In this document: positions 1 through 53,205 of the stretch, one piece after another
Numbering within the stretch: the first letter of the stretch is position 1
How the letters are laid out: the number at the start of each line of letters is the position of its first letter
Source: Paludibacteraceae bacterium
GTDB taxonomy: Bacteria; Bacteroidota; Bacteroidia; Bacteroidales; Paludibacteraceae
Assembly (NCBI GenBank): GCA_017448345.1
Contig: JAFSLP010000027.1
Location: 1-53,205 of the forward strand
Direction: 5' to 3'
Length of the DNA: 53,205 nt
Notes under the pieces: model-generated
Database searches by the model: none
Told to the model about the DNA's origin: nothing
The model's input: only the letters and a program-made list of their open reading frames with translations
Made by a program: the position numbers and the translations under genes

Positions 1-140
1 GTATCAGCGAGGCTCGTCCGTGCATTGAGACCGTAGCGCAGATCCGTCACAGCGAGCCTATCGGTCTGGTGGGCGATTATCATCCGCTTGCCAAACTGCC
101 GCTCAGTCCGCATCCCTTCGGCTGGGACGAGAGAAGATAA
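1..140 (+). CDS. C-terminal end of an unidentified protein (partial)
   Basis: An open frame enters from the left edge and stops with TAA at 138-140, giving the last 45 residues of a protein that ends in HPFGWDERR. No family is recognised from this tail. It lies on the same strand and 35 bp upstream of the UDP-GlcNAc 2-epimerase gene, so it may belong to the same surface-polysaccharide cluster, but that is inference from position only. Confidence 0.45.
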   Translation, partial: ISEARPCIETVAQIRHSEPIGLVGDYHPLAKLPLSPHPFGWDERR

Positions 141-175
141 GGAATATGGTGAGTTTAGCATAAGATATTAAACTT

Positions 176-1327
176 ATGATAAGACTATTGACTATTATAG
201 GAGCACGACCGCAAATAATCAAGGCAGCGGCGATTTCGCGTGCAATACATAATAGATATAGCGGGCAGGTGTCGGAGCATATTTTGCACACAGGGCAGCA
301 TTATGACACGAACATGTCAGAGGTATTCTTTCGTGAACTGGGTATTCCTGAACCAGATTATAACCTGCATGTAGGAAGCGGTTCTCACGGAGTACAGACT
401 GCGCGAATAATGGAAGGAGTTGAACATGTCCTAACGGATACCCATTATGATGGTGTGGTTGTTTATGGCGATACCAACTCCACCTTGGCAGCAGCTGTGG
501 CGGCAACCAAGATTCATGTGCCGGTTTTTCATATTGAAGCGGGCTTGCGATCGTTCAACATGGCTATGCCGGAGGAGATAAATCGCATTGTATGCGACCA
601 GTTATCTTCTGTTTTGTTTACTCCGACACTGACCGGTAAGAAAAATTTAGAAGAAGAAGGGTTTGATGGTATCAAGTCGCGTGTCCGGTTTGCGGACGGA
701 AGAGGTCAGAAAGTTATCCTGTCCGGTGATGTAATGTATGATAACTCAATGTATTTCAGTTCGAAGGCGGATACACAAAGTGATATTATAGAACGTCTCG
801 GACTTAGTTATCGCGGTTTTGTGCTCGCCACAATCCATCGACCGGCAAATACTGACAAAGCAGAAAACTTGCAGTCTATATTCCGAGCTTTGTTAGACAT
901 TGCAGAAAATGAACAGACAGATGTCGTGTTGCCCCTTCATCCGCGTACCCGAAAAATGCTACCGGTACAATTGTCCAAAGAACTATTGGAGCGTGTGGAG
1001 AAAAGCAATCGTTTCCGAATAATAGAACCTGCATCGTTTTTCGAGATAATCCGTCTGGAGAAAAATGCGCGCGTGGTGATGACTGACTCCGGAGGTGTGC
1101 AAAAAGAGTCATTCTTCTATGGCACACCATGTGTCATTTTGCGTCCCGAGACAGAATGGGTAGAAATAGTGGATGCCGGTGCCGGAATCATAGCTGACGC
1201 GGATTACGCACGAATTATTGAGGCGTATAAGATATTGTCAGACCAAACGGTACATTTTCCTCCGCTTTTCGGTGATGGTCATGCGAGTGAGAAAATCATT
1301 GACGAGATAATTCATTACCTGCAGTAA
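176..1327 (+). CDS. wecB: UDP-N-acetylglucosamine 2-epimerase (non-hydrolysing)
   Basis: Interconverts UDP-GlcNAc and UDP-ManNAc in the cytoplasm, supplying ManNAc-type sugars for surface polysaccharide. The 383-residue protein is full length for the family. It has the N-terminal GARPQIIK motif (residues 9-16), HTGQHYD near 38-44, GDTNS near 98-102, HIEAGLRS near 119-126, PEEINR near 132-137, IHRPAN near 220 and the C-terminal DSGGVQKES signature of GT-B epimerases. The acidic and histidine residues usually assigned to catalysis are all present. The stop overlaps the next start by one base (TAATG), implying coupled translation with the FemAB-like gene. Confidence 0.93.
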   Translation: MIRLLTIIGARPQIIKAAAISRAIHNRYSGQVSEHILHTGQHYDTNMSEVFFRELGIPEPDYNLHVGSGSHGVQTARIMEGVEHVLTDTHYDGVVVYGDTNSTLAAAVAATKIHVPVFHIEAGLRSFNMAMPEEINRIVCDQLSSVLFTPTLTGKKNLEEEGFDGIKSRVRFADGRGQKVILSGDVMYDNSMYFSSKADTQSDIIERLGLSYRGFVLATIHRPANTDKAENLQSIFRALLDIAENEQTDVVLPLHPRTRKMLPVQLSKELLERVEKSNRFRIIEPASFFEIIRLEKNARVVMTDSGGVQKESFFYGTPCVILRPETEWVEIVDAGAGIIADADYARIIEAYKILSDQTVHFPPLFGDGHASEKIIDEIIHYLQ

Positions 1328-2487
1328 TGCCTTCGCATATACTGACATATAACGACATAGACGGCAGGGAGTGGGAGACGCTGGTTGAGAGGAGTGCAAC
1401 GGGGACGTGGTTCCAGACACCGGAGGCGTATGCGTTTTATGCGTCACAGAGGGAGATAATGAGACCTTTCGTCTTGGCAGTCCGCTGGCAGCAACCAGAC
1501 GGCAGCAAGCAGTCGTCAGATGACAGCAGTCCAATGTCAGATGGCAGCAGTCCAATGTCAGACGGCAGCAAGCAGCAGACATTACGAGGGGTTTGCTGCG
1601 GCTATGTGACGATAGAGAAGAATCCGCTGAAGCAGTACTTTACGAGAAGAGCGATTATTATCGGCGGACCGGTGCTTGCCGATGATTGCAGTACGGAAGA
1701 GGCGTACACATTAATGCAAGCAGTTCGCCGGCATTTGATGACGGACACGCCGAGTGCCCAGTCTCCAATCTATATCGAGACGCGGAATTTCAATAACTAT
1801 TCCAAGTGGCGCAATGCTTTCGAATGCAGCGGAGACCATCTTAGTAGGAGGCCGCTCCTTCCATTCCGTTGGAAGGACGCTCCGGGATTCAGTTATCAGC
1901 CGCACCTGAATTTTCATTTCGACTGCACCAACAAGGACGCCATATGGACCAGACTGAGCGAGACACGGCGCAGGCAGATAAACAAATCCGTCAAGTCCGG
2001 CACAACGATAGAAGAGGCACGCACCGAAGTGGAGATAACCGAATGGTATGCCATCCTGTCCGATTTATACCGGCGGAGGGTGAAGACCCCGTTATTTCCG
2101 CTATCGTTTTTCTTGGAGTTTTTCCGGCAGAAACGGGGCGTATATCTGTTAGTGAAACATGAGGGGAGAGTAATCGGCGGGATGATGTGTCCGATACATG
2201 CAGGCAAGTGCCTCTACGAGTGGTTCGTCTGCGGTCTGGATACTGCGTATAAAGACCAGTACCCGTCTGTGATGGCGACATGGGCAGCCATGGTGTATGC
2301 CCATGAGCACGGGATACCGAAATTCGACATCATGGGTGCAGGCGTGCCGGGAGTGCCATATGGTGTGCGGGATTTCAAAGCGGAGTTCGGAGGGACGATG
2401 GTGGAGTACGGACGGTTTCTGCATGTAGCCAAACCGCTGCTTTACCGGATAGGGGAAGCCGGTGTCGCCTTCCTGAAACGCCAATGA
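1327..2487 (+). CDS. FemAB/GNAT-like acyl or aminoacyl transferase
   Basis: The 386-residue protein has the look of the FemAB-related acetyltransferase superfamily (the Acetyltransf_6 / peptidoglycan-bridge group). The C-terminal half carries the conserved stretch RRRQINKS, then GGMMCPIHAGKCLYEWF and FDIMGAGVPGVPYGVRDFKAEFGG. Such proteins transfer amino acids or acyl groups in wall or polysaccharide synthesis; the substrate here is unknown. It overlaps wecB by one base, suggesting a shared glycan operon. Residues about 60-85 are a low-complexity Ser/Asp/Met/Gly insertion coded by a 21-bp tandem repeat. That insertion is not expected in the family and probably forms a surface loop. Confidence 0.75.
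   Translation: MPSHILTYNDIDGREWETLVERSATGTWFQTPEAYAFYASQREIMRPFVLAVRWQQPDGSKQSSDDSSPMSDGSSPMSDGSKQQTLRGVCCGYVTIEKNPLKQYFTRRAIIIGGPVLADDCSTEEAYTLMQAVRRHLMTDTPSAQSPIYIETRNFNNYSKWRNAFECSGDHLSRRPLLPFRWKDAPGFSYQPHLNFHFDCTNKDAIWTRLSETRRRQINKSVKSGTTIEEARTEVEITEWYAILSDLYRRRVKTPLFPLSFFLEFFRQKRGVYLLVKHEGRVIGGMMCPIHAGKCLYEWFVCGLDTAYKDQYPSVMATWAAMVYAHEHGIPKFDIMGAGVPGVPYGVRDFKAEFGGTMVEYGRFLHVAKPLLYRIGEAGVAFLKRQ
1519..1581 (+). repeat. 21-bp tandem repeat inside the FemAB-like gene
   Basis: Three units of 21 bp (1519-1539, 1540-1560, 1561-1581), with a decayed partial unit upstream. Units one and two differ at one position; the third diverges at its end. Being a multiple of three, the array stays in frame and adds SPMSDGS-type residues. 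Confidence 0.85.
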
Positions 2488-2550
2488 GAAGGCAGGCACT
2501 ATGCACATCATTTCCAAGACATCAGACATCATACATAAAACATATCAACC

Positions 2551-4128
2551 ATGCTTATCAAGATTTACAGTGCAGCTCCGGTGGGGATAGATGCAGTGCC
2601 GGTGACGATAGAGGTACATTCGGTGCCGGGGTTTGAGTTTACGCTGGTGGGCTTGCCGGATGTAGCTGTCAAAGAGTCGCACGAGCGTATCTTAGCGGCG
2701 CTGACGGTCAACGGTTATGACTCTCTACGCCGCAGTTTCACCATCAACATGGCTCCGGCTGATATCAAGAAAGAGGGTGCCGCGTATGACCTGCCCTTGG
2801 CTATCGGAATGCTGGCAGGCGGCGAGAAGGTGAAGACGAAGATGCTGGAGCAATATATGCTGATAGGCGAATTGTCGCTGGACGGCTCGTTGCAACCTGT
2901 TCGCGGAGCACTGCCGATAGCGTTATGTGCCCGTAAAGAAGGTTACAAGGGTCTGGTACTGCCTGCCGCCAATGCCGAAGAAGCGGCAGTGGTGGACGGG
3001 CTGGAGGTCTATGGCATGGAGACGCTGAGCGATGTGGTGCGGTTTCTGAACGGCGAGAAGAAGAACGAGCTGGACCCCGAAGACGTGTATGCGCCGACAA
3101 GAGTGGACACACAAGCGCTCTTTGACACGTTAGCGTTTCCGAGCGACCTTGATTTCTCCGACGTGCGTGGTCAATACAAAGTGCGCAGAGCCGTAGAGAT
3201 AGCGGCGGCAGGAGGGCATAACATGATTATGGTAGGTCCTCCGGGTGCCGGCAAGTCGATGATAGCCAAGCGCATCCCGTCCATCCTTCCTCCTCTGACA
3301 TTAGAGGAGGCATTAGAGACGACCAAGATACACTCTGTGGCAGGACTGATGAACAAACGCAAGGGTGTGAACAGTTCGCTGATAGTTCAGCGTCCGTTCC
3401 GCAGTCCGCACCACACGATAACCGATGTGGCACTGGTGGGTGGCGGCGCAAACCCCCATCCGGGAGAAATCAGTCTGGCACATAACGGCGTGCTTTTTCT
3501 TGACGAGCTGCCGGAATACAAACGCTCGGTGTTAGAGGTGCTGCGCCAGCCTCTGGAGGACAGGCATATCACCGTAGCGCGCACCAAGGAGACCGTCGAT
3601 TATCCGGCATCATTCATGTTAGTGGCAGCGATGAACCCCTGTCCGTGCGGTCATTACGGAGAGAACAACCCTGCTCATCCGTGTACTTGTACGCCTGCAC
3701 AGGTACACCGTTATTTAAGTAAGATAAGCGGTCCTCTTCTGGACCGGATAGACATACAATGCGAGATAGAAGCAGTGCCCTATGAGCAGCTGCGTGACAC
3801 ACAGCCCGGCGAGAGTTCGGCGGCGATGCGCGAGCGGGTGCTCAGGGCTCGTGAGATACAGAACGAACGGTTCCGGCAGAGCAAGACAGTGCATTGCAAC
3901 GCCATGATGAGCACGAAGATGGTGCGGCAATATTGTGTGTTGGATGCCGAGAGCGACAAACTATTAGAGTTCTCGATGAACAAGTTAGGGCTCTCAGCGC
4001 GTGCGTATGACCGTATATTAAAAGTCGCGCGCACGATAGCGGACCTTGAGGGTAGCATGAATATCGGCAAACAGCACCTGTTGGAGGCAATCTCTTACCG
4101 GTCGCTGGACAGAAACATGATGGAATGA
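2551..4128 (+). CDS. comM: YifB/ComM family Mg-chelatase-like AAA+ ATPase
   Basis: Cytoplasmic AAA+ protein; characterised ComM is a branch-migration helicase that helps integrate DNA during natural transformation. The 525 residues match the family length. There is an N-terminal ChlI/Lon-protease-like domain (about 1-170), Walker [10 protein letters not shown] near 229, Walker [10 protein letters not shown] near 315, the cysteine-rich NPCPCGHYG segment near 365, and the C-terminal Mg_chelatase_C region with [19 protein letters not shown]. The stop overlaps the aminotransferase start (ATGA). Whether this organism is transformable cannot be judged here. Confidence 0.93.
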
Positions 4129-5297
4129 CAACTATGAGACTGGCAGAACGAGTAAATAAGATTACCGCCTCGCAGAGTCTGGCGATGGCCGCCCGCGCGA
4201 AGGCAATGAAAGCCGCCGGTGCGGATGTGGTCAGTATGTCGCTTGGCGAGCCGGATTTTGACACACCGGAGCACGTGCGCCGTGCAGCACAGGAGGCGAT
4301 AGACAACCACTGGTCGCATTACGGACCGGTGCCCGGCATACCGTCTTTGAGAGAAGCGATAGCGAAGCAGCAGAACGGAAGAGAGAATGCTATACTCTAT
4401 ACGGCAGATGACGTAGTAGTATCCGTCGGTGCGAAGATGGCGATATACAACACTATCCAGACTATCGTGGGAGCCGGAGACGAAGTGATTATTCCGATGC
4501 CCAGTTGGGTGAGTTACAGCGAGATGGTGAAGCTGGCTGACGGTGTGGTGGTGCCCGTAACGACGCGTTACGAGGACGACTATTGCCTGACCCCTGCCGC
4601 GTTGCGGGAGGCTTTGACGGACCGCACGAGGCTGCTGATACTCTGTTCGCCGAACAACCCCACCGGAGCCGTCTATAGCCGCGAGGCGCTGCAAGAGCTT
4701 ATCGAGGTGCTGCGCGACTATCCGGAGGTAACTATCCTATCCGATGAGATATATTCGTGCCTGACATACGGCACCGAGGCGGTGAGTATGGCTGCGTTCA
4801 AAGAGATAGCGGACCGTCTGGTGGTGGTCAACGGCGTAAGCAAAGCCTATGCCATGACCGGTTACCGGATAGGATGGCTGCTATGCAAGAACAGCGCGTT
4901 GGTGCGTGCATGCACCCGGCTGCAGGGACAGCAACTGACCTGTGCAACAATGGTGGCGCAGAAAGCAGCCGAGGCAGCACTGACAGGCAGTCAGGAATGT
5001 GTGGAAGAGATGCGGAAGGTGTTTGCCGAGAGGCGTGAACTGATATGCCGTCTGGCAGCAGAGATACCGGCTCTGCGTTTCCGCAAGCCGCAAGGGGCGT
5101 TTTATCTCTTCCCTGACGTGAGTGCTGCCGGAGGCGGAGACAGCGTGTCGGAGAGGCTGCTGGAGAACGCACATGTGGCTGTAGTACCCGGGTCGGCATT
5201 CGGATGCCCGGAGTGTATCCGGCTGTCCTATGCCATCAGCACCGGGGAGATAGAAGAAGCCATGAGACGAATAAAAAGAGAACTGACAGAGATATGA
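4125..5297 (+). CDS. PLP-dependent aminotransferase, class I (aspartate aminotransferase-like)
   Basis: Fold-type I aminotransferase, 390 residues. Seen: [12 protein letters not shown] near 38, a [16 protein letters not shown] segment near 170, and the Schiff-base lysine in [15 protein letters not shown] near 240. It is closest in style to bacterial aspartate/aromatic aminotransferases, which move the amino group of aspartate or similar donors to 2-oxoglutarate; the exact substrate cannot be fixed. The start at 4125 overlaps the comM stop by four bases; MRLAERV at 4134 is the alternative. Its own stop overlaps the sugar transferase start in the same ATGA way. Confidence 0.88.
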
Positions 5298-6793
5298 ACA
5301 AACGTATTATAGCCGATATCTTCGTATGGCTGCTGGCAGCATTGCTGTGTATGTTTTGGCGATGGGTGGCGGACAAGAGTTCGTTCGGCGCCTACTGGGC
5401 GTTATTCGGCGTGATGACCGTGCTGTGGATAGGTATAGGATGGGTGTTGCAGCTATACCGGTCGTATAAGATAGCATGGTTCTGGCAGGCGATGGTGTCG
5501 CTGGTGCTGACCGCTACTGCGCTCATCGGGTTAGGGTGGTGGATACTGCCCAAGTTGTCCTATGGCCTGTCACCCCGCGTGGCGATGTGGGTGGTGCTGC
5601 TGGTGGGTGCCATAGATACTGTAATCATCTGGTTTGAGCACTACTGGAAATACGCCACCAACATGACCGTTCCGGCGATGACTATCGAGCATCGTGAGAA
5701 CGCACGGGTGCGGCGGCTGGACGAAGTACGGAGCCCTGAATCGATGGAGTCGATACACCAGTCGGTGCTGTCAGTAACGACCGAAGAGGATTATCAGATG
5801 CTGTTAGAGAAAGCGCATCTGGATTCCCGTCAGACCAAGTCCGTGTGCGACAGGAACAGGTTCACTTTCCTGCAGATACCTGATTATCAGTACAAGACGC
5901 TTGTGGATATGACGCTGCTGAATGACGCCAAGGGTATCAACAGACGGTTCTGTATCGTGAATCAGAAACTGCCGGATGACGGCATCTATGTATGCTGCTA
6001 CCGGCCTCAGGAGTATATCAAATCGAAGATGCTGGCGAAATATCCGAAGGGGCTGAATTGGATAATCTACAGTTTCTATTTCTTCCGCAAGAGGGTTCTG
6101 CCGCGACTGATGCTGACGAGCCGTCTGTATTATGACGTGACGAAAGGACGCAAGAGGATGCTCAGCAAGACCGAGGTCCTCGGGCGGCTCTATTACTGCG
6201 GTTTCGAGGTGGACGAGATAGTACCAATGGGGCATATCGAGTATGTGTTCGCGCACCGCAAATCGCAACCGTACCCGCAGGAGCAGTTCAAAGTGTATGG
6301 TCCGCTGATCAAGCTGCCGAGAGTATGCAAGCACAAGGAAATCAGATATTTCTATAAGTTCAGGACGATGCACCCCTATGCAGAATACATCCAGAAATAC
6401 GTGTTCGATGCGCGCGGAGGAATGGACATCGCCGACAAGTCGAACGACGACTGGCGGATAACCACATGGGGCAAGATGATGCGCAAATACTGGCTGGATG
6501 AGCTGCCGATGCTTATCAACTGGCTCAAAGGCGATGTGAAACTGGTGGGCGTGCGACCGCTGAGCAAGACGATGTTCGACACCTATCCGCAGTGGTTGCA
6601 GGACAAACGGACGCTGTCAAGACCGGGACTGATTCCGCCGTTTTATATCGACCACCCGAATACTTTTGACGAGTTATTTGCCAGCGAGGACAAGTATCTG
6701 ACAGAATATCTGGAACATCCGTTCCGGACGGATTGCAAATATTTCTTCCTGACTATGCGGTCCATCCTGACCCGTAAGACCCATTCAGCGTGA
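5294..6793 (+). CDS. Membrane-anchored bacterial sugar transferase (priming glycosyltransferase type)
   Basis: Probably starts surface glycan synthesis by moving a sugar-1-phosphate to a lipid carrier at the inner membrane. The ATG at 5294 gives 499 residues and overlaps the previous stop. The N-terminus has about four hydrophobic segments (residues 5-120). The C-terminal sugar-transferase region includes FYKFRTMHPYAEYIQ, WGKMMRKYWLDELPMLINWLKGD, a GVRPLS motif and SRPGLIPPFY. The usual membrane re-entrant helix with its KRxxD motif just before the catalytic part is not evident; a long middle domain (about 160-370) takes that place. The substrate is unknown. A repeat tract follows the stop. 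Confidence 0.8.
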   Translation: MNKRIIADIFVWLLAALLCMFWRWVADKSSFGAYWALFGVMTVLWIGIGWVLQLYRSYKIAWFWQAMVSLVLTATALIGLGWWILPKLSYGLSPRVAMWVVLLVGAIDTVIIWFEHYWKYATNMTVPAMTIEHRENARVRRLDEVRSPESMESIHQSVLSVTTEEDYQMLLEKAHLDSRQTKSVCDRNRFTFLQIPDYQYKTLVDMTLLNDAKGINRRFCIVNQKLPDDGIYVCCYRPQEYIKSKMLAKYPKGLNWIIYSFYFFRKRVLPRLMLTSRLYYDVTKGRKRMLSKTEVLGRLYYCGFEVDEIVPMGHIEYVFAHRKSQPYPQEQFKVYGPLIKLPRVCKHKEIRYFYKFRTMHPYAEYIQKYVFDARGGMDIADKSNDDWRITTWGKMMRKYWLDELPMLINWLKGDVKLVGVRPLSKTMFDTYPQWLQDKRTLSRPGLIPPFYIDHPNTFDELFASEDKYLTEYLEHPFRTDCKYFFLTMRSILTRKTHSA

Positions 6794-6828
6794 TAGTTGA
6801 AAGTTGATAGTTGAAAGTTGAGAGTATA
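6792..6828 (+). repeat. Intergenic short tandem repeat (TTGAAAG/TTGATAG type)
   Basis: The whole gap between two genes is filled by repeats of a 7-8 bp unit resembling AGTTGAAAGTTGATAG. The same family appears in inverted orientation at 10079-10104. Confidence 0.8.
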
Positions 6829-6830
6829 AG

Positions 6831-7949
6831 ATGAACGAGATACTTAAAGATAATTATTTGGCTCTGGTAAGGGCGGCACTGTGGGGAAAAGAACCTGCTG
6901 TGTGGCATGCAGACCAGACAGATGTGTTGATGCAACTCAATGCCATGCAGGGTACCGATCCGCTGGTCTTTCCGCAGGTGCTGGCGCAAGAAGATATACC
7001 AGCGGCTGCGAAGATGCAGATGAAAGGCATGTGCGTCCACACGATGCAGCAGCATGTGCATCTGCAAGGGACGCTGGAACAGGCATGGAAGGCGCTGGAG
7101 AGAGCCGGGATACAGCCTGTGCTGATGAAAGGGCGCGGCTTGGCGGCTTTCTATCCCGAACCGCAGATGCGCCAGTGGGGAGACATAGACCTGTTTGTAG
7201 GCAAGGAGCAGTATCATCCGGCTGCTGCAGTGATGCGTGAGACCTTCCCTGACGCGCTGAAGTTTGACGAAGAGTTGGATCATTACCGGCATTACAACCT
7301 GATAGCTGACGGTGTGTCGATAGAGGTACACCGCGTGTCCGTGTCGATGCAACATCCGCTGGACGAGCGGCGGTATGAACGGATGGAGAGAAAAGGCATG
7401 AACGACAGCGAACGGCTGGAGGTGAACGGGCTGTATGTGCGTGTGCCGGAGGCGACATTCAATGCGCTGTTCGTCTTCCTGCATTCGTGGGAGCATATGA
7501 TGACGCAGGGAGCCAACCTGCGGCAGATATGCGATCTGGCGCTGCTGTTGCACCACTATGCCGGCACGATAGACAAAAGCAGGCTGGGACGGTATCTGCG
7601 GCAGTTGCAGAGCATGGACGTATGGCAGTTATATACGTATATCATGGTGCGTCATCTGGGGCTGCCGGAGGAAGAGAGCTGTTTCTTTACCGATGCCTGT
7701 GCCGCACGTGCAGAGAGGATGCTGGACGACCTGCTAAGCGGCAGAATGGTGCAGCCAAAGAGTGCTGATACCCAGCAGGGCGGGGCACCCAAGAACCGCC
7801 TTCTGAGGAAGATACACACAATGCGCGAACGACTGGGCAACGCCCGGCGGATGAAACAATACAGTCCCTCTTATGCCCGGCATATGGCGGTAACCACCCT
7901 GCTGAACGGCGCAAGAAGGCTGTTCGCAAAAGACAGACATTGGGAGTGA
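6831..7949 (+). CDS. Nucleotidyltransferase family 5 protein (NTP_transf_5-like)
   Basis: The 372-residue protein carries a nucleotidyltransferase-like core: PVLMKGRGLAAFYPEP near 98, followed by QWGDIDLFVGKE with the paired acidic residues near 120, then IEVHRVSVS near 163. This is the pattern of the 'uncharacterised nucleotidyltransferase' family found in polysaccharide clusters. No substrate is established. It sits between the sugar transferase and holA on the same strand, which fits the surface-glycan setting but does not prove it. Confidence 0.8.
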   Translation: MNEILKDNYLALVRAALWGKEPAVWHADQTDVLMQLNAMQGTDPLVFPQVLAQEDIPAAAKMQMKGMCVHTMQQHVHLQGTLEQAWKALERAGIQPVLMKGRGLAAFYPEPQMRQWGDIDLFVGKEQYHPAAAVMRETFPDALKFDEELDHYRHYNLIADGVSIEVHRVSVSMQHPLDERRYERMERKGMNDSERLEVNGLYVRVPEATFNALFVFLHSWEHMMTQGANLRQICDLALLLHHYAGTIDKSRLGRYLRQLQSMDVWQLYTYIMVRHLGLPEEESCFFTDACAARAERMLDDLLSGRMVQPKSADTQQGGAPKNRLLRKIHTMRERLGNARRMKQYSPSYARHMAVTTLLNGARRLFAKDRHWE

Positions 7950-7978
7950 TGAATGAAGGATGATGGATTGACGGGATA

Positions 7979-9010
7979 ATGGTTAAGAAATTCGAAGATA
8001 TCATGCGTGCCCTGCACGCGGGAGAGTACGCGCCGGTGTATATCCTGTGCGGCGAGGAGCCGTATTATCAGGACCGTGTATATGAGTATATCGCCGCAAA
8101 CGCGCTTGACACTATGGCGCGGGAGTTTGACCAACAGGTGGTGTACGGACGTGACTTGCAGGGAGCGGACATTGCGCCGGTCATCAGTGCCGCACGCGGC
8201 TATGCGATGATGGGCGGACGCAAGGTGGTCATCGTCCGTGAGGCGCAGGCGGTGAAGAAATGGGAGGCGTTGGGCGCCTATCTCGATAACATAATGCCGC
8301 AGACGGTGCTGGTAATCTGCTATGGCGGCAAACCGGACAAACGCGCAGGTGTGTGGAAGAAAGCGGCGGAGCATCCGCAGGTGGCGTGGCTGCAGAGCGA
8401 CAAACTACGCGACTATGAGGTGGAACGATGGATAACGGCGTATATACAAGACTTCAGCCGCCAGCATGCCGATGTGAAGATAGACCCGCGTGTGGCACCT
8501 ATCCTCGCAGACCATCTGGGCACGGACCTCTCGGCTATAGCAGGTGCGCTGCGCAAGCTGACTGACGGCAGACCGGAAGGGGTGAACACGATTGATGCCG
8601 CCTTGGTGGAACGCAACATCGGTATATCGAAGGACTATAACATCATGGAGCTGCAGGCAGCGCTGATACGCGGCGACATCGTCCGCGCCAACCGTATCGC
8701 CCGCTATTTCGCCGGCAGCAAAGACCATCCGATGATACGCGAACTGGCACCGCTCTTCACTTTCTTCTCCAATCTGCTGATGTATCACTATCTGCCGGAC
8801 AAGAGTCAGGCAACGGTAGCCAGAGAGCTGGGCGTCAATCCGTATTTTGTGAAGGATTACGTCGCAGCGGCAAAGCGTTACCCTGCCGGTAAGACATTCA
8901 TGATTATCGGTTATCTGAGGGACACAGATGCGCGTCTGAAGGGAATCAACAACCCGTCAGCGAAGGACGCCGATCTGTGGAAAGAGCTGATTTTCAAAAT
9001 TATGCATTAA
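7979..9010 (+). CDS. holA: DNA polymerase III subunit delta
   Basis: Clamp-loader delta subunit, which opens the beta clamp during replication. The 343-residue length is normal. Recognised from the N-terminal PVYILCGEEPYYQDRV motif near 20, the RKVVIVREAQAVKKW segment near 80, QSDKLRDYEVERWI near 140 and the LGTDLSAIAGALRKL motif near 185. The start at 7979 follows a short degenerate repeat-like spacer. The last 54 bp overlap the convergent DUF4296 lipoprotein gene. Confidence 0.92.
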   Translation: MVKKFEDIMRALHAGEYAPVYILCGEEPYYQDRVYEYIAANALDTMAREFDQQVVYGRDLQGADIAPVISAARGYAMMGGRKVVIVREAQAVKKWEALGAYLDNIMPQTVLVICYGGKPDKRAGVWKKAAEHPQVAWLQSDKLRDYEVERWITAYIQDFSRQHADVKIDPRVAPILADHLGTDLSAIAGALRKLTDGRPEGVNTIDAALVERNIGISKDYNIMELQAALIRGDIVRANRIARYFAGSKDHPMIRELAPLFTFFSNLLMYHYLPDKSQATVARELGVNPYFVKDYVAAAKRYPAGKTFMIIGYLRDTDARLKGINNPSAKDADLWKELIFKIMH

Positions 9011-9502
9011 CCGTGGTTCCTGCCACATGGCGGGTGGACCGTACAGGTTCACCTGTGTGATGCTGTCCAGCTGTGCTGCCGTGTAACGTGAAATACGGGC
9101 AGTTGTGCAGGCACGTTTGAGACCGCCCGGAGAGAGAAGCATCTCCGGTGTCTCGGTATATTCTGCCACGAACAGGTCCTCTTCGGCTTTCAGGTCTGCC
9201 AGCACTTTGGGGTAAATCTTGTCAAAGAGCTGCGGATGGGCGGTGTACCATACCAGCGACGAATCGAACTGCGCCTGTGTGATACCATGCCTGTCCAAGA
9301 CGACGGCATAATACATCGCTTTCTCTTCGCCATCCCCGAACTGCTTGCCCGCCACCTGAAGCGTGGCATCGGTCTTGTGCAGATCGACGAGCACCTTGCG
9401 CATCTCCCATGAATGCAGGATACCTTTCGGGCGGCAGCCTGTAAAGGACAAGGTGACAAAGCACAGAATACAAAGGACTAATATGTATCGGCGGGCTTTC
9501 AT
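8957..9502 (-). CDS. DUF4296 domain lipoprotein
   Basis: A 181-residue protein beginning with a lipoprotein signal peptide: a hydrophobic run and lipobox FTGC with Cys near residue 22. The following region (SWEMRKVLVDLHKTDATLQV, then HGITQAQFDSSLVWYTAHPQLFDKIYPKVL) fits the Bacteroidetes DUF4296 family, of unknown function. It lies 24 nt downstream of lspA, the usual Bacteroidetes order, so the two are probably co-transcribed. Its 3' end overlaps the convergent holA gene. Confidence 0.87.
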   Translation of the reverse strand: MKARRYILVLCILCFVTLSFTGCRPKGILHSWEMRKVLVDLHKTDATLQVAGKQFGDGEEKAMYYAVVLDRHGITQAQFDSSLVWYTAHPQLFDKIYPKVLADLKAEEDLFVAEYTETPEMLLSPGGLKRACTTARISRYTAAQLDSITQVNLYGPPAMWQEPRLMHNFENQLFPQIGVLR

Positions 9503-9526
9503 CTTTGAATGAAGCGGTTTCTCTTT

Positions 9527-10078
9527 TCAGTCCGCAGGACGGTCTGTTTTGTTAATCTCTTTGAGATAAAAAAGCAGAATCACCGCCACGGCGCAGGTGA
9601 TACATGAGTCGGCAAAGTTAAAGACCGGACGGAAGAAGAGCACCTCGCCTGCGCTGTTACGGATTAACGGGAAATAGAACATATCCACCACGCGTCCGTA
9701 GAACCAGCCGGCATAGCCGAAGAGTTTGCCGTAGAAGACGCAGTCGATGATGTTTCCTAATGCGCCGGCGATGATAAACGCTATCGTGGCAATGAAGCCG
9801 GTAGGGGCGTGCTGTTTGTGAATCAGCATATGTGCGTACCAGCCTAACAGACCTACAGCCAGCAGCCGGAAGAGCGAGAGAGCGAGTTTGTCGAACCACT
9901 CGATGCCGAACGCCATGCCGTTGTTCTCCACAAAACACAGCCAGAACCACGAGGTGACCTCATGGCTCTCGCCCAGTGTATAATGCGTGGCTATATACAG
10001 TTTGATGGCTTGGTCGATGACCAGCGCAACGATTACTATTGCGGCTACCATCAGACTCTGTTTCGTTTCTTTTCTCAT
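9527..10078 (-). CDS. lspA: Lipoprotein signal peptidase (signal peptidase II)
   Basis: Inner-membrane aspartyl protease that cleaves lipoprotein signal peptides. The 183-residue protein has four hydrophobic segments. The conserved FVENNGMAFGI motif is near 50, the first catalytic Asp is in GALGNIIDCVF, and the second in VFNFADSCI. The insertion FGYAGWFYGRVVDMFYFPLI between the two active-site motifs is typical of Bacteroidetes LspA. It lies 24 nt after metK with a short repeat in the gap, and 24 nt before DUF4296. Confidence 0.95.
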   Translation of the reverse strand: MRKETKQSLMVAAIVIVALVIDQAIKLYIATHYTLGESHEVTSWFWLCFVENNGMAFGIEWFDKLALSLFRLLAVGLLGWYAHMLIHKQHAPTGFIATIAFIIAGALGNIIDCVFYGKLFGYAGWFYGRVVDMFYFPLIRNSAGEVLFFRPVFNFADSCITCAVAVILLFYLKEINKTDRPAD

Positions 10079-10104
10079 CTTTCAACTTTTAACATTCAAC
10101 TATC
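10079..10104 (-). repeat. Short repeat between metK and lspA
   Basis: TTTCAACTTTTAACATTCAA-type tandem repeat, the inverted-orientation relative of the tract at 6792. Its end runs into the metK stop codon (TCA at 10103-10105 on the + strand). Confidence 0.7.
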
Positions 10105-10774
10105 ATATTCCGAACGCCTTTTTCACTTCCTCCAAGCGGTCCAGTTTCTCCCATGTGAACAGTTCCACTTCGCGGGTGAAGGTATTGCCGTCGGCATCGA
10201 AGAAGGTCTTGGTGACGGTCTCGTTGGTTCTACCCATATGTCCGTAACGGGCGGTCTCTTCGTACATCGGTTGAGTCAGACGCAGGTCGCGTATGATAGC
10301 TGCCGGACGGAGGTCGAACAGCCGTGCCACCACTTGGGCTATCTCGGCATCGCTCATGTGGATACGTGCCGAGCCGTTGGTGTTGACATAGAGGGAGACA
10401 GGCTCCGCCACGCCGATAGCATAACTGACTTGCACCAGCGCCTCATGTGCCACGCCTGCCGCCACCAAGTGTTTGGCTATCCACCGTGCCGCATAAGCCG
10501 CAGAACGGTCCACTTTGGAGGGGTCCTTGCCGGAGAATGCGCCGCCTCCGTGGGCACCGCGTCCGCCGTAGGTGTCCACGATAATCTTTCGTCCCGTCAG
10601 ACCGGTGTCGCCGTGAGGACCGCCGATGACGAAGTTCCCTGTCGGGTTCACTAACAGTTTGGCGTTCTTGTCCTCAAGGAAGGCGTGGAGCAGATGGCCG
10701 TAGCGTGAGTCACGTCTTGCCACGCGGGGCAGCAGAATCTCAATCACATCCTTCTTAATGAGTTCTGGCGTCAC
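10103..10774 (-). CDS. metK: S-adenosylmethionine synthetase, C-terminal part (frame broken from N-terminal part)
   Basis: This frame codes the C-terminal two thirds of MetK, which makes S-adenosylmethionine from methionine and ATP. Seen: [55 protein letters not shown] and a C-terminal WEKLDRL. It is one frame behind the N-terminal part. The first usable codon, GTG at 10774, overlaps the N-terminal stop as GTGA, so coupled re-initiation giving a two-piece enzyme is conceivable. A real frameshift or a sequence error are the alternatives. The switch falls at the repeat tract 10780-10804. Confidence 0.85.
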
Positions 10775-11388
10775 CTTGATGCTTTCGACTTTTGACTTAC
10801 GACTGTAGTCTCGTCATGCTGAGTGGACAGGACGATGGTGTCAATGCGCACGGGACGGTTCTGCGCATCATATTCGATGGTCACTTGGCTTTTGCTGTCA
10901 GGGCGGAGATAGGTCATCTCTTTGCCTTCTTTGCGAATCCGCGCAAGGGTATATACCAAGGTGTGTGCAAGGTCCAGCGTCAGGGGCATGAAGTTATCCG
11001 TCTCATCGGTGGCATAGCCGAACATCATGCCTTGGTCGCCTGCGCCCTGTTCGTCTTCCGTAGCACGGCTGACGCCCATGTTGATGTCTTGTGACTGGGC
11101 GTGAAGCGCAGTGAGGATGCCGCAACTCTCCGCCTCGAACTTGTACTCGGCTTTGGTGTAACCGATTTCAGCAATGGTCCTGCGGGCAATCTGCTGGATG
11201 TCCACCCAGCCTTTGCAACTGACCTCACCGGCGATGACAACCTGTCCGGTGGTGCACAGCGTCTCACATGCCACATGTGCTTGCGCGTCCTGCGCGAGCA
11301 TATTATCAAGTATCGCGTCCGAAATCTGGTCGCTCACTTTGTCCGGGTGTCCTTCCGACACCGATTCTGAAGTAAATAAATAATGCAT
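10771..11388 (-). CDS. metK: S-adenosylmethionine synthetase, N-terminal part (truncated by frame break)
   Basis: N-terminal domain of MetK, starting [20 protein letters not shown] at 11388. An earlier in-frame ATG at 11403 lies inside a repeat and is less likely. The methionine/ATP site motif [13 protein letters not shown], the [10 protein letters not shown] segment and [13 protein letters not shown] are all present. The frame runs through [11 protein letters not shown], then through a repeat-derived stretch ([10 protein letters not shown]), and hits TGA at 10771-10773. In the -1 frame the family sequence resumes at once ([18 protein letters not shown]). Only one metK is present in this window, so function depends on how this break is resolved. 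Confidence 0.85.
10780..10804 (-). repeat. Short repeat at the metK frame break
   Basis: Read on the minus strand, this is a run of AGTC(G/A)AAAG-type units, the same family as the tracts at 21767-21799 inside pdxA and 39124-39176 after the RNase G gene. The MetK reading frame shifts exactly across it. Confidence 0.8.
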
Positions 11389-11389
11389 A

Positions 11390-11426
11390 AAGTCATTTAC
11401 CATTTAGTCATTTACCATTTACAATT
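11390..11426 (-). repeat. AAATGGTAAATGAC repeat in the metK leader
   Basis: About 2.5 units of a 14-15 bp repeat lie directly upstream of the metK start at 11388. It is the same family as the long tract inside the DUF2520 gene (34461-34570). One unit supplies an extra in-frame ATG at 11403. Confidence 0.8.
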
Positions 11427-11430
11427 TGGT

Positions 11431-11466
11431 AAAAAAATAACCGCAAGCGACTGTTTGGTCTTGCGG
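11431..11466 (-). terminator. Terminator-like hairpin in the metK leader (possible attenuator)
   Basis: On the minus strand CCGCAAG (11460-11466) and CTTGCGG (11441-11447) form a stem followed by TTATTTTTTT. It lies between the metK promoter (11546-11576) and the metK start, so it would stop leader transcription unless disrupted. An upstream leader segment containing GCTTGCAACC could pair with the first arm, a possible antiterminator. This is inference from sequence; no known SAM riboswitch consensus was recognised. Confidence 0.5.
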
Positions 11467-11545
11467 CACAAGTTTTAGCATTGTTTTTAAGAGGTTGCAA
11501 GCAGTCAAATCCATCCTCTTTAGCACCGATTGTACTTTCCGAGTG

Positions 11546-11576
11546 CAAAGGTACAAATAATTTCTGACATACACAA
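11546..11576 (-). promoter_or_regulatory. metK promoter
   Basis: On the minus strand: TTG box at 11574-11576, 20 nt spacer, then TACCTTTG at 11546-11553. This matches the Bacteroidetes -33/-7 consensus. It leaves a leader of roughly 150 nt before metK. Confidence 0.75.
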
Positions 11577-11603
11577 ATAAAAGCAAAAAAAAATGAATAT
11601 TTC

Positions 11604-11634
11604 TTGCATGTTCGAAAAAAATATAGTAATTTTG
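11604..11634 (+). promoter_or_regulatory. Promoter of the outer-membrane protein gene
   Basis: TTG at 11604-11606, 20 nt spacer, TAATTTTG at 11627-11634. It is divergent from the metK promoter 28 bp away. Confidence 0.7.
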
Positions 11635-11699
11635 CATCCGGAAATGTAGTTGTTTCAGAGTTTATGTTTTTAACCTATAATTTAAAATTTTTAATGATA

Positions 11700-12224
11700 A
11701 TGAAACGTTTATTTCTTGCAGTAGCGCTGGTAGCAGCTGCAATCAGCGGCATGGCGCAGAGCCATGAAATCGGTGTTATCGTCGGTGGTATCAATGGTCT
11801 GAGCCACAAGTATTGGTTTTCGGAGGATTTGGCAGTACAGACTGACCTCGCAGTAGGTCTGACCGCTGCACCGATGGGTGTCTATTTCAAAGGAAACAAG
11901 CTGGCAGAGGGTACTAACTCGCAGTATGATTTCACCATCAACCCGAACCTCTTGTATCATTTCGACCTTGCCGAGAGCCTGCAACTGTATGCCGGTGCCG
12001 GTATCAATTTCGGTCTCGTGAGTGACATCAACAACACCAATCCGGATTTTATCTCCGGTAAGTTCGGCGTGAACGGTTCGCTCGGTCTGGCGTATAACCT
12101 TCATCCGGTTGTCTTGGCATTCGATTTCCGTCCGGGGTATGGTCTGGGCTTTACGGAGGACAAGAATCCGCATGTCAGTTTCTTTGACTGGAAACTCGGT
12201 TTCGCCGTACGTTATTGCCTGTAA
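11700..12224 (+). CDS. Small outer-membrane beta-barrel protein
   Basis: The start at 11700 gives 174 residues with a clear signal peptide (MKRLFLAVALVAAAISGMAQ). The rest has alternating beta-strand character with many Gly and aromatic residues (for example LYAGAGINFGLV, FKGNKL, VLAFDFRPGYGLGF) and ends in a strand finishing AVRYCL. This resembles the small porin-like/OmpW-like barrels of Bacteroidetes. Function is unknown. It has its own promoter at 11604-11634 and a 5' leader of about 60 nt. Upstream in-frame residues coded from TTG at 11604 are not believed because they overlap the promoter. Confidence 0.75.
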   Translation: MKRLFLAVALVAAAISGMAQSHEIGVIVGGINGLSHKYWFSEDLAVQTDLAVGLTAAPMGVYFKGNKLAEGTNSQYDFTINPNLLYHFDLAESLQLYAGAGINFGLVSDINNTNPDFISGKFGVNGSLGLAYNLHPVVLAFDFRPGYGLGFTEDKNPHVSFFDWKLGFAVRYCL

Positions 12225-12270
12225 TCGCATGTAATCGGCGCATAAAAATCAAGAAAAATGGCATACACAC

Positions 12271-12301
12271 TTGCGTATGTCGTTTTTTTGTTGTAATTTT
12301 G
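12271..12301 (+). promoter_or_regulatory. Promoter of the DUF4160/DUF2442 pair
   Basis: TTG at 12271-12273, 20 nt, TAATTTTG at 12294-12301, 27 nt before the DUF4160 start. Confidence 0.7.
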
Positions 12302-12328
12302 CAGGCGGAAATGAAATGAGAACGAATT

Positions 12329-12585
12329 ATGCCTGAAGTGAGTCGTTTTTATGGGATTATAATTAAGATGTTCTTTAAGCCTAAAGAGCATGAACCCGCA
12401 CATATCCATGCACTCTATGAAGAATAATGGGGATATTTGACATCAATACATTTGAGATGACAGAGGGTGACCTTCCTAACCGTGCTCAGAAAATGGTTAA
12501 GGAATGGCTTACGGAGCATAAAGAAGAGTTACAAGAAATGTGGAATACGCAAAAGATTGTCAAACTTCCACCGTTAAAAGATTAA
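12329..12585 (+). pseudogene. DUF4160 protein, split by a one-base frameshift
   Basis: The first frame (12329-12427) codes MPEVSRFYGIIIKMFFKPK...EPAHIHALYEE and stops at TAA. The rest of the family sequence follows in another frame from ATG 12427 (MGIFDINTFEMTEGDLPNRA...LPPLKD, ending at 12585). Restoring one base at the junction gives the expected E-E-Y-N-G-I-F-D. DUF4160 proteins usually sit before DUF2442, as here, and are often discussed as toxin-antitoxin-like partners. Because stop and new start overlap as TAATG, two separate translated halves are possible. A decaying gene or a sequencing error is at least as likely. Confidence 0.75.
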
Positions 12586-12596
12586 TATACACATTT

Positions 12597-12845
12597 ATGA
12601 TACCGCGCATCAAATCATATCAACCTCTTACGGATTTTCAACTGCTCGTTTCGTTTGAGGATGGGCGGAAGGTTCGCTATGACGTAGCAGACGATATTAA
12701 AACATTGCCTGCTTTCCGAGATCTTCAGACAGAGCATGGATTGTTTGAGAATGCGCAGTTAGATGCTAGTCGTACATGTATCTATTGGAATGATCAAATT
12801 GATTTGCCAAGCGATGCCATTTATGAATATGGTGTAGCTTTGTAA
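12597..12845 (+). CDS. DUF2442 domain protein
   Basis: 82 residues from ATG 12597: MIPRIKSYQPLTDFQLLVSF, then DGRKVRYDVADDI, and near the end YWNDQIDLPSDAIYEYG. This is the standard DUF2442 pattern (ending in I-D-L-x-x-D-x-L/I-Y-x-x-G). These small proteins are encoded next to DUF4160 proteins in many bacteria, and a regulatory or antitoxin-like role has been suggested but is not established. It follows the broken DUF4160 gene by 11 nt. Confidence 0.85.
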   Translation: MIPRIKSYQPLTDFQLLVSFEDGRKVRYDVADDIKTLPAFRDLQTEHGLFENAQLDASRTCIYWNDQIDLPSDAIYEYGVAL

Positions 12846-13402
12846 ATATCATCGTCACTCACTGACGTAAAAACAGGAGGACATAATAAAAGGCGTTTAT
12901 TGACGCTTGTTTTGGCTTTTCTCGAATCTAGCAAATTTGAAGCCCCGAAACAAGATGGTGCAATAGACGTTCTCGTGGGTATGTTAATATCCGTTCGCGC
13001 CCTTCATAGGGCGGGAGGGTTAAGCATATCGGGCGTGGACGTTATTGTTTATTCTTGGCTAAGGGTTTTGCTAGAACCTGAGAAAAGGAGAATAAGCGTG
13101 GATAACATTCACGCTTTCGTTGTATATATGGATACGTGAGTTCGTGCAAAAAGCCTCAAAAAGAGCAATTGAAACTGCAGAAACGGCGAATTTTGAGAGA
13201 ATTTGTATTGTGTATAACGCACTGAAATACATATAGTTATATGATAAAATTTTTAACAAAGTCTAGGATGTATAGGTAACGCCACCTTTCCTACACTCTT
13301 TTGCTTCTAAAACGCGCCCTAAAAACGTATAAAATAAATAATAAGGAGTATGCCGAAAAGCCATAAGTGAGTAGGCGGAAAATAAATAAAATCTTTAAAA
13401 CA
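12846..13402 (+). other. Gene-free region with several hairpins (possible structured RNA or relic)
   Basis: No convincing gene in 557 bp. Hairpins seen: GCGT/ACGC near 12893-12906, a perfect stem CGCCCT-TCAT-AGGGCG near 12999-13014, AGG(G)TT...AACCT near 13063-13080, and GCGTG...CACGC near 13097-13115. An 80-codon open frame at 12900-13139 has no family-like sequence. The density of stems between 12890 and 13140 would fit a non-coding RNA or a small mobile-element relic. Confidence 0.35.
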
Positions 13403-14089
13403 ATGAAACGAATTTTATTTTTAGTACTTGCAGTTGCAAGTTCTGTGGCTCTATCAGCCAAGAAAAATGTAAAAACTATTCATGTAACACCTGAAAATGC
13501 TAAAATTTTTGTCAATGGACAAGAAGTGGGTAATGGTACGTATGTTTACAAATTCGATCGCCACACTGACTTCATCATTCTTCGATTTGAAGCACCGGGG
13601 TATATAACCCGAAAGAACATTCGTTTGCTGAAGGATAACCCCAAAGAGACAATTGCATATACTCTGTATGAGGATGAAGCATTCAAGCAATCTGTTGGAA
13701 GTAGTGACGGTGTAGATATTGCCAATAAATGGATGACAATAACCTGTAAGAAAGGAATGACAGAAGACAAAGTATGGCGTCGCTTAATGAGTGTAGCCGT
13801 TGACAATTTTGAGAATGTCGAGGTACGAGACAAAGCAGCAGGATGGATTAAAACAGCATGGAAAGATACCAATTTTGAGAGCGGTCAAACAGTTCGTACC
13901 CGTTTAGAGGTTCGTGTTATGGTAGGTGGTGACGATGAAGATGAATTATCATACAAGATTCGCGTATCATCAGAAATCAAAGATAGTGATTGTTTTGGTG
14001 ATGAGTGCTACGAAAAGTATCCCCGCGTACTGAGAAAATTCTACGATGTGCTGAATGACATGCAAAATTCACTGGGTGCAAACAACTAA
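13403..14089 (+). CDS. Secreted protein with PEGA-like N-terminal domain, function unknown
   Basis: The start at 13403 gives 228 residues beginning with a signal peptide (MKRILFLVLAVASSVALSA). Residues about 22-80 resemble a PEGA-type surface domain (IHVTPENAKIFVNGQEVGNGTYVYKF, FEAPGY). The C-terminal half (IANKWMTITCKKGMTEDKVWRRL, WIKTAWKDTNF, TRLEVRVM) looks like a lipoprotein-type alpha/beta domain of unknown role. It is followed after 12 nt by another secreted protein. The gene and its neighbour are A+T-richer than the flanking housekeeping genes. Confidence 0.65.
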   Translation: MKRILFLVLAVASSVALSAKKNVKTIHVTPENAKIFVNGQEVGNGTYVYKFDRHTDFIILRFEAPGYITRKNIRLLKDNPKETIAYTLYEDEAFKQSVGSSDGVDIANKWMTITCKKGMTEDKVWRRLMSVAVDNFENVEVRDKAAGWIKTAWKDTNFESGQTVRTRLEVRVMVGGDDEDELSYKIRVSSEIKDSDCFGDECYEKYPRVLRKFYDVLNDMQNSLGANN

Positions 14090-14101
14090 TTTTGAATTAT
14101 T

Positions 14102-14758
14102 ATGCAACGCTATTATTTTATCATAGTTGCTCTTTGTGTATGCTTATCCGCATCCGCCGCTCGAAGTAAGAAAGTAGAGACTTTTGACGCAAACAAATGG
14201 CATTGGACCGAAAATGTAGATAAATATCAATATGTTGCCATAGAAGATGGATTTTTAGTAATCAAAAATATTAAAATAAATAAAAAAGCTACTGCGTACG
14301 GCAGAATTGCGAAATCCTATGCAAGATTACCACTCCGACCGCAAGAAAATTTCAAACTTACAATCAAATATCTTCTTGCAGATTACAAGAAGACATATTA
14401 TTGGATTTGGTTTAATCTGGATAAACAATGTTTAGAAGAAGATGTAGAACCTAACGCACAGGAATCTTACTTCTTAACTCAATTAGGTCCTCAATGGATT
14501 TTAAATATTGGTGATGGACAGAACCATGAAGATAAATTGCCTGGGAAAGTAATAACGAAAGGAGAATATCCAATGGAGTTTGTTATTGAAAAAAGAGGCA
14601 GAAATGCGTCTGTAGAACTCAATGGAATTCTATTGTATGAAGGAGAAATGCGGATGACAAATCCATGCATAGGTTTCTGGAGTCCACTGACTGCTAAAAA
14701 CAGTTATATTAAGATAGATGAGGTCATCGTAGAGCAGGCAGAACCAGATGATAACTAA
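14102..14758 (+). CDS. Secreted protein, LamG/jelly-roll-like, function unknown
   Basis: 218 residues with a signal peptide (MQRYYFIIVALCVCLSASA). The body has the rhythm of a concanavalin/3-keto-disaccharide-hydrolase-like jelly roll: FKLTIKYLLADYKKTYYWIWF, PMEFVIEKRGRNASVELNGILLYEG and a final YIKIDEVIVEQ strand. No catalytic motif was recognised. It is 12 nt downstream of the PEGA-like gene and ends before a strong hairpin, so the two probably form an operon. It may be acquired DNA, given its A+T-rich composition. Confidence 0.6.
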   Translation: MQRYYFIIVALCVCLSASAARSKKVETFDANKWHWTENVDKYQYVAIEDGFLVIKNIKINKKATAYGRIAKSYARLPLRPQENFKLTIKYLLADYKKTYYWIWFNLDKQCLEEDVEPNAQESYFLTQLGPQWILNIGDGQNHEDKLPGKVITKGEYPMEFVIEKRGRNASVELNGILLYEGEMRMTNPCIGFWSPLTAKNSYIKIDEVIVEQAEPDDN

Positions 14759-14768
14759 TTTAAATATG

Positions 14769-14812
14769 GGAGGAAATCTTACATATCTATTAAGGTATGT
14801 GAAATTTCCTCC
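14769..14812. terminator. Hairpin terminator between secreted-protein genes
   Basis: Arms 14769-14785 and 14796-14812 match at 15 of 17 positions (GGAGGAAAT...ATTTCCTCC). No long T run follows, so termination strength is uncertain. Confidence 0.55.
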
Positions 14813-14836
14813 TGTATATTAACAAAGTTAAATCGG

Positions 14837-16081
14837 ATGAAGAAAACATTATTACTAATAATATTGGTGATTTTTAGCATAGCAATAGTGGCGCAAAATG
14901 AAGTCAAGCGTGTGGCTATTTTGGAAACGGTAGATAAGTCCGGTTCTATCAGTTATGGCACCAAACTGCTTTTGCGCCAGAGTGTTACTTATGCTATTAC
15001 GCAAACGCCCGGTTACGAAGGTTACAACCGCGTTGATATGGCACAGATGTTAGGCGAGCATGAGTTTCAACGCACCGGCTACGTGAGTGATTCTCAAATC
15101 AAGAAACTCGGAGAAATGACAGGGGCTGCTTATGTGTTGATTGCTGAAGCAGCACCGTATGATGCGGAGCACATCGTGATTTTAGCCAATCTGGTTAATG
15201 TAGAGACAGGTCAGATAGAAAACTCATCCATCCCCGTTGTAACCGGATTAAACCCGGAAAATATGGCTAAATCCTGTGCCTATTTGGCAGAGATATTACT
15301 CAACAAGCAGGGGCGTGCTGTCAGTTCACAGATTGGCGGTAAAAGAAATACCAATACAACCAAGTCTTTCCGCTCTATTCAACCGGCGCACTCTGACAAG
15401 AACTATACCGAAACGGCTTTGGGTGTGGATATGGAAATGGTTTGGGTCGATGGTGGTGAGTTCATGATGGGATGTACAGGAGAGCAAAGCGACTGCCGTG
15501 AGGACGAGATGGCAGTCAAACGCATAAACGTGGACGGTTTCTATATAGGTATGTTAGAAGTGACTCAGGCTCAATGGATGGCTGTAATGGGTACATCTCT
15601 TGCACAACAGAAAGACAAGACTAATAATCGCAAGACTTACGGAGCGGGACTTGCATATCCAATGTATTATGTTAACTGGGAAGAAGCCATGGAATTTTGT
15701 CACCTGTTGAGCAAAAATACAGGAAGAAATTACACATTACCGACAGAGGCTCAATGGGAATATGCAGCGCGCGGCGGCATAGCCAACGACACCACTAAAT
15801 ACGCCGGAAGTAATTCTTTGGAGAGCGTAGCTTGGTATAGCAAGAATGGTTTTGCCACTCATCCTTGCGGAGCGAAAGAGGCAAACGCATTGGGGCTTTA
15901 TGATATGTCCGGTAATGTAGCCGAATGGTGTTTTGACTGGTACACCAAAGATTCCAAGCGCTCTCGACGCGGAGGTAGTTTCGAGGACGTGGCACGGAAT
16001 TGCCGTGCTTCCAATAGAAGTAGCGAGTATCCCAATAACCGTAGTTACAATACCGGGTTTCGCGTAGTTTGTATTCCCTAA
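14837..16081 (+). CDS. Secreted protein with C-terminal formylglycine-generating-enzyme-like (SUMF) domain
   Basis: 414 residues with a signal peptide (MKKTLLLIILVIFSIAIVAQ). Residues about 22-165 form a CsgG/curli-like beta-alpha region (VKRVAILETVDKSG, AAYVLIAEAAPY). Residues about 200-414 are an FGE-sulfatase/SUMF fold: MVWVDGGEFMMGC, EVTQAQWMAVMG, YPMYYVNWEEAMEFC, LPTEAQWEYAARGG, LGLYDMSGNVAEWCFDW, RRGGSF and NTGFRVV. True enzymes oxidise a sulfatase cysteine. The paired active-site cysteines of FGE are not evident here, so a binding or structural role is more likely. Similar fusions are common in Bacteroidales. Confidence 0.82.
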   Translation: MKKTLLLIILVIFSIAIVAQNEVKRVAILETVDKSGSISYGTKLLLRQSVTYAITQTPGYEGYNRVDMAQMLGEHEFQRTGYVSDSQIKKLGEMTGAAYVLIAEAAPYDAEHIVILANLVNVETGQIENSSIPVVTGLNPENMAKSCAYLAEILLNKQGRAVSSQIGGKRNTNTTKSFRSIQPAHSDKNYTETALGVDMEMVWVDGGEFMMGCTGEQSDCREDEMAVKRINVDGFYIGMLEVTQAQWMAVMGTSLAQQKDKTNNRKTYGAGLAYPMYYVNWEEAMEFCHLLSKNTGRNYTLPTEAQWEYAARGGIANDTTKYAGSNSLESVAWYSKNGFATHPCGAKEANALGLYDMSGNVAEWCFDWYTKDSKRSRRGGSFEDVARNCRASNRSSEYPNNRSYNTGFRVVCIP

Positions 16082-16153
16082 TGAGAAAGCAGATATACAA
16101 ATAAACGGAGCAATGGTAATGGATACCGGCATACTATGCCGGAGAAACAGACA

Positions 16154-16315
16154 ATGCTAATTTTGAGAGACAATGGAGGCATGCAAAATCTCGTTTATGG
16201 AGGTTATGACGATTGGAAATGGCCCACAAAAGATGAACTTATAGCTATTTTGACAGCAATAATGCCGTATAGAAACCCATCTGTGACATTCAGGATGCGA
16301 ACGAGATGCGTATGA
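16154..16315 (+). pseudogene. Remnant of a DUF1566-type domain gene
   Basis: A 53-codon frame reads LVYGGYDDWKWPTKDELIAI, the hallmark of DUF1566/Lcl_C domains (GxxDWRLPTxxEL), then ends soon after. There is no signal peptide or full domain. It lies just after the SUMF-domain gene and looks like the eroded tail of a related secreted protein. The surrounding 16082-16589 holds no intact gene. Confidence 0.5.
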
Positions 16316-16465
16316 AATTGAATGCAAAATGAAAGCACAGACACACGAAAACAGAGCGGTGGATAATATCCACCTGAAATGCGAAGAAAGAGACGGAGAG
16401 TGGCGTTTGGCAAACGCCTGAAATGAAAGAAGAATCCGGGGGAGTAACTACCAAGAAGATATAGA

Positions 16466-16516
16466 ATGAAAAGATTATTACTATTTTTACTTGCCGCACT
16501 TTCGCTGACGGCATAA
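16466..16516 (+). pseudogene. Orphan signal-peptide stump
   Basis: ATG 16466 codes a clean export signal, MKRLLLFLLAALSLTA, then TAA at 16514-16516. The rest of the protein is missing. It looks like the 5' end left after a deletion that joined it directly to the terminator of the opposite-strand ATPase gene. Confidence 0.5.
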
Positions 16517-16548
16517 AAAAACACTCGCCGGAGTGTGGTTCCGGCGAG
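16515..16548 (-). terminator. Intrinsic terminator of the DUF4143 ATPase gene
   Basis: Perfect 9-bp stem CTCGCCGGA (16524-16532) / TCCGGCGAG (16540-16548), followed on the minus strand by a run of T (16515-16521). It lies 42 nt after the ATPase stop at 16590. Confidence 0.8.
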
Positions 16549-16589
16549 TAGAAAGTGGTCTTTGACACATTGAACATTTTTGACTCCGG

Positions 16590-17864
16590 TTATGGTCGTA
16601 AGCAACCGATAGGGACAACATATACTCCGTCCTTTCGGCGATATGCATATGGTCCGACTGCGGTTATCACCATCAGGAAAGAAGGAGCCGGCATTTTAGT
16701 GGTGTCTATATTTGCAGCAACTGCCTTCAGACTGTTTGCTGCTGCATCAATGTTATTGGGACCTCCTAACTTTACTTCGCATAAGCCATATGAACCATCC
16801 CGTCGGTGGATAACTATGTCACATTCCAACCCATTACTATCACGGAAATGATAAACTTTTGCATTGAGAGCATCGGCATAGATGCGAATATCCCTTGCAA
16901 CTAATGTCTCGAACATGAATCCGAATGTGTTAAGGTCGTTGATGAGATCGCTTGGATATATCCCCAATGCAGCTGTTGCTATAGACGGATCAATAAAATA
17001 GCGGGTAAGAGAAGTTCTAATGGCTGCCTTTGAACGCAAATTGGGGTTCCACGCAGGCATGTCTTCTATGACAAACAACCGGTTCAGTATATCCAAATAG
17101 GAGGTGATAGTATCATCTGAAACAGATTGATTGTCGTTAGATAGTACATCAGACCGAATCATACTGATAGGGCATTGCGCACCTTGGTGTCTGGCATAAG
17201 AACGCATGATGTAACGCATTCTCTCAGAAGAACGCTGAACTTTGTCCACGCGATGCATATCTACACTCAGCAGTGATTCCAAATAATCTTCTGCTTGATC
17301 CAGTGCAGTATTTCCCTTTAGGAAAGTGGCTTGCGGCCATCCGCCACGGCAAACAAGGAATGCCATCTGTTCGATAGGCATCTCATGGGAGGTGACTGCA
17401 ATGTCTGCCTGATTGAATAAATCATTTAAAGACACTTCTCCTTTGCTTTCGCCGGACTCATACAGACTCATAGGACGCATCTTCAGTCTTCCAATCCGAC
17501 CGGTGCCGCTATGTAATGTATCTTCTGCATCAGGAAGTACTGCGCTTCCTGTCAAAATAAATTGCGCAAACTCATTCCGTTCATCGACTTCCGTTCGGAC
17601 TACATCCCATAAGGCTGGTATAAGCTGCCATTCATCAATGACACGGGGCGTGTCGCCTAAAAGCAGACTTTCGGGATTGATATCCATCATCTGGCGGCTT
17701 TGTTCCAAAACAAGTCTCTTGCTTAAATCCAAGATACTATGCGATTGCTGTTTGGCTGTGGTTGTCTTTCCGCACCACTTAGGTCCGACAATCAGAACCG
17801 CTCCTTTACCCGCCATTTTGTTCTCTAATAATTGGTCTGCAATGCGCTGTTTGTAGCCTTTCAT
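16590..17864 (-). CDS. ATP-binding protein, AAA_14/DUF4143 family
   Basis: 424 residues. Walker A GPKWCGKTT is at residues 27-35, the Walker B-like VIDEWQLIP near 115, and a sensor-like FILTGSAVLP near 143. The C-terminal DUF4143 domain includes TRYFIDPSIATAALGIYP, FGFMFETLVARDIRIYA and a nuclease-like core HFRDSNGLECDIVIHRRDGSYGLCEVKLG (with the acidic and E-x-K positions of PD-(D/E)xK folds). Its cellular role is unproven; many copies occur in Bacteroidales genomes. It has its own promoter (17889-17919), upstream direct repeats (17935-17996) and a terminator, so it is a self-contained module. Confidence 0.88.
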   Translation of the reverse strand: MKGYKQRIADQLLENKMAGKGAVLIVGPKWCGKTTTAKQQSHSILDLSKRLVLEQSRQMMDINPESLLLGDTPRVIDEWQLIPALWDVVRTEVDERNEFAQFILTGSAVLPDAEDTLHSGTGRIGRLKMRPMSLYESGESKGEVSLNDLFNQADIAVTSHEMPIEQMAFLVCRGGWPQATFLKGNTALDQAEDYLESLLSVDMHRVDKVQRSSERMRYIMRSYARHQGAQCPISMIRSDVLSNDNQSVSDDTITSYLDILNRLFVIEDMPAWNPNLRSKAAIRTSLTRYFIDPSIATAALGIYPSDLINDLNTFGFMFETLVARDIRIYADALNAKVYHFRDSNGLECDIVIHRRDGSYGLCEVKLGGPNNIDAAANSLKAVAANIDTTKMPAPSFLMVITAVGPYAYRRKDGVYVVPIGCLRP

Positions 17865-17888
17865 AATTATGATTTTTTATTTCGGCTG

Positions 17889-17919
17889 CAAAGGTACTAA
17901 AAATAAATGAATTATGCAA
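17889..17919 (-). promoter_or_regulatory. Promoter of the first DUF4143 ATPase gene
   Basis: On the minus strand: TTG at 17917-17919, 20 nt, TACCTTTG at 17889-17896, about 25 nt before the start codon. Confidence 0.75.
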
Positions 17920-17934
17920 ATGTTTTTTACAGAA

Positions 17935-17996
17935 TTCGGCAGGTTGAGACCATTTTGTTCGGCAAGTTGGGACCATTTTGTTCGGCAAGTTGGGAC
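17935..17996 (-). repeat. 23-bp direct repeats upstream of the ATPase promoter
   Basis: Units at 17935-17957 and 17958-17980 and a partial third at 17981-17996 share the core CGGCAAGTTGGGACCATTTT (two changes in the first unit). They begin 15 nt beyond the -33 box of the ATPase promoter. They may be an operator array, or the multi-repeat end of an eroded insertion sequence. Confidence 0.75.
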
Positions 17997-18046
17997 TCTA
18001 TAAATGTTCAATGCAATAAATGCAATACAAAAAAATAAAATATGAA

Positions 18047-19105
18047 ATGAAAAAACTAATCATCATTTTACTTTCGGCATTATCATTGGCGGCAGGGGCA
18101 CAGGTTCCCGACTGGGTGAATCCTGTTGCTCGGGAAGAACTGTATCCGGCAGGGGCGTATTATAGCGGTTTTGCTTCGGCGACGGTCAGTAAGGGCGAGG
18201 ACAAAGAGAAAGTCTATGACCGTGTGCGGCAGAACGCACGTGTCGAGGCGGTGGCATCCATCCAAGTGTCTGTCGAACAGACTGTCGAGCGGTATATGCA
18301 GAACGTGCAGGCGAATGGCGATGTCTTGACGACAGACATCATGACCTCGCAAGCCGCCACGCGGACGAGTATAAAAGACATCCCGGGGTTGAAAGTGGAG
18401 TTATGGGAGAACCCCAAGAGCGGTGAGGTGTGCGCTTTTGCGTGGGTGAAGGCTGCCAACCTGTCCAGACAGCTGATGCGGCGGATAGCAGCCAACAACG
18501 CGAAGGCGGAAGTGGAGATGGAAGCCATCGGAGCGATGGTAGAGCGCGGCGACAAGATGCAGGCGAAGAACAGCCTGCCGAAGGTGCAGAGTATGCTTGA
18601 GGACATAGAAAACGACCAGCGCGTGATGCTGAGTATAGACCCGGAGGTGAACGATGACGACTTGGCAATCGGGGAGACGAACAAGCTCAAGAAACGCTGC
18701 CAAACCCTGAGTGCCAATCTTAAAAACGGCATTAACATCTACCTGATTTGTGACGCTTACCTGTTCGGGCAGAGTTATACGGCTTTGAAAGGCGAGATAC
18801 AAGGCGCACTAAGTCCGATGGGTTGCACGTTCGTGCGGACGGACACTGGCGCCGACTGGGTCATCACCATCACCGCCACGGCGAGAGAATACAACAAGAA
18901 CGATTTCGGAAACGTGAGCAGCTATTTCGCCTACGTGGATGCAAAAATAAGCATTGACAAAGGCTCCACGGGTCAGCGTGTCTATGAAGATGCCATCAGC
19001 GAGAAAGGCGGTCACACGCATAACTACGAACAAGCGGCACGTCAGGCATACCAAGACCTCTCGTCCAAACTCAGTGCCATCATCCAAGAGCAGATTCAGC
19101 AGTAA
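18047..19105 (+). CDS. Secreted LPP20-domain-like protein
   Basis: The start at 18047 gives 352 residues with a signal peptide (MKKLIIILLSALSLAAGAQ). Residues about 20-155 resemble the LPP20 lipoprotein domain: PDWV, GFASA, ARVEAVASIQVSVEQTVERYMQN and ELWENPKSGEVCAFAWVK. A helical stretch follows (about 160-230) and a C-terminal CsgG/penicillin-binding-activator-like beta region (ADWVITITATAREY, FAYVDAKISI). There is no lipobox cysteine, so it is probably periplasmic. Function is unknown. No clear -33/-7 promoter was found in the 60 bp upstream. Confidence 0.72.
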   Translation: MKKLIIILLSALSLAAGAQVPDWVNPVAREELYPAGAYYSGFASATVSKGEDKEKVYDRVRQNARVEAVASIQVSVEQTVERYMQNVQANGDVLTTDIMTSQAATRTSIKDIPGLKVELWENPKSGEVCAFAWVKAANLSRQLMRRIAANNAKAEVEMEAIGAMVERGDKMQAKNSLPKVQSMLEDIENDQRVMLSIDPEVNDDDLAIGETNKLKKRCQTLSANLKNGINIYLICDAYLFGQSYTALKGEIQGALSPMGCTFVRTDTGADWVITITATAREYNKNDFGNVSSYFAYVDAKISIDKGSTGQRVYEDAISEKGGHTHNYEQAARQAYQDLSSKLSAIIQEQIQQ

Positions 19106-19156
19106 AAGCGAACAAGCGTACTATTGCACCATGCATAATAATCGGGTGACTCTCGT

Positions 19157-19214
19157 AAGATGGTCCCGTGATGCCCGCGTGTGGGAAAGCACGTGAGCAT
19201 CACGGGATCATCTT
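19157..19214. terminator. Long near-perfect hairpin after the LPP20-like gene
   Basis: Arms 19157-19181 and 19190-19214 match at 22 of 25 positions, two of the exceptions being G-U compatible; the loop is 8 nt. It could terminate the upstream gene or be a REP-like palindrome. Confidence 0.55.
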
Positions 19215-19330
19215 CCAATGAAACCATAAGAATACTCCCTATAAGAGAAAAAACAATAAGAGAAAAAGATTCTCATCATGAAACTCCAATGCACAAAATA
19301 GAAGAAAATATGCGTTTTCTTCTCAAATAC

Positions 19331-19373
19331 TTGCATATATGCAATTTTTTTTGTACCTTTGCACTCGCAAAGG
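19331..19373 (+). promoter_or_regulatory. Promoter and palindromic operator of the MNT/HepT pair
   Basis: TTG at 19331-19333, 20 nt, TACCTTTG at 19354-19361. The -7 box is part of a palindrome CCTTTGC-actc-GCAAAGG (19356-19373) that ends 14 nt before the start codon. The same palindrome occurs at 32501-32518 and 40839-40857. Confidence 0.75.
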
Positions 19374-19387
19374 TTAAATCTGTGATT

Positions 19388-19696
19388 ATGCCAAGTGTAG
19401 AAGTTCAAAAAATGATTCCGAAGATACGAAAGTATCTCGCTACGCAGCCTGTGGAGCGTGCGTATCTGTTCGGCTCTTGCTCTCGGGGGGAAGAGACACC
19501 GGAGAGTGATGTGGATCTGCTGGTAACGTACACAGATAGTGACAGTCTGTCGCTGATGGATATTGGCGGAATGATTACAGACCTGAGCAAGATTGTTCAC
19601 AGACCGGTGGATTTGATAGAAGATGAGTATTTAATGCCTTTTGCCAGACAATCGGCTGACAAGGACAAAATAAAAATCTATGAGAGAGCGTATTAG
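19388..19696 (+). CDS. mntA: MntA-like minimal nucleotidyltransferase (antitoxin)
   Basis: 102 residues. Seen: FGSCSRGEETPESDVDLLV near 27-45, the GSxxRG...DxD catalytic signature of minimal nucleotidyltransferases. In studied HepT/MntA systems this enzyme AMPylates and silences the HEPN toxin partner. The gene overlaps the HepT-like gene by 17 bp, the expected antitoxin-first order. The start at 19388 is chosen because it follows the promoter/palindrome and begins MPSVEVQK; the longer frame upstream is not plausible. Confidence 0.87.
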   Translation: MPSVEVQKMIPKIRKYLATQPVERAYLFGSCSRGEETPESDVDLLVTYTDSDSLSLMDIGGMITDLSKIVHRPVDLIEDEYLMPFARQSADKDKIKIYERAY

Positions 19697-20039
19697 AGAC
19701 AAAGAGCGTCTGGTGCATATACTTTCCGCCATCGATAATCTGATTGATGGCGGAAAGCGCTATTCTGTTGAACAAGCGGAGAAGGACTCCATCATCTTCT
19801 TCGGTTTTGTGAAACAAATAGAGATTATCGGCGAAGCAACATATAAACTAACCAAGGAGTTTCGCGAAGAACATCCCGAAGTCCCTTGGAATAAGATGGA
19901 AGGAATGAGGCATGTATTAGTGCACGGCTACTATCTTATTTCGCCGCAAAAAATATGGAATGTTATCAATCGTGATTTGCCTGCACTCCGTCCGCAGATT
20001 GAGCGGTTTATCCAAGAAAAATCCAATGATGAGGAATGA
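19680..20039 (+). CDS. hepT: HepT-like HEPN ribonuclease toxin (DUF86)
   Basis: 119 residues, mostly helical. The HEPN catalytic motif Rx4HxY is intact as RHVLVHGY near residues 79-86. The N-terminus has the family pattern (RDKERLVHILSAIDNLI, FGFVKQIEIIGEATYKLT). HepT toxins cut RNA or tRNA and are neutralised by their MNT partner, encoded just upstream and overlapping. The intact motif suggests a working toxin. It is followed one base later by a secreted-protein gene. Confidence 0.9.
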   Translation: MRERIRDKERLVHILSAIDNLIDGGKRYSVEQAEKDSIIFFGFVKQIEIIGEATYKLTKEFREEHPEVPWNKMEGMRHVLVHGYYLISPQKIWNVINRDLPALRPQIERFIQEKSNDEE

Positions 20040-20040
20040 G

Positions 20041-20814
20041 ATGAAAAGATTATTCACTTTTATATTGTGTTCTTTTTTTACCATAAATATCATGGGGGTG
20101 CAGTTAAAAGCCCCTCGTGTAGTCATAAACGGTAATTTAAGCAAATATAAATATGCCTATGTTATGCCAACAGGCAGTTTGACGTCTAATTCCGGCATGT
20201 ATGGGAGCGCATATACAGACACATATGGGAATTCATATTGGATGTATGGAGGACCGACCACATCTATCAATCCATCAGAGACTATACGTGGGTATTTAAT
20301 GAAAATGGGATATACTATTTTATCTCAAATTGATGCCCAGTCCATAAATAAAACGATGATAGTTTCTTACGGATATACAGGGAGACGAGCATTGTCATTT
20401 TCAGCCTATGCAAGTTGTATAATGATTCAAATATTAGATGCAAAAACACATGACATTGTTGCAACATACGAAACAGAAGGCTGTGGCTCAAACGAAGCGG
20501 ATGATATATTACAAGCAATATATACAGCCATGTTGATGCACCAATATGGTTTGTCTCCTAAAATCCATACAGAGATTCTGAAAGTTAGCAAAAATAGCGT
20601 ACGCCTGTATCTGAAAAATAAAACGCCATATTGGGTGGAAAAAATAACTTTGCGGATAACGTATTATTTGGATGGGAATATTGTACACAAGCAAGACGTT
20701 ACTCTTGATGCTGAAAAAAATCCTTCAGAAGATATGGAAAAACAAATTAAACGAGATAAAGCAGTTCGTTCTAAAAAATATGAAGTAGGAATCGAGGTTC
20801 TCAGTTATGAATGA
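20041..20814 (+). CDS. Secreted protein of unknown function
   Basis: 257 residues from ATG 20041, with a signal peptide (MKRLFTFILCSFFTINIMG). A glycine/tyrosine/serine-rich stretch (about 45-75) precedes a region like a lipoprotein-type or curli-associated alpha/beta domain (MKMGYTILSQI, CIMIQILDAKTHDIVATYETEGCG). The C-terminus has strands (YWVEKITLRITYYLDGNIVHKQDVTL). No family is recognised. It starts one base after hepT but probably has no functional link to the toxin. A terminator follows at 20835. Confidence 0.6.
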   Translation: MKRLFTFILCSFFTINIMGVQLKAPRVVINGNLSKYKYAYVMPTGSLTSNSGMYGSAYTDTYGNSYWMYGGPTTSINPSETIRGYLMKMGYTILSQIDAQSINKTMIVSYGYTGRRALSFSAYASCIMIQILDAKTHDIVATYETEGCGSNEADDILQAIYTAMLMHQYGLSPKIHTEILKVSKNSVRLYLKNKTPYWVEKITLRITYYLDGNIVHKQDVTLDAEKNPSEDMEKQIKRDKAVRSKKYEVGIEVLSYE

Positions 20815-20834
20815 ACCGACCTGTTTTTTCTTTG

Positions 20835-20867
20835 TAACGCGTCTTATTATTAGGCGCGTTATTTTTT
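20835..20867 (+). terminator. Intrinsic terminator after the secreted-protein gene
   Basis: Stem TAACGCG (20835-20841) / CGCGTTA (20855-20861) followed by TTTTTT. Confidence 0.75.
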
Positions 20868-20940
20868 ATCTGTATGAAAGATGTAAGGAATGTATATCAC
20901 AAGCTAATCTCATGCAGAACTTACATTTTAGCCATTCCTC

Positions 20941-21207
20941 TTGCATATATGCAATTTTTTTTGTACCTTCGGTCCTCCCTACTAAAGCAGGGTCCCACCG
21001 AAAGTACGTTCGCGTCCTGCCGGGCATATGCAAAGGGGAAGGGATTTTTTTGCAAAAGGGCACAGCCCTGTATTTAAGTGCAGTTATCAGCCGTCTTATG
21101 CAAGCATAGCCGTCCGATAACCGCCCATAAATAGTAGTGAAAAACACTACTTTTTGCAAAAAAAATCCCTTTCCCCTTGCGTATGTGCAAAATTTGTAGT
21201 ACCTTTG
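20941..21207 (+). other. Two-promoter hairpin element, copy 1 (upstream of pdxA)
   Basis: Begins with a promoter-like TTG (20941-20943)-20 nt-TACCTTCG (20954-20961). The -7 box is the first arm of a hairpin (20953-20963 with 20997-21007). Next is GTTCG and TCCTGC, then a long inverted repeat: left arm 21025-21056, right arm 21151-21185, enclosing a GGGC-ACA-GCCC hairpin and an AGTAGTG...CACTACT hairpin. It ends in a full promoter, TTG (21177-21179)-20 nt-TACCTTTG (21200-21207), 106 nt before pdxA. The same architecture is repeated at 40503-40775 on the minus strand. Confidence 0.7.
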
Positions 21208-21313
21208 TACCCGATTTTAATTTGGCAGAGTGTGCGCCAAACGAAATCAACGCAAACAAAACAAAAACAACCAAGAATAAGCCAGACAGGAACTTATTCA
21301 GAAGAGCATCCAT

Positions 21314-22540
21314 ATGAGCAAACCAATAGTAGCCATTACCGCCGGTGACACCAACGGAGTGGGATATGAAGTCATCATCAAAGCGCTGTTAGAGTCGCAT
21401 ATGTTCGAGATCTGCAAACCCGTGATATACGGCAATGCAGCCGTAGCCCGGCAACATATCCAGACCTTGGGCGAAGAATATCACAACGTGACATGGAACA
21501 CGATAGACGACGCCTCGCAAGCCAAAGACGGTCGTCTGAACCTCATCACCTGTTACGCGGACAATCTGCCCGTGCAGTTCGGCATTCCGACGCCGGACGC
21601 CAACAAAGCCGCCAAGGCATCGCTGGAACGCGCCTGCCGCGACCTGAAAGAAGGCAAGGTACACGCATTAGTGACTGCGCCGCTGAACAAAGAAGCCCTG
21701 AATGAAGGACCAAAGGACCAAGCGTCAACTACCAAAGGGCATACCGAGTACATGGAAGAACGGTTTAAAGTCGAAAGTCAAAAGTCAAAAGCCGAAAGCA
21801 GTCTGATGATGCTTTGTTCGGGTGCGCTGCGCGTGGCGCTTGTATGCAACCATGTGGCGCTGGCGGACATCCCTGCACAGATAACGGAGGAGAACATCCT
21901 TGCCAAACTGACGGTGCTCAACCGGTCTCTTATCCGTGATTTCGGGTTGGAGAAACCGCGTATCGCCGTTCTTGCGCTCAATCCGCATGCCGGCGATGCC
22001 GGTCTGCTGGGCAAAGAGGAGCAGGAGATTATCGCTCCGGCTGTTGCCAAAGCCCGCGAACAGGGGTTGTGGGTGTTCGGTCCGTACGCCTCCGACGGGT
22101 TCTTCGGGTCCGGTCAGTTCGGGCATTTCGATGCCGTACTCGCCATGTATCACGACCAAGGTCTGATACCGTTCAAGACCTTGGACATGTCCGGTGTGAA
22201 CTATACGGCAGGTCTGAGCATCGTGCGGACCTCTCCTGACCATGGCACCGGTTATGACATCGCCGGCAAGAACCAAGCCGACCCGGCATCCATGCGCAAT
22301 GCCATCTACATGGCGATAGACGTTCTGCGCACGCGCAACGAGTATGACAGCCTGCGCGCCAACCCGCTGCCGTTCATCGAGCGCGAGGACAAAGAAGGCA
22401 GACCACGCCGCGAGTTCATCGATTTCAAGACCACTACCGGCGGCAACAGGTTTAATAATGTACAAGGGGACAATGTACAAAGTACAAAGGATAATGTACA
22501 AGGGGACAATGTACAAAGTACAAAGGAACAAAACGCATAA
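21314..22540 (+). CDS. pdxA: 4-hydroxythreonine-4-phosphate dehydrogenase
   Basis: NAD-dependent step of pyridoxal-phosphate synthesis, acting on 4-phosphohydroxy-L-threonine. Seen: [21 protein letters not shown] at the start, [13 protein letters not shown] near 117, [11 protein letters not shown] near 140, [17 protein letters not shown] near 272 (metal-binding His) and [18 protein letters not shown] near 305. At 408 residues it is longer than usual. A seven-residue insertion near 152-163 comes from an AAAGTC-type repeat, and the last ~28 residues come from a 36-bp repeat. Both are in frame. alaS follows after 16 nt. Confidence 0.95.
21767..21799 (+). repeat. AAAGTC-type repeat inside pdxA
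   Basis: About four units of AAAGTCGAAAGTCAAAAGTC character, in frame, adding residues between EERF and SLMML where other PdxA proteins have a short turn. Same family as 10780-10804 and 39124-39176. Confidence 0.85.
22455..22526 (+). repeat. 36-bp tandem repeat at the 3' end of pdxA
   Basis: Two identical 36-bp units (22455-22490, 22491-22526), each made of GTACAAAG/GTACAAGGGG-type subunits, coding [11 protein letters not shown] twice. The same family is found inside alaS at 24096-24126. Confidence 0.9.
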
Positions 22541-22556
22541 AAATACAACCAACATA

Positions 22557-25205
22557 ATGACAAGCAAAGAAATTCGTCAGTCCTTTTTGGACTTCATGGC
22601 ATCAAAGGGACACCAAGTGGTGCCCTCCGCGCCGATGGTCATCAAAGACGACCCGACGCTGATGTTCACCAACGCCGGCATGAACCCGTGGAAGGGCATC
22701 ATCCTCGGCAATGACCCTATCAAATATCCGCGCGTGGCAGACAGCCAGAAATGTCTGCGCGTGAGCGGCAAGCACAACGACCTTGAGGAAGTGGGACACG
22801 ACACGTATCACCACACCATGTTCGAGATGTTAGGCAACTGGTCGTTCGGCGATTATTTCAAACAGGAAGCCATCGATTATGCATGGGAGTACATCGTGGA
22901 TGTGCTCAAGATAGACCCGTCCAACCTGTATGCGACGGTCTTTGAGGGTTCGCCGGAAGAGGGGCTGTCCCGTGACGACGAGGCGGCTTCCATCTGGCTC
23001 AAACACCTGCCTGCCGACCATATCCTGAACGGCAACAAGCATGACAACTTCTGGGAGATGGGCGAGACGGGTCCGTGCGGTCCCTGCTCGGAGATACATG
23101 TCGATAGCCGTTCCGAGGAAGAGAAAGCCCAAGTGCCGGGACGCGAGCTGGTGAACAAAGACCATCCGCAGGTGATAGAGATATGGAACATCGTCTTCAT
23201 GCAGTTCAACCGCAAGGCGGACGGCAGCCTCGAACCGCTGGCGAAGAAAGTGATAGACACAGGCATGGGTTTCGAGCGCTTGGTGCGCACGATACAAGGC
23301 AAGACATCCAACTACGATACCGACGTGTTCCAGCCGATGCTGAAGAAGATCGGCGAAATCTGCCAATGCCAATACGGAGCCGATGAGAAGACCGATGTCG
23401 CCATGCGTGTGATAGCCGACCATATCCGCACGATAGCGTTCGCCATCACCGACGGACAGCTGCCCTCGAACGAGAAAGCGGGTTATGTCATCCGGCGTAT
23501 TCTCCGTCGCGCCGTGCGCTACGGTTATACGTTCCTTAACATGCGCGAGGCGTTCCTGTACAAACTCGTGCCGCAACTGATAGCCGACATGGGTGAGGCG
23601 TATCCTGAACTCGCCAAGCAGCAGGCGCAGATAGTGCCGGTCATCAAAAGCGAGGAGGAGGCTTTCCTCCGCACGCTGGACAAAGGTATCGGTCTGCTGG
23701 ACAAGCTGATGGATGAGGCACGCAAAGCCGGCAAGAAAGAAATCAGCGGCGTGGATGTGTTCACGCTCAAAGACACATACGGCTTCCCGCTTGACCTGAC
23801 GGAACTTATCCTCCGCGAGAACGGTTTCACCACCAACGAGGAGGAGTACAACAAAGCTCTTGAGCACCAGAAATCCATGGGACGTGAGGCGAACAAACAG
23901 GACCTCGGCGACTGGACCGTTCTGGCAGAGGGCGAGACAGAGTTTGTAGGCTATGACCAATTGGCGTGTGTTACGCGTATCTTGCGCTACCGTAAAGTGA
24001 GCCAGAAAGGCAAGGAGTTTTATCAGGTAGTGCTCTCCAAGACACCGTTCTATGCCGAGATGGGCGGCGAAATCGGCGACACAGGATGCCTGAAGCTACA
24101 AGGGGACAATGTACAATGTACAAAGGAATTCAAAGTTGTTGATACCAAGCGCGAGAACGGTCTGCCGGTACATATCATGACGGAGCTGCCGGAGAAATTG
24201 AGAATGGAGAATGGAGAATGGAGAATTGTTGCCAGCGTAGATGCTGAGAAGCGTCAGGCGATCATGTGCAACCATACCGCCACCCATATCCTGCATTATG
24301 CGCTCCGTCAAGTGCTGGGCAACCATGTGGAGCAGAAGGGTTCGCTCGTGACTGCCGACAGCCTGCGTTTCGACTTCTGCCATTTCCAGAAAGTGACACC
24401 CGAAGAACTGCGCGAGGTGGAGAAAGCGGCGAATCGGCTGATCCGTCAGGACCTGCCGCTGGAGGAGAGCCGTCATACGCCGATAGCGGAAGCCAAGGCG
24501 ATGGGAGCTATGGCACTCTTCGGCGAGAAATACGGCGATGACGTGCGTGTCATCAAATACGGTCCGTCCATCGAGCTTTGCGGTGGTTGCCATGTGCCTT
24601 CGACCGGCAAAATAGGCTCCGTGCGCATCATCATGGAGACCAGTGTGGCTGCCGGTGTACGCCGTATAGAGGCGGTTACTGCTGCCAAGGCGGACGAGCT
24701 CTATTATGCTCAGCAGGACATGCTGGTCAATCTGCGCCAGCTCTTTAACAACGCTCCGGACTTGGCAGGCGCCATCCATCGTTCGATAGAGGAGAATGCC
24801 GGTCTCAAGAAACAGATAGAAGAGTTCATGGCGGAGAAGATAGAGCGTTTCCGCGACGAACTCATCAGCCGTGCCGAGAACTTGGGCGATATCAAACTGG
24901 TGCGTCTGCAAGGCGAAGTGGCACCGGACATGATTCGCGGCGTCATGCCGATGCTGCGCGGTAAGTTCACCGATGTCAAGTTTGCGGTTGTCGGAGCTAC
25001 CCAGTATGAAGGAAAACCCACTATTGCGGTCTTCCTGAGCCAGCCGCTGGTGGATGCAGGCAAGAACGCCGGTGCGATGATCAAGTCTGCCGCCAAACTG
25101 ATACAAGGCGGTGGCGGAGGTCAGCCGTGGATGGCTACTGCCGGCGGACGCGACGTCAACGGTCTGGACGCCGCCATGGAGCAGTTGCTTCGCGATTTGG
25201 AGTAA
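22557..25205 (+). CDS. alaS: Alanyl-tRNA synthetase
   Basis: Charges tRNA-Ala; essential. 882 residues from ATG 22557, normal length. Seen: [12 protein letters not shown] near 39, the catalytic-core segment [17 protein letters not shown] near 87, [12 protein letters not shown] near 176, the editing-domain [24 protein letters not shown] near 577, the zinc-site [10 protein letters not shown] near 680, and the C-terminal [14 protein letters not shown]. Two repeat-derived insertions (nt 24096-24126 and 24195-24228) fall between the tRNA-binding and editing regions, adding [11 protein letters not shown]- and RMENGEWRI-type residues in frame. Confidence 0.97.
24096..24126 (+). repeat. GTACAA-type repeat inside alaS
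   Basis: CTACAAGGGGACAATGTACA-type tract related to the pdxA 3' repeat, in frame, located just before the editing domain. Confidence 0.85.
24195..24228 (+). repeat. AGAATGG repeat inside alaS
   Basis: Four to five units of GAGAATG/GAGAATT, 7 bp each, in frame. Related AATTGAGAATT-type units occur at 27927-27961. Confidence 0.85.
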
Positions 25206-25206
25206 A

Positions 25207-25236
25207 CCGTAATCCGTAATTCGTAATTCGTAATCC
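25207..25236 (+). repeat. CGTAATTCGTAATC repeat before gtrA
   Basis: Three to four units of (C)CGTAATT/C fill the gap between alaS and the GtrA-family gene. Confidence 0.75.
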
Positions 25237-25237
25237 G

Positions 25238-25672
25238 GTGAAACTTCCATCCTCATATCTCCCAAAGAAAATCCGTAGTGCCGTACGATTTTTCGTGGTC
25301 GGCACTACGGGTGCTGTTGTCCAGACGTGGTTCTTTATGGCGGCTCTTTATTTCTTCCGCCAGCCGGAGAAAGGGGCAGCCTTGTACTATGCGGCGTTTG
25401 GAATAGGCTATGTCATGGAGATGATTCCTAACTATTTTCTGTCCAACTGGTACACGTTCGGCACACGTCCGAACTGGAAGAATGCCGGAGGTTTCCTCTT
25501 TGCGCGTGCCATTAATGTGGTTATCCAGTTTGCGCTTCTGCCGCTCATGCTGGAGGCGTTCTCGCAATGGCGGAACGACCTGATAAGCATGTTCGTCATC
25601 TTCCTTGCCGGCTGTATCAACTATCTCATCTGCCTTCTTTTCTTCAATAAGAAGGACAACCCCAAGTCATAA
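25238..25672 (+). CDS. GtrA family membrane protein
   Basis: 144-residue inner-membrane protein with four hydrophobic segments (about 18-38, 48-66, 85-105, 115-135). The family motif pattern is clear: RFFVVGTTGAVVQTWFF, then NYFLSNWYTFG and INYLICLLFFNKK. GtrA proteins are thought to flip or present lipid-linked sugars across the membrane in glycan or O-antigen modification. It is preceded by a repeat tract after alaS and overlaps the convergent esterase gene by six bases. Confidence 0.9.
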   Translation: MKLPSSYLPKKIRSAVRFFVVGTTGAVVQTWFFMAALYFFRQPEKGAALYYAAFGIGYVMEMIPNYFLSNWYTFGTRPNWKNAGGFLFARAINVVIQFALLPLMLEAFSQWRNDLISMFVIFLAGCINYLICLLFFNKKDNPKS

Positions 25673-26554
25673 TTTCTGCAGGAACCGGCAGAGGTAATCC
25701 TGCCAGTTGTCCCACGTGTGCCCTCCCGCACTCTCGTAGTAGGTATATTCGAGGTGGTTCTCTTCGAGCCACCGGCGGTATTCCTGCATCGGCTCATACA
25801 GAAAATCCTCGCGTCCCATACCTATCCAGTAGAGCTTGTTGTCCGCCATCAGGGCACGCACCTCTTCCTGCCAGTTGTCATAGGCTTCCGCAGAGACGGG
25901 CGGGAAGACCACAGCCGAGAACAGCCCCACACAGGCAAACTGTCCGTGCAGGAAATGCGACACGTGCATGGTGTGGAAACCGCCCATCGACAGTCCGGCT
26001 ATGGCGCGCTGCGAGGGCTCGGAGCTGATGCTGTAGCGTTGCTCCGCCTCCGCCATGAATGCCGGGAAACGGCTCTCCCAGTAGCCGGACATCTCATAGC
26101 CTCTCTCCTGCTCGCGTGTGAACTTGCGCCAGTGCGCGGAGCCCTTGGAGGTGTCGAACGCTTCGCCGGAAGGGGTGGTGTCCGGTGCCGCCATCAGCGC
26201 CTCGCGTTCCGCCGGAGGTATGCTTCCCAAGAAGTTGTCGGGCATCACCACCACCATCTCCCTGACGGCTCCGCAGCGCAGCAGCGAGTCCATCCAATGC
26301 ACCAAGCGCCCCTGCGTCGTCCAGTCGTCCTCGGAGCCGTACATGCCGTGCTGCAGATACAGGACGGGGAAGACCTCGTGCGTCTTTTGCACACGCGCCT
26401 TGTAATTGTCGGGCAGATAGATACAGCACGGCACGCCCATCAGTGTGTCGCGAACCACGGTGCCTGCCTGCAGAGGGGATGCCTCCTGCTTGGCACAACT
26501 AATCATCACGGCACTCATGCCTGCCGTGATGATGAAGAGAAAGAACTTTTTCAT
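25667..26554 (-). CDS. Esterase D-type alpha/beta hydrolase lipoprotein
   Basis: 295 residues from the ATG at 26554, chosen because it starts a lipoprotein signal (MKKFFLFIITAGMSAVMISC). The body matches the putative-esterase family of XynZ-like enzymes: GVPCCIYLPDNYK, FPVLYLQHGMYGSEDDWT, the nucleophile in GLSMGGFHTM near 188, and a C-terminal GGHTWDNWQDYL with the likely catalytic His. It probably removes ester groups from polysaccharide at the cell surface. It is last in a minus strand operon after two GH13 amylase-type lipoproteins, so starch- or glycan-related work is likely. Confidence 0.85.
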   Translation of the reverse strand: MKKFFLFIITAGMSAVMISCAKQEASPLQAGTVVRDTLMGVPCCIYLPDNYKARVQKTHEVFPVLYLQHGMYGSEDDWTTQGRLVHWMDSLLRCGAVREMVVVMPDNFLGSIPPAEREALMAAPDTTPSGEAFDTSKGSAHWRKFTREQERGYEMSGYWESRFPAFMAEAEQRYSISSEPSQRAIAGLSMGGFHTMHVSHFLHGQFACVGLFSAVVFPPVSAEAYDNWQEEVRALMADNKLYWIGMGREDFLYEPMQEYRRWLEENHLEYTYYESAGGHTWDNWQDYLCRFLQKL

Positions 26555-26582
26555 ACTCTTTAACCCGAACGGTTGTCGGGGT

Positions 26583-27926
26583 TTATTTCTCAAGAATCTT
26601 GTATTGCCACGGAGCCAGCGTGAATGTCTGTGCCGGTTCCACGGTGCATTCCTTGCCGCATATGCAGCGGTATTTGCCGTCGAATCCTGTGAGGTCCAGC
26701 GTCACCGTCTGTTCCTCGCCGGACATGTTCATCACGGCAATCACGGTGTTGTCATGCCATTTGCCTTCTTTGTGGCGCACGCACGCAAAGACGTGTCCGT
26801 TATCGGCAGCGACGCGTGCCATCGGGGCGCCTGCTTCGGGTGAGAAGAGGGCTTTGTTGCGCTCACGCAGACCGTTGAGCGACTTGTACAGCTCTGCTTG
26901 TGCGTAAGCCTCGTCTGTGTCAATCAGGTCTTTCTCGAAGAACTCCAGCCGGTGGTGGTTGCCGCTCAGCTGACCCGTGTAAATCATCGGCATTCCGGGT
27001 ACGACATAGCAGAATGCGGCAAAGAGGGGTGCCGCATCGCCCATTCGCTCCTGTTCGGTGCCGTTCCAGCTGTTCTCGTCATGGTTGGTGATGAAGTTCA
27101 TGCGGATGGCTTCCGGACGGATGGTGGTGTCGGCTTTGGCGAAATACGCCCACAGGTCCTCAACGCTCTGTTTGCCTTGCGCCACATCGTTCATCAGGTG
27201 GTGAAGCGTCCAGCCGTAGTACATGTCGAACGCGCTCTCGGTCAGCTCCTGTGCTTTGTCCTCGTCCTCTGCCAGAGTGAACATGTCGGGGTGTGTCAGA
27301 CGCAGGTCGCCCATAGCCCAGTTCCAGAAGTCGGTCGGTACTTCGCCTGCCACGTCGCAGCGGAAGCCGTCAATGCCGATAGAGTCCATCCACCAGTGCA
27401 TGGCTTTGAGCATCTCGGCACGCATGTCTTGGTTCTCATAGTTCAGTTTGGAGATGTCGGTCCAGTCGTATTGAACCATCAGGTTGCCGAGGCTGTCGCG
27501 GTAATGCCAGCCGTCGTTCTTGGTCCATTCGCTGTCCGGAGCCGTGTGGTTGGCTACCCAGTCAAGGATGACTTTGAATCCCAGTTGGTGAGCCTTGGCA
27601 AGAAAATGCTCGAAGTCCTCGCGTGTGCCGAACTCGGGGTTGATGGCGCAGTAGTCGATGATGGAGTAGTAACTGCCCAGCGTGCCTTTGCGTGTGATGA
27701 CGCCGATAGGCTGGCAGGGCATCACCCAGATGATGTCTATGCCGTTCTCGCGAAGGGTGGGAAGCAGCTCTTCCGCAGCACGGAAGGTGCCTTCTTCGGT
27801 CAACTGGCGGGTGTTCAACTCATAAATCGTAGCGTCGTACGCCCAGCGGGGATGACGCATCTGTGCTTGCTCCGTGCAGCTCATCAGTGCCAGAGCAGCG
27901 ATTGCAAAAAACAAGGTCTTTTTCAT
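26583..27926 (-). CDS. GH13 alpha-amylase family lipoprotein
   Basis: 447 residues with lipoprotein signal MKKTLFFAIAALALMSC. GH13 regions are all present: ILDWVANHTAPD (region I), GIDGFRCDVAGEVP with the nucleophile Asp (II), MFTLAEDED with the acid/base Glu (III) and MNFITNHDENSW (IV). A small C-terminal beta domain follows (VIAVMNMSGEEQTVTLDLTGF). It probably hydrolyses alpha-glucans at the outer membrane or in the periplasm. It lies between a larger GH13 lipoprotein gene and an esterase gene, all in one direction. Confidence 0.92.
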   Translation of the reverse strand: MKKTLFFAIAALALMSCTEQAQMRHPRWAYDATIYELNTRQLTEEGTFRAAEELLPTLRENGIDIIWVMPCQPIGVITRKGTLGSYYSIIDYCAINPEFGTREDFEHFLAKAHQLGFKVILDWVANHTAPDSEWTKNDGWHYRDSLGNLMVQYDWTDISKLNYENQDMRAEMLKAMHWWMDSIGIDGFRCDVAGEVPTDFWNWAMGDLRLTHPDMFTLAEDEDKAQELTESAFDMYYGWTLHHLMNDVAQGKQSVEDLWAYFAKADTTIRPEAIRMNFITNHDENSWNGTEQERMGDAAPLFAAFCYVVPGMPMIYTGQLSGNHHRLEFFEKDLIDTDEAYAQAELYKSLNGLRERNKALFSPEAGAPMARVAADNGHVFACVRHKEGKWHDNTVIAVMNMSGEEQTVTLDLTGFDGKYRCICGKECTVEPAQTFTLAPWQYKILEK

Positions 27927-27961
27927 AAATTATCAATTAAAAATTCTCAATTCTCAATTCT
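27927..27961 (-). repeat. AATTGAGAATTGAG repeat between the two amylase genes
   Basis: Read on the minus strand, four to five 7-bp units (GAGAATT-like) fill the gap. The stop codon of the upstream GH13 gene (27954-27956) lies inside a unit, so the repeat defines the protein's end. Confidence 0.85.
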
Positions 27962-29999
27962 CAACTATCTCCCACGTCAAGTCTTTGCGGTTGAGGGTGA
28001 CGGTTACTTTTTTGCCCAGATAGATACGCTGGTAGATGATTTCGTCGGGCCGGTCGATGAGGGGGATGAAATCTCCGTAGAGCAGCGGCATGGAGTTTCT
28101 GCGCATATGGATGAGGTCAGCCACTTGGCTGCGCATCTTTTGTTCGTCGCTGTTCAGCTGTTCGAACCGCATCATATGGCGGTTGTCGGGGTCGTTGGCA
28201 CCCACCTCGCCGTACTCGTCGCCCTGATAGATACAGGGCACACCGGGCAGCGTCATGTTCAGCACCTCCAGCATCATCGCACGTTTGTAGGCTTTCTCCG
28301 CATCGCCGATACCTATCTCGCGAGTCCAGCCTTCCTCTTTGCCGTAGGCGTAGATGTCGATGGCTTCGCCGGCGATAGAGGCGAAACGTATCTGGTCGTG
28401 GTTGCCGGAGATGTTACCCATTGTGTGGTGTGCGCCGTACGTGGCGAGGGATGTCAGTTCGTTCTGAAGGACGGCGTCCATGCCCTTGTAGCCGCAGATA
28501 GCCTCGCGGGCGGTGAAATAGACGTTGAAGTCAAACTGCGCATTCAGCATGCCGCTCTTGACATAACTGCCGATGAGTTCGGGGCTGCCGTATGTCTCGC
28601 CGATCATCCACACGGGGCGTCCCTGCCAGCGGGTGGCTATCTTCTGACCTAACATACGCCAGTAGCCCTCGGGGATATGTTTGCACGCATCGTGCCGGTA
28701 GCCGTCGAAGTCGTATTCCGCCAGCCAGTACAGTGCGCTGTCGGTCATCGCCTCGCATACCTCGCTGCGCTCCAGATCCAGCGTGGGGATATGTTTGTCG
28801 AACCATGTAGTCAGACGCGCCTCGTCCCATAACTCGAAATTACGCCGTCCGTCCGGCAGGATGGAGTCGGTATGCCAGTCCGGATGTTCCTGCAGGGTCG
28901 GGGAGTTGATGTGCATGTGGTTGGCTACGTAGTCCAGCACCACGTTGATATTATGCGCGTGCGCGCTTGTTAATAAGGTGCGCAGCTCCTCCGGGGTGCC
29001 GAAACGGTCATCTATCTTGGTGGCGAAGATAGGCCAGTAGCCGTGATAGCCGGAGAACTTGGTATAGGTCTTGGCGGGGTCGTATTTGTTTCCGTTCGGG
29101 AAGGGGTAGAGTCCCCATGCGTCCCACGGGTTCTGTGTTATCGGGCTGATCCACAGCGTGTTGACACCGAGTTTGTCGAAATAGCCGTCGTTAATCTTTT
29201 GGGTGATACCGGCAAGGTCGCCGCCTTGGTAATCGACGATGTCCAGCACTTCGGGCGAGTTCAGCTTGCGGTCGTTGGACGGGTTGCCGTTATAGAAACG
29301 GTCGATGAGCACCGAATAGAGCACCTGTGCCTGCTGGTCATGACGGTTCAGCTGCCCGGCGTCGGTGATGATTCTGCCGTCCTGCATCGGCAGCAGCATG
29401 TCGTTATAGAGGTATGTCTCGTCTTCGGCGAAGATACGCAGGTAGGTCCTGCCGGTTAACGGATAGTTCTTGTTTCTCAGCAGTTTGAGGTCAAGCGTCC
29501 ATGTGCCGTCCGCCTCTTCCTGCCACAGACTGTGGTCTATCAGCATGTTCTGGATATAGGCTTCGATGGTGGGATTAGCCACGGAGTCGAAGAACCCCAC
29601 GCGGAGCACGTCGTTCTCGTATCCCAATGACACCAGCGATTGCCGTACGGGCTTGGCGGGCAGGACGGGAATGGCGAAACTGCTTTTGCGGTCATGGAAA
29701 GAAATGGCGTGAATCGACCTGTTGCGGTTGATGAGGTCCATCTCACGAACCACTTGCGGCGTACCGATGAGGTTGACGCATTCCAGCGATTCACCGGTGG
29801 TCCACTGCAGACCCTCCCATAATCCGGTGTCGCCGTAAAGCACCGGCACGAAATCGGTCAGGACGATATGCATCGTGTCGCCTGTCATGCGAACAGGCAT
29901 GATAGGGTTGGACTGTGCGATGGTCTGAGCTACGGGAGTACTGCGCTGGCAGCTGCTCAGGCAGGCTGCAAGAATAGCTACAAAAAGGTATTTTCTCAT
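27954..29999 (-). CDS. GH13 lipoprotein (SusG-like alpha-amylase / cyclomaltodextrinase type)
   Basis: 681 residues from ATG 29999, starting with a lipoprotein signal (MRKYLFVAILAACLSSC). The N-terminal ~240 residues form a beta-rich non-catalytic region. The catalytic barrel has the GH13 regions: NVVLDYVANHMHIN, FDGYRHDACKHIP (nucleophile), WMIGETYGSPE (acid/base) and MGNISGNHDQIRFAS. VPCIYQGDEYGEVGANDPDNR is the late GH13 segment. It likely degrades starch or maltodextrins at the cell surface. It is first in an operon driven by the minus-strand half of the bidirectional promoter 30021-30068. Confidence 0.92.
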   Translation of the reverse strand: MRKYLFVAILAACLSSCQRSTPVAQTIAQSNPIMPVRMTGDTMHIVLTDFVPVLYGDTGLWEGLQWTTGESLECVNLIGTPQVVREMDLINRNRSIHAISFHDRKSSFAIPVLPAKPVRQSLVSLGYENDVLRVGFFDSVANPTIEAYIQNMLIDHSLWQEEADGTWTLDLKLLRNKNYPLTGRTYLRIFAEDETYLYNDMLLPMQDGRIITDAGQLNRHDQQAQVLYSVLIDRFYNGNPSNDRKLNSPEVLDIVDYQGGDLAGITQKINDGYFDKLGVNTLWISPITQNPWDAWGLYPFPNGNKYDPAKTYTKFSGYHGYWPIFATKIDDRFGTPEELRTLLTSAHAHNINVVLDYVANHMHINSPTLQEHPDWHTDSILPDGRRNFELWDEARLTTWFDKHIPTLDLERSEVCEAMTDSALYWLAEYDFDGYRHDACKHIPEGYWRMLGQKIATRWQGRPVWMIGETYGSPELIGSYVKSGMLNAQFDFNVYFTAREAICGYKGMDAVLQNELTSLATYGAHHTMGNISGNHDQIRFASIAGEAIDIYAYGKEEGWTREIGIGDAEKAYKRAMMLEVLNMTLPGVPCIYQGDEYGEVGANDPDNRHMMRFEQLNSDEQKMRSQVADLIHMRRNSMPLLYGDFIPLIDRPDEIIYQRIYLGKKVTVTLNRKDLTWEIVEN

Positions 30000-30020
30000 G
30001 ATGAAATAGATTTTACGCTG

Positions 30021-30068
30021 CAAAGATACAAAAAAATTTGCATATGTGCAAAAAAAATTGTAAATTTG
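30021..30068. promoter_or_regulatory. Overlapping divergent promoters sharing one palindromic -33 region
   Basis: Plus: TTG 30038-30040, 20 nt, TAAATTTG 30061-30068 (towards the M20 dipeptidase). Minus: TTG 30049-30051, 20 nt, TATCTTTG 30021-30028 (towards the amylase operon). Both -33 boxes lie in the quasi-palindrome TTTGCATATGTGCAAA (30037-30052), so one polymerase should exclude the other. Confidence 0.8.
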
Positions 30069-30086
30069 CACAAATTTTTGGTTTCT

Positions 30087-31562
30087 ATGAGTATTCAGGA
30101 GTATATCAATGCCCACCGTGAGCGTTTCATGGAGGAGTGGGCGTCCCTCATCCGCATCCCCAGTGTCAGTTGCGAAGCCTCGCATAAAGCCGATATGCAG
30201 CGTTGTGCCGAACGGTGGCGCGAACTGCTGCTCGAAGCCGGTTGCCAGAAGGCGCAAGTCATATCGGCATCGAATCCGTCGGAGTGCCCGGAGGCACCTT
30301 CAGACGGCAATCCCTTCGTCTATGCCGAGTTTAAATGTGAAAATGAGAAAATAGGAAAATGTGAAAATGAGAAAATAGGAAAATGTGAAAATGAGAAAAT
30401 AGGAAAATGTGAAAATGAGAAAATCCCTACGGTTCTTGTTTATGCCCATTACGACGTGATGCCCGTGGAGCCGCTGGACGCTTGGCTCTCCGACCCTTGG
30501 GAACCCTCCGTCCGCAACGGACGCCTCTATGCACGCGGAGCGGACGACGACAAAGGGCAGGCGATGATTCAGGCGAAAGCCTTTGAATATATGGCGAAAA
30601 CAGGGCAGCTCCGATGCAATGTCAAGTTTATCTTCGAGGGCGAGGAAGAGATAGGTTCGCCCTCTCTGGAAGCCTTTCTGGAGAACCATAAAGACCTGCT
30701 GAAGGCGGATATCATCTTGGTTTCCGACACGTCGATGATAGGCAAGGACACACCATCCATCACCACGGGTCTGCGCGGACTGGCATACTGGCAGATAGAG
30801 GTGGACGGACCCAACAGAGACCTGCACTCCGGGCATTTCGGAGGGGCGGTCAAGAACCCCGTCAACGCGCTCTGTGAGATGATTGCGCAGGTGGTGGACA
30901 AAGACGGACGTATCACTATTCCGCATTTCTACGACGACGTGCTGCCTATCCCCGACGAGGAGAGACGGATGATTGCGCAGATACCCTTCTCGCAGGAGGT
31001 GTATAACAAAGCGATAGATGTCGATGATGTCTTTGGAGAGCAGGGCTACAGTACACTGGAGCGTAACTCCTGCCGTCCGTCGTTTGACGTGTGCGGCATA
31101 TGGGGTGGTTACACGGGCGAGGGCTCCAAGACCGTCCTGCCCTCCAAAGCTTTTGCCAAAGTCTCATGCCGCTTGGTGGCGAACCAAGACCACGAGAAGA
31201 TCTCACGCGCGTTCATAGAATATATGGAATCGCTTGCGCCCAAAGGTGTGCGTGTGCGCGTCACGCCTATGCACGGCGGACAGGGGTACGTCTGCCCGAT
31301 TGACATCCCTGCGTATAAAGCGGCGGAGAAGGGCTTTGAAGAAGCCTTCGGCAAGCGTCCGCTGGCGGCAAGAAGAGGAGGCTCGATACCCATCATCTCC
31401 GCTTTTGAACGTATTCTGGGCTGCAAGACCATCCTCATGGGCTTCGGCTTGGAGCAGAACGCCATACACTCGCCCAACGAGTCCATGGACCTCGAGGTCT
31501 GGGAGAAAGGCATCATCGCCGTCACAGGATTCTATAAGGCTTTGACGGAAAATCAAGGTTAA
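30087..31562 (+). CDS. M20 family metallo-dipeptidase
   Basis: Zinc dipeptidase/carboxypeptidase of the ArgE/DapE/PepV group, 491 residues from ATG 30087. Metal and catalytic motifs: TVLVYAHYDVMPVEPLDAW (first His and the Asp), LYARGADDDKGQ, FEGEEEIGSPS (catalytic Glu pair) and VSDTSMI. The dimerisation-domain signature is DLHSGHFGGAVKNP, and the last metal His lies near FGLEQNAIHSPNESM. Four copies of the octapeptide KCENEKIG interrupt the strand before TVLVYAHYD, coded by a 24-bp repeat; other family members have a short loop there. Confidence 0.92.
   Translation: MSIQEYINAHRERFMEEWASLIRIPSVSCEASHKADMQRCAERWRELLLEAGCQKAQVISASNPSECPEAPSDGNPFVYAEFKCENEKIGKCENEKIGKCENEKIGKCENEKIPTVLVYAHYDVMPVEPLDAWLSDPWEPSVRNGRLYARGADDDKGQAMIQAKAFEYMAKTGQLRCNVKFIFEGEEEIGSPSLEAFLENHKDLLKADIILVSDTSMIGKDTPSITTGLRGLAYWQIEVDGPNRDLHSGHFGGAVKNPVNALCEMIAQVVDKDGRITIPHFYDDVLPIPDEERRMIAQIPFSQEVYNKAIDVDDVFGEQGYSTLERNSCRPSFDVCGIWGGYTGEGSKTVLPSKAFAKVSCRLVANQDHEKISRAFIEYMESLAPKGVRVRVTPMHGGQGYVCPIDIPAYKAAEKGFEEAFGKRPLAARRGGSIPIISAFERILGCKTILMGFGLEQNAIHSPNESMDLEVWEKGIIAVTGFYKALTENQG
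30333..30424 (+). repeat. 24-bp tandem repeat inside the M20 dipeptidase gene
   Basis: Units at 30333-30356, 30357-30380, 30381-30404 and a partial fourth to 30424, virtually identical, each built from AAATGTGAAAATGAG + AAAATAGGA. Frame is kept (8 codons per unit). Identity between units suggests recent expansion. Confidence 0.95.
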
Positions 31563-31579
31563 CCGTTAATAATCACACT

Positions 31580-32458
31580 ATGCGTAAATTATTCCTGTTT
31601 CTTCTGCTTTTGCCGGCTGTGCTTTGGGCGAAAGACTTGCATGAGGGGGATACCCTCTGGCTCAATGACCTCATGAAGAAGGTTGAGTCCGCCGATGCAA
31701 CCCGGTACGGCTTTGTCAAGCACGTGGACACGGTGTCGAATGTGGCAACAGTCCATCATTTCACCCTCAGGGACAAGCGTCTCATTGCCATCCGTCATGT
31801 GGTTGCTACGGGCAAAGGAGCCGGACTCAGTAAGGGCAAACAGATTTATTTCGACGAGAACGGCAAGACGCAGTCCATGGAGGTCTATACTCTTGTCAAT
31901 GACGAACTCAAAGGGAAAGTCCGTAACCGCCTTGCCGCTGAGACCATCCTCTATCCCGACGGCAAGACCAAGGAGGAACTGACCATATCTTATGAGATGA
32001 TCAAAGGCAAAGAACACAGCACAACCGACCGTAAGTGTTTTTATCCCGACGGAGCATTGCAATACGAGGAACACGCCGACGGCGAAGAACTGAAGACGGT
32101 TTATTACAAACCTGACGGCAAAGTGACCAAGCACCCCAAAGAGAAAATACCTCCGTATATGACTATGCCTGATTTCCCGGGCGGACAGGAGGCGTTGTTT
32201 GAGTTCCTCACGAATGAGGTCCGATACCCGGCTGAAGCGCAGGAAAACGGCAAGGAGGGCAGAGTTATTGTTCAGTTTGTCGTTGCCACGGACGGTAAGA
32301 TAGAGGAGGTGAAAGTGGTGCGTTCCGGCGGTGATCCTTCGCTGGACAGGGAAGCCGTGAGAGTGGTCAGTGCCATGCCGAGATGGTTTCCGGGCAAGAA
32401 ACGCGGTGTTCCCACACGTGTCAAATACACCGTCCCCGTCAATTTCCGCCTCAATTGA
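31580..32458 (+). CDS. TonB C-terminal domain protein
   Basis: 292 residues, with an N-terminal export signal (MRKLFLFLLLLPAVLWAKD). The middle (about 85-185) has MORN-like repeats (GKQIYFDENGKTQSMEVYT, LYPDGKTKEELT, FYPDGALQYEEHADG). The C-terminal ~90 residues are a TonB_C domain: PDFPGGQEALFEFLTNEVRYPAEAQ, GRVIVQFVVATDGKIEEVKVV and GKKRGVPTRVKYTVPVNF. No clear membrane anchor remains after the signal, so it may act in the periplasm rather than as a classical TonB. It follows the M20 gene by 17 nt. Confidence 0.85.
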   Translation: MRKLFLFLLLLPAVLWAKDLHEGDTLWLNDLMKKVESADATRYGFVKHVDTVSNVATVHHFTLRDKRLIAIRHVVATGKGAGLSKGKQIYFDENGKTQSMEVYTLVNDELKGKVRNRLAAETILYPDGKTKEELTISYEMIKGKEHSTTDRKCFYPDGALQYEEHADGEELKTVYYKPDGKVTKHPKEKIPPYMTMPDFPGGQEALFEFLTNEVRYPAEAQENGKEGRVIVQFVVATDGKIEEVKVVRSGGDPSLDREAVRVVSAMPRWFPGKKRGVPTRVKYTVPVNFRLN

Positions 32459-32475
32459 TTTTTTTCCCGTTTCTC

Positions 32476-32518
32476 TTGCATATTTCAAAAAAATGTCGTA
32501 CCTTTGCAGCCGCAAAGG
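32476..32518 (+). promoter_or_regulatory. Promoter and palindromic operator of the second MNT/HEPN pair
   Basis: TTG 32476-32478, 20 nt, TACCTTTG 32499-32506; palindrome CCTTTGC-agcc-GCAAAGG at 32501-32518, 9 nt before the start codon. Same design as at 19331-19373. Confidence 0.75.
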
Positions 32519-32527
32519 TTAGAATGT

Positions 32528-32848
32528 ATGGAATCAAAGAACGACATATTAAAACAGATTACTGATCTTGGGAAAAGAGTTCTTCCTGAGAACAGCCGTT
32601 TGGTGCTCTATGGTTCCCGTGCACGGGGAGACAGCCATGCAGACTCTGACTGGGACTTGCTGGTCTTGGTTGATAAAGACAAACAGCAATTGCAGGATTT
32701 CGACCATTATGCGTATCCGTTCATTGAGATGGGCTGGAATATGGGTGCTGAAATTAATCCCATGCTTTATACGCGTTCGGAATGGGAAAAACGCCATTCC
32801 ACACCGTTCTATCATAATGTGGAAGAAGACAAAATTGTATTAGTATGA
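32528..32848 (+). CDS. MNT-type nucleotidyltransferase (antitoxin-like)
   Basis: 106 residues: LVLYGSRARGDSHADSDWDLLVLV near 25-48 is the minimal nucleotidyltransferase signature (GSRARG...DSDWD). The start at 32528 (MESKNDILKQ) is chosen over an out-of-frame ATG at 32524. Its stop overlaps the HEPN gene's start as ATGA. Likely the antitoxin/modifier of the HEPN protein, by analogy with MNT/HEPN systems. Confidence 0.85.
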   Translation: MESKNDILKQITDLGKRVLPENSRLVLYGSRARGDSHADSDWDLLVLVDKDKQQLQDFDHYAYPFIEMGWNMGAEINPMLYTRSEWEKRHSTPFYHNVEEDKIVLV

Positions 32849-33243
32849 GTTTGTCGAATGAAGATAAAAATGTGTTGGTTCAATTGCATTTGGAAAAAGC
32901 GCATTCATGCCTTGCTGATGGAGAGCAGTTATTGAATATGAATTCAGTCTCCGCAGCGGCGAATCGTTTTTACTATGCTGTTTTTCATGCTATCCATGCT
33001 TTGTTTGTAAAAAACGGAATCATTACCAAGTCTCATCATGGTACCAATGCACAGTTCCATCAGCAATTTATCAAAACAGGCATCATAGACCCTAAATACG
33101 GACATTTTATTGCCGTGATGGAGAATATGCGTGAAAAGGCGGACTATGATGTCATTTATGATGTCTCGCGGGAAGATTTGGAGGCATTGAAACCAATAGC
33201 ATATGACTTAATCAAAACCATTGAGCAATTGCTTATTGTCTAA
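32845..33243 (+). CDS. HEPN domain protein (toxin-like partner of MNT)
   Basis: 132 residues with the HEPN pattern of PF05168-type proteins: LHLEKAHSCLADGEQLL, then NRFYYAVFHAIHALFVKNGI containing Rx6H (R-FYYAVF-H), and a helical C-terminus. Unlike the first pair's HepT it lacks the RxxxxHxY form. It overlaps the MNT gene by four bases. Function as an RNase toxin is inferred from the pairing and the Rx6H motif. Confidence 0.85.
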   Translation: MSLSNEDKNVLVQLHLEKAHSCLADGEQLLNMNSVSAAANRFYYAVFHAIHALFVKNGIITKSHHGTNAQFHQQFIKTGIIDPKYGHFIAVMENMREKADYDVIYDVSREDLEALKPIAYDLIKTIEQLLIV

Positions 33244-33588
33244 TTCAGCATAAAATACCATTTTGCTTTGTAGCAGAAAGACCTCCACTCTCACCTATTT
33301 ATGGAATAAAATAGCATCAACCAAGTTTTGGCGATTGTCTATCTTGTATCCCGCCATATATTCTTGGCAGTTGCAGGCGTTTGCCAAACGCCGCTCTTTC
33401 TTCGTCAATTGCGTCCGTAATAATCGTCCCTTCGGCTAAGAATTTAATTCGGACATCGGCTCCGCCGACTCACCGCCACCGGTCACGTCCCACAGTGTCC
33501 TGTGCATGCTATCTCTGTTAGCGCGTTCCCTCCGTCCGGAACACCGCCCGGAATAACTATGTTTTCTCACCAAAAATCTCACAAAAAT

Positions 33589-33619
33589 TTGCATAATTCA
33601 AAAAAATGTCGTATCTTTG
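33589..33619 (+). promoter_or_regulatory. Promoter upstream of the 33825 gene
   Basis: TTG 33589-33591, 20 nt, TATCTTTG 33612-33619, then GCACTCGCAATGG, a near match to the toxin-antitoxin palindrome. About 205 nt before the start codon. Confidence 0.6.
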
Positions 33620-33739
33620 CACTCGCAATGGTTTTTAATACACACTTGCATATCCATCAATAATCCCGTAACCCTCTCAAAAAACGCTGCCTGAATGATA
33701 TTCAAACAATGTCTCTTTTACTTCCGGCTGATTTCTAAA

Positions 33740-33783
33740 AGTGGGTGGTTAGTGGGTGATTAGTGGGTCGTTAGTGGGTTGTT
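33740..33783 (+). repeat. Four 11-bp tandem repeats AGTGGGTNNTT
   Basis: Units at 33740, 33751, 33762 and 33773, differing only at positions 8-9. The 11-bp spacing puts each unit on the same helix face, as in an operator array. It ends 41 bp before the start codon. Confidence 0.85.
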
Positions 33784-33824
33784 TAAATAATGTTTGTTTA
33801 ATTTTTATACAATTTTTTTTTGAA

Positions 33825-34334
33825 ATGGCTTCATTGGAATTACAATCTACCTTCCTGAATATCCGGGGGAAGCTGAACAAAAGGGAGAGAATGATTTTCC
33901 GCCAGAAGAAGTACCGTGCGGAAACGGGAGCGGTTCTGGGCATTGGCTCGCAAGAGTCCTATGTCATCGTCAATCCGCGTGATTACAAGAAGAATCCGCC
34001 ACAAGGCACGGAGCTCCGGAATATCAAAGTTTTTGCCGAGGCAAGCCGCCTCACTACGCTTATCCTCAAGTCCGGCAGTCTCACGGAAGAGGAGTTGGCG
34101 CTTATGACGGACGAACAGAGATCCGAGCAGGAGGCGTACCGTGCACAACTTGCTGATTTCAAGGAGCGTTTCAAGGCGCAACTCAAAAAACCGGATCCGC
34201 AGGCTCCTGTCCTGACGAAGAAGGACCCGCAGTACAATCCGAACTCTTCCATGACCCAGTATCGACAATACCGCACGCTTAATACGTTTATCCGTGCGAT
34301 GATTCTTCAGACTCTCAAATCACAGCAATCATGA
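33825..34334 (+). CDS. Conserved-type hypothetical protein
   Basis: 169 residues from ATG 33825 (MASLELQSTFLNIRGKLNKR). Basic and hydrophilic, with no signal peptide or membrane segment. Segments such as MIFRQKKYRAETGAVLG, SYVIVNPRDYKKNPPQGTEL and a C-terminal YRTLNTFIRAMIL look like small Bacteroidales proteins that I cannot name with confidence. It has a long leader with 11-bp repeats and overlaps the DUF2520 gene by four bases (ATGA), implying translational coupling. Function unknown. Confidence 0.6.
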   Translation: MASLELQSTFLNIRGKLNKRERMIFRQKKYRAETGAVLGIGSQESYVIVNPRDYKKNPPQGTELRNIKVFAEASRLTTLILKSGSLTEEELALMTDEQRSEQEAYRAQLADFKERFKAQLKKPDPQAPVLTKKDPQYNPNSSMTQYRQYRTLNTFIRAMILQTLKSQQS

Positions 34335-35302
34335 AAATAGCAATTATCGGAGCAGGGAGCGTCGGTACGAACCTACACCACGCTTTCGCCCTCAAAGGCA
34401 TCAACGCCGAACTCATACATGCACGCCCTCTGACAGCCCCCCAACCCCCTGAAGGGGGAGGAAATGACCCAACGGCAAATGGTCAAATGCCAAATGACCC
34501 AATAAATGACCAAATGGTAAATGATAAAATGGTAAATGATAAAATGTCAAATGACCAAATGGTAAATGCCTTTGATGTTTATATCTACGCCGTGGCGGAC
34601 AATGCGCTGCGGGATGTGGTGGAGAAGATCCACGCGCCCAAAGCCATCCATCTGCACACGTCGGGCACGATGCCGATAGACGTGTTCGGCGAGGACAAAC
34701 CCCATTCGGGTGTGCTGTATTTCTTCCAGAGTTTCAGCCGTGACGTGCTGATAGACGACTGGAGCGGCATCCCCTGTTTTATCGAAGGCAGGAACATAGA
34801 CGACATAGCGGCTATTTATTCGCTGGCACAGGGTCTGACGAGCCATGTCTATGAGGCTAACCAGCATGACCGCGAGCGGCTGCACATCGCCGGAGTGTTT
34901 GCCAACAACTTCAGCAACCTGATGTTCCGCATCGCGGAAGATGTGCTGCGTGACACGCAGATACCGTTCCAAGCGCTGCTACCGCTGATTGACCAGACCG
35001 CCGCCAAGGTCCACTCGATGAGCCCCGCAGAGGCACAGACCGGACCCGCCCAACGCGGCGACGGCGAGGTGGTGCTTCATCATATGGAGATAATAGAGAG
35101 TCTGCCGGAGGGCGTGTTCTACAACTCGGATATACAGTTCGTGTATATGATGATGTCGCAGATTATCCAGAATATCAGCGGCAAGAACGCAGACCCGAAA
35201 TCGCTTATGGAGATACTGAGTCAAGCGCTCGAAGAGTCAGTCGGGATAAAGCATACACGTCAAGTTCAGCCCAAGCGACGGGGAAAGTACCCGGAAGAGT
35301 AG
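34331..35302 (+). CDS. Rossmann-fold/DUF2520 oxidoreductase-like protein
   Basis: 323 residues. The N-terminal dinucleotide-binding motif IGAGSVGTNLHHAF is at 5-18, followed by YAVADNALRDVV and HTSGTMPIDVF. The C-terminal DUF2520 domain has HIAGVFANNFSNLMF near 197 and PLIDQTAAKV near 222. The family resembles ProC/F420-dependent NADP oxidoreductases; the substrate is unknown. Residues about 34-80, where the second and third strands should lie, are replaced by a repeat-coded PQPPEGGG and NDQMVNDKMVNDK-type stretch. This may compromise cofactor binding, although the frame is intact. The 3' end overlaps mutY by 98 bp. Confidence 0.85.
   Translation: MKIAIIGAGSVGTNLHHAFALKGINAELIHARPLTAPQPPEGGGNDPTANGQMPNDPINDQMVNDKMVNDKMSNDQMVNAFDVYIYAVADNALRDVVEKIHAPKAIHLHTSGTMPIDVFGEDKPHSGVLYFFQSFSRDVLIDDWSGIPCFIEGRNIDDIAAIYSLAQGLTSHVYEANQHDRERLHIAGVFANNFSNLMFRIAEDVLRDTQIPFQALLPLIDQTAAKVHSMSPAEAQTGPAQRGDGEVVLHHMEIIESLPEGVFYNSDIQFVYMMMSQIIQNISGKNADPKSLMEILSQALEESVGIKHTRQVQPKRRGKYPEE
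34432..34570 (+). repeat. Compound repeat block inside the DUF2520 gene
   Basis: A G/C-rich hairpin unit (34432-34460; CCCCCT-GAA-GGGGG) is followed by eight to nine AAATGGTAAATGA-type units (34461-34570), all in frame. The A-rich part matches the metK leader repeat. Confidence 0.9.
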
Positions 35303-36293
35303 GGAGCTGCTTTACGCGGTGGACAAAGAAACGCGCGTGCAGACGCCTGTGGGAAAGCACATGAACGAATTCACAGACCGCTTCGCTGTTGGACTGCTTC
35401 GCTGTAAGACCACTTGCGCTGTAAGACCGCTTCGCTGTTAGACCGCCTTCGGCTGTTGGGTCATCGGGCAGTTCCTCGCAGGGGAACTCATAGAGATGAT
35501 ACCAGATATCCTTGGGGTTCTCGCGGCGGCGGAGCAACGTGTTAATCGTCCATTGTCCATTGTCCTTTGTCCTTTGTACATAGATATGGTAGTCGAGCCA
35601 CCGGTCTTTGAGTTTGGGTCGCGGTTTGCGTACAGGCAGCAGTTCGGCAGTCCCGTTCGCATGAGCGAGACAGACATCCGAAAGCGGACACGTGAGGCAG
35701 TTATCGCCCAAGACCGGCGTGCAGCAGAGCGCTCCGAACTCCATGATGGCGGAGTTGAAGAGACGCGGGTTGCTGCGGTCAAGCAGTTGCTCTATCTCCC
35801 TGTGAAACAGTTTCTTGCCGGCAGTAGTGTCGAAGGGTTCGTCTATATCAAGGAGCCGTGCCACCACGCGATAGACATTGCCGTCCATGGCAGGGTAGGG
35901 CAGGTTGTACGCAAAAGAAGCGATGGCACCTGCCGTGTAATCGCCTATGCCGGGCAGCGCGCGTATGTCATCCCAAGTCCTCGGGAAAGGCGTCCAGCCG
36001 TTTGCGACGACCGTCTGCGCCGCCTTGTGGAGGTTACGTGCACGGCTGTAGTAGCCCAAGCCCTGCCATTCGCGCAGCACTTCCGCCTCATCGGCAGCCG
36101 CCAGTTCCTCCACCGTCCGCCATCGCGAGACAAAACGGAGATAATACTCCATCCCCTGCACCACGCGCGTCTGCTGGAGAATGACCTCGCTGAGCCAGAT
36201 ACAATAGGGGTCTTCCGTCTCCCTCCACGGAAGAATACGGCGGTTGGCTTCATACCATCGGTATAAATGGCTATATAATAGTGAGTTGACCAT
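35205..36293 (-). CDS. mutY: A/G-specific adenine DNA glycosylase
   Basis: Removes adenine mispaired with 8-oxoguanine. 362 residues from ATG 36293. Seen: ILPWRETEDPYCIWLSEVIL with the catalytic Glu, QQTRVVQGMEYYLRF, LPGIGDYTAGAIASFAY, PAMDGNVYRVVARL with the catalytic Asp, and the 4Fe-4S cysteines in LCCTPVLGDNCLTCPLSDVC. The spacing before the second cysteine is seven residues where six is usual. The C-terminal NUDIX-like region carries two repeat-derived insertions: KDNGQWTIN (35548-35580) and SYSASGLTAKQSNSEAV (35375-35460). The 3' end overlaps the convergent DUF2520 gene. Confidence 0.92.
   Translation of the reverse strand: MVNSLLYSHLYRWYEANRRILPWRETEDPYCIWLSEVILQQTRVVQGMEYYLRFVSRWRTVEELAAADEAEVLREWQGLGYYSRARNLHKAAQTVVANGWTPFPRTWDDIRALPGIGDYTAGAIASFAYNLPYPAMDGNVYRVVARLLDIDEPFDTTAGKKLFHREIEQLLDRSNPRLFNSAIMEFGALCCTPVLGDNCLTCPLSDVCLAHANGTAELLPVRKPRPKLKDRWLDYHIYVQRTKDNGQWTINTLLRRRENPKDIWYHLYEFPCEELPDDPTAEGGLTAKRSYSASGLTAKQSNSEAVCEFVHVLSHRRLHARFFVHRVKQLPTLPGTFPVAWAELDVYALSRLTLRALDSVSP
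35375..35460 (-). repeat. GCTTCGCTGTTGGACT repeat inside mutY
   Basis: Four to five units of ~17-19 bp (CTTCGCTGTAAGACCG-like on the + strand), in frame, coding GLTAK/SASGLTAKQSN. Confidence 0.85.
35548..35580 (-). repeat. GGACAATGGACAAAG repeat inside mutY
   Basis: Read on the minus strand, about four 7-8 bp units (GGACAAT/GGACAAA), related to the GTACAAAG family in pdxA and alaS. In frame. Confidence 0.8.
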
Positions 36294-36337
36294 CGTTTTT
36301 TGTGGCAATAAAGGACTCAAAAGTCCCAAAATCGGCG

Positions 36338-36368
36338 CAAAAGTACAAAAAAAAACACAATTTTGCAA
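36338..36368 (-). promoter_or_regulatory. mutY promoter
   Basis: Minus strand: TTG 36366-36368, 20 nt, TACTTTTG 36338-36345. Confidence 0.65.
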
Positions 36369-36385
36369 TTTTTTTTGCTAAAAAC

Positions 36386-36416
36386 TTTCATAATTCAATA
36401 ATTTATAGTAACTTTG
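36386..36416 (+). promoter_or_regulatory. HU gene promoter
   Basis: TAACTTTG at 36409-36416 with a weak -33 (TTTC) 20 nt upstream. Leader of about 40 nt. Confidence 0.55.
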
Positions 36417-36459
36417 CACCGAATTTCGGATTTTAACAACAAATAAAATAACAAACGAT

Positions 36460-36741
36460 ATGACAAAAGCAGAACTTATTAACGAAATCGCCATCTCTAC
36501 CGGTTACGACAAACGTACGATTAGTACGATAGTAGAGAGCATGATGGCGCACATGAAAAAGGCAGTGGCTGACGGAGACAACGTGTATCTCCGCGGCTTC
36601 GGTAGTTTCATCACCAAGAAACGTGCAGCCAAGATAGCGCGTAACATCAACAAGAACACCTCCATCGCAGTACCCGAACACCGCGTACCTGCGTTCAAGG
36701 CATCGAAGGAGTTCGCCTCCCAGGTTCGTGACATGAAATAA
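36460..36741 (+). CDS. hup: HU family DNA-binding protein
   Basis: Nucleoid-associated DNA-bending protein, 93 residues. Seen: MTKAELINEIAISTGYDKR (N-terminal helices), GDNVYLRGFGSFITKKRAAK near 42-61 (the HU core strand motif GFGSF), ARNINKNTSIAVPEHRVPAFKAS near 63-85 (DNA-intercalating arm; the usual proline position is present as V-P) and a short C-terminal helix. It is upstream of a tiny basic ribosome-associated-type gene, a common Bacteroidetes arrangement. Confidence 0.95.
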   Translation: MTKAELINEIAISTGYDKRTISTIVESMMAHMKKAVADGDNVYLRGFGSFITKKRAAKIARNINKNTSIAVPEHRVPAFKASKEFASQVRDMK

Positions 36742-36782
36742 ACAAACTAATTTAATAATAACATTTTTAATCACTCTTTATT

Positions 36783-36872
36783 ATGCCAAACGGAAAGAAG
36801 CATAAGAGACATAAGATGTCGACGCACAAGCGTAAAAAACGCCTACGCAAGAATCGTCATAAGCATAAGTAA
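36783..36872 (+). CDS. AURKAIP1/COX24-domain small basic protein
   Basis: A 29-residue protein, MPNGKKHKRHKMSTHKRKKR followed by LRKNRHKHK, almost entirely Lys/Arg/His. This matches the very small Bacteroidetes proteins annotated with an AURKAIP1/COX24 (mS38-type) domain, probably a ribosome-associated protein. It is easily missed because of its size. It follows hup by 41 nt and precedes a terminator. Confidence 0.85.
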   Translation: MPNGKKHKRHKMSTHKRKKRLRKNRHKHK

Positions 36873-36890
36873 TTGACGGTTGTAACTATG

Positions 36891-36944
36891 GCTTTGTGGC
36901 ACGAGACCCGTCTAAGCGTAGGCGTGTCGCCACAAGGCTTTTTT
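36891..36944 (+). terminator. Intrinsic terminator after the small basic protein gene
   Basis: Stem GCTTTGTGGC (36891-36900) / GCCACAAGGC (36929-36938) followed by TTTTTT. Confidence 0.8.
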
Positions 36945-36969
36945 ATTTATTTTTTTAACCCTATTCAGT

Positions 36970-39087
36970 ATGAAAAGCGAATTGATTGTGGACGTACAGC
37001 CCCAAGAGATAGCGATAGCACTGACAGAGGATGACCGGTTGCAGGAAGTTGCGCGCGAGAAACGCGACCAAGACAATTTCGCCGTAGGCAATATCTACTA
37101 CGGGCGCGTGAAAAAGGTCATGCCGGCGCTGAATGCCGTCTTTGTGGATGTAGGTTATGAGAAAGAAGCTTTTCTGCACTATCTGGATTTAGGTTCTCAG
37201 TATCGTACGCTGCATTCGTATGTTACCAAAGCCGTCTCCGACAGGCGTCGTGTACCTTCCATGACGAAGATCCAACGGCAAGCGGAGGTAGGCAAAGAAG
37301 GACAGATAGCCGACGTGCTGAAGGTGGGCGACCCGATTCTGGTTCAGGTATCCAAAGAGCCGATAAACACCAAAGGTCCCCGTCTGACAGCCGAAATATC
37401 TATCGCAGGTCGCAACATTGTCCTTATTCCTTTTGCCGACAGCGTGATGGTATCCCAGAAGATTAAACGCGAGGCGGAACGCCAGCGTCTCAGACAACTG
37501 ATGCTCTCGATCAAGCCGCAAGGCTTCGGGATCATCGTTCGTACGGTAGCGGAGGACAAACGTGCAGCCGAACTCGACAATGAGTTGCGCCTGCTGCTGG
37601 AGCGCTGGGACCAGACGGTCAAGAGCCTGCAGCAACGCGAACCCGTGAGCCTCGTCAGCGAGGAGATGGGCCGCACGCTTGGAATCATCCGCGATGTGCT
37701 CAGCCCGGATTTCACGTCCATCCAGATCAATGACAAGGACATCTACGACGAAGTCCGTCATTATCTGGAACTTATCGCTCCCGAGAGCGCCAAGATTGTC
37801 AAACTTTATCAGGGCACGCAGCCGATTTTCGACCATTTCGACATCACTCGTCAGATGAAGACGGGGCTCGGCAGAACGGTCGGTTTCAAGCATGGTGGGT
37901 ATCTCATCATCGACAAGACCGAAGCACTGTTCTCCATTGATGTCAATTCCGGCAGCAAGAAGATTTACGAGGACCAAGAGGAGAACGCCTACCAGTTCAA
38001 CATGCTGGCAGCGGATGAGCTGGTACACCAGTTGCGGCTGAGGGACATCGGAGGAATCATCATCGTCGATTTCATCGATATGGATTCCAAGGACCACCAG
38101 CAACAGTTGTACGACTATGTACGGAAACTGATGGAACGCGACCGCGCCAAGCATAACGTGCTGCCGCTCAGTAAGTTCGGTCTGATGCAGATTACCCGTC
38201 AGCGGGTTCGTCCGGCGGTTGAGATGCAGGTGGAGGAGACTTGTCCGACTTGTATGGGCAAGGGCAGGATACAGCCCTCTATTCTCTTCACCGACCAAGT
38301 GGAGGAGACATGTGCGCACATGGCAGCGGAACACGGACGCGGAATGAAGCTCCATCTTCATCCGTATGTGTATGCCTATGTGAGCAGAGGACTGCTCTTC
38401 TCGCTCAAATCCCGGTGGTTCTTCCGTTACGGAGTGCAGGTGATTGAGAATCAGGCACTCGGTATGCTGGAGATGCGGTTCTATGACGCGGACGGCAACA
38501 TCGTGTCACACAAACACGATGAGCCCAAGGCGGAGGCGAAAAAGGAGGTGAAGGCAGAGGTGAAACAGGAGGAGAAGCCCGAAGTGAAACCCGAAAAAAA
38601 GCCGGAAACGAAACCTGAAACAAAGCCCGAAGCAAAACCCGAAGCAAAAGCGGAGGCTACCAAGAATCAGCCTGTTCAGAGTGCTCCGAGTACTCCGAAC
38701 ACTCCGAATTCTCCGAACACTCCGAGTGCTCCGAAAGCTCCGAAGAAGAAGCCGAAGAAAGCCAAGGCTGAGTCCGCCAAATCCGAGCCTGCCAAGGCAG
38801 AGCAGCCTGTCAATCAGGAGGCTCCCGCCAAAGCCGGGAATCCCATAAAGCCGGAGAAACCGGCAACGGAGGACAAGGCAGTTGCGGCGGAAGAACCGGC
38901 ACCGAAGAAAAAGGCTACCCGCAAGAGCACCAAGAAAGCCGCCAAACCGGCTCCGGTAGAACCGGCTGAGAAGTCTCAGGCGGAGACCAAAGCCCCCGCT
39001 GCGGTCAAGAAACGTGCCCGCAAGAAAAAAACGGAGCAACCCGCGCAGGAGACTACAGCCAACCCGGAAAATGCAGAAAAAGCGTAA
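36970..39087 (+). CDS. rng: Ribonuclease G/E family endoribonuclease
   Basis: Endoribonuclease for rRNA/mRNA processing, 705 residues. An S1-type RNA-binding domain (NIYYGRVKKVMPALNAVFVDVG, about 35-60) contains a long insertion; the catalytic core follows (about 130-420) with metal Asp in LFSIDVNSGS near 324 and in VDFIDM near 365, and a zinc-link CPTCMGKG near 425. From about 518 to the end is a disordered tail rich in Lys, Glu, Pro and Ala (KPETKPEAKP, KKKATRKSTKKAAKP). Such tails can act as RNA- or partner-binding scaffolds, as in RNase E; that role is inference. A terminator follows. Confidence 0.94.
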   Translation: MKSELIVDVQPQEIAIALTEDDRLQEVAREKRDQDNFAVGNIYYGRVKKVMPALNAVFVDVGYEKEAFLHYLDLGSQYRTLHSYVTKAVSDRRRVPSMTKIQRQAEVGKEGQIADVLKVGDPILVQVSKEPINTKGPRLTAEISIAGRNIVLIPFADSVMVSQKIKREAERQRLRQLMLSIKPQGFGIIVRTVAEDKRAAELDNELRLLLERWDQTVKSLQQREPVSLVSEEMGRTLGIIRDVLSPDFTSIQINDKDIYDEVRHYLELIAPESAKIVKLYQGTQPIFDHFDITRQMKTGLGRTVGFKHGGYLIIDKTEALFSIDVNSGSKKIYEDQEENAYQFNMLAADELVHQLRLRDIGGIIIVDFIDMDSKDHQQQLYDYVRKLMERDRAKHNVLPLSKFGLMQITRQRVRPAVEMQVEETCPTCMGKGRIQPSILFTDQVEETCAHMAAEHGRGMKLHLHPYVYAYVSRGLLFSLKSRWFFRYGVQVIENQALGMLEMRFYDADGNIVSHKHDEPKAEAKKEVKAEVKQEEKPEVKPEKKPETKPETKPEAKPEAKAEATKNQPVQSAPSTPNTPNSPNTPSAPKAPKKKPKKAKAESAKSEPAKAEQPVNQEAPAKAGNPIKPEKPATEDKAVAAEEPAPKKKATRKSTKKAAKPAPVEPAEKSQAETKAPAAVKKRARKKKTEQPAQETTANPENAEKA

Positions 39088-39093
39088 ACAAAG

Positions 39094-39122
39094 ACAGAGA
39101 CCTTTGCGGGTCTCTGTTTTTG
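39094..39122 (+). terminator. Intrinsic terminator after rng
   Basis: Stem ACAGAGACC (39094-39102) / GGTCTCTGT (39109-39117), followed by TTTTTG. Confidence 0.8.
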
Positions 39123-39123
39123 T

Positions 39124-39176
39124 TAGTTGTCAGCTTTCAGCTTTCGACTTTCGACTTTTGACTTTCGACTTTTAAT
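39124..39176 (-). repeat. AAAGTCGAAAG repeat between convergent genes
   Basis: Read on the minus strand, six to seven units of AAAGTCGAAAGTC/AAAGCTGAAAGC. It covers the gap after the rng terminator and the last codons of the NrdJ-tail-like gene. Confidence 0.85.
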
Positions 39177-39663
39177 TCTCCTCGGTTTCCTCGATGGCGG
39201 CACCGGGGATGTATTTCTTGAGGGCACGCGCAACGCCGGTGGTCCAGTTGTTGATAAGGTCGCTGTCCATCTGCAGACCGCTGATCATCTTGACCACTTG
39301 GTCGATGGGCATGCCGTAGCGCAGCACGCCGGAGATGAGTCTGGCATAGTTCCAGTATTCGCGGTCGAACTTGTAACTGAGTCCTTCGACGGTGGTCTTG
39401 AACCCGCGTGTGTTGACGAACTGGAAGTCATAACGGTGGTGACCGTCTTCTTTGGCTACTTTGATGATTTTGCCTTTGGTGACGGATTTGGGGAGGGCGA
39501 TGCCCATCTCATCATCGGCGAGACCTGTGAAAATCTCATACGGACGTCCGTCCAGCAGTCCGACGAAGGCTATCCATTTGTCTTTCTGGTTCTGGAAACG
39601 CACTACGTCGCATTCCAGTTCCACCGGGCGCTTCAGAAGCGTGTTGTTCTCTTGTGTCTCCAT
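39172..39663 (-). CDS. Stand-alone ribonucleotide-reductase C-terminal-like (TSCPD/NrdJ-tail) protein
   Basis: 163 residues. The pattern RPVELECDVVRF, WIAFVGLLDGRPYEIFTGLADDE and NYARLISGVLRYGMPIDQVV resembles the domain at the C-terminus of adenosylcobalamin-dependent ribonucleotide reductases (RPxxLxG...V...L.GkP.EIF...R...SG). No catalytic barrel is attached. The redox cysteines of true reductase tails are missing, so the protein is probably regulatory or of another function. A final WTTGVARALKKYIPGAA helix is intact. Its last codons run into the repeat at 39124-39176. Confidence 0.65.
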   Translation of the reverse strand: METQENNTLLKRPVELECDVVRFQNQKDKWIAFVGLLDGRPYEIFTGLADDEMGIALPKSVTKGKIIKVAKEDGHHRYDFQFVNTRGFKTTVEGLSYKFDREYWNYARLISGVLRYGMPIDQVVKMISGLQMDSDLINNWTTGVARALKKYIPGAAIEETEEN

Positions 39664-39703
39664 AAAACAAGCAGTATTTGTCTCCTCCCGTGAGCGGGTG
39701 GGG

Positions 39704-40471
39704 TTATTCTATCGTCAGTTTCGCTGAGCAGCAGGTCTCGCCGTTTTCGTTTTTCTGCTGGTATTGCACACCGTCCGGAGCGATGAGGAAATAAGTCAGC
39801 AGCTCCTCGTCAAGCATCGCTTCCTTCTGGTAGTTGATGTCCAGCCGGAGGCGTTTGCCGTAGTAATCGGGCAGGTGGGTGTCGGTCATCGCCTGCAGGT
39901 AGCGGCAGGAGTTGCAATGTCCGTTGTAGTCGATGTCCGAATAGGCGACTTTGTGCGGCAGGCAACCGGTAGGTTCGGGGATGGTGGTCATCCGCACGCG
40001 CGGCATGTCAATCATCTCGCCGTCCACACAGCCCTCAAACATCGGATTGTCGAAGATATTGACAATCTCGCGTTTCTCCAAGTCCATGACCGCCCAGACG
40101 GACTTGCACTGACCTATCAGCACCCAGTCGTCCGCTTTCGTACTCCGGCGTATTCCGGATTGCTCTCCGGCACTGTCCGGCTCCAAGGCATAGATGCGGA
40201 AATCACGCGTGCTGAGCATGTGCGCGTTGGACTCGATCCATGTCTCAAACCGCACACTCTGCCCGTGTGTGGGCAGTTGGTACATCTCCACGGAGAGACG
40301 CGTGAGAATCCATGTCAGCCCTTGCGGATGGAGCCGGGCAATACCGAAACCCAGTTGGTCCGCCACTGTGCCGGCTACCTCCAGCAGGTAGTTCTCCAGA
40401 TTGAACAGACGCAGTTTCTTCTGCGCGTCCACTTCCTGATATTTGATTATGTATTCGTAGTTATATTTCAT
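39704..40471 (-). CDS. Acyl-ACP thioesterase
   Basis: Releases fatty acids from acyl carrier protein. 255 residues with two hot-dog folds, as in FatA-type thioesterases. Seen: the first hot-dog KYQEVDAQKKLRLFNLENYLLEVAG and GLTWILTRLSVEM, VWAVMDLEKREIVNIFDNP, and the second hot-dog with YSDIDYNGHCNSCRYLQAMTD, where the Asn-x-His and Cys/Glu catalytic region lies. Expressed from the downstream promoter of the element 40503-40775, with a ~30 nt leader. Confidence 0.88.
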   Translation of the reverse strand: MKYNYEYIIKYQEVDAQKKLRLFNLENYLLEVAGTVADQLGFGIARLHPQGLTWILTRLSVEMYQLPTHGQSVRFETWIESNAHMLSTRDFRIYALEPDSAGEQSGIRRSTKADDWVLIGQCKSVWAVMDLEKREIVNIFDNPMFEGCVDGEMIDMPRVRMTTIPEPTGCLPHKVAYSDIDYNGHCNSCRYLQAMTDTHLPDYYGKRLRLDINYQKEAMLDEELLTYFLIAPDGVQYQQKNENGETCCSAKLTIE

Positions 40472-40502
40472 GATTCGTTCTTTTGCTGTCGAAAATCGGG
40501 CA

Positions 40503-40775
40503 CAAAGGTACTACAAAAATTGCACATATGCAAGGGGAAAGGGATTTTTTTGCTAAAAGTAGAGATTTTTCTCTATGTTTTTTAGTGAACGGATGGCTAT
40601 TGGGAGCTTGCTCACGAATAGTCATGCGGGCACTAAAAAGGAAGGGCTCTGCCCTTTTGGCAAAAAAAACCTTTTCCCTCGCATATGCACCGCAGGAAAC
40701 GAACGTACTTTCGAGGTGAGACGGCAAAGCCGTGTCGGTGCCCTCGAAGGTACTACTTTTTTTTGAATTATGCAA
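40503..40775 (-). other. Two-promoter hairpin element, copy 2 (upstream of the acyl-ACP thioesterase gene)
   Basis: Minus-strand order: promoter 1, TTG 40773-40775, 20 nt, TACCTTCG 40745-40752; hairpin 40742-40753 with 40705-40716; TCCTGC; inverted-repeat arm 40659-40687; GGGC-AGA-GCCC hairpin; a middle with GGCTATT...AATAGTC and TAGAGA...TCTCTA stems; second arm 40525-40553; promoter 2, TTG 40531-40533, 20 nt, TACCTTTG 40503-40510. Ends and order match copy 1 (20941-21207) closely; the middle differs. Confidence 0.7.
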
Positions 40776-40812
40776 AAATTCAATCATTTTTATTAAATTA
40801 ATTTTCTTTTTG

Positions 40813-40857
40813 TTTGCGTATGTCAGAAAAAAAGTGTACCTTTGCAACCTGCAAAGG
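40813..40857 (+). promoter_or_regulatory. Promoter and palindromic operator of the zeta-toxin locus
   Basis: TTTG 40813-40816, 20 nt, TACCTTTG 40837-40844; palindrome CCTTTGC-aacct-GCAAAGG 40839-40857, five bases before the start codon. Confidence 0.75.
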
Positions 40858-40862
40858 TTAAA

Positions 40863-41362
40863 ATGCTAATGCGGCGTCCGAATTTGTATATTATAGCAGG
40901 TCCCAATGGCGCAGGCAAAACGACGGCGTCATTCAACTTGTTGCCGGATGTGCTGCATTGTCCGAATTTTGTAAATGCAGACGAGATAGCACGCGGTTTA
41001 TCGCCATTTGTGCCGGAACTGGTGTCTTTTCAAGCCGGAAGAATTATGCTGCAACGGATAGAAGAACTGCTTCCGCAAAGAGTGGATTTTGCCGTAGAAA
41101 CGACGCTTGCTACCCGTTCGTATGTGAGTCTTGTCCGCCGTGCACAGGCGTTAGGGTATAAGGTGCATCTGATTTTCTTCTTTCTGGAGAATGAAGAGCA
41201 AGCAGTCAAACGTGTGGCACAAATCTGCCTGTCTGTGATGATGTGCTGGTGTATAACAATGCTCATGGTGAGGCTGTCTTGGTCGCCAAAAAAGCATACT
41301 CCGAAAGCGGTGTACAAGTGCAGGTCCCCGAAATGTGGAACGAATTATTGAAAAAGATATGA
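40863..41362 (+). pseudogene. Zeta-toxin-like kinase, internally deleted
   Basis: The first ~118 codons code a zeta-toxin/AAA-type kinase: NLYIIAGPNGAGKTT (Walker A, 13-21), NADEIARGLSPF, FAVETTLATRSYV and KVHLIFFFLENEEQAVKRVA. Near 41218-41230 the frame breaks. The true C-terminus resumes in another frame as PVCDDVLVYNNAHGEAVLVA ... MWNELLKKI, stopping at 41360-41362. The middle lid region of about 50 codons (usually GGHxIPEExxRRRY...) is missing, so this is a deletion plus frameshift. The partner gene overlaps the restored stop (ATGA). Confidence 0.8.
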
Positions 41363-41511
41363 GTGAACGTGAATTAGAGGCAAAATTGAGCATAGGGCTC
41401 AAACTGTCTTACAGAAAAGTAGTTGAGCAGCACCGCCGTGATAATCAGCCGCTTGTCTTCAGCGAGAACGGCGAAGTGAAATACGTCAACCCCTTCACGG
41501 TTGCATTGTAG
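41359..41511 (+). CDS. Small partner protein of the zeta-toxin gene
   Basis: 50 residues: MSERELEAKLSIGLKLSYRK, then a basic VVEQHRRDN segment and FSENGEVKYVNP. Small proteins of this style follow zeta-toxin-like genes in Bacteroidetes and may be antitoxins; I cannot name a family. Starts at the ATGA overlap with the (restored) zeta stop. It may be intact although the toxin is not. Confidence 0.55.
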   Translation: MSERELEAKLSIGLKLSYRKVVEQHRRDNQPLVFSENGEVKYVNPFTVAL

Positions 41512-41565
41512 TTGCATACCACTGCCGAGAGATGTCGCAAATGATGAATGATTTCGTTGCGCAGT

Positions 41566-41655
41566 ATGAGTAAGTTTAAGGTTCAATGGGCAACGGAAGC
41601 ACGTGACCAATGGCGTAAAGACAAACTGTCAAATCCTATATTAACCAACTTGTAA
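41566..41655 (+). pseudogene. ParE/RelE-like toxin remnant
   Basis: A 29-codon frame, MSKFKVQWATEARDQWRKDK and on to TAA, resembles the first strand and helix of ParE/RelE toxins and then ends. A frame ending in MMNDFVAQYE overlaps its start, as an antitoxin tail would. Both look like remains of an eroded TA pair. Nothing else is seen in 41656-41790. Confidence 0.35.
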
Positions 41656-41792
41656 AACCGAAGGGGCGACGGGATATACAAAAACAACGCTTGTTTTAAA
41701 GGCGACGATGACAGAACAAGGAGTAACTGCAACAGGAATTACTACATTGGAAAGAGTTCCATAGGCGAAAAAAGAGTTATCTATATAGGAAC

Positions 41793-41830
41793 GCAAGCGG
41801 GCATCTCTGTGAGTGCCCGCTTGCTTGTTA
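41793..41830. terminator. Bidirectional hairpin terminator
   Basis: Perfect 11-bp stem GCAAGCGGGCA (41793-41803) / TGCCCGCTTGC (41814-41824), followed by TTGTTATTTTG; it closes both the decayed TA region and the convergent ATPase gene. Confidence 0.7.
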
Positions 41831-43084
41831 TTTTGTTAACCCCTCTCGCAGGAATTGGTATAGCCCGACATAGGAGATACCTTTGTTGTCAGTCCACGGA
41901 GCGATGTCGTCGCCGACAATCACAATCTTGCGAAAACTATCGTCAATGCGTTTGAGCGAATTGAGTTCTTGTTCGCGTTTGGTTTCATCGTCCATTCGGT
42001 ATGCTGACTGTATATAATATCTCTCTTGTCCGTTAGTTGCGATAAAATCTACTTCGTATTGCACTTTTTGTTGTTTGCCGTCTTTCGTTTCCCGAACTTC
42101 CACAACACCGACATCCACCAGATAGCCGAAAATCCGCAAATGGTTATAGACGATATTTTCCATGATATGAGTCGGCTCTTGCTGCCGGAAATTCAGTCGC
42201 ACGTTACGCAAACCTATATCAACCGAATAATATTTCTTAATGGATTCAAAATAACGTTTCCCTTTGATGTCATATCGCTTAGCGGATTCAAACAGGAATG
42301 CGTCTTCCAGATAGCCGATATACTTATCAACGGTCTCTCGGTCTGCCTTCATCTGCTTGACTGACTGAATGGTATTTGCCAGTTTGGTTGGGTTGTTCAA
42401 TGAGCCTACTGCCGAACAAAGCACATCTGCCAAGTTCTCTAATAACTCGGTATTGCGAATCTTGTGACGCTCGGTGACATCTGCCAAATAGGTCTTTTTC
42501 CACAAACGCTGCAAGTAATTGACTTTCTGCTCTGCTGAGGCATGGTTTCGCAACCCCGGCAGTCCGCCATAGGTATAGTATTCTTTCCAAAGTTCATTAA
42601 GCGGCTCTGTTCTTCCTGTACAGAACTCGCCGAATGAAAGAGGATAGACATGGACCTCATCCCCTCTTCCACGGAAAAGAGTATTGATGTCGGAACTCAG
42701 TAAATGACTGTTACTTCCGGTGATATACACATCAACATTAGGTTTTGCATTCAGACCATTAATCAGGCGCTCGAATCCATCTACTTCTTGAATCTCATCT
42801 AATATCAAATAGTAATTACCTTCGTCTTTTATCTGCTCATACAGATAAGCCTTGAGTACTTTCACATCCGATAAATCGTCGCGCATGTTCTCGTCATCTT
42901 GATCAAATGACAACGCAATAATATGGTCTGCTGGAACACCTTGTTCCAATAAATAATCCCTATATACGCGCGAGAGCATCCAAGACTTGCCGCTTCGTCT
43001 CGGTCCGGTAATCACTTTCACTTCACCATTATCGCGACGAGCAATCAGCTTATCGAGATAAATCTTACGTTTGATGTAGTCCAT
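41828..43084 (-). CDS. ATP-binding protein, AAA_14/DUF4143 family (second copy)
   Basis: 418 residues from ATG 43084. Walker A GPRRSGKSW is at 27-35, Walker B YYLILDEIQEVDGFERLI near 100, and a sensor segment VDVYITGSNSHLLSSDI near 123. The C-terminal DUF4143 region has KKYYSVDIGLRNVRLNF, MENIVYNHLRIFGYLVDVGVVE and VQYEVDFIATNGQERYYIQ, with the E-V-D and I-Q positions of nuclease-like cores. It shares family and module layout (promoter, upstream direct repeats) with 16590-17864 but is only distantly similar in sequence. Biological role unproven. Confidence 0.88.
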   Translation of the reverse strand: MDYIKRKIYLDKLIARRDNGEVKVITGPRRSGKSWMLSRVYRDYLLEQGVPADHIIALSFDQDDENMRDDLSDVKVLKAYLYEQIKDEGNYYLILDEIQEVDGFERLINGLNAKPNVDVYITGSNSHLLSSDINTLFRGRGDEVHVYPLSFGEFCTGRTEPLNELWKEYYTYGGLPGLRNHASAEQKVNYLQRLWKKTYLADVTERHKIRNTELLENLADVLCSAVGSLNNPTKLANTIQSVKQMKADRETVDKYIGYLEDAFLFESAKRYDIKGKRYFESIKKYYSVDIGLRNVRLNFRQQEPTHIMENIVYNHLRIFGYLVDVGVVEVRETKDGKQQKVQYEVDFIATNGQERYYIQSAYRMDDETKREQELNSLKRIDDSFRKIVIVGDDIAPWTDNKGISYVGLYQFLREGLTK

Positions 43085-43110
43085 ATTTTTTCTGTTTCTG
43101 AAATTCTCCG

Positions 43111-43141
43111 CAAAATTAGTACTTTTTTTTGAATTGTGCAA
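43111..43141 (-). promoter_or_regulatory. Promoter of the second DUF4143 ATPase gene
   Basis: Minus strand: TTG 43139-43141, 20 nt, TAATTTTG 43111-43118. Confidence 0.7.
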
Positions 43142-43153
43142 ATAATTATCCGT

Positions 43154-43234
43154 ATTTTTGTACTAAGTTGCACTAAATTGCGGTTTCGAGGTCTTTCTAA
43201 TCGCATTTTTGTACTAAGTTGCACTAAATTGCGG
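43154..43234 (-). repeat. Two identical 30-bp direct repeats upstream of the ATPase promoter
   Basis: Copies at 43154-43183 and 43205-43234 are identical over 30 bp, with core TGTACTAAGTTGCACTAAAT, 51 bp apart. They start 12 nt beyond the -33 box. The core AAGTTG-x2-AC is shared with the 23-bp repeats at 17935-17996. Confidence 0.85.
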
Positions 43235-43363
43235 ATAGAATCTGTTATATTCTCATTGCTTTCTTCTTTTGTGCAGGCTGTTACCCTGCAACAGGTTCTT
43301 GGATGCCCGCAACAACCCGCAACTACCAATTAGCGTTAATTCAGCGTTACGCACCACAGAATT

Positions 43364-43396
43364 ACCATAGGATAACCATAAGATAACCATAGGATA
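43364..43396 (+). repeat. Three 11-bp tandem repeats ACCATAGGATA
   Basis: Units at 43364, 43375 and 43386, with one change in the middle unit. The region 43235-43470 holds no gene. The 11-bp period matches that of the AGTGGGTNNTT array at 33740. Confidence 0.8.
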
Positions 43397-43473
43397 CTTT
43401 GCAAAAAAGTGCAAAAATGCCGCTTGTACTATATATACGTAGTATATATACTTTTAGGGCGGTGTTTTTTTAT

Positions 43474-43504
43474 TTGCAAATGTCGGAAAAAAGCAGTACC
43501 TTTG
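43474..43504 (+). promoter_or_regulatory. Promoter of the secreted hydrolase gene
   Basis: TTG 43474-43476, 20 nt, TACCTTTG 43497-43504. Confidence 0.7.
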
Positions 43505-43561
43505 CAGCCGAAAACGATATTACAATACACGGAAAGCGATAGTAAAATACACGGAAACGAT

Positions 43562-44518
43562 ATGTTGAGACGAATGAAAGAGATGAAACGGTTAGGACTG
43601 CTGCTGATGGGGCTGTGCTGGGTATGGACGGCATGGGGACAGGAGACGTATCCGTTTGTGCAACGCGACACGACCACCTTGATGCTGGACCTCTACCGCC
43701 CTGCAGAACCAGCCAACGGCTACACCGTTGTGCATATCTATGGCGGCGGTTTCATCAACGGCTCGCGCACCAAACAATGGGATGCCGACTACTGCCGCCG
43801 CTTGGCGGAGATGGGTTATACCGCCGTCGCGATGGATTACCGGCTCGGGCTGCGCAGCACATACACCGACGGCAAGAGTAAACTGCAAGCCCTGAAGGAC
43901 GCTTTTTACATGGCGGCAGCAGACTGTTCGGCGGCTGTGCGCTATCTGGTGGAGCATGGAAAGGAATTAGGCATAGCAGCGGACAAGATTATCTTGGAAG
44001 GTTCGTCGGCAGGTGCCATCACCGCACTGATGACCGATTTCGGACGGTGCAACGGGCTGGCATTCGCTGCCGAGTTGCCGGAGGGATGGAAACCGGCAGG
44101 CGTGGTGGCCTACAGCGGCGCCATCTACTCGGAAACAGGCTCTCTCAAATGGGCGCAGGCACCGGCGCCGACTTTGCTCTTCCATGGCGAGGTGGACAAG
44201 ATAGTGCCTTACAAACAGATCGTGCTGGGGCGGAAGGGGCTTTACGGCTCCAGCGCCATCACCAAAAAGATGGAGAAATACGAATATCCGTACTGCGTCT
44301 ATCGCCTGAAGAATTTAGGGCATGAAGTGAGCGTGGCGGGACCGATGACGACCGGGGAACTGGAGTTCTTCGTGCAGCAATATGTGAAGGACGGCAGGCG
44401 ACTCTATGAGGATGTCACCATGCGCGACGCCTCTGTGGGACCGAGCAAATGGACCGACATGCGGCTGCGGGACCTCTACAAGAAACCGAAAAGTACAGAC
44501 AATCGCTCCGATAAATGA
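43562..44518 (+). CDS. Secreted alpha/beta hydrolase (esterase/lipase, BD-FAE-like)
   Basis: 318 residues from ATG 43562; ATG 43574 or 43583 are alternatives that place the signal peptide (MKRLGLLLMGLCWVWTAWG) first. The oxyanion-hole motif is in VHIYGGGFINGSR near 55, the nucleophile in ILEGSSAGAITALM near 145, the Asp in FHGEVDKIVPY near 222 and the His in LKNLGHEVSVAG near 262. Family members are esterases, some acting on acylated carbohydrates; the substrate is unknown. It converges with the RluA gene across a 15-bp gap. Confidence 0.85.
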   Translation: MLRRMKEMKRLGLLLMGLCWVWTAWGQETYPFVQRDTTTLMLDLYRPAEPANGYTVVHIYGGGFINGSRTKQWDADYCRRLAEMGYTAVAMDYRLGLRSTYTDGKSKLQALKDAFYMAAADCSAAVRYLVEHGKELGIAADKIILEGSSAGAITALMTDFGRCNGLAFAAELPEGWKPAGVVAYSGAIYSETGSLKWAQAPAPTLLFHGEVDKIVPYKQIVLGRKGLYGSSAITKKMEKYEYPYCVYRLKNLGHEVSVAGPMTTGELEFFVQQYVKDGRRLYEDVTMRDASVGPSKWTDMRLRDLYKKPKSTDNRSDK

Positions 44519-44533
44519 CAAATCAGAGAGTGC

Positions 44534-45868
44534 TCAAAACCCGGAAGGGATGCAGAAATGCATCTCTTTTTTTGTTACCGGATGCACGAACGCCAGTTCA
44601 GCGGCGTGGAGCATGAGACGCGGCGCGGAGAGGGCGGAGCCGTACAGCCTGTCGCCTGCAACGGGTGCGTTGAGTCCGTCCGGGTGTGCGGCGTGTACGC
44701 GGAGCTGGTGGGTGCGTCCGGTCAGCGGGTAGAGATCGACAAGGCATGTGCCGTCGTCCCGCCGTTCGCGTATCACATACCGTGTGAGGGCGGGCTTGCC
44801 ATGCTCGTGACTCACCATCTGCCGCGGACGGTCATAGGGGTTGGGAAGCAAAGGCAGGGAGATAACCGAGAAGCTCTCCGCCGCCTTAGAAGAAAAAGAT
44901 GGGTGGGGGCAGACGACAGCTTCGTAGCGTTTGAGGATGTCGCGGCGCTGGAAACAGGTCTGCAGGGCGGTATAGACTTCCGGCGTCTTGGCAAGCACCA
45001 GCAGTCCGCTGGTGTCTTGGTCCAGACGGTGAGCAGGACGGGCGGCAAGGTATTCGGCGGCGGATATCTCACCGCTCTTGCCGGGCACCGAGAGCAGACC
45101 TGCCGGTTTGTTGACCACCAGCAGGTATTCGTCTTCGAAGAGAATCTTCATCTGCCGGCATAGTTCCTCCGCCTCTGTCTTCTGCGGTTCAGCCTCCACG
45201 TCCACGCCGCGCAGCATATGCCTGAGAACCGGCACGCACCTGCCGGAGCAGGGGGCATAGAACACATCCTCGCGACGTATCTCCGTCTTCGGTGAAGCAC
45301 CCACCCAGAACTCCGCCAGCGCCAAGGGCTTCATGCCATGCGCAAAGGCGTATTGCAGCAGTTTGGGTGCACAGCATTCTCCGGCACCGGAAGGAGGGAG
45401 AGAGGGGTGGGGCGATGTGCGGTCTTGGGATTTGTCAAACCATTGCTCCGGCGGGATGACGGGTTTCTCATCGGCGAAGATGTCCGGCAGGTTCTTGGTC
45501 TCCCCTCTGCCGTTGAGCAGACGGTACTCCGCAAAGAGCAGCCGTTGCAGCCGTTGCGACTCCGCTCTGCCGGTTCCCACTGGCGGTTCCCTCATCTCAT
45601 AGACAGGCGGCACAAACCCCTCATGGCAGTAACTGCCGTCCAGCTTGGCGGAGAAAGCGGCAAGATAAGGGGATGCACAACGGGACGATGCACAATGGAC
45701 AAGAGCGTCTTCGTCTGTACCGTCCAGCACTAACACACCGAACATCTTGCCATGCCTGTGCAACTCGCTTTCGGGGTGCGAGTGCATATAGGCATGAACG
45801 CTGTCCATGACCTCCGCAGCTGCGGCTTGCGCCAGAGGATGCGGAGGCAGCGCAAAAGGAGAAATCAT
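44534..45868 (-). CDS. RluA family RNA pseudouridine synthase with N-terminal extension
   Basis: Isomerises uridine in rRNA or tRNA. The start at 45868 is chosen because it overlaps the S9 peptidase stop as ATGA; it gives 444 residues. The C-terminal ~220 residues are the catalytic domain: ILFEDEYLLVVNKPAGLLSV, the catalytic Asp in PAHRLDQDTSGLLVLAK, YEAVVCPHP, LVDLYPLTGRTHQLRVHAAH and DRLYG. The N-terminal ~215 residues are an extra domain seen in Bacteroidetes enzymes. Repeat-like insertions code HPSLPPSGAGE (45381-45413) and VHCASSRCASP (45670-45702). Confidence 0.88.
   Translation of the reverse strand: MISPFALPPHPLAQAAAAEVMDSVHAYMHSHPESELHRHGKMFGVLVLDGTDEDALVHCASSRCASPYLAAFSAKLDGSYCHEGFVPPVYEMREPPVGTGRAESQRLQRLLFAEYRLLNGRGETKNLPDIFADEKPVIPPEQWFDKSQDRTSPHPSLPPSGAGECCAPKLLQYAFAHGMKPLALAEFWVGASPKTEIRREDVFYAPCSGRCVPVLRHMLRGVDVEAEPQKTEAEELCRQMKILFEDEYLLVVNKPAGLLSVPGKSGEISAAEYLAARPAHRLDQDTSGLLVLAKTPEVYTALQTCFQRRDILKRYEAVVCPHPSFSSKAAESFSVISLPLLPNPYDRPRQMVSHEHGKPALTRYVIRERRDDGTCLVDLYPLTGRTHQLRVHAAHPDGLNAPVAGDRLYGSALSAPRLMLHAAELAFVHPVTKKEMHFCIPSGF
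45381..45413 (-). repeat. G/C-rich repeat-like insertion in the RluA gene
   Basis: Minus-strand CACCCCTCTCTCCCTCCTTC-type tract, similar in style to the C/G-rich unit at 34432-34460. In frame. Confidence 0.5.
45670..45702 (-). repeat. ATGCACAA/TGGACAA repeat-like tract in the RluA gene
   Basis: Three 10-15 bp units (+ strand GATGCACAACGG, GATGCACAATGGACAA), related to the GTACAA/GGACAA family. In frame. Confidence 0.6.
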
Positions 45869-48039
45869 TTTAACCATCTGTCGAGCCATCCGCGGAACTC
45901 TCTTTGCCAGAGAATACCGTTCTGCGGTTTCAATACCCAGTGGTTCTCGTCAGGGAAGATGAGCAGTTCGGCAGGCACGCCGCGCATTTTCGCTGCGTCA
46001 TATGCCGCCATGGCTTGGTTGGCGAGGATGCGGTAGTCTCTCTCGCCGTGGATACAGAGAATCGGCGTGTCCCATTTATCGACGAACTTATGCGGACTGT
46101 TGGCAAACGTGCGCTGGGCAGTCTTGTTGTCTTTCTCCCAGTACGCGCCGCCCATGTCCCAGTTGGCGAACCATTTCTCCTCGGTCTCCAAGTATTGCAT
46201 CTCTAAATTGAAGATACCGTCGTGGGCGATGAAGGCTTTGAACCGTCCGTCATGGTGTCCGGCTATCCAATAGACGCTGAAGCCGCCGAAGGATGCACCC
46301 ACGCAACCCAGATGGTCCTTGTCCACATACGGCTCTTTGCAGAACTCGTCGATGGCGGTGAAGTAATCCTTCATGCACTGCCCTCCGTAATCGCCGGAGA
46401 TCTCCTCGTTCCACTCCTTGCCGAATCCGGGCAGACCGCGACGGTTCGGCGCAACAATAATATAATCGCCTGCACTCATCATCATGAAGTTCCAGCGGAA
46501 GGACCAGAACTGGCTGACAGGGCTCTGCGGACCGCCCTCGCAATACAATATCGTCGGATATTTCTTCGCCGGGTCGAAATGCGGCGGATAGATGATCCAT
46601 GTCAGCATGTCTTTGCCGTCTGTCGTCTTCTGCCAGCGCGGCACGACGGTCGAACGCTCAATCTGGCTGTAGATATTGTCGTTCTCACGGGTCAGTTGTT
46701 CCAGCTGCTGATTGTAGGTGTCGAACGGCTGCTCATAATAGATTTCCGTATGGGCGTACTGCTCATGGTCCTTGCGCAGCCATTCGCGGATGTCGAGATG
46801 GTATATCTCGTTCGCCTGCCGCATGGAGTGCCCTAACAGATAAGCCTGATAGTCGGTCACATCCCCTAAGCCGAGGTCCCATTGACCGTCAGTCAGTTTG
46901 GTGGTCCAGCCGTCCAAGGTGACGCGGTAGAGCTGGACGGTTGCCTGCTTGCAGGCGGTGAAGACCAGTGCCGTGTCGTCCAGCCATTTGTATTCATCCA
47001 CATTGCTGTCCAGCGAACGGCTCAGGAACCGCTTCTCGCCGGTCTTGAGGTTCATGACCATCAGCCGGTTCTCGTCGCTCTCATATCCGTCGCGCTCCAT
47101 GGACTGCCATGCAATCCACTCGCCGTTGCGCGAATAAGAGGGGTTGGTGTCATAGCCGCCGTTGCCCTCTGTGATATTACGTTCCTCGCGTGTACGCGTA
47201 TTAAATAGGTATATGTCGCTGTTGGTGGAGACGGCATAGTCCAGTCCGGTTTTCTTGCGGCAGGTGTAGGCTATCTCCTCGTTGTTCGGGTTCCATGCCA
47301 GCTGCTCCACGCCGCCGAAAGGCTTCATTGGGCTCTCATATACCGTGCCCTCAAGGATGTTAAAGCATCCGCCAAGCTTGGCGGATTTAATCCGTTCGCC
47401 TTCGCCGAAATACTCGGTCTCCAACTCACAGACAAACGGCTGCGGAGCGGTTTCTGTCCACTCGTCCCAGTGTTTGTACATCAGGTCCTCGTGCATATGT
47501 CCCGTAGCCAGCGGCAGGTCGGGATATTTGTCGGCGGTAGAGGGAACGGTCTTCACCTGTTTGACGAGGATAATCTTGTCCCGCATCGGCGAGAGCAGAA
47601 AGCCTTCTATATCTTCTGCTCCTTCCACCTCCACCTCTTCTTTGTCGCGGCGGATAAACAGTTTGCCGCCCTTGAGGTACGCGAGAGCGCCGCTGTTGCC
47701 GAACCACGCCGGTTCGGAACCTACGAACTCGTCAACCACTGCCATCTGACCGCCGTCGGCTGAAGGCTCATAGGGATTGCATATGCGAATCCATGTCGTG
47801 GAGCGGTTCTCCTCTACGGAATAATAACTGACGGTGTAGGCGAGGAGCCCTGTCTCGATATCGCTCTTGACAGAGCCGATGCGGCCCATTGCCCATAGTC
47901 CTTCCGGCGTGAGACGTCCGCCTTCGATACTAATCTGCGGCTTCGTGACGGGAGCCTTACTTGTGTCGGTGCTCTCTTTGGCGCAGGAGACACCCAGCAT
48001 AGCTATTGCAGCCATAGTCCAAATTTTCCAGTTGTTCAT
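45865..48039 (-). CDS. S9 family (prolyl oligopeptidase/DPP5-like) peptidase lipoprotein
   Basis: 724 residues from ATG 48039, with a lipoprotein signal (MNNWKIWTMAAIAMLGVSC). An N-terminal beta-propeller (about 60-470; NPSYSRNGEWIAWQSMERDG is a WD40-like blade) precedes the alpha/beta-hydrolase domain: YCEGGPQSPVSQFWSFRWNF, VAPNRRGLPGFGKEW, nucleophile in GCVGASFGGFSVYW, Asp in CIHGERDYRI and His in FPDENHWVLKP. DPP5-type enzymes trim short peptides in the periplasm or at the surface in asaccharolytic Bacteroidales. It is co-transcribed with the RluA-type gene. Confidence 0.93.
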   Translation of the reverse strand: MNNWKIWTMAAIAMLGVSCAKESTDTSKAPVTKPQISIEGGRLTPEGLWAMGRIGSVKSDIETGLLAYTVSYYSVEENRSTTWIRICNPYEPSADGGQMAVVDEFVGSEPAWFGNSGALAYLKGGKLFIRRDKEEVEVEGAEDIEGFLLSPMRDKIILVKQVKTVPSTADKYPDLPLATGHMHEDLMYKHWDEWTETAPQPFVCELETEYFGEGERIKSAKLGGCFNILEGTVYESPMKPFGGVEQLAWNPNNEEIAYTCRKKTGLDYAVSTNSDIYLFNTRTREERNITEGNGGYDTNPSYSRNGEWIAWQSMERDGYESDENRLMVMNLKTGEKRFLSRSLDSNVDEYKWLDDTALVFTACKQATVQLYRVTLDGWTTKLTDGQWDLGLGDVTDYQAYLLGHSMRQANEIYHLDIREWLRKDHEQYAHTEIYYEQPFDTYNQQLEQLTRENDNIYSQIERSTVVPRWQKTTDGKDMLTWIIYPPHFDPAKKYPTILYCEGGPQSPVSQFWSFRWNFMMMSAGDYIIVAPNRRGLPGFGKEWNEEISGDYGGQCMKDYFTAIDEFCKEPYVDKDHLGCVGASFGGFSVYWIAGHHDGRFKAFIAHDGIFNLEMQYLETEEKWFANWDMGGAYWEKDNKTAQRTFANSPHKFVDKWDTPILCIHGERDYRILANQAMAAYDAAKMRGVPAELLIFPDENHWVLKPQNGILWQREFRGWLDRWLK

Positions 48040-48072
48040 TGTTTTTTCTGTTGTAAATCTAAAAATTTGCCG

Positions 48073-48120
48073 CAAAGGTACAAAAAAATTTGCATATAAG
48101 CAAAAAAAGTTGTAATTTTG
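48073..48120. promoter_or_regulatory. Overlapping divergent promoters sharing one -33 region (second case)
   Basis: Minus: TTG 48101-48103, 20 nt, TACCTTTG 48073-48080 (S9 peptidase). Plus: TTG 48090-48092, 20 nt, TAATTTTG 48113-48120 (beta-CASP gene). Geometry is identical to 30021-30068: -33 boxes 8 bp apart within TTTGCATATAAGCAAA. Confidence 0.8.
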
Positions 48121-48140
48121 CAGCATAATTCGTATAGGTT

Positions 48141-49583
48141 ATGAAGATACAGTTTTTAGGCGCAACGCGTGAGGTGACGGGTAGCAAGCACCTTGTCACT
48201 ACTGATTCCGGACATACTATTCTGCTCGACTGCGGTATGTATCAAGGCAAAGGAATGGAGACCGAGGCGGCTAACCGCGATCTGGGTTTTGACCCGCAGA
48301 AACTGGATTGCGTGGTGCTCAGCCATGCGCATATTGACCATTCCGGGCTGATTCCGTATATCGTCAAGCAGGGTTTCAAGGGGGATATCTTCTGTACCCC
48401 TGCCACGCGCGATTTGTGTGCCCTGATGCTGACCGATACCGCTTTTATCCAAGAGCAGGACGTGCGCACCTATAACAAGAAGATTGACAGGCAGAACCCT
48501 CACAAGGAGAAGGGCAGGAAATACAAGATTGAACCGCTTTACAACCAGCAGGATGTCAACAAAGCCATGCGTCATTTCGTCACCTACGGCTATGACCGCC
48601 GGTTCCGTCTGTTCGATGATGTGCTGCTGACGTTCACCAACTCCGGGCATATGCTCGGCGGAGCTGTCTGTTCGCTGGAGATTTACGAGGAAGACGAAAC
48701 GGGCAGGAAACGATGGAAGCGGCTGGCTTATACCGGTGATATAGGCCGTCTGCACAGCCATATCCTGCCTTCGCCGCAACTCTTCCCGCAATGCGACTAC
48801 CTGATCTGCGAATCCACCTATGGCGACCGCCTGCACGAGGAGCAGGAGGTGACGGAAGAGCAGCTGCTGGGCGTAGTGGAGGACACATGCGTCTATCGCA
48901 AAGGCCAGTTGCTGATTCCTTCTTTCTCGGTGGGCAGGACGCAGGAGATTGTCTATGTGCTGAACCGCCTCTACAACGACGGCAGGCTGCCGCATATACC
49001 CGTGTATGTGGACTCGCCGATGTCCACCAACGCCACGCAGATCTTCAGGATGTACCCGGACGAGATGTCGGACGAGGTGCGCGACACCATGCAGTTTGAC
49101 CCCGACCCCTTCGGCTTCAACACCTTGCGTTATATCACCGACATCCGCGAATCGAAAGCGCTGAACCACAAAGACGAGCCCTGTATCATCATTTCCGCTT
49201 CGGGGATGCTGGAAGCCGGGCGTATCAAACACCACGTGGCGAATCATATCTCCGACCCGCGATGCACCATCCTCATCGTCGGTTATTGCGAACCGACTAC
49301 CCTTGGCGCGCGTATTCAGGAGCCCGGACTGAAGTGGATATCCATCTTCGGGCTTGACCGCCGCATCAAAGCGCAGATAACCAAGATTGAGGGCTTCAGC
49401 GGGCACGGTGACTATCGGGAGATGATGGATTACCTGACCCGTAGTCTGCAGGTGGAGAGTGTCAGGAGGACCTTTGTCGTACACGGCGACCTGAGTGCGG
49501 CTCTGGCATACAAAGACCATCTTGCCGAAGCCGGATTCCGAGAGGTCTCCGTCCCGGAAAAAGGCGAGACCGTGACACTGTAA
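48141..49583 (+). CDS. MBL-fold beta-CASP RNA-processing exonuclease (YSH1-like)
   Basis: 480 residues. Metallo-beta-lactamase core motifs: ATREVTGSKHLV, LSHAHIDHSGLIPYIV near 60 (zinc ligands), TFTNSGHMLGGAVCSL near 170, and LAYTGDIGR near 200. The beta-CASP domain follows (YVDSPMSTNATQIFRMYPDE), then IISASGMLEAGRIKHHVANH and VGYCEPTTLGARI, and the final HGDLSAALAYKDHL. Family members process or degrade RNA. The C-terminal RNA-specificity region is complete. Confidence 0.92.
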   Translation: MKIQFLGATREVTGSKHLVTTDSGHTILLDCGMYQGKGMETEAANRDLGFDPQKLDCVVLSHAHIDHSGLIPYIVKQGFKGDIFCTPATRDLCALMLTDTAFIQEQDVRTYNKKIDRQNPHKEKGRKYKIEPLYNQQDVNKAMRHFVTYGYDRRFRLFDDVLLTFTNSGHMLGGAVCSLEIYEEDETGRKRWKRLAYTGDIGRLHSHILPSPQLFPQCDYLICESTYGDRLHEEQEVTEEQLLGVVEDTCVYRKGQLLIPSFSVGRTQEIVYVLNRLYNDGRLPHIPVYVDSPMSTNATQIFRMYPDEMSDEVRDTMQFDPDPFGFNTLRYITDIRESKALNHKDEPCIIISASGMLEAGRIKHHVANHISDPRCTILIVGYCEPTTLGARIQEPGLKWISIFGLDRRIKAQITKIEGFSGHGDYREMMDYLTRSLQVESVRRTFVVHGDLSAALAYKDHLAEAGFREVSVPEKGETVTL

Positions 49584-49609
49584 CGTAATTCTGAAAACGG
49601 AAAACGATA

Positions 49610-50467
49610 ATGATAAGAGTAGCAATTTTAGGGTACGGCAACATCGGCCGTGCCGCCGAAGAGGCTGTCAAAGCCGCTCCGGATATGGAGTTGGCGGGTG
49701 TTTTTCATCATGACGACTGCCTCAGTTGCATCGGTGCGGATGTCGTGCTGGTGTGTACGCCTACGCGTGAGGTGCAGAAGTTCGCTACCGTGCTTGCCGC
49801 ACGCGGCATATGTACGGTGGACAGTTTCGACATCCATAGGCAGATAGCGTCGTTGCGCAGTGCGCTGGATGCCGTCTGCGCAGCCAACCGGAGTGTCAGC
49901 ATCATCTCTGCCGGATGGGACCCGGGGAGCGACAGTATGGTCCGTGCGCTGCTGATGGCACTGGCGCCCAAGGGGCTGACATACACCAATTTCGGTCCCG
50001 GTCGGTCGATGGGGCATACCGTGGCTGCCAAAGCCGTCAAGGGCGTGCGTAATGCGCTGAGTATGACTATCCCGCTGGGCACAGGCATCCATCGCCGGAT
50101 GGTGTATGTCGAGCTGGAGGACGGCGCGGACTTCAAGACCGTGGAGGCGGCTATTCTGGCGGATGATTATTTCGCCCATGACGAGACGCACGTCATTGCC
50201 GTGGAGAGTGTCGAGGCGCTTAACAACGTGGCGCATGGTGTCAATCTGGTGCGAGACGGAGTGTCAGGCTGTACGCATAACCAGCGCTTTGAGTTTAACA
50301 TGACCATCAATAATCCCGCCCTGACAGGTCAGGTGATGGTCAGTTGTGCACGTGCTGCCGTGCGCCTCAAGGAGCGGGGCGTATATGGTGCCAAGACGAT
50401 GATTGAGTTGGCTCCGGTGGACCTCTTACCCGGAACCGTGGAGGAAAATGTGCGCGCATTGGTATGA
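49610..50467 (+). CDS. ddh: meso-Diaminopimelate D-dehydrogenase
   Basis: One-step NADPH-dependent conversion of tetrahydrodipicolinate to meso-diaminopimelate for peptidoglycan and lysine. 285 residues, slightly short for the family (about 300-330). Seen: VAILGYGNIGRAAEEAV (dinucleotide motif), VLVCTPTREVQKFA, TVDSFDIH, the family hallmark SAGWDPGSDSMVRALLMALAPKG near 101, GPGRSMGHTVAAKAVKGV near 130 and HNQRFEFNMTINNPALTGQVM near 225. Its stop overlaps the thioesterase start (ATGA). Confidence 0.92.
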   Translation: MIRVAILGYGNIGRAAEEAVKAAPDMELAGVFHHDDCLSCIGADVVLVCTPTREVQKFATVLAARGICTVDSFDIHRQIASLRSALDAVCAANRSVSIISAGWDPGSDSMVRALLMALAPKGLTYTNFGPGRSMGHTVAAKAVKGVRNALSMTIPLGTGIHRRMVYVELEDGADFKTVEAAILADDYFAHDETHVIAVESVEALNNVAHGVNLVRDGVSGCTHNQRFEFNMTINNPALTGQVMVSCARAAVRLKERGVYGAKTMIELAPVDLLPGTVEENVRALV

Positions 50468-50967
50468 AACGAATCATCAATCCGTGGCTGCATATACCCG
50501 GTTATAACTGCTTCGGTTGCAGTCCCGACAACCCGATAGGTACGCAGATGCGCTTCTTCGAGGACGGAGATGAGATTGTCTCTATCTGGCGTCCCACACA
50601 GAACCATCAGTCTTGGATTAACACCTTGCATGGCGGCATACAGGCTGTGCTGCTGGACGAGGTGTGCGGTTGGGTCGTCTTCCACATCCTCAAGACGGGC
50701 GGCGTGACTGCCAAGATGGAGATGCGCTACCATAAACCCGTCTCCACCTTGCAGGAATATATCAAGCTCCGTGGTTTTCTCAAGGAGATGCGCCGCAATG
50801 TGGCTATCGTGCAGGGGGAAATCTATTCGGCGCAGGGTGAGTTGCTCTGTGAATGTACCTGCACATATTTCACCTACCCGCAGGACAAAGCCATAGAGAC
50901 AATGGGCTATGTCCCTTCCACGGTGGAGGAGCGCGACTATACATGGGAGGAAGCACTGAAACTGTAA
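50464..50967 (+). CDS. PaaI-type hot-dog thioesterase
   Basis: 167 residues. Hot-dog fold of the PaaI/YbgC-like type: NCFGCSPDNPIGTQMRFFEDGDE, then HQSWINTLHGGIQAVLLDEV (the HGG active-site motif near 58) and TAKMEMRYHKPVSTLQEYI. It probably hydrolyses acyl-CoA or a related thioester; substrate unknown. It overlaps ddh by four bases. Its TAA stop is the left end of the 90-bp inverted-repeat element at 50965-51054, so the original C-terminus may have been altered by that insertion. Confidence 0.85.
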   Translation: MKRIINPWLHIPGYNCFGCSPDNPIGTQMRFFEDGDEIVSIWRPTQNHQSWINTLHGGIQAVLLDEVCGWVVFHILKTGGVTAKMEMRYHKPVSTLQEYIKLRGFLKEMRRNVAIVQGEIYSAQGELLCECTCTYFTYPQDKAIETMGYVPSTVEERDYTWEEALKL

Positions 50968-51054
50968 GGGCATTTCTAAAAATTGCTTTATAATGATATT
51001 AAATTAACATTATTGGGTTGAACTAAAAACGTGGAATTTTTAGAAGTGCCCTTA
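50965..51054. mobile_element. 90-bp MITE-like element
   Basis: 20-bp terminal inverted repeats (50965-50984 and 51035-51054; TAAGGGCA...TGCCCTTA) differ at one position. An inner stem ATAATG...CATTAT lies near 50990-51013. The outer TA at each end could be a duplicated TA target, as for IS630/mariner elements. No coding capacity. Confidence 0.7.
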
Positions 51055-51063
51055 AATCTGAAT

Positions 51064-52263
51064 ATGATGAACGAATATCCATTGTTGGAGTATGTAGATC
51101 GCAGAGGGTCTGACTGTTACAAGTGGGACTCGGAGTGCGCTGTGGGAAATCTGCCGCTCTGGGTGGCGGATATGGATTTTAAGGCGGCGGAACCGATCCT
51201 TGCTGCTATGCAACGCCGTCTGGAGCACGGAGTGTTCGGCTATTCCATTGTGCCGCAGGAGAACTATGACGCCGTGGCTTCTTGGTTCTCGCGCCGTCAC
51301 GGGTGGAACGGTATCACCAACACCAATCTGCTCTACACAACCGCTGTCGTGCCTGCCGTGTCGGCTATCTTCAAGGCGCTTGAGCTGCGCCGCGACCAGA
51401 TGGCGGCTGCAACAGACAAGCCCTGCACACCCTTGCGTATCCTGACTTTCACGCCTGCGTACAACTGTTTCTTCGCCTGCATTGAGAATATGGGCTGTGA
51501 GCTGGTGCCTTCGCCCCTCGTGCTCCGCAACAACCGGTTTGAGATTGATTTCGACGATGTGGCACGCAAGGCGAAGGAAGCGGATGTCTTCCTCCTCTGC
51601 AACCCCCATAACCCTACGGGCAGAGTCTGGACCCGCGATGAGCTGGAGAGGCTGGCGGATATCATGCGCCGCGAGCATCTCTTTGTCCTCTCCGACGAGA
51701 TCCACTGTGAGTTCGCCTTCCCGGGACACGCCTACACGCCTTTTGCCACGATTGCTGTCAACGACACCGATTTCTGTGTCTGCACCTCTGCCAGCAAGGC
51801 GTTTAACATCGCCGGACTGCTGTGTGCGAATATCTTCGTGCCCAACGCCGAGCTCTTCGCACAGATCAACCACGCGCTGGAGATTCATGAGGTGAACGGA
51901 CTCAACCCCTTCGGCTTGGTGGCGCAGGTGGCGGCGTATAACCACTCGGAGCAATGGCTTGACCAGCTTAACGCACTCGTCTATGACAACTTCTGCTACC
52001 TCCGTGATTTCCTGCATGACTCCCTGCCTCAGCTGCGGCTCCATGAGACGGAGGGAACCTACCTCGCATGGGTCAGCATCGCCGGGCTGGGGATGACTGC
52101 CGAAGCTTTCTGCACCGGGCTTGCGAAGAAGGAGCATGTGCTCTTTAACCCTTCGGAGATGTACGGCGCGGAGAACTATGTGCGTATCAATCTGGCTACC
52201 TCGCCGGAGGTCTTGCAGGAAGCCATGACACGCCTCCGGAACTATGTCGGAAGCCTAAAGTGA
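51064..52263 (+). CDS. MalY/PatB family PLP-dependent beta C-S lyase
   Basis: 399 residues from ATG 51064 (51067 is an alternative); a GTG start at 51031 would lie inside the inverted-repeat element and is rejected. PLP fold-type I enzyme: NLPLWVADMDFKAAEPIL near 25 and HGVFGYSIVP near 50 are hallmarks of the MalY/PatB cystathionine beta-lyase subgroup. Also seen: LCNPHNPTGRVWTRDEL, VLSDEIHCEFAFPGHAYTPF and the Schiff-base lysine in CTSASKAFNIAGL near 241. It splits C-S bonds in cystathionine or cysteine conjugates. Confidence 0.9.
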   Translation: MMNEYPLLEYVDRRGSDCYKWDSECAVGNLPLWVADMDFKAAEPILAAMQRRLEHGVFGYSIVPQENYDAVASWFSRRHGWNGITNTNLLYTTAVVPAVSAIFKALELRRDQMAAATDKPCTPLRILTFTPAYNCFFACIENMGCELVPSPLVLRNNRFEIDFDDVARKAKEADVFLLCNPHNPTGRVWTRDELERLADIMRREHLFVLSDEIHCEFAFPGHAYTPFATIAVNDTDFCVCTSASKAFNIAGLLCANIFVPNAELFAQINHALEIHEVNGLNPFGLVAQVAAYNHSEQWLDQLNALVYDNFCYLRDFLHDSLPQLRLHETEGTYLAWVSIAGLGMTAEAFCTGLAKKEHVLFNPSEMYGAENYVRINLATSPEVLQEAMTRLRNYVGSLK

Positions 52264-52344
52264 CAGGATTTCCTAAGTTCAAGTTGGAAGTGCAACGTTG
52301 AGTAGTTAGAAAAGTAGATAAAATAGCAATGTAAAATAAAAAAA

Positions 52345-52388
52345 CGTGGGCTGTGATTTGCACAGTCCACGGAAAATAAGTAATTTTG
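52345..52388 (+). promoter_or_regulatory. Hairpin and promoter of the IS30 transposase gene
   Basis: Hairpin arms CGTGGGCTGTG (52345-52355) and CACAGTCCACG (52361-52371). The loop supplies the -33 TTTG (52357-52360); after 20 nt comes TAATTTTG (52381-52388), nine bases before the ATG. The element's left end is probably near 52330, but the right end is outside the window. Confidence 0.65.
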
Positions 52389-52396
52389 CATTGCAT

Positions 52397-53205
52397 ATGT
52401 ACAAACACTTAAATTCAGCGCAAAGGTACGCAATTTTTTCGTTACTTGCAAATAAAATTTCATTTTCCAAGATAGCGGAAACGTTAAGTATCTCAGTATC
52501 AACGGTTAGCCGTGAGATAAAAAGGAACAGTGGCAAACGCGGTTATCATCCGAAACTGGCTCATGAGATGGCATGTGAACGCCGTCAGTGGCGAGTTGCC
52601 CGTAATCGTTCCATTCCTAATCATGTAAAGGCTCGCTGCCTAAAGTATCTAACCGAGGAGCAATGGTCTCCGGAACAGATATCCGGCTATCTGGCACGTG
52701 AAGGTATCAAAGTGTCTCATGAGACGATATATAAATGGATTCGTGAGGATAAAGCGCAAGGTGGCACATTATACAAGCATTTGCGTCACCGAGGCAAGCA
52801 CCGCAAGCGATGTGTCGGGAAATGCCCTCAGATAAAAGACAGAATCAGTATCCATGACCGTCCGGCGGAAGCGGACGGTAAACGCTTCGGGGACTGGGAG
52901 ATGGACACCATAATAGGTAAAGACGGAAAGGGTGCAATCCTGACTCTGACAGAGAGAAGTACCAACTATGTGTTAATGAAGCGTCTAAAGCACGGCAAGA
53001 ATCCCAAAGAACTGGCTCTGGATGTCAAATGGCTGCTCTTCCCTTACAGGCATCTGGTGCGCACAATAACAACGGATAACGGAAGTGAGTTCTGCGAACA
53101 TAGAGCGATAAGCAAAGCGTTGGGAGTGACTGTTTACTTTGCCGACCCGTACAGCTCATGGCAGAAAGGAAGTATTGAAAATGCCAACAAACTGATACGG
53201 CAATA
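52397..53205 (+). mobile_element. IS30 family transposase (3' end beyond the window)
   Basis: 269 residues are visible from ATG 52397, open to the right edge. N-terminal helix-turn-helix: MYKHLNSAQRYAIFSLLANK and ISFSKIAETLSISVSTVSRE; then WSPEQISGYLAREGIKVSHETIYKWI. The DDE catalytic set is present: GDWEMDTIIGK (first D), ITTDNGSEF (second D) and the E in QKGSIENANKLIRQY. The last residues and right inverted repeat are outside the window. It follows the MalY-type gene by 133 bp. Confidence 0.92.

Follow-up and report, generated by a model that had tools for sequence, protein, structure and literature searches.

Elements derived from the IS200/IS605 family carry subterminal hairpins on one strand and insert strand-specifically beside a short motif with no clear target duplication, the core sites of integron attC sites read GTTRRRY / RYYYAAC, and the target duplicated by the Correia elements (CREE) of Neisseria is TA. 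Background on the IS200/IS605 family is given in PMC6006769. CREE are mostly 153-157 or 104-108 bp long, end in inverted repeats, duplicate their target, disrupt coding sequences too, and provide a distal promoter (-35 from the host, -10 from the element) and a proximal promoter (-35 from the element, -10 completed upon insertion); their mobilising mechanism was not determined in that account (PMC2649163). REP and REPIN sequences are non-autonomous, show compensatory changes in their hairpins and are thought to be moved by a transposase that processes single strands (PMC3116915, PMC6006769). The MITE BrickBuilt of Porphyromonas gingivalis, which has terminal inverted repeats and a 23-nt direct repeat, showed promoter activity in an E. 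coli reporter assay (PMC4596501). In Bacteroidota the consensus of the -7 promoter box is TAnnTTTG and that of the -33 box TTTG (PMC7366714).

The stretch of DNA analysed here (the window, 53,205 nucleotides from a Paludibacteraceae bacterium) contains two copies of an element that appears to work like a Correia element, although it is not one. Both are small, dispersed repeats without an ORF, and the same logic of two half-promoters can be read at the sequence level, but the element in the window is about 1.5-2.3 times longer, has no terminal inverted repeats, has a stem that closes on three covarying hairpins and is strongly biased to promoters in one orientation, whereas CREE also hit coding sequence. 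With REP/REPIN sequences it shares the non-autonomous state and the compensatory hairpin changes, and its ends carry GTAG or GTTG; REPs, however, are hairpins of 21-65 nt whose foot carries GT[AG]G and which often adjoin a transposase gene, whereas here we found a compound fold of 220-260 bp plus a promoter half and no link to a transposase. Like BrickBuilt it is an intergenic multi-copy element of Bacteroidales species, though BrickBuilt has the terminal and direct repeats mentioned above; the BrickBuilt terminal repeat CCGAAAGGTCTC and an arm of our left hairpin (CCGAAAGTAC) have seven letters in common (CCGAAAG), possibly by chance. The IS200/IS605-derived elements appear similar in the features listed above, but no autonomous relative with the ends of the window element was found. 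It is short, multi-copy and without a transposase ORF, as a DDE-type MITE would be, but without the terminal inverted repeats; of the suggestion in the initial annotation of a MITE that brings its own promoter, the mobility and the part of a promoter are supported. The ends of the element (GTWGTAN) do not agree with the core sites of integron attC. The element is real, and is probably a novel form of the small mobile elements that carry promoter sequence, unusual in its target preference.

Architecture of the element

The initial annotation had described one arrangement of parts, in the same orientation to the next gene, upstream of pdxA and of an acyl-ACP thioesterase gene, and direct reading bore out both copies and their parts, and family matches the identity of both genes (Table 1). 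The extent had to be trimmed, since the first ~25 bases (20941-20965) lie outside the element and are most likely host promoter. This stretch most likely existed before the insertion, because at least 15 further places in the genome match query positions 1-29 or 5-29 alone (blastn, own genome). Two sites in other genomes, one of them empty and the other at nagB (see below), served to place the edges of copy 1, with an uncertainty of a few bp due to GTA microhomology.

Table 1. Parts of the two element copies and adjoining host features in the window.
Feature	Position	Strand	Remark
Element copy 1, 236 bp	20966..21201	+	Between host GTA and host CCTTTG; edges inferred
Left host half-promoter, copy 1	20941..20965	+	-33 TTG, spacer, GTA; host sequence, outside the element
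Left hairpin H1 (GTACCTTCGG ... CCGAAAGTAC)	20963..21007	+	5' foot is the TACCTTCG box; kept in copies inspected
Conserved linker GTTCGCGTCCTGCCGG, H1 to P1	21008..21023	+	33 copies
Outer stem P1, 5' arm	21025..21057	+	Fold; arm-swap test
Hairpin H2 (GGGC...GCCC)	21058..21068	+	Fold, covariation
Long hairpin H3, conserved tip TTATGCAAGCATA	21069..21131	+	Fold, arm swap, covariation
Hairpin H4 (AGTAGTG...CACTACT)	21133..21151	+	Fold, covariation
Outer stem P1, 3' arm	21152..21185	+	Foot TTGCGTATG doubles as -33 region of gene-proximal promoter
Gene-proximal promoter	21177..21207	+	-33 is the element's, CCTTTG the host's
pdxA, host gene behind the putatively regenerated promoter	21314..22540	+	TIGR00557, E 8e-105
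Element copy 2, 242 bp	about 40509..40750	-	Sequence reading, blastn, fold
Copy 2 body P1-H2-H3-H4	40525..40687	-	Fold and alignment
Left host half-promoter, copy 2	40751..40775	-	Read from sequence
Host CCTTTG (-7) completing thioesterase promoter	40503..40508	-	Copy 2
Acyl-ACP thioesterase, host gene	39704..40471	-	PF01643, E 2.5e-20

On the gene strand the order of parts is the host -33 box and spacer, GTA, a box ending in TTCG that forms the foot of H1, the linker (GTTCGCGTCCTGCSGG), the 5' arm of P1, H2, H3 (with tip TTATGCAAGCATA or GTGAGCAAGCTCCC), H4 and the 3' arm of P1, after which the right end typically reads TTGCATATGTGCAATTTTTGTWGTA followed by host NNTTTG. Both window copies begin inside a host promoter and finish at GTA followed by CCTTTG, and the length across the family is about 220-260 bp. 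Read on one strand, the element ends are GTA..TTCGG and ..TTTGTWGTA; the inverted arms are internal, and no terminal inverted repeats were found at the ends of the copies that we aligned and read. The arms reported before do pair, but the supposed nested hairpins are in fact one outer stem that closes on three hairpins, with a separate hairpin to the left.

Elsewhere in the window we found a SAM-II riboswitch (11465-11524, minus strand, 63 bits, above gathering) just 5' of metK-like sequence on the minus strand, which by eye appears to be split into two frames that overlap (10771-11403 and 10103-10774). A second repeat (..ACTACGCYGGGTGCGAGGTCTTTTTGGACAA) was seen by eye ~110 bp before the element at the unrelated loci L004 and L006 of the own genome and partly at L013.

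Copy number and distribution

The element had been reported as present twice, a count that was far too low: a model built from 33 copies gave 18 matches at E <= 1e-5 in the own 2.5-Mb genome (among the copies inspected eight were full-length, one was internally deleted and several were short 3' halves), and blastn with copy 1 also returned additional full-length copies there. We found matches in 31 of 61 genomes, all of one genus (the own genome plus 30 of its 36 further members; none of 24 genomes from other families), and the model of 33 copies matched 80 of the 111 genomes of the genus. In the order-wide search only 2 of 295 genomes (183 genera) matched, both of this genus; distant relatives could be missed there because scoring was limited to the 8 top candidates of each genome. 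An exact pattern occurred in 110 stretches across 84,980 species genomes, and all 80 of these with titles listed were named Bacteroidales or Paludibacteraceae, the titles that name a host naming ruminants. No element was found in the viral contigs searched with the exact pattern or in the phages and plasmids searched by blastn with copy 1. As far as tested, the family is confined to one genus of the Bacteroidales.

Near-identical bodies occurred at unrelated loci (L004/L005 98.8%, L002/L003 94.1%) and across species (L018/L062 94.5%), with flanks that align globally at just 50-60%, a figure that has no shuffled control. Together with the many copies and one empty site this supports the earlier idea of a mobile cassette. 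The claim that the element was previously undescribed is supported in that it matches no described RNA family: Rfam, at gathering and at permissive thresholds, gave nothing over the element (two sub-threshold permissive hits were to a miRNA model and a snoRNA model), and in the accessible open-access literature on MITEs, intergenic repeats, mobile promoters and RAYT in Bacteroidetes/Bacteroidales no paper appears to describe the family. Rfam did find a cobalamin riboswitch in L091 (1471-1697), outside the element.

Conservation of the fold

Folded as RNA, the window copies reached z-scores of -8.4 (copy 1) and -8.2 (copy 2; 200 shuffles each), and the letters of the stems differ between copies while the pairing is retained. 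In the model-fitted alignment, which leans to its own structure and includes some weak matches, both partners vary in 66 of 67 pairs, 91% of the cells are paired vs 61% in shuffled data, and the covariation score is 0.50 vs 0.13 for shuffled and at most 0.06 for slid alignments. The underlying model (R2, 67 pairs) was built on five own-genome copies, and its alignment (A3) took in 150 of 177 matches, some of which were weak or were palindrome matches to the opposite strand. Filtering A3 left 79 rows in true orientation and 54 that were non-redundant, in which 92% of the cells pair vs 61% in column shuffles. Swapping the arms of P1 between copies raised the energy from -31.7 to -17.6 kcal/mol, the own arm beating the mean swap in 46 of 47 copies, and for H3 the energy went from -24.2 to -10.2 kcal/mol, the own arm being better in all of the 35 copies (out of 47) in which both halves were located.

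When a consensus fold was derived from an alignment by sequence only (A1), it had just 8 pairs because MAFFT misaligns the rewritten stems, and the model used for the genus and order searches (R1) is therefore almost a sequence profile. The strong covariation shows that the fold is kept by compensatory change and supports selection on structure, as the initial annotation had proposed.

Insertion sites

We found one clean pair of a filled and an empty site. The empty locus L256 (UBA4333) reads TTTTTTTTGTGTAATTTTGCAGCGC, whereas in the filled locus L239 (RUG225) 224 bp separates GTGTAA and TTTGCAG. The flanks are identical at 250 of 250 positions downstream and 58 of 60 upstream; upstream identity weakens past 60 bp (112 of 150 farther upstream). 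The insertion point lies inside a promoter, with the host -33 box on the left and the host TTTG on the right. The two letters that precede TTTG are AT in the empty and TC in the filled site, so the right cut may fall inside the -7 box. Both junctions have a GTA, as does the empty site, and this pair shows no TA duplication. A repeated promoter close to GGCACTTTTATTTGCAAGTGTCATTTTTTTTGTGTAATTTTGCAGCGCAAAAT occurs in several species before different sequences, for instance in L239 near 2000 and 3070 and, in similar form and on the reverse strand, in L184 near 1485 and L256 near 640.

In genome G087 the element starts directly behind nagB (...CTGTTGTA), and in G083 the same bases (...TTGTTGTA, then ATG) run into cysS, G002 and G004 looking alike (gene names by eye); this site has an additional GTA. 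The nagB-cysS insert of G087 is 4.6 kb, larger than the element, and by eye also holds a large gene of surface-protein type together with an MNT-HEPN-like pair. The element alone therefore did not create it, and only the left edge is informative. The window itself has a pair of MNT nucleotidyltransferase and HEPN-like genes (32504-33243, by eye), and a similar pair lies directly behind the G087 element (L350, 2507-3219, reverse strand).

Tandem copies join at the GTA of the preceding right end, i.e. in the right-end promoter. The left core of the element was also seen in tandem in L242, L246 and L231, with a spacing of 103, 85 and 129 bp, respectively.

Promoter halves and downstream genes

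A right -7 box was present in 124 of 126 copies, preceded in 122 of these by a correctly spaced TTG, and the right-end tetranucleotide was GTTG in 77, GTAG in 42 and GTCG in 5 of the 124. Left ends had a correctly spaced TTG in 58 of 108 copies vs 21 expected from shuffling, a count that leaves out the 18 of 126 copies without a recognisable left box. The 126 copies are distinct flanks over all loci, a set that overlaps with but differs from the 126 copies used for the strand comparison below; in both sets one MAG may enter twice (under a G handle and as a named record). The gene-proximal promoter appears to be composed of a -33 half from the element and a -7 half from the host. Rather than a promoter at each end, as initially proposed, there is a half-promoter at each end, and each promoter appears to be half host and half element; the distal one does have a box, but this reads TTCG where the -7 box of Bacteroidota has TTTG.

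Copies are mostly found in gene orientation immediately upstream of unrelated genes. A same-strand ORF of at least 100 aa begins within 260 nt (median 26 nt) in 73 of 87 copies (93 pattern-locus copies minus 6 without 400 nt of downstream sequence), vs 19 of 87 for ORFs that lead away from the left end in the opposite direction, insufficient upstream sequence being scored negative there. Two of the 14 copies without such an ORF precede another copy and several precede shorter ORFs (by eye). The copies in the placement and promoter-box counts were chosen by a profile that demands the right end, which favours intact promoters; of the left cores found without that condition 106 of 116 meet a right end within 406 bp (110 loci). 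A family search with ten chosen downstream genes named secA, ffh, lepA, metK, ychF, EF-G2, a YegS-type lipid kinase and two genes that are thioredoxin-like and GldE-like (these last two, secA and EF-G2 under the curated cut-off, with secA and EF-G2 cut by the locus end); one of the ten had no family match at 1e-20.

Proposed mechanism and search for a transposase

We consider it likely that the family consists of non-autonomous mobile elements of one genus that insert into promoters and regenerate them. Copies would have arisen by transposition, inserting beside GTA and in one orientation, with the -33 box of the host on one side and the TTTG of its -7 box on the other. The right end of the element would bring its own -33 region and GTWGTA, and the host TTTG would complete a new, presumably active promoter, so that the gene would retain a promoter and its old leader, while the old host -33 box would be left facing the TTCG box of the element. 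The transposing form would be the folded bottom strand, moved in trans as single-stranded DNA. It is a tentative possibility that this last step is handled by a putative HUH (Y1) nuclease of the IS200/REP type; such transposition would fit because of the insertion between boxes, the one orientation, the lack of terminal inverted repeats and of a clear duplication, and the folded single strand. With confidence close to, but short of, even, we further propose a new promoter-homing class, in which a folded bottom strand targets the spacer/-7 region, a half-promoter rebuilds the promoter and copies accumulate before essential genes, and for which the driving enzyme would be one that has so far been connected with no such element.

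No transposase bearing the element ends was found among 116 left cores in the 110 pattern-scan loci: of the 10 left cores without a right end in 406 bp three run into the end of their locus, and the remaining ones are followed by ORFs that look host-like (by eye). Larger, ORF-carrying versions were not seen across these 110 loci either. Shorter relatives, with a shorter and different middle, occur in L072, L075, L077, L081, L163 and L171 and have the left hairpin, a TTCGC-type start of the linker and the promoter end in common, which suggests that the left hairpin and the right end may be the parts needed for movement.

A REP/REPIN-like element mobilised by a resident RAYT (TnpA_REP) is an unlikely alternative. 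The Bacteroidetes TnpA subclass 2.6 is described as having 'atypical secondary structures' that are copied elsewhere in the genome (PMC6006769), RAYT-like genes are found by tblastn in 46 of 71 genomes of the genus, including G000 (in a separate search of 46 genus genomes PF01797 is above cut-off in 14, with no match in G000), and one copy of the element lies directly upstream of such a gene. However, presence of the gene is not associated with the element (36 of 46 genomes with RAYT-like genes have it vs 17 of 25 without, p 0.40, hand tally), and G004 (96% complete) and G021 have 8 and 11 element matches, respectively, and no RAYT-like match. An element part above 20 bits was found at just 2 of 42 transposase loci (L101-L142), namely L113 (85 bits for a left part) and L114 (24 bits for a right part), two loci that hold close relatives of one gene, and in the flanks of RAYT loci that we read no cognate RAYT gene was flanked by element copies. 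L113 and L114 gave the idea of an autonomous element of the form left half - RAYT - right half, which was rejected on the grounds that L113 is without the P1 3' arm and that the gene of G079 has no left half upstream of it. The RAYT-like gene of L090 / L113 (G022:C31; NF047646, E 8e-7, under the cut-off) has repeated in-frame QMPKG motifs and directly follows an element without the right arm.

Strand preference

Of 47 non-redundant copies, 39 have their better fold on the strand antisense to the gene (RNA parameters, p 1.5e-7); these 47 were left from 126 copies (33 + 93) after 79 had been dropped as redundant at 80% identity. The reverse complement was also the better folder in 30 of the 33 copies of the initial set, and in 27 of 33 and 20 of 24 copies at stricter redundancy cut-offs. 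The single mismatches of the gene strand, counted on a strand-neutral structure, were A-C (59), C-T (26), C-C (19), G-T (13) and others (16), and the first three of these are G-U, G-A and G-G on the opposite strand. In the model alignment, which was itself built on the antisense strand, an excess of G-U over A-C was clear in H3 (82 to 10) and P1 (73 to 40) and not clear in H4 (16 to 14) and H2 (10 to 5). Folding advantage and mismatch bias together imply that the bottom strand must fold, or is exposed and deaminated; such deamination could be an alternative source of the strand bias.

The better fold of the antisense strand and its tolerated mismatches would also be in line with transcription of that strand into a structured small RNA, the family then being an RNA gene that spread. 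We regard this as quite improbable. A promoter-like site on the antisense strand was found on the gene side in none of 126 copies (0.7 expected), which would favour single-stranded DNA over RNA, and with DNA folding parameters the preference is the same (42 of 47), so the strand bias is not evidence for RNA. The one-strand advantage is consistent with the one-strand hairpins of IS200/IS605, a likeness that neither demonstrates function nor separates DNA from RNA. An sRNA source as the purpose of the element is not supported.

Very improbable, too, is a cis-regulatory leader RNA (attenuator- or riboswitch-like) that would start at the distal promoter and run across the element as far as the gene. 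The surplus of left -33 boxes, folding at z about -8 and the mainly gene-oriented copies would agree with it, but the gene-strand RNA folds less well than its complement, the genes downstream are unrelated, there is no Rfam match, and the almost universal gene-proximal box would bypass the element. As candidate empty sites, 29 other pdxA loci were inspected, and none has the element within 480 nt before pdxA. Since a nitroreductase gene lies upstream in 26 of the 29, the promoter of that operon was compared instead, with a full element in G034, a copy with a degenerate left third in G079, and 24 of 26 loci without the element (L163 and L171 carrying short relatives). The leader GCACGCTAATTTGG is common to 13 of the nitroreductase-pdxA loci, whether the element is present or not. 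These observations speak against an attenuated tandem promoter as the purpose of the element.

Chance similarity around two ordinary promoters, which the ordinary promoter sequence of the outer 25 bases might have suggested, has a negligible probability and is already refuted by the further copies and the covariation, the absence of which the initial annotation had named as the result that would speak against the element.

Implications

The preferred reading, in which insertion into a promoter by a mobile element also restores one, looks from the letters like a way of landing in promoters without silencing the gene. If it is true, one genus carries elements that rewrite the promoter architecture before core genes while the host is spared, and the structure of these elements is under selection with their sequence almost free. 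Pairs of filled and empty sites would then be natural promoter insertions for testing the promoter tolerance of Bacteroidota, and the conserved H1, linker and right end would form a defined substrate with which to seek the mobilising enzyme. It would also be a warning that mobile DNA may lie behind intergenic hairpins that RNA searches turn up in Bacteroidales.
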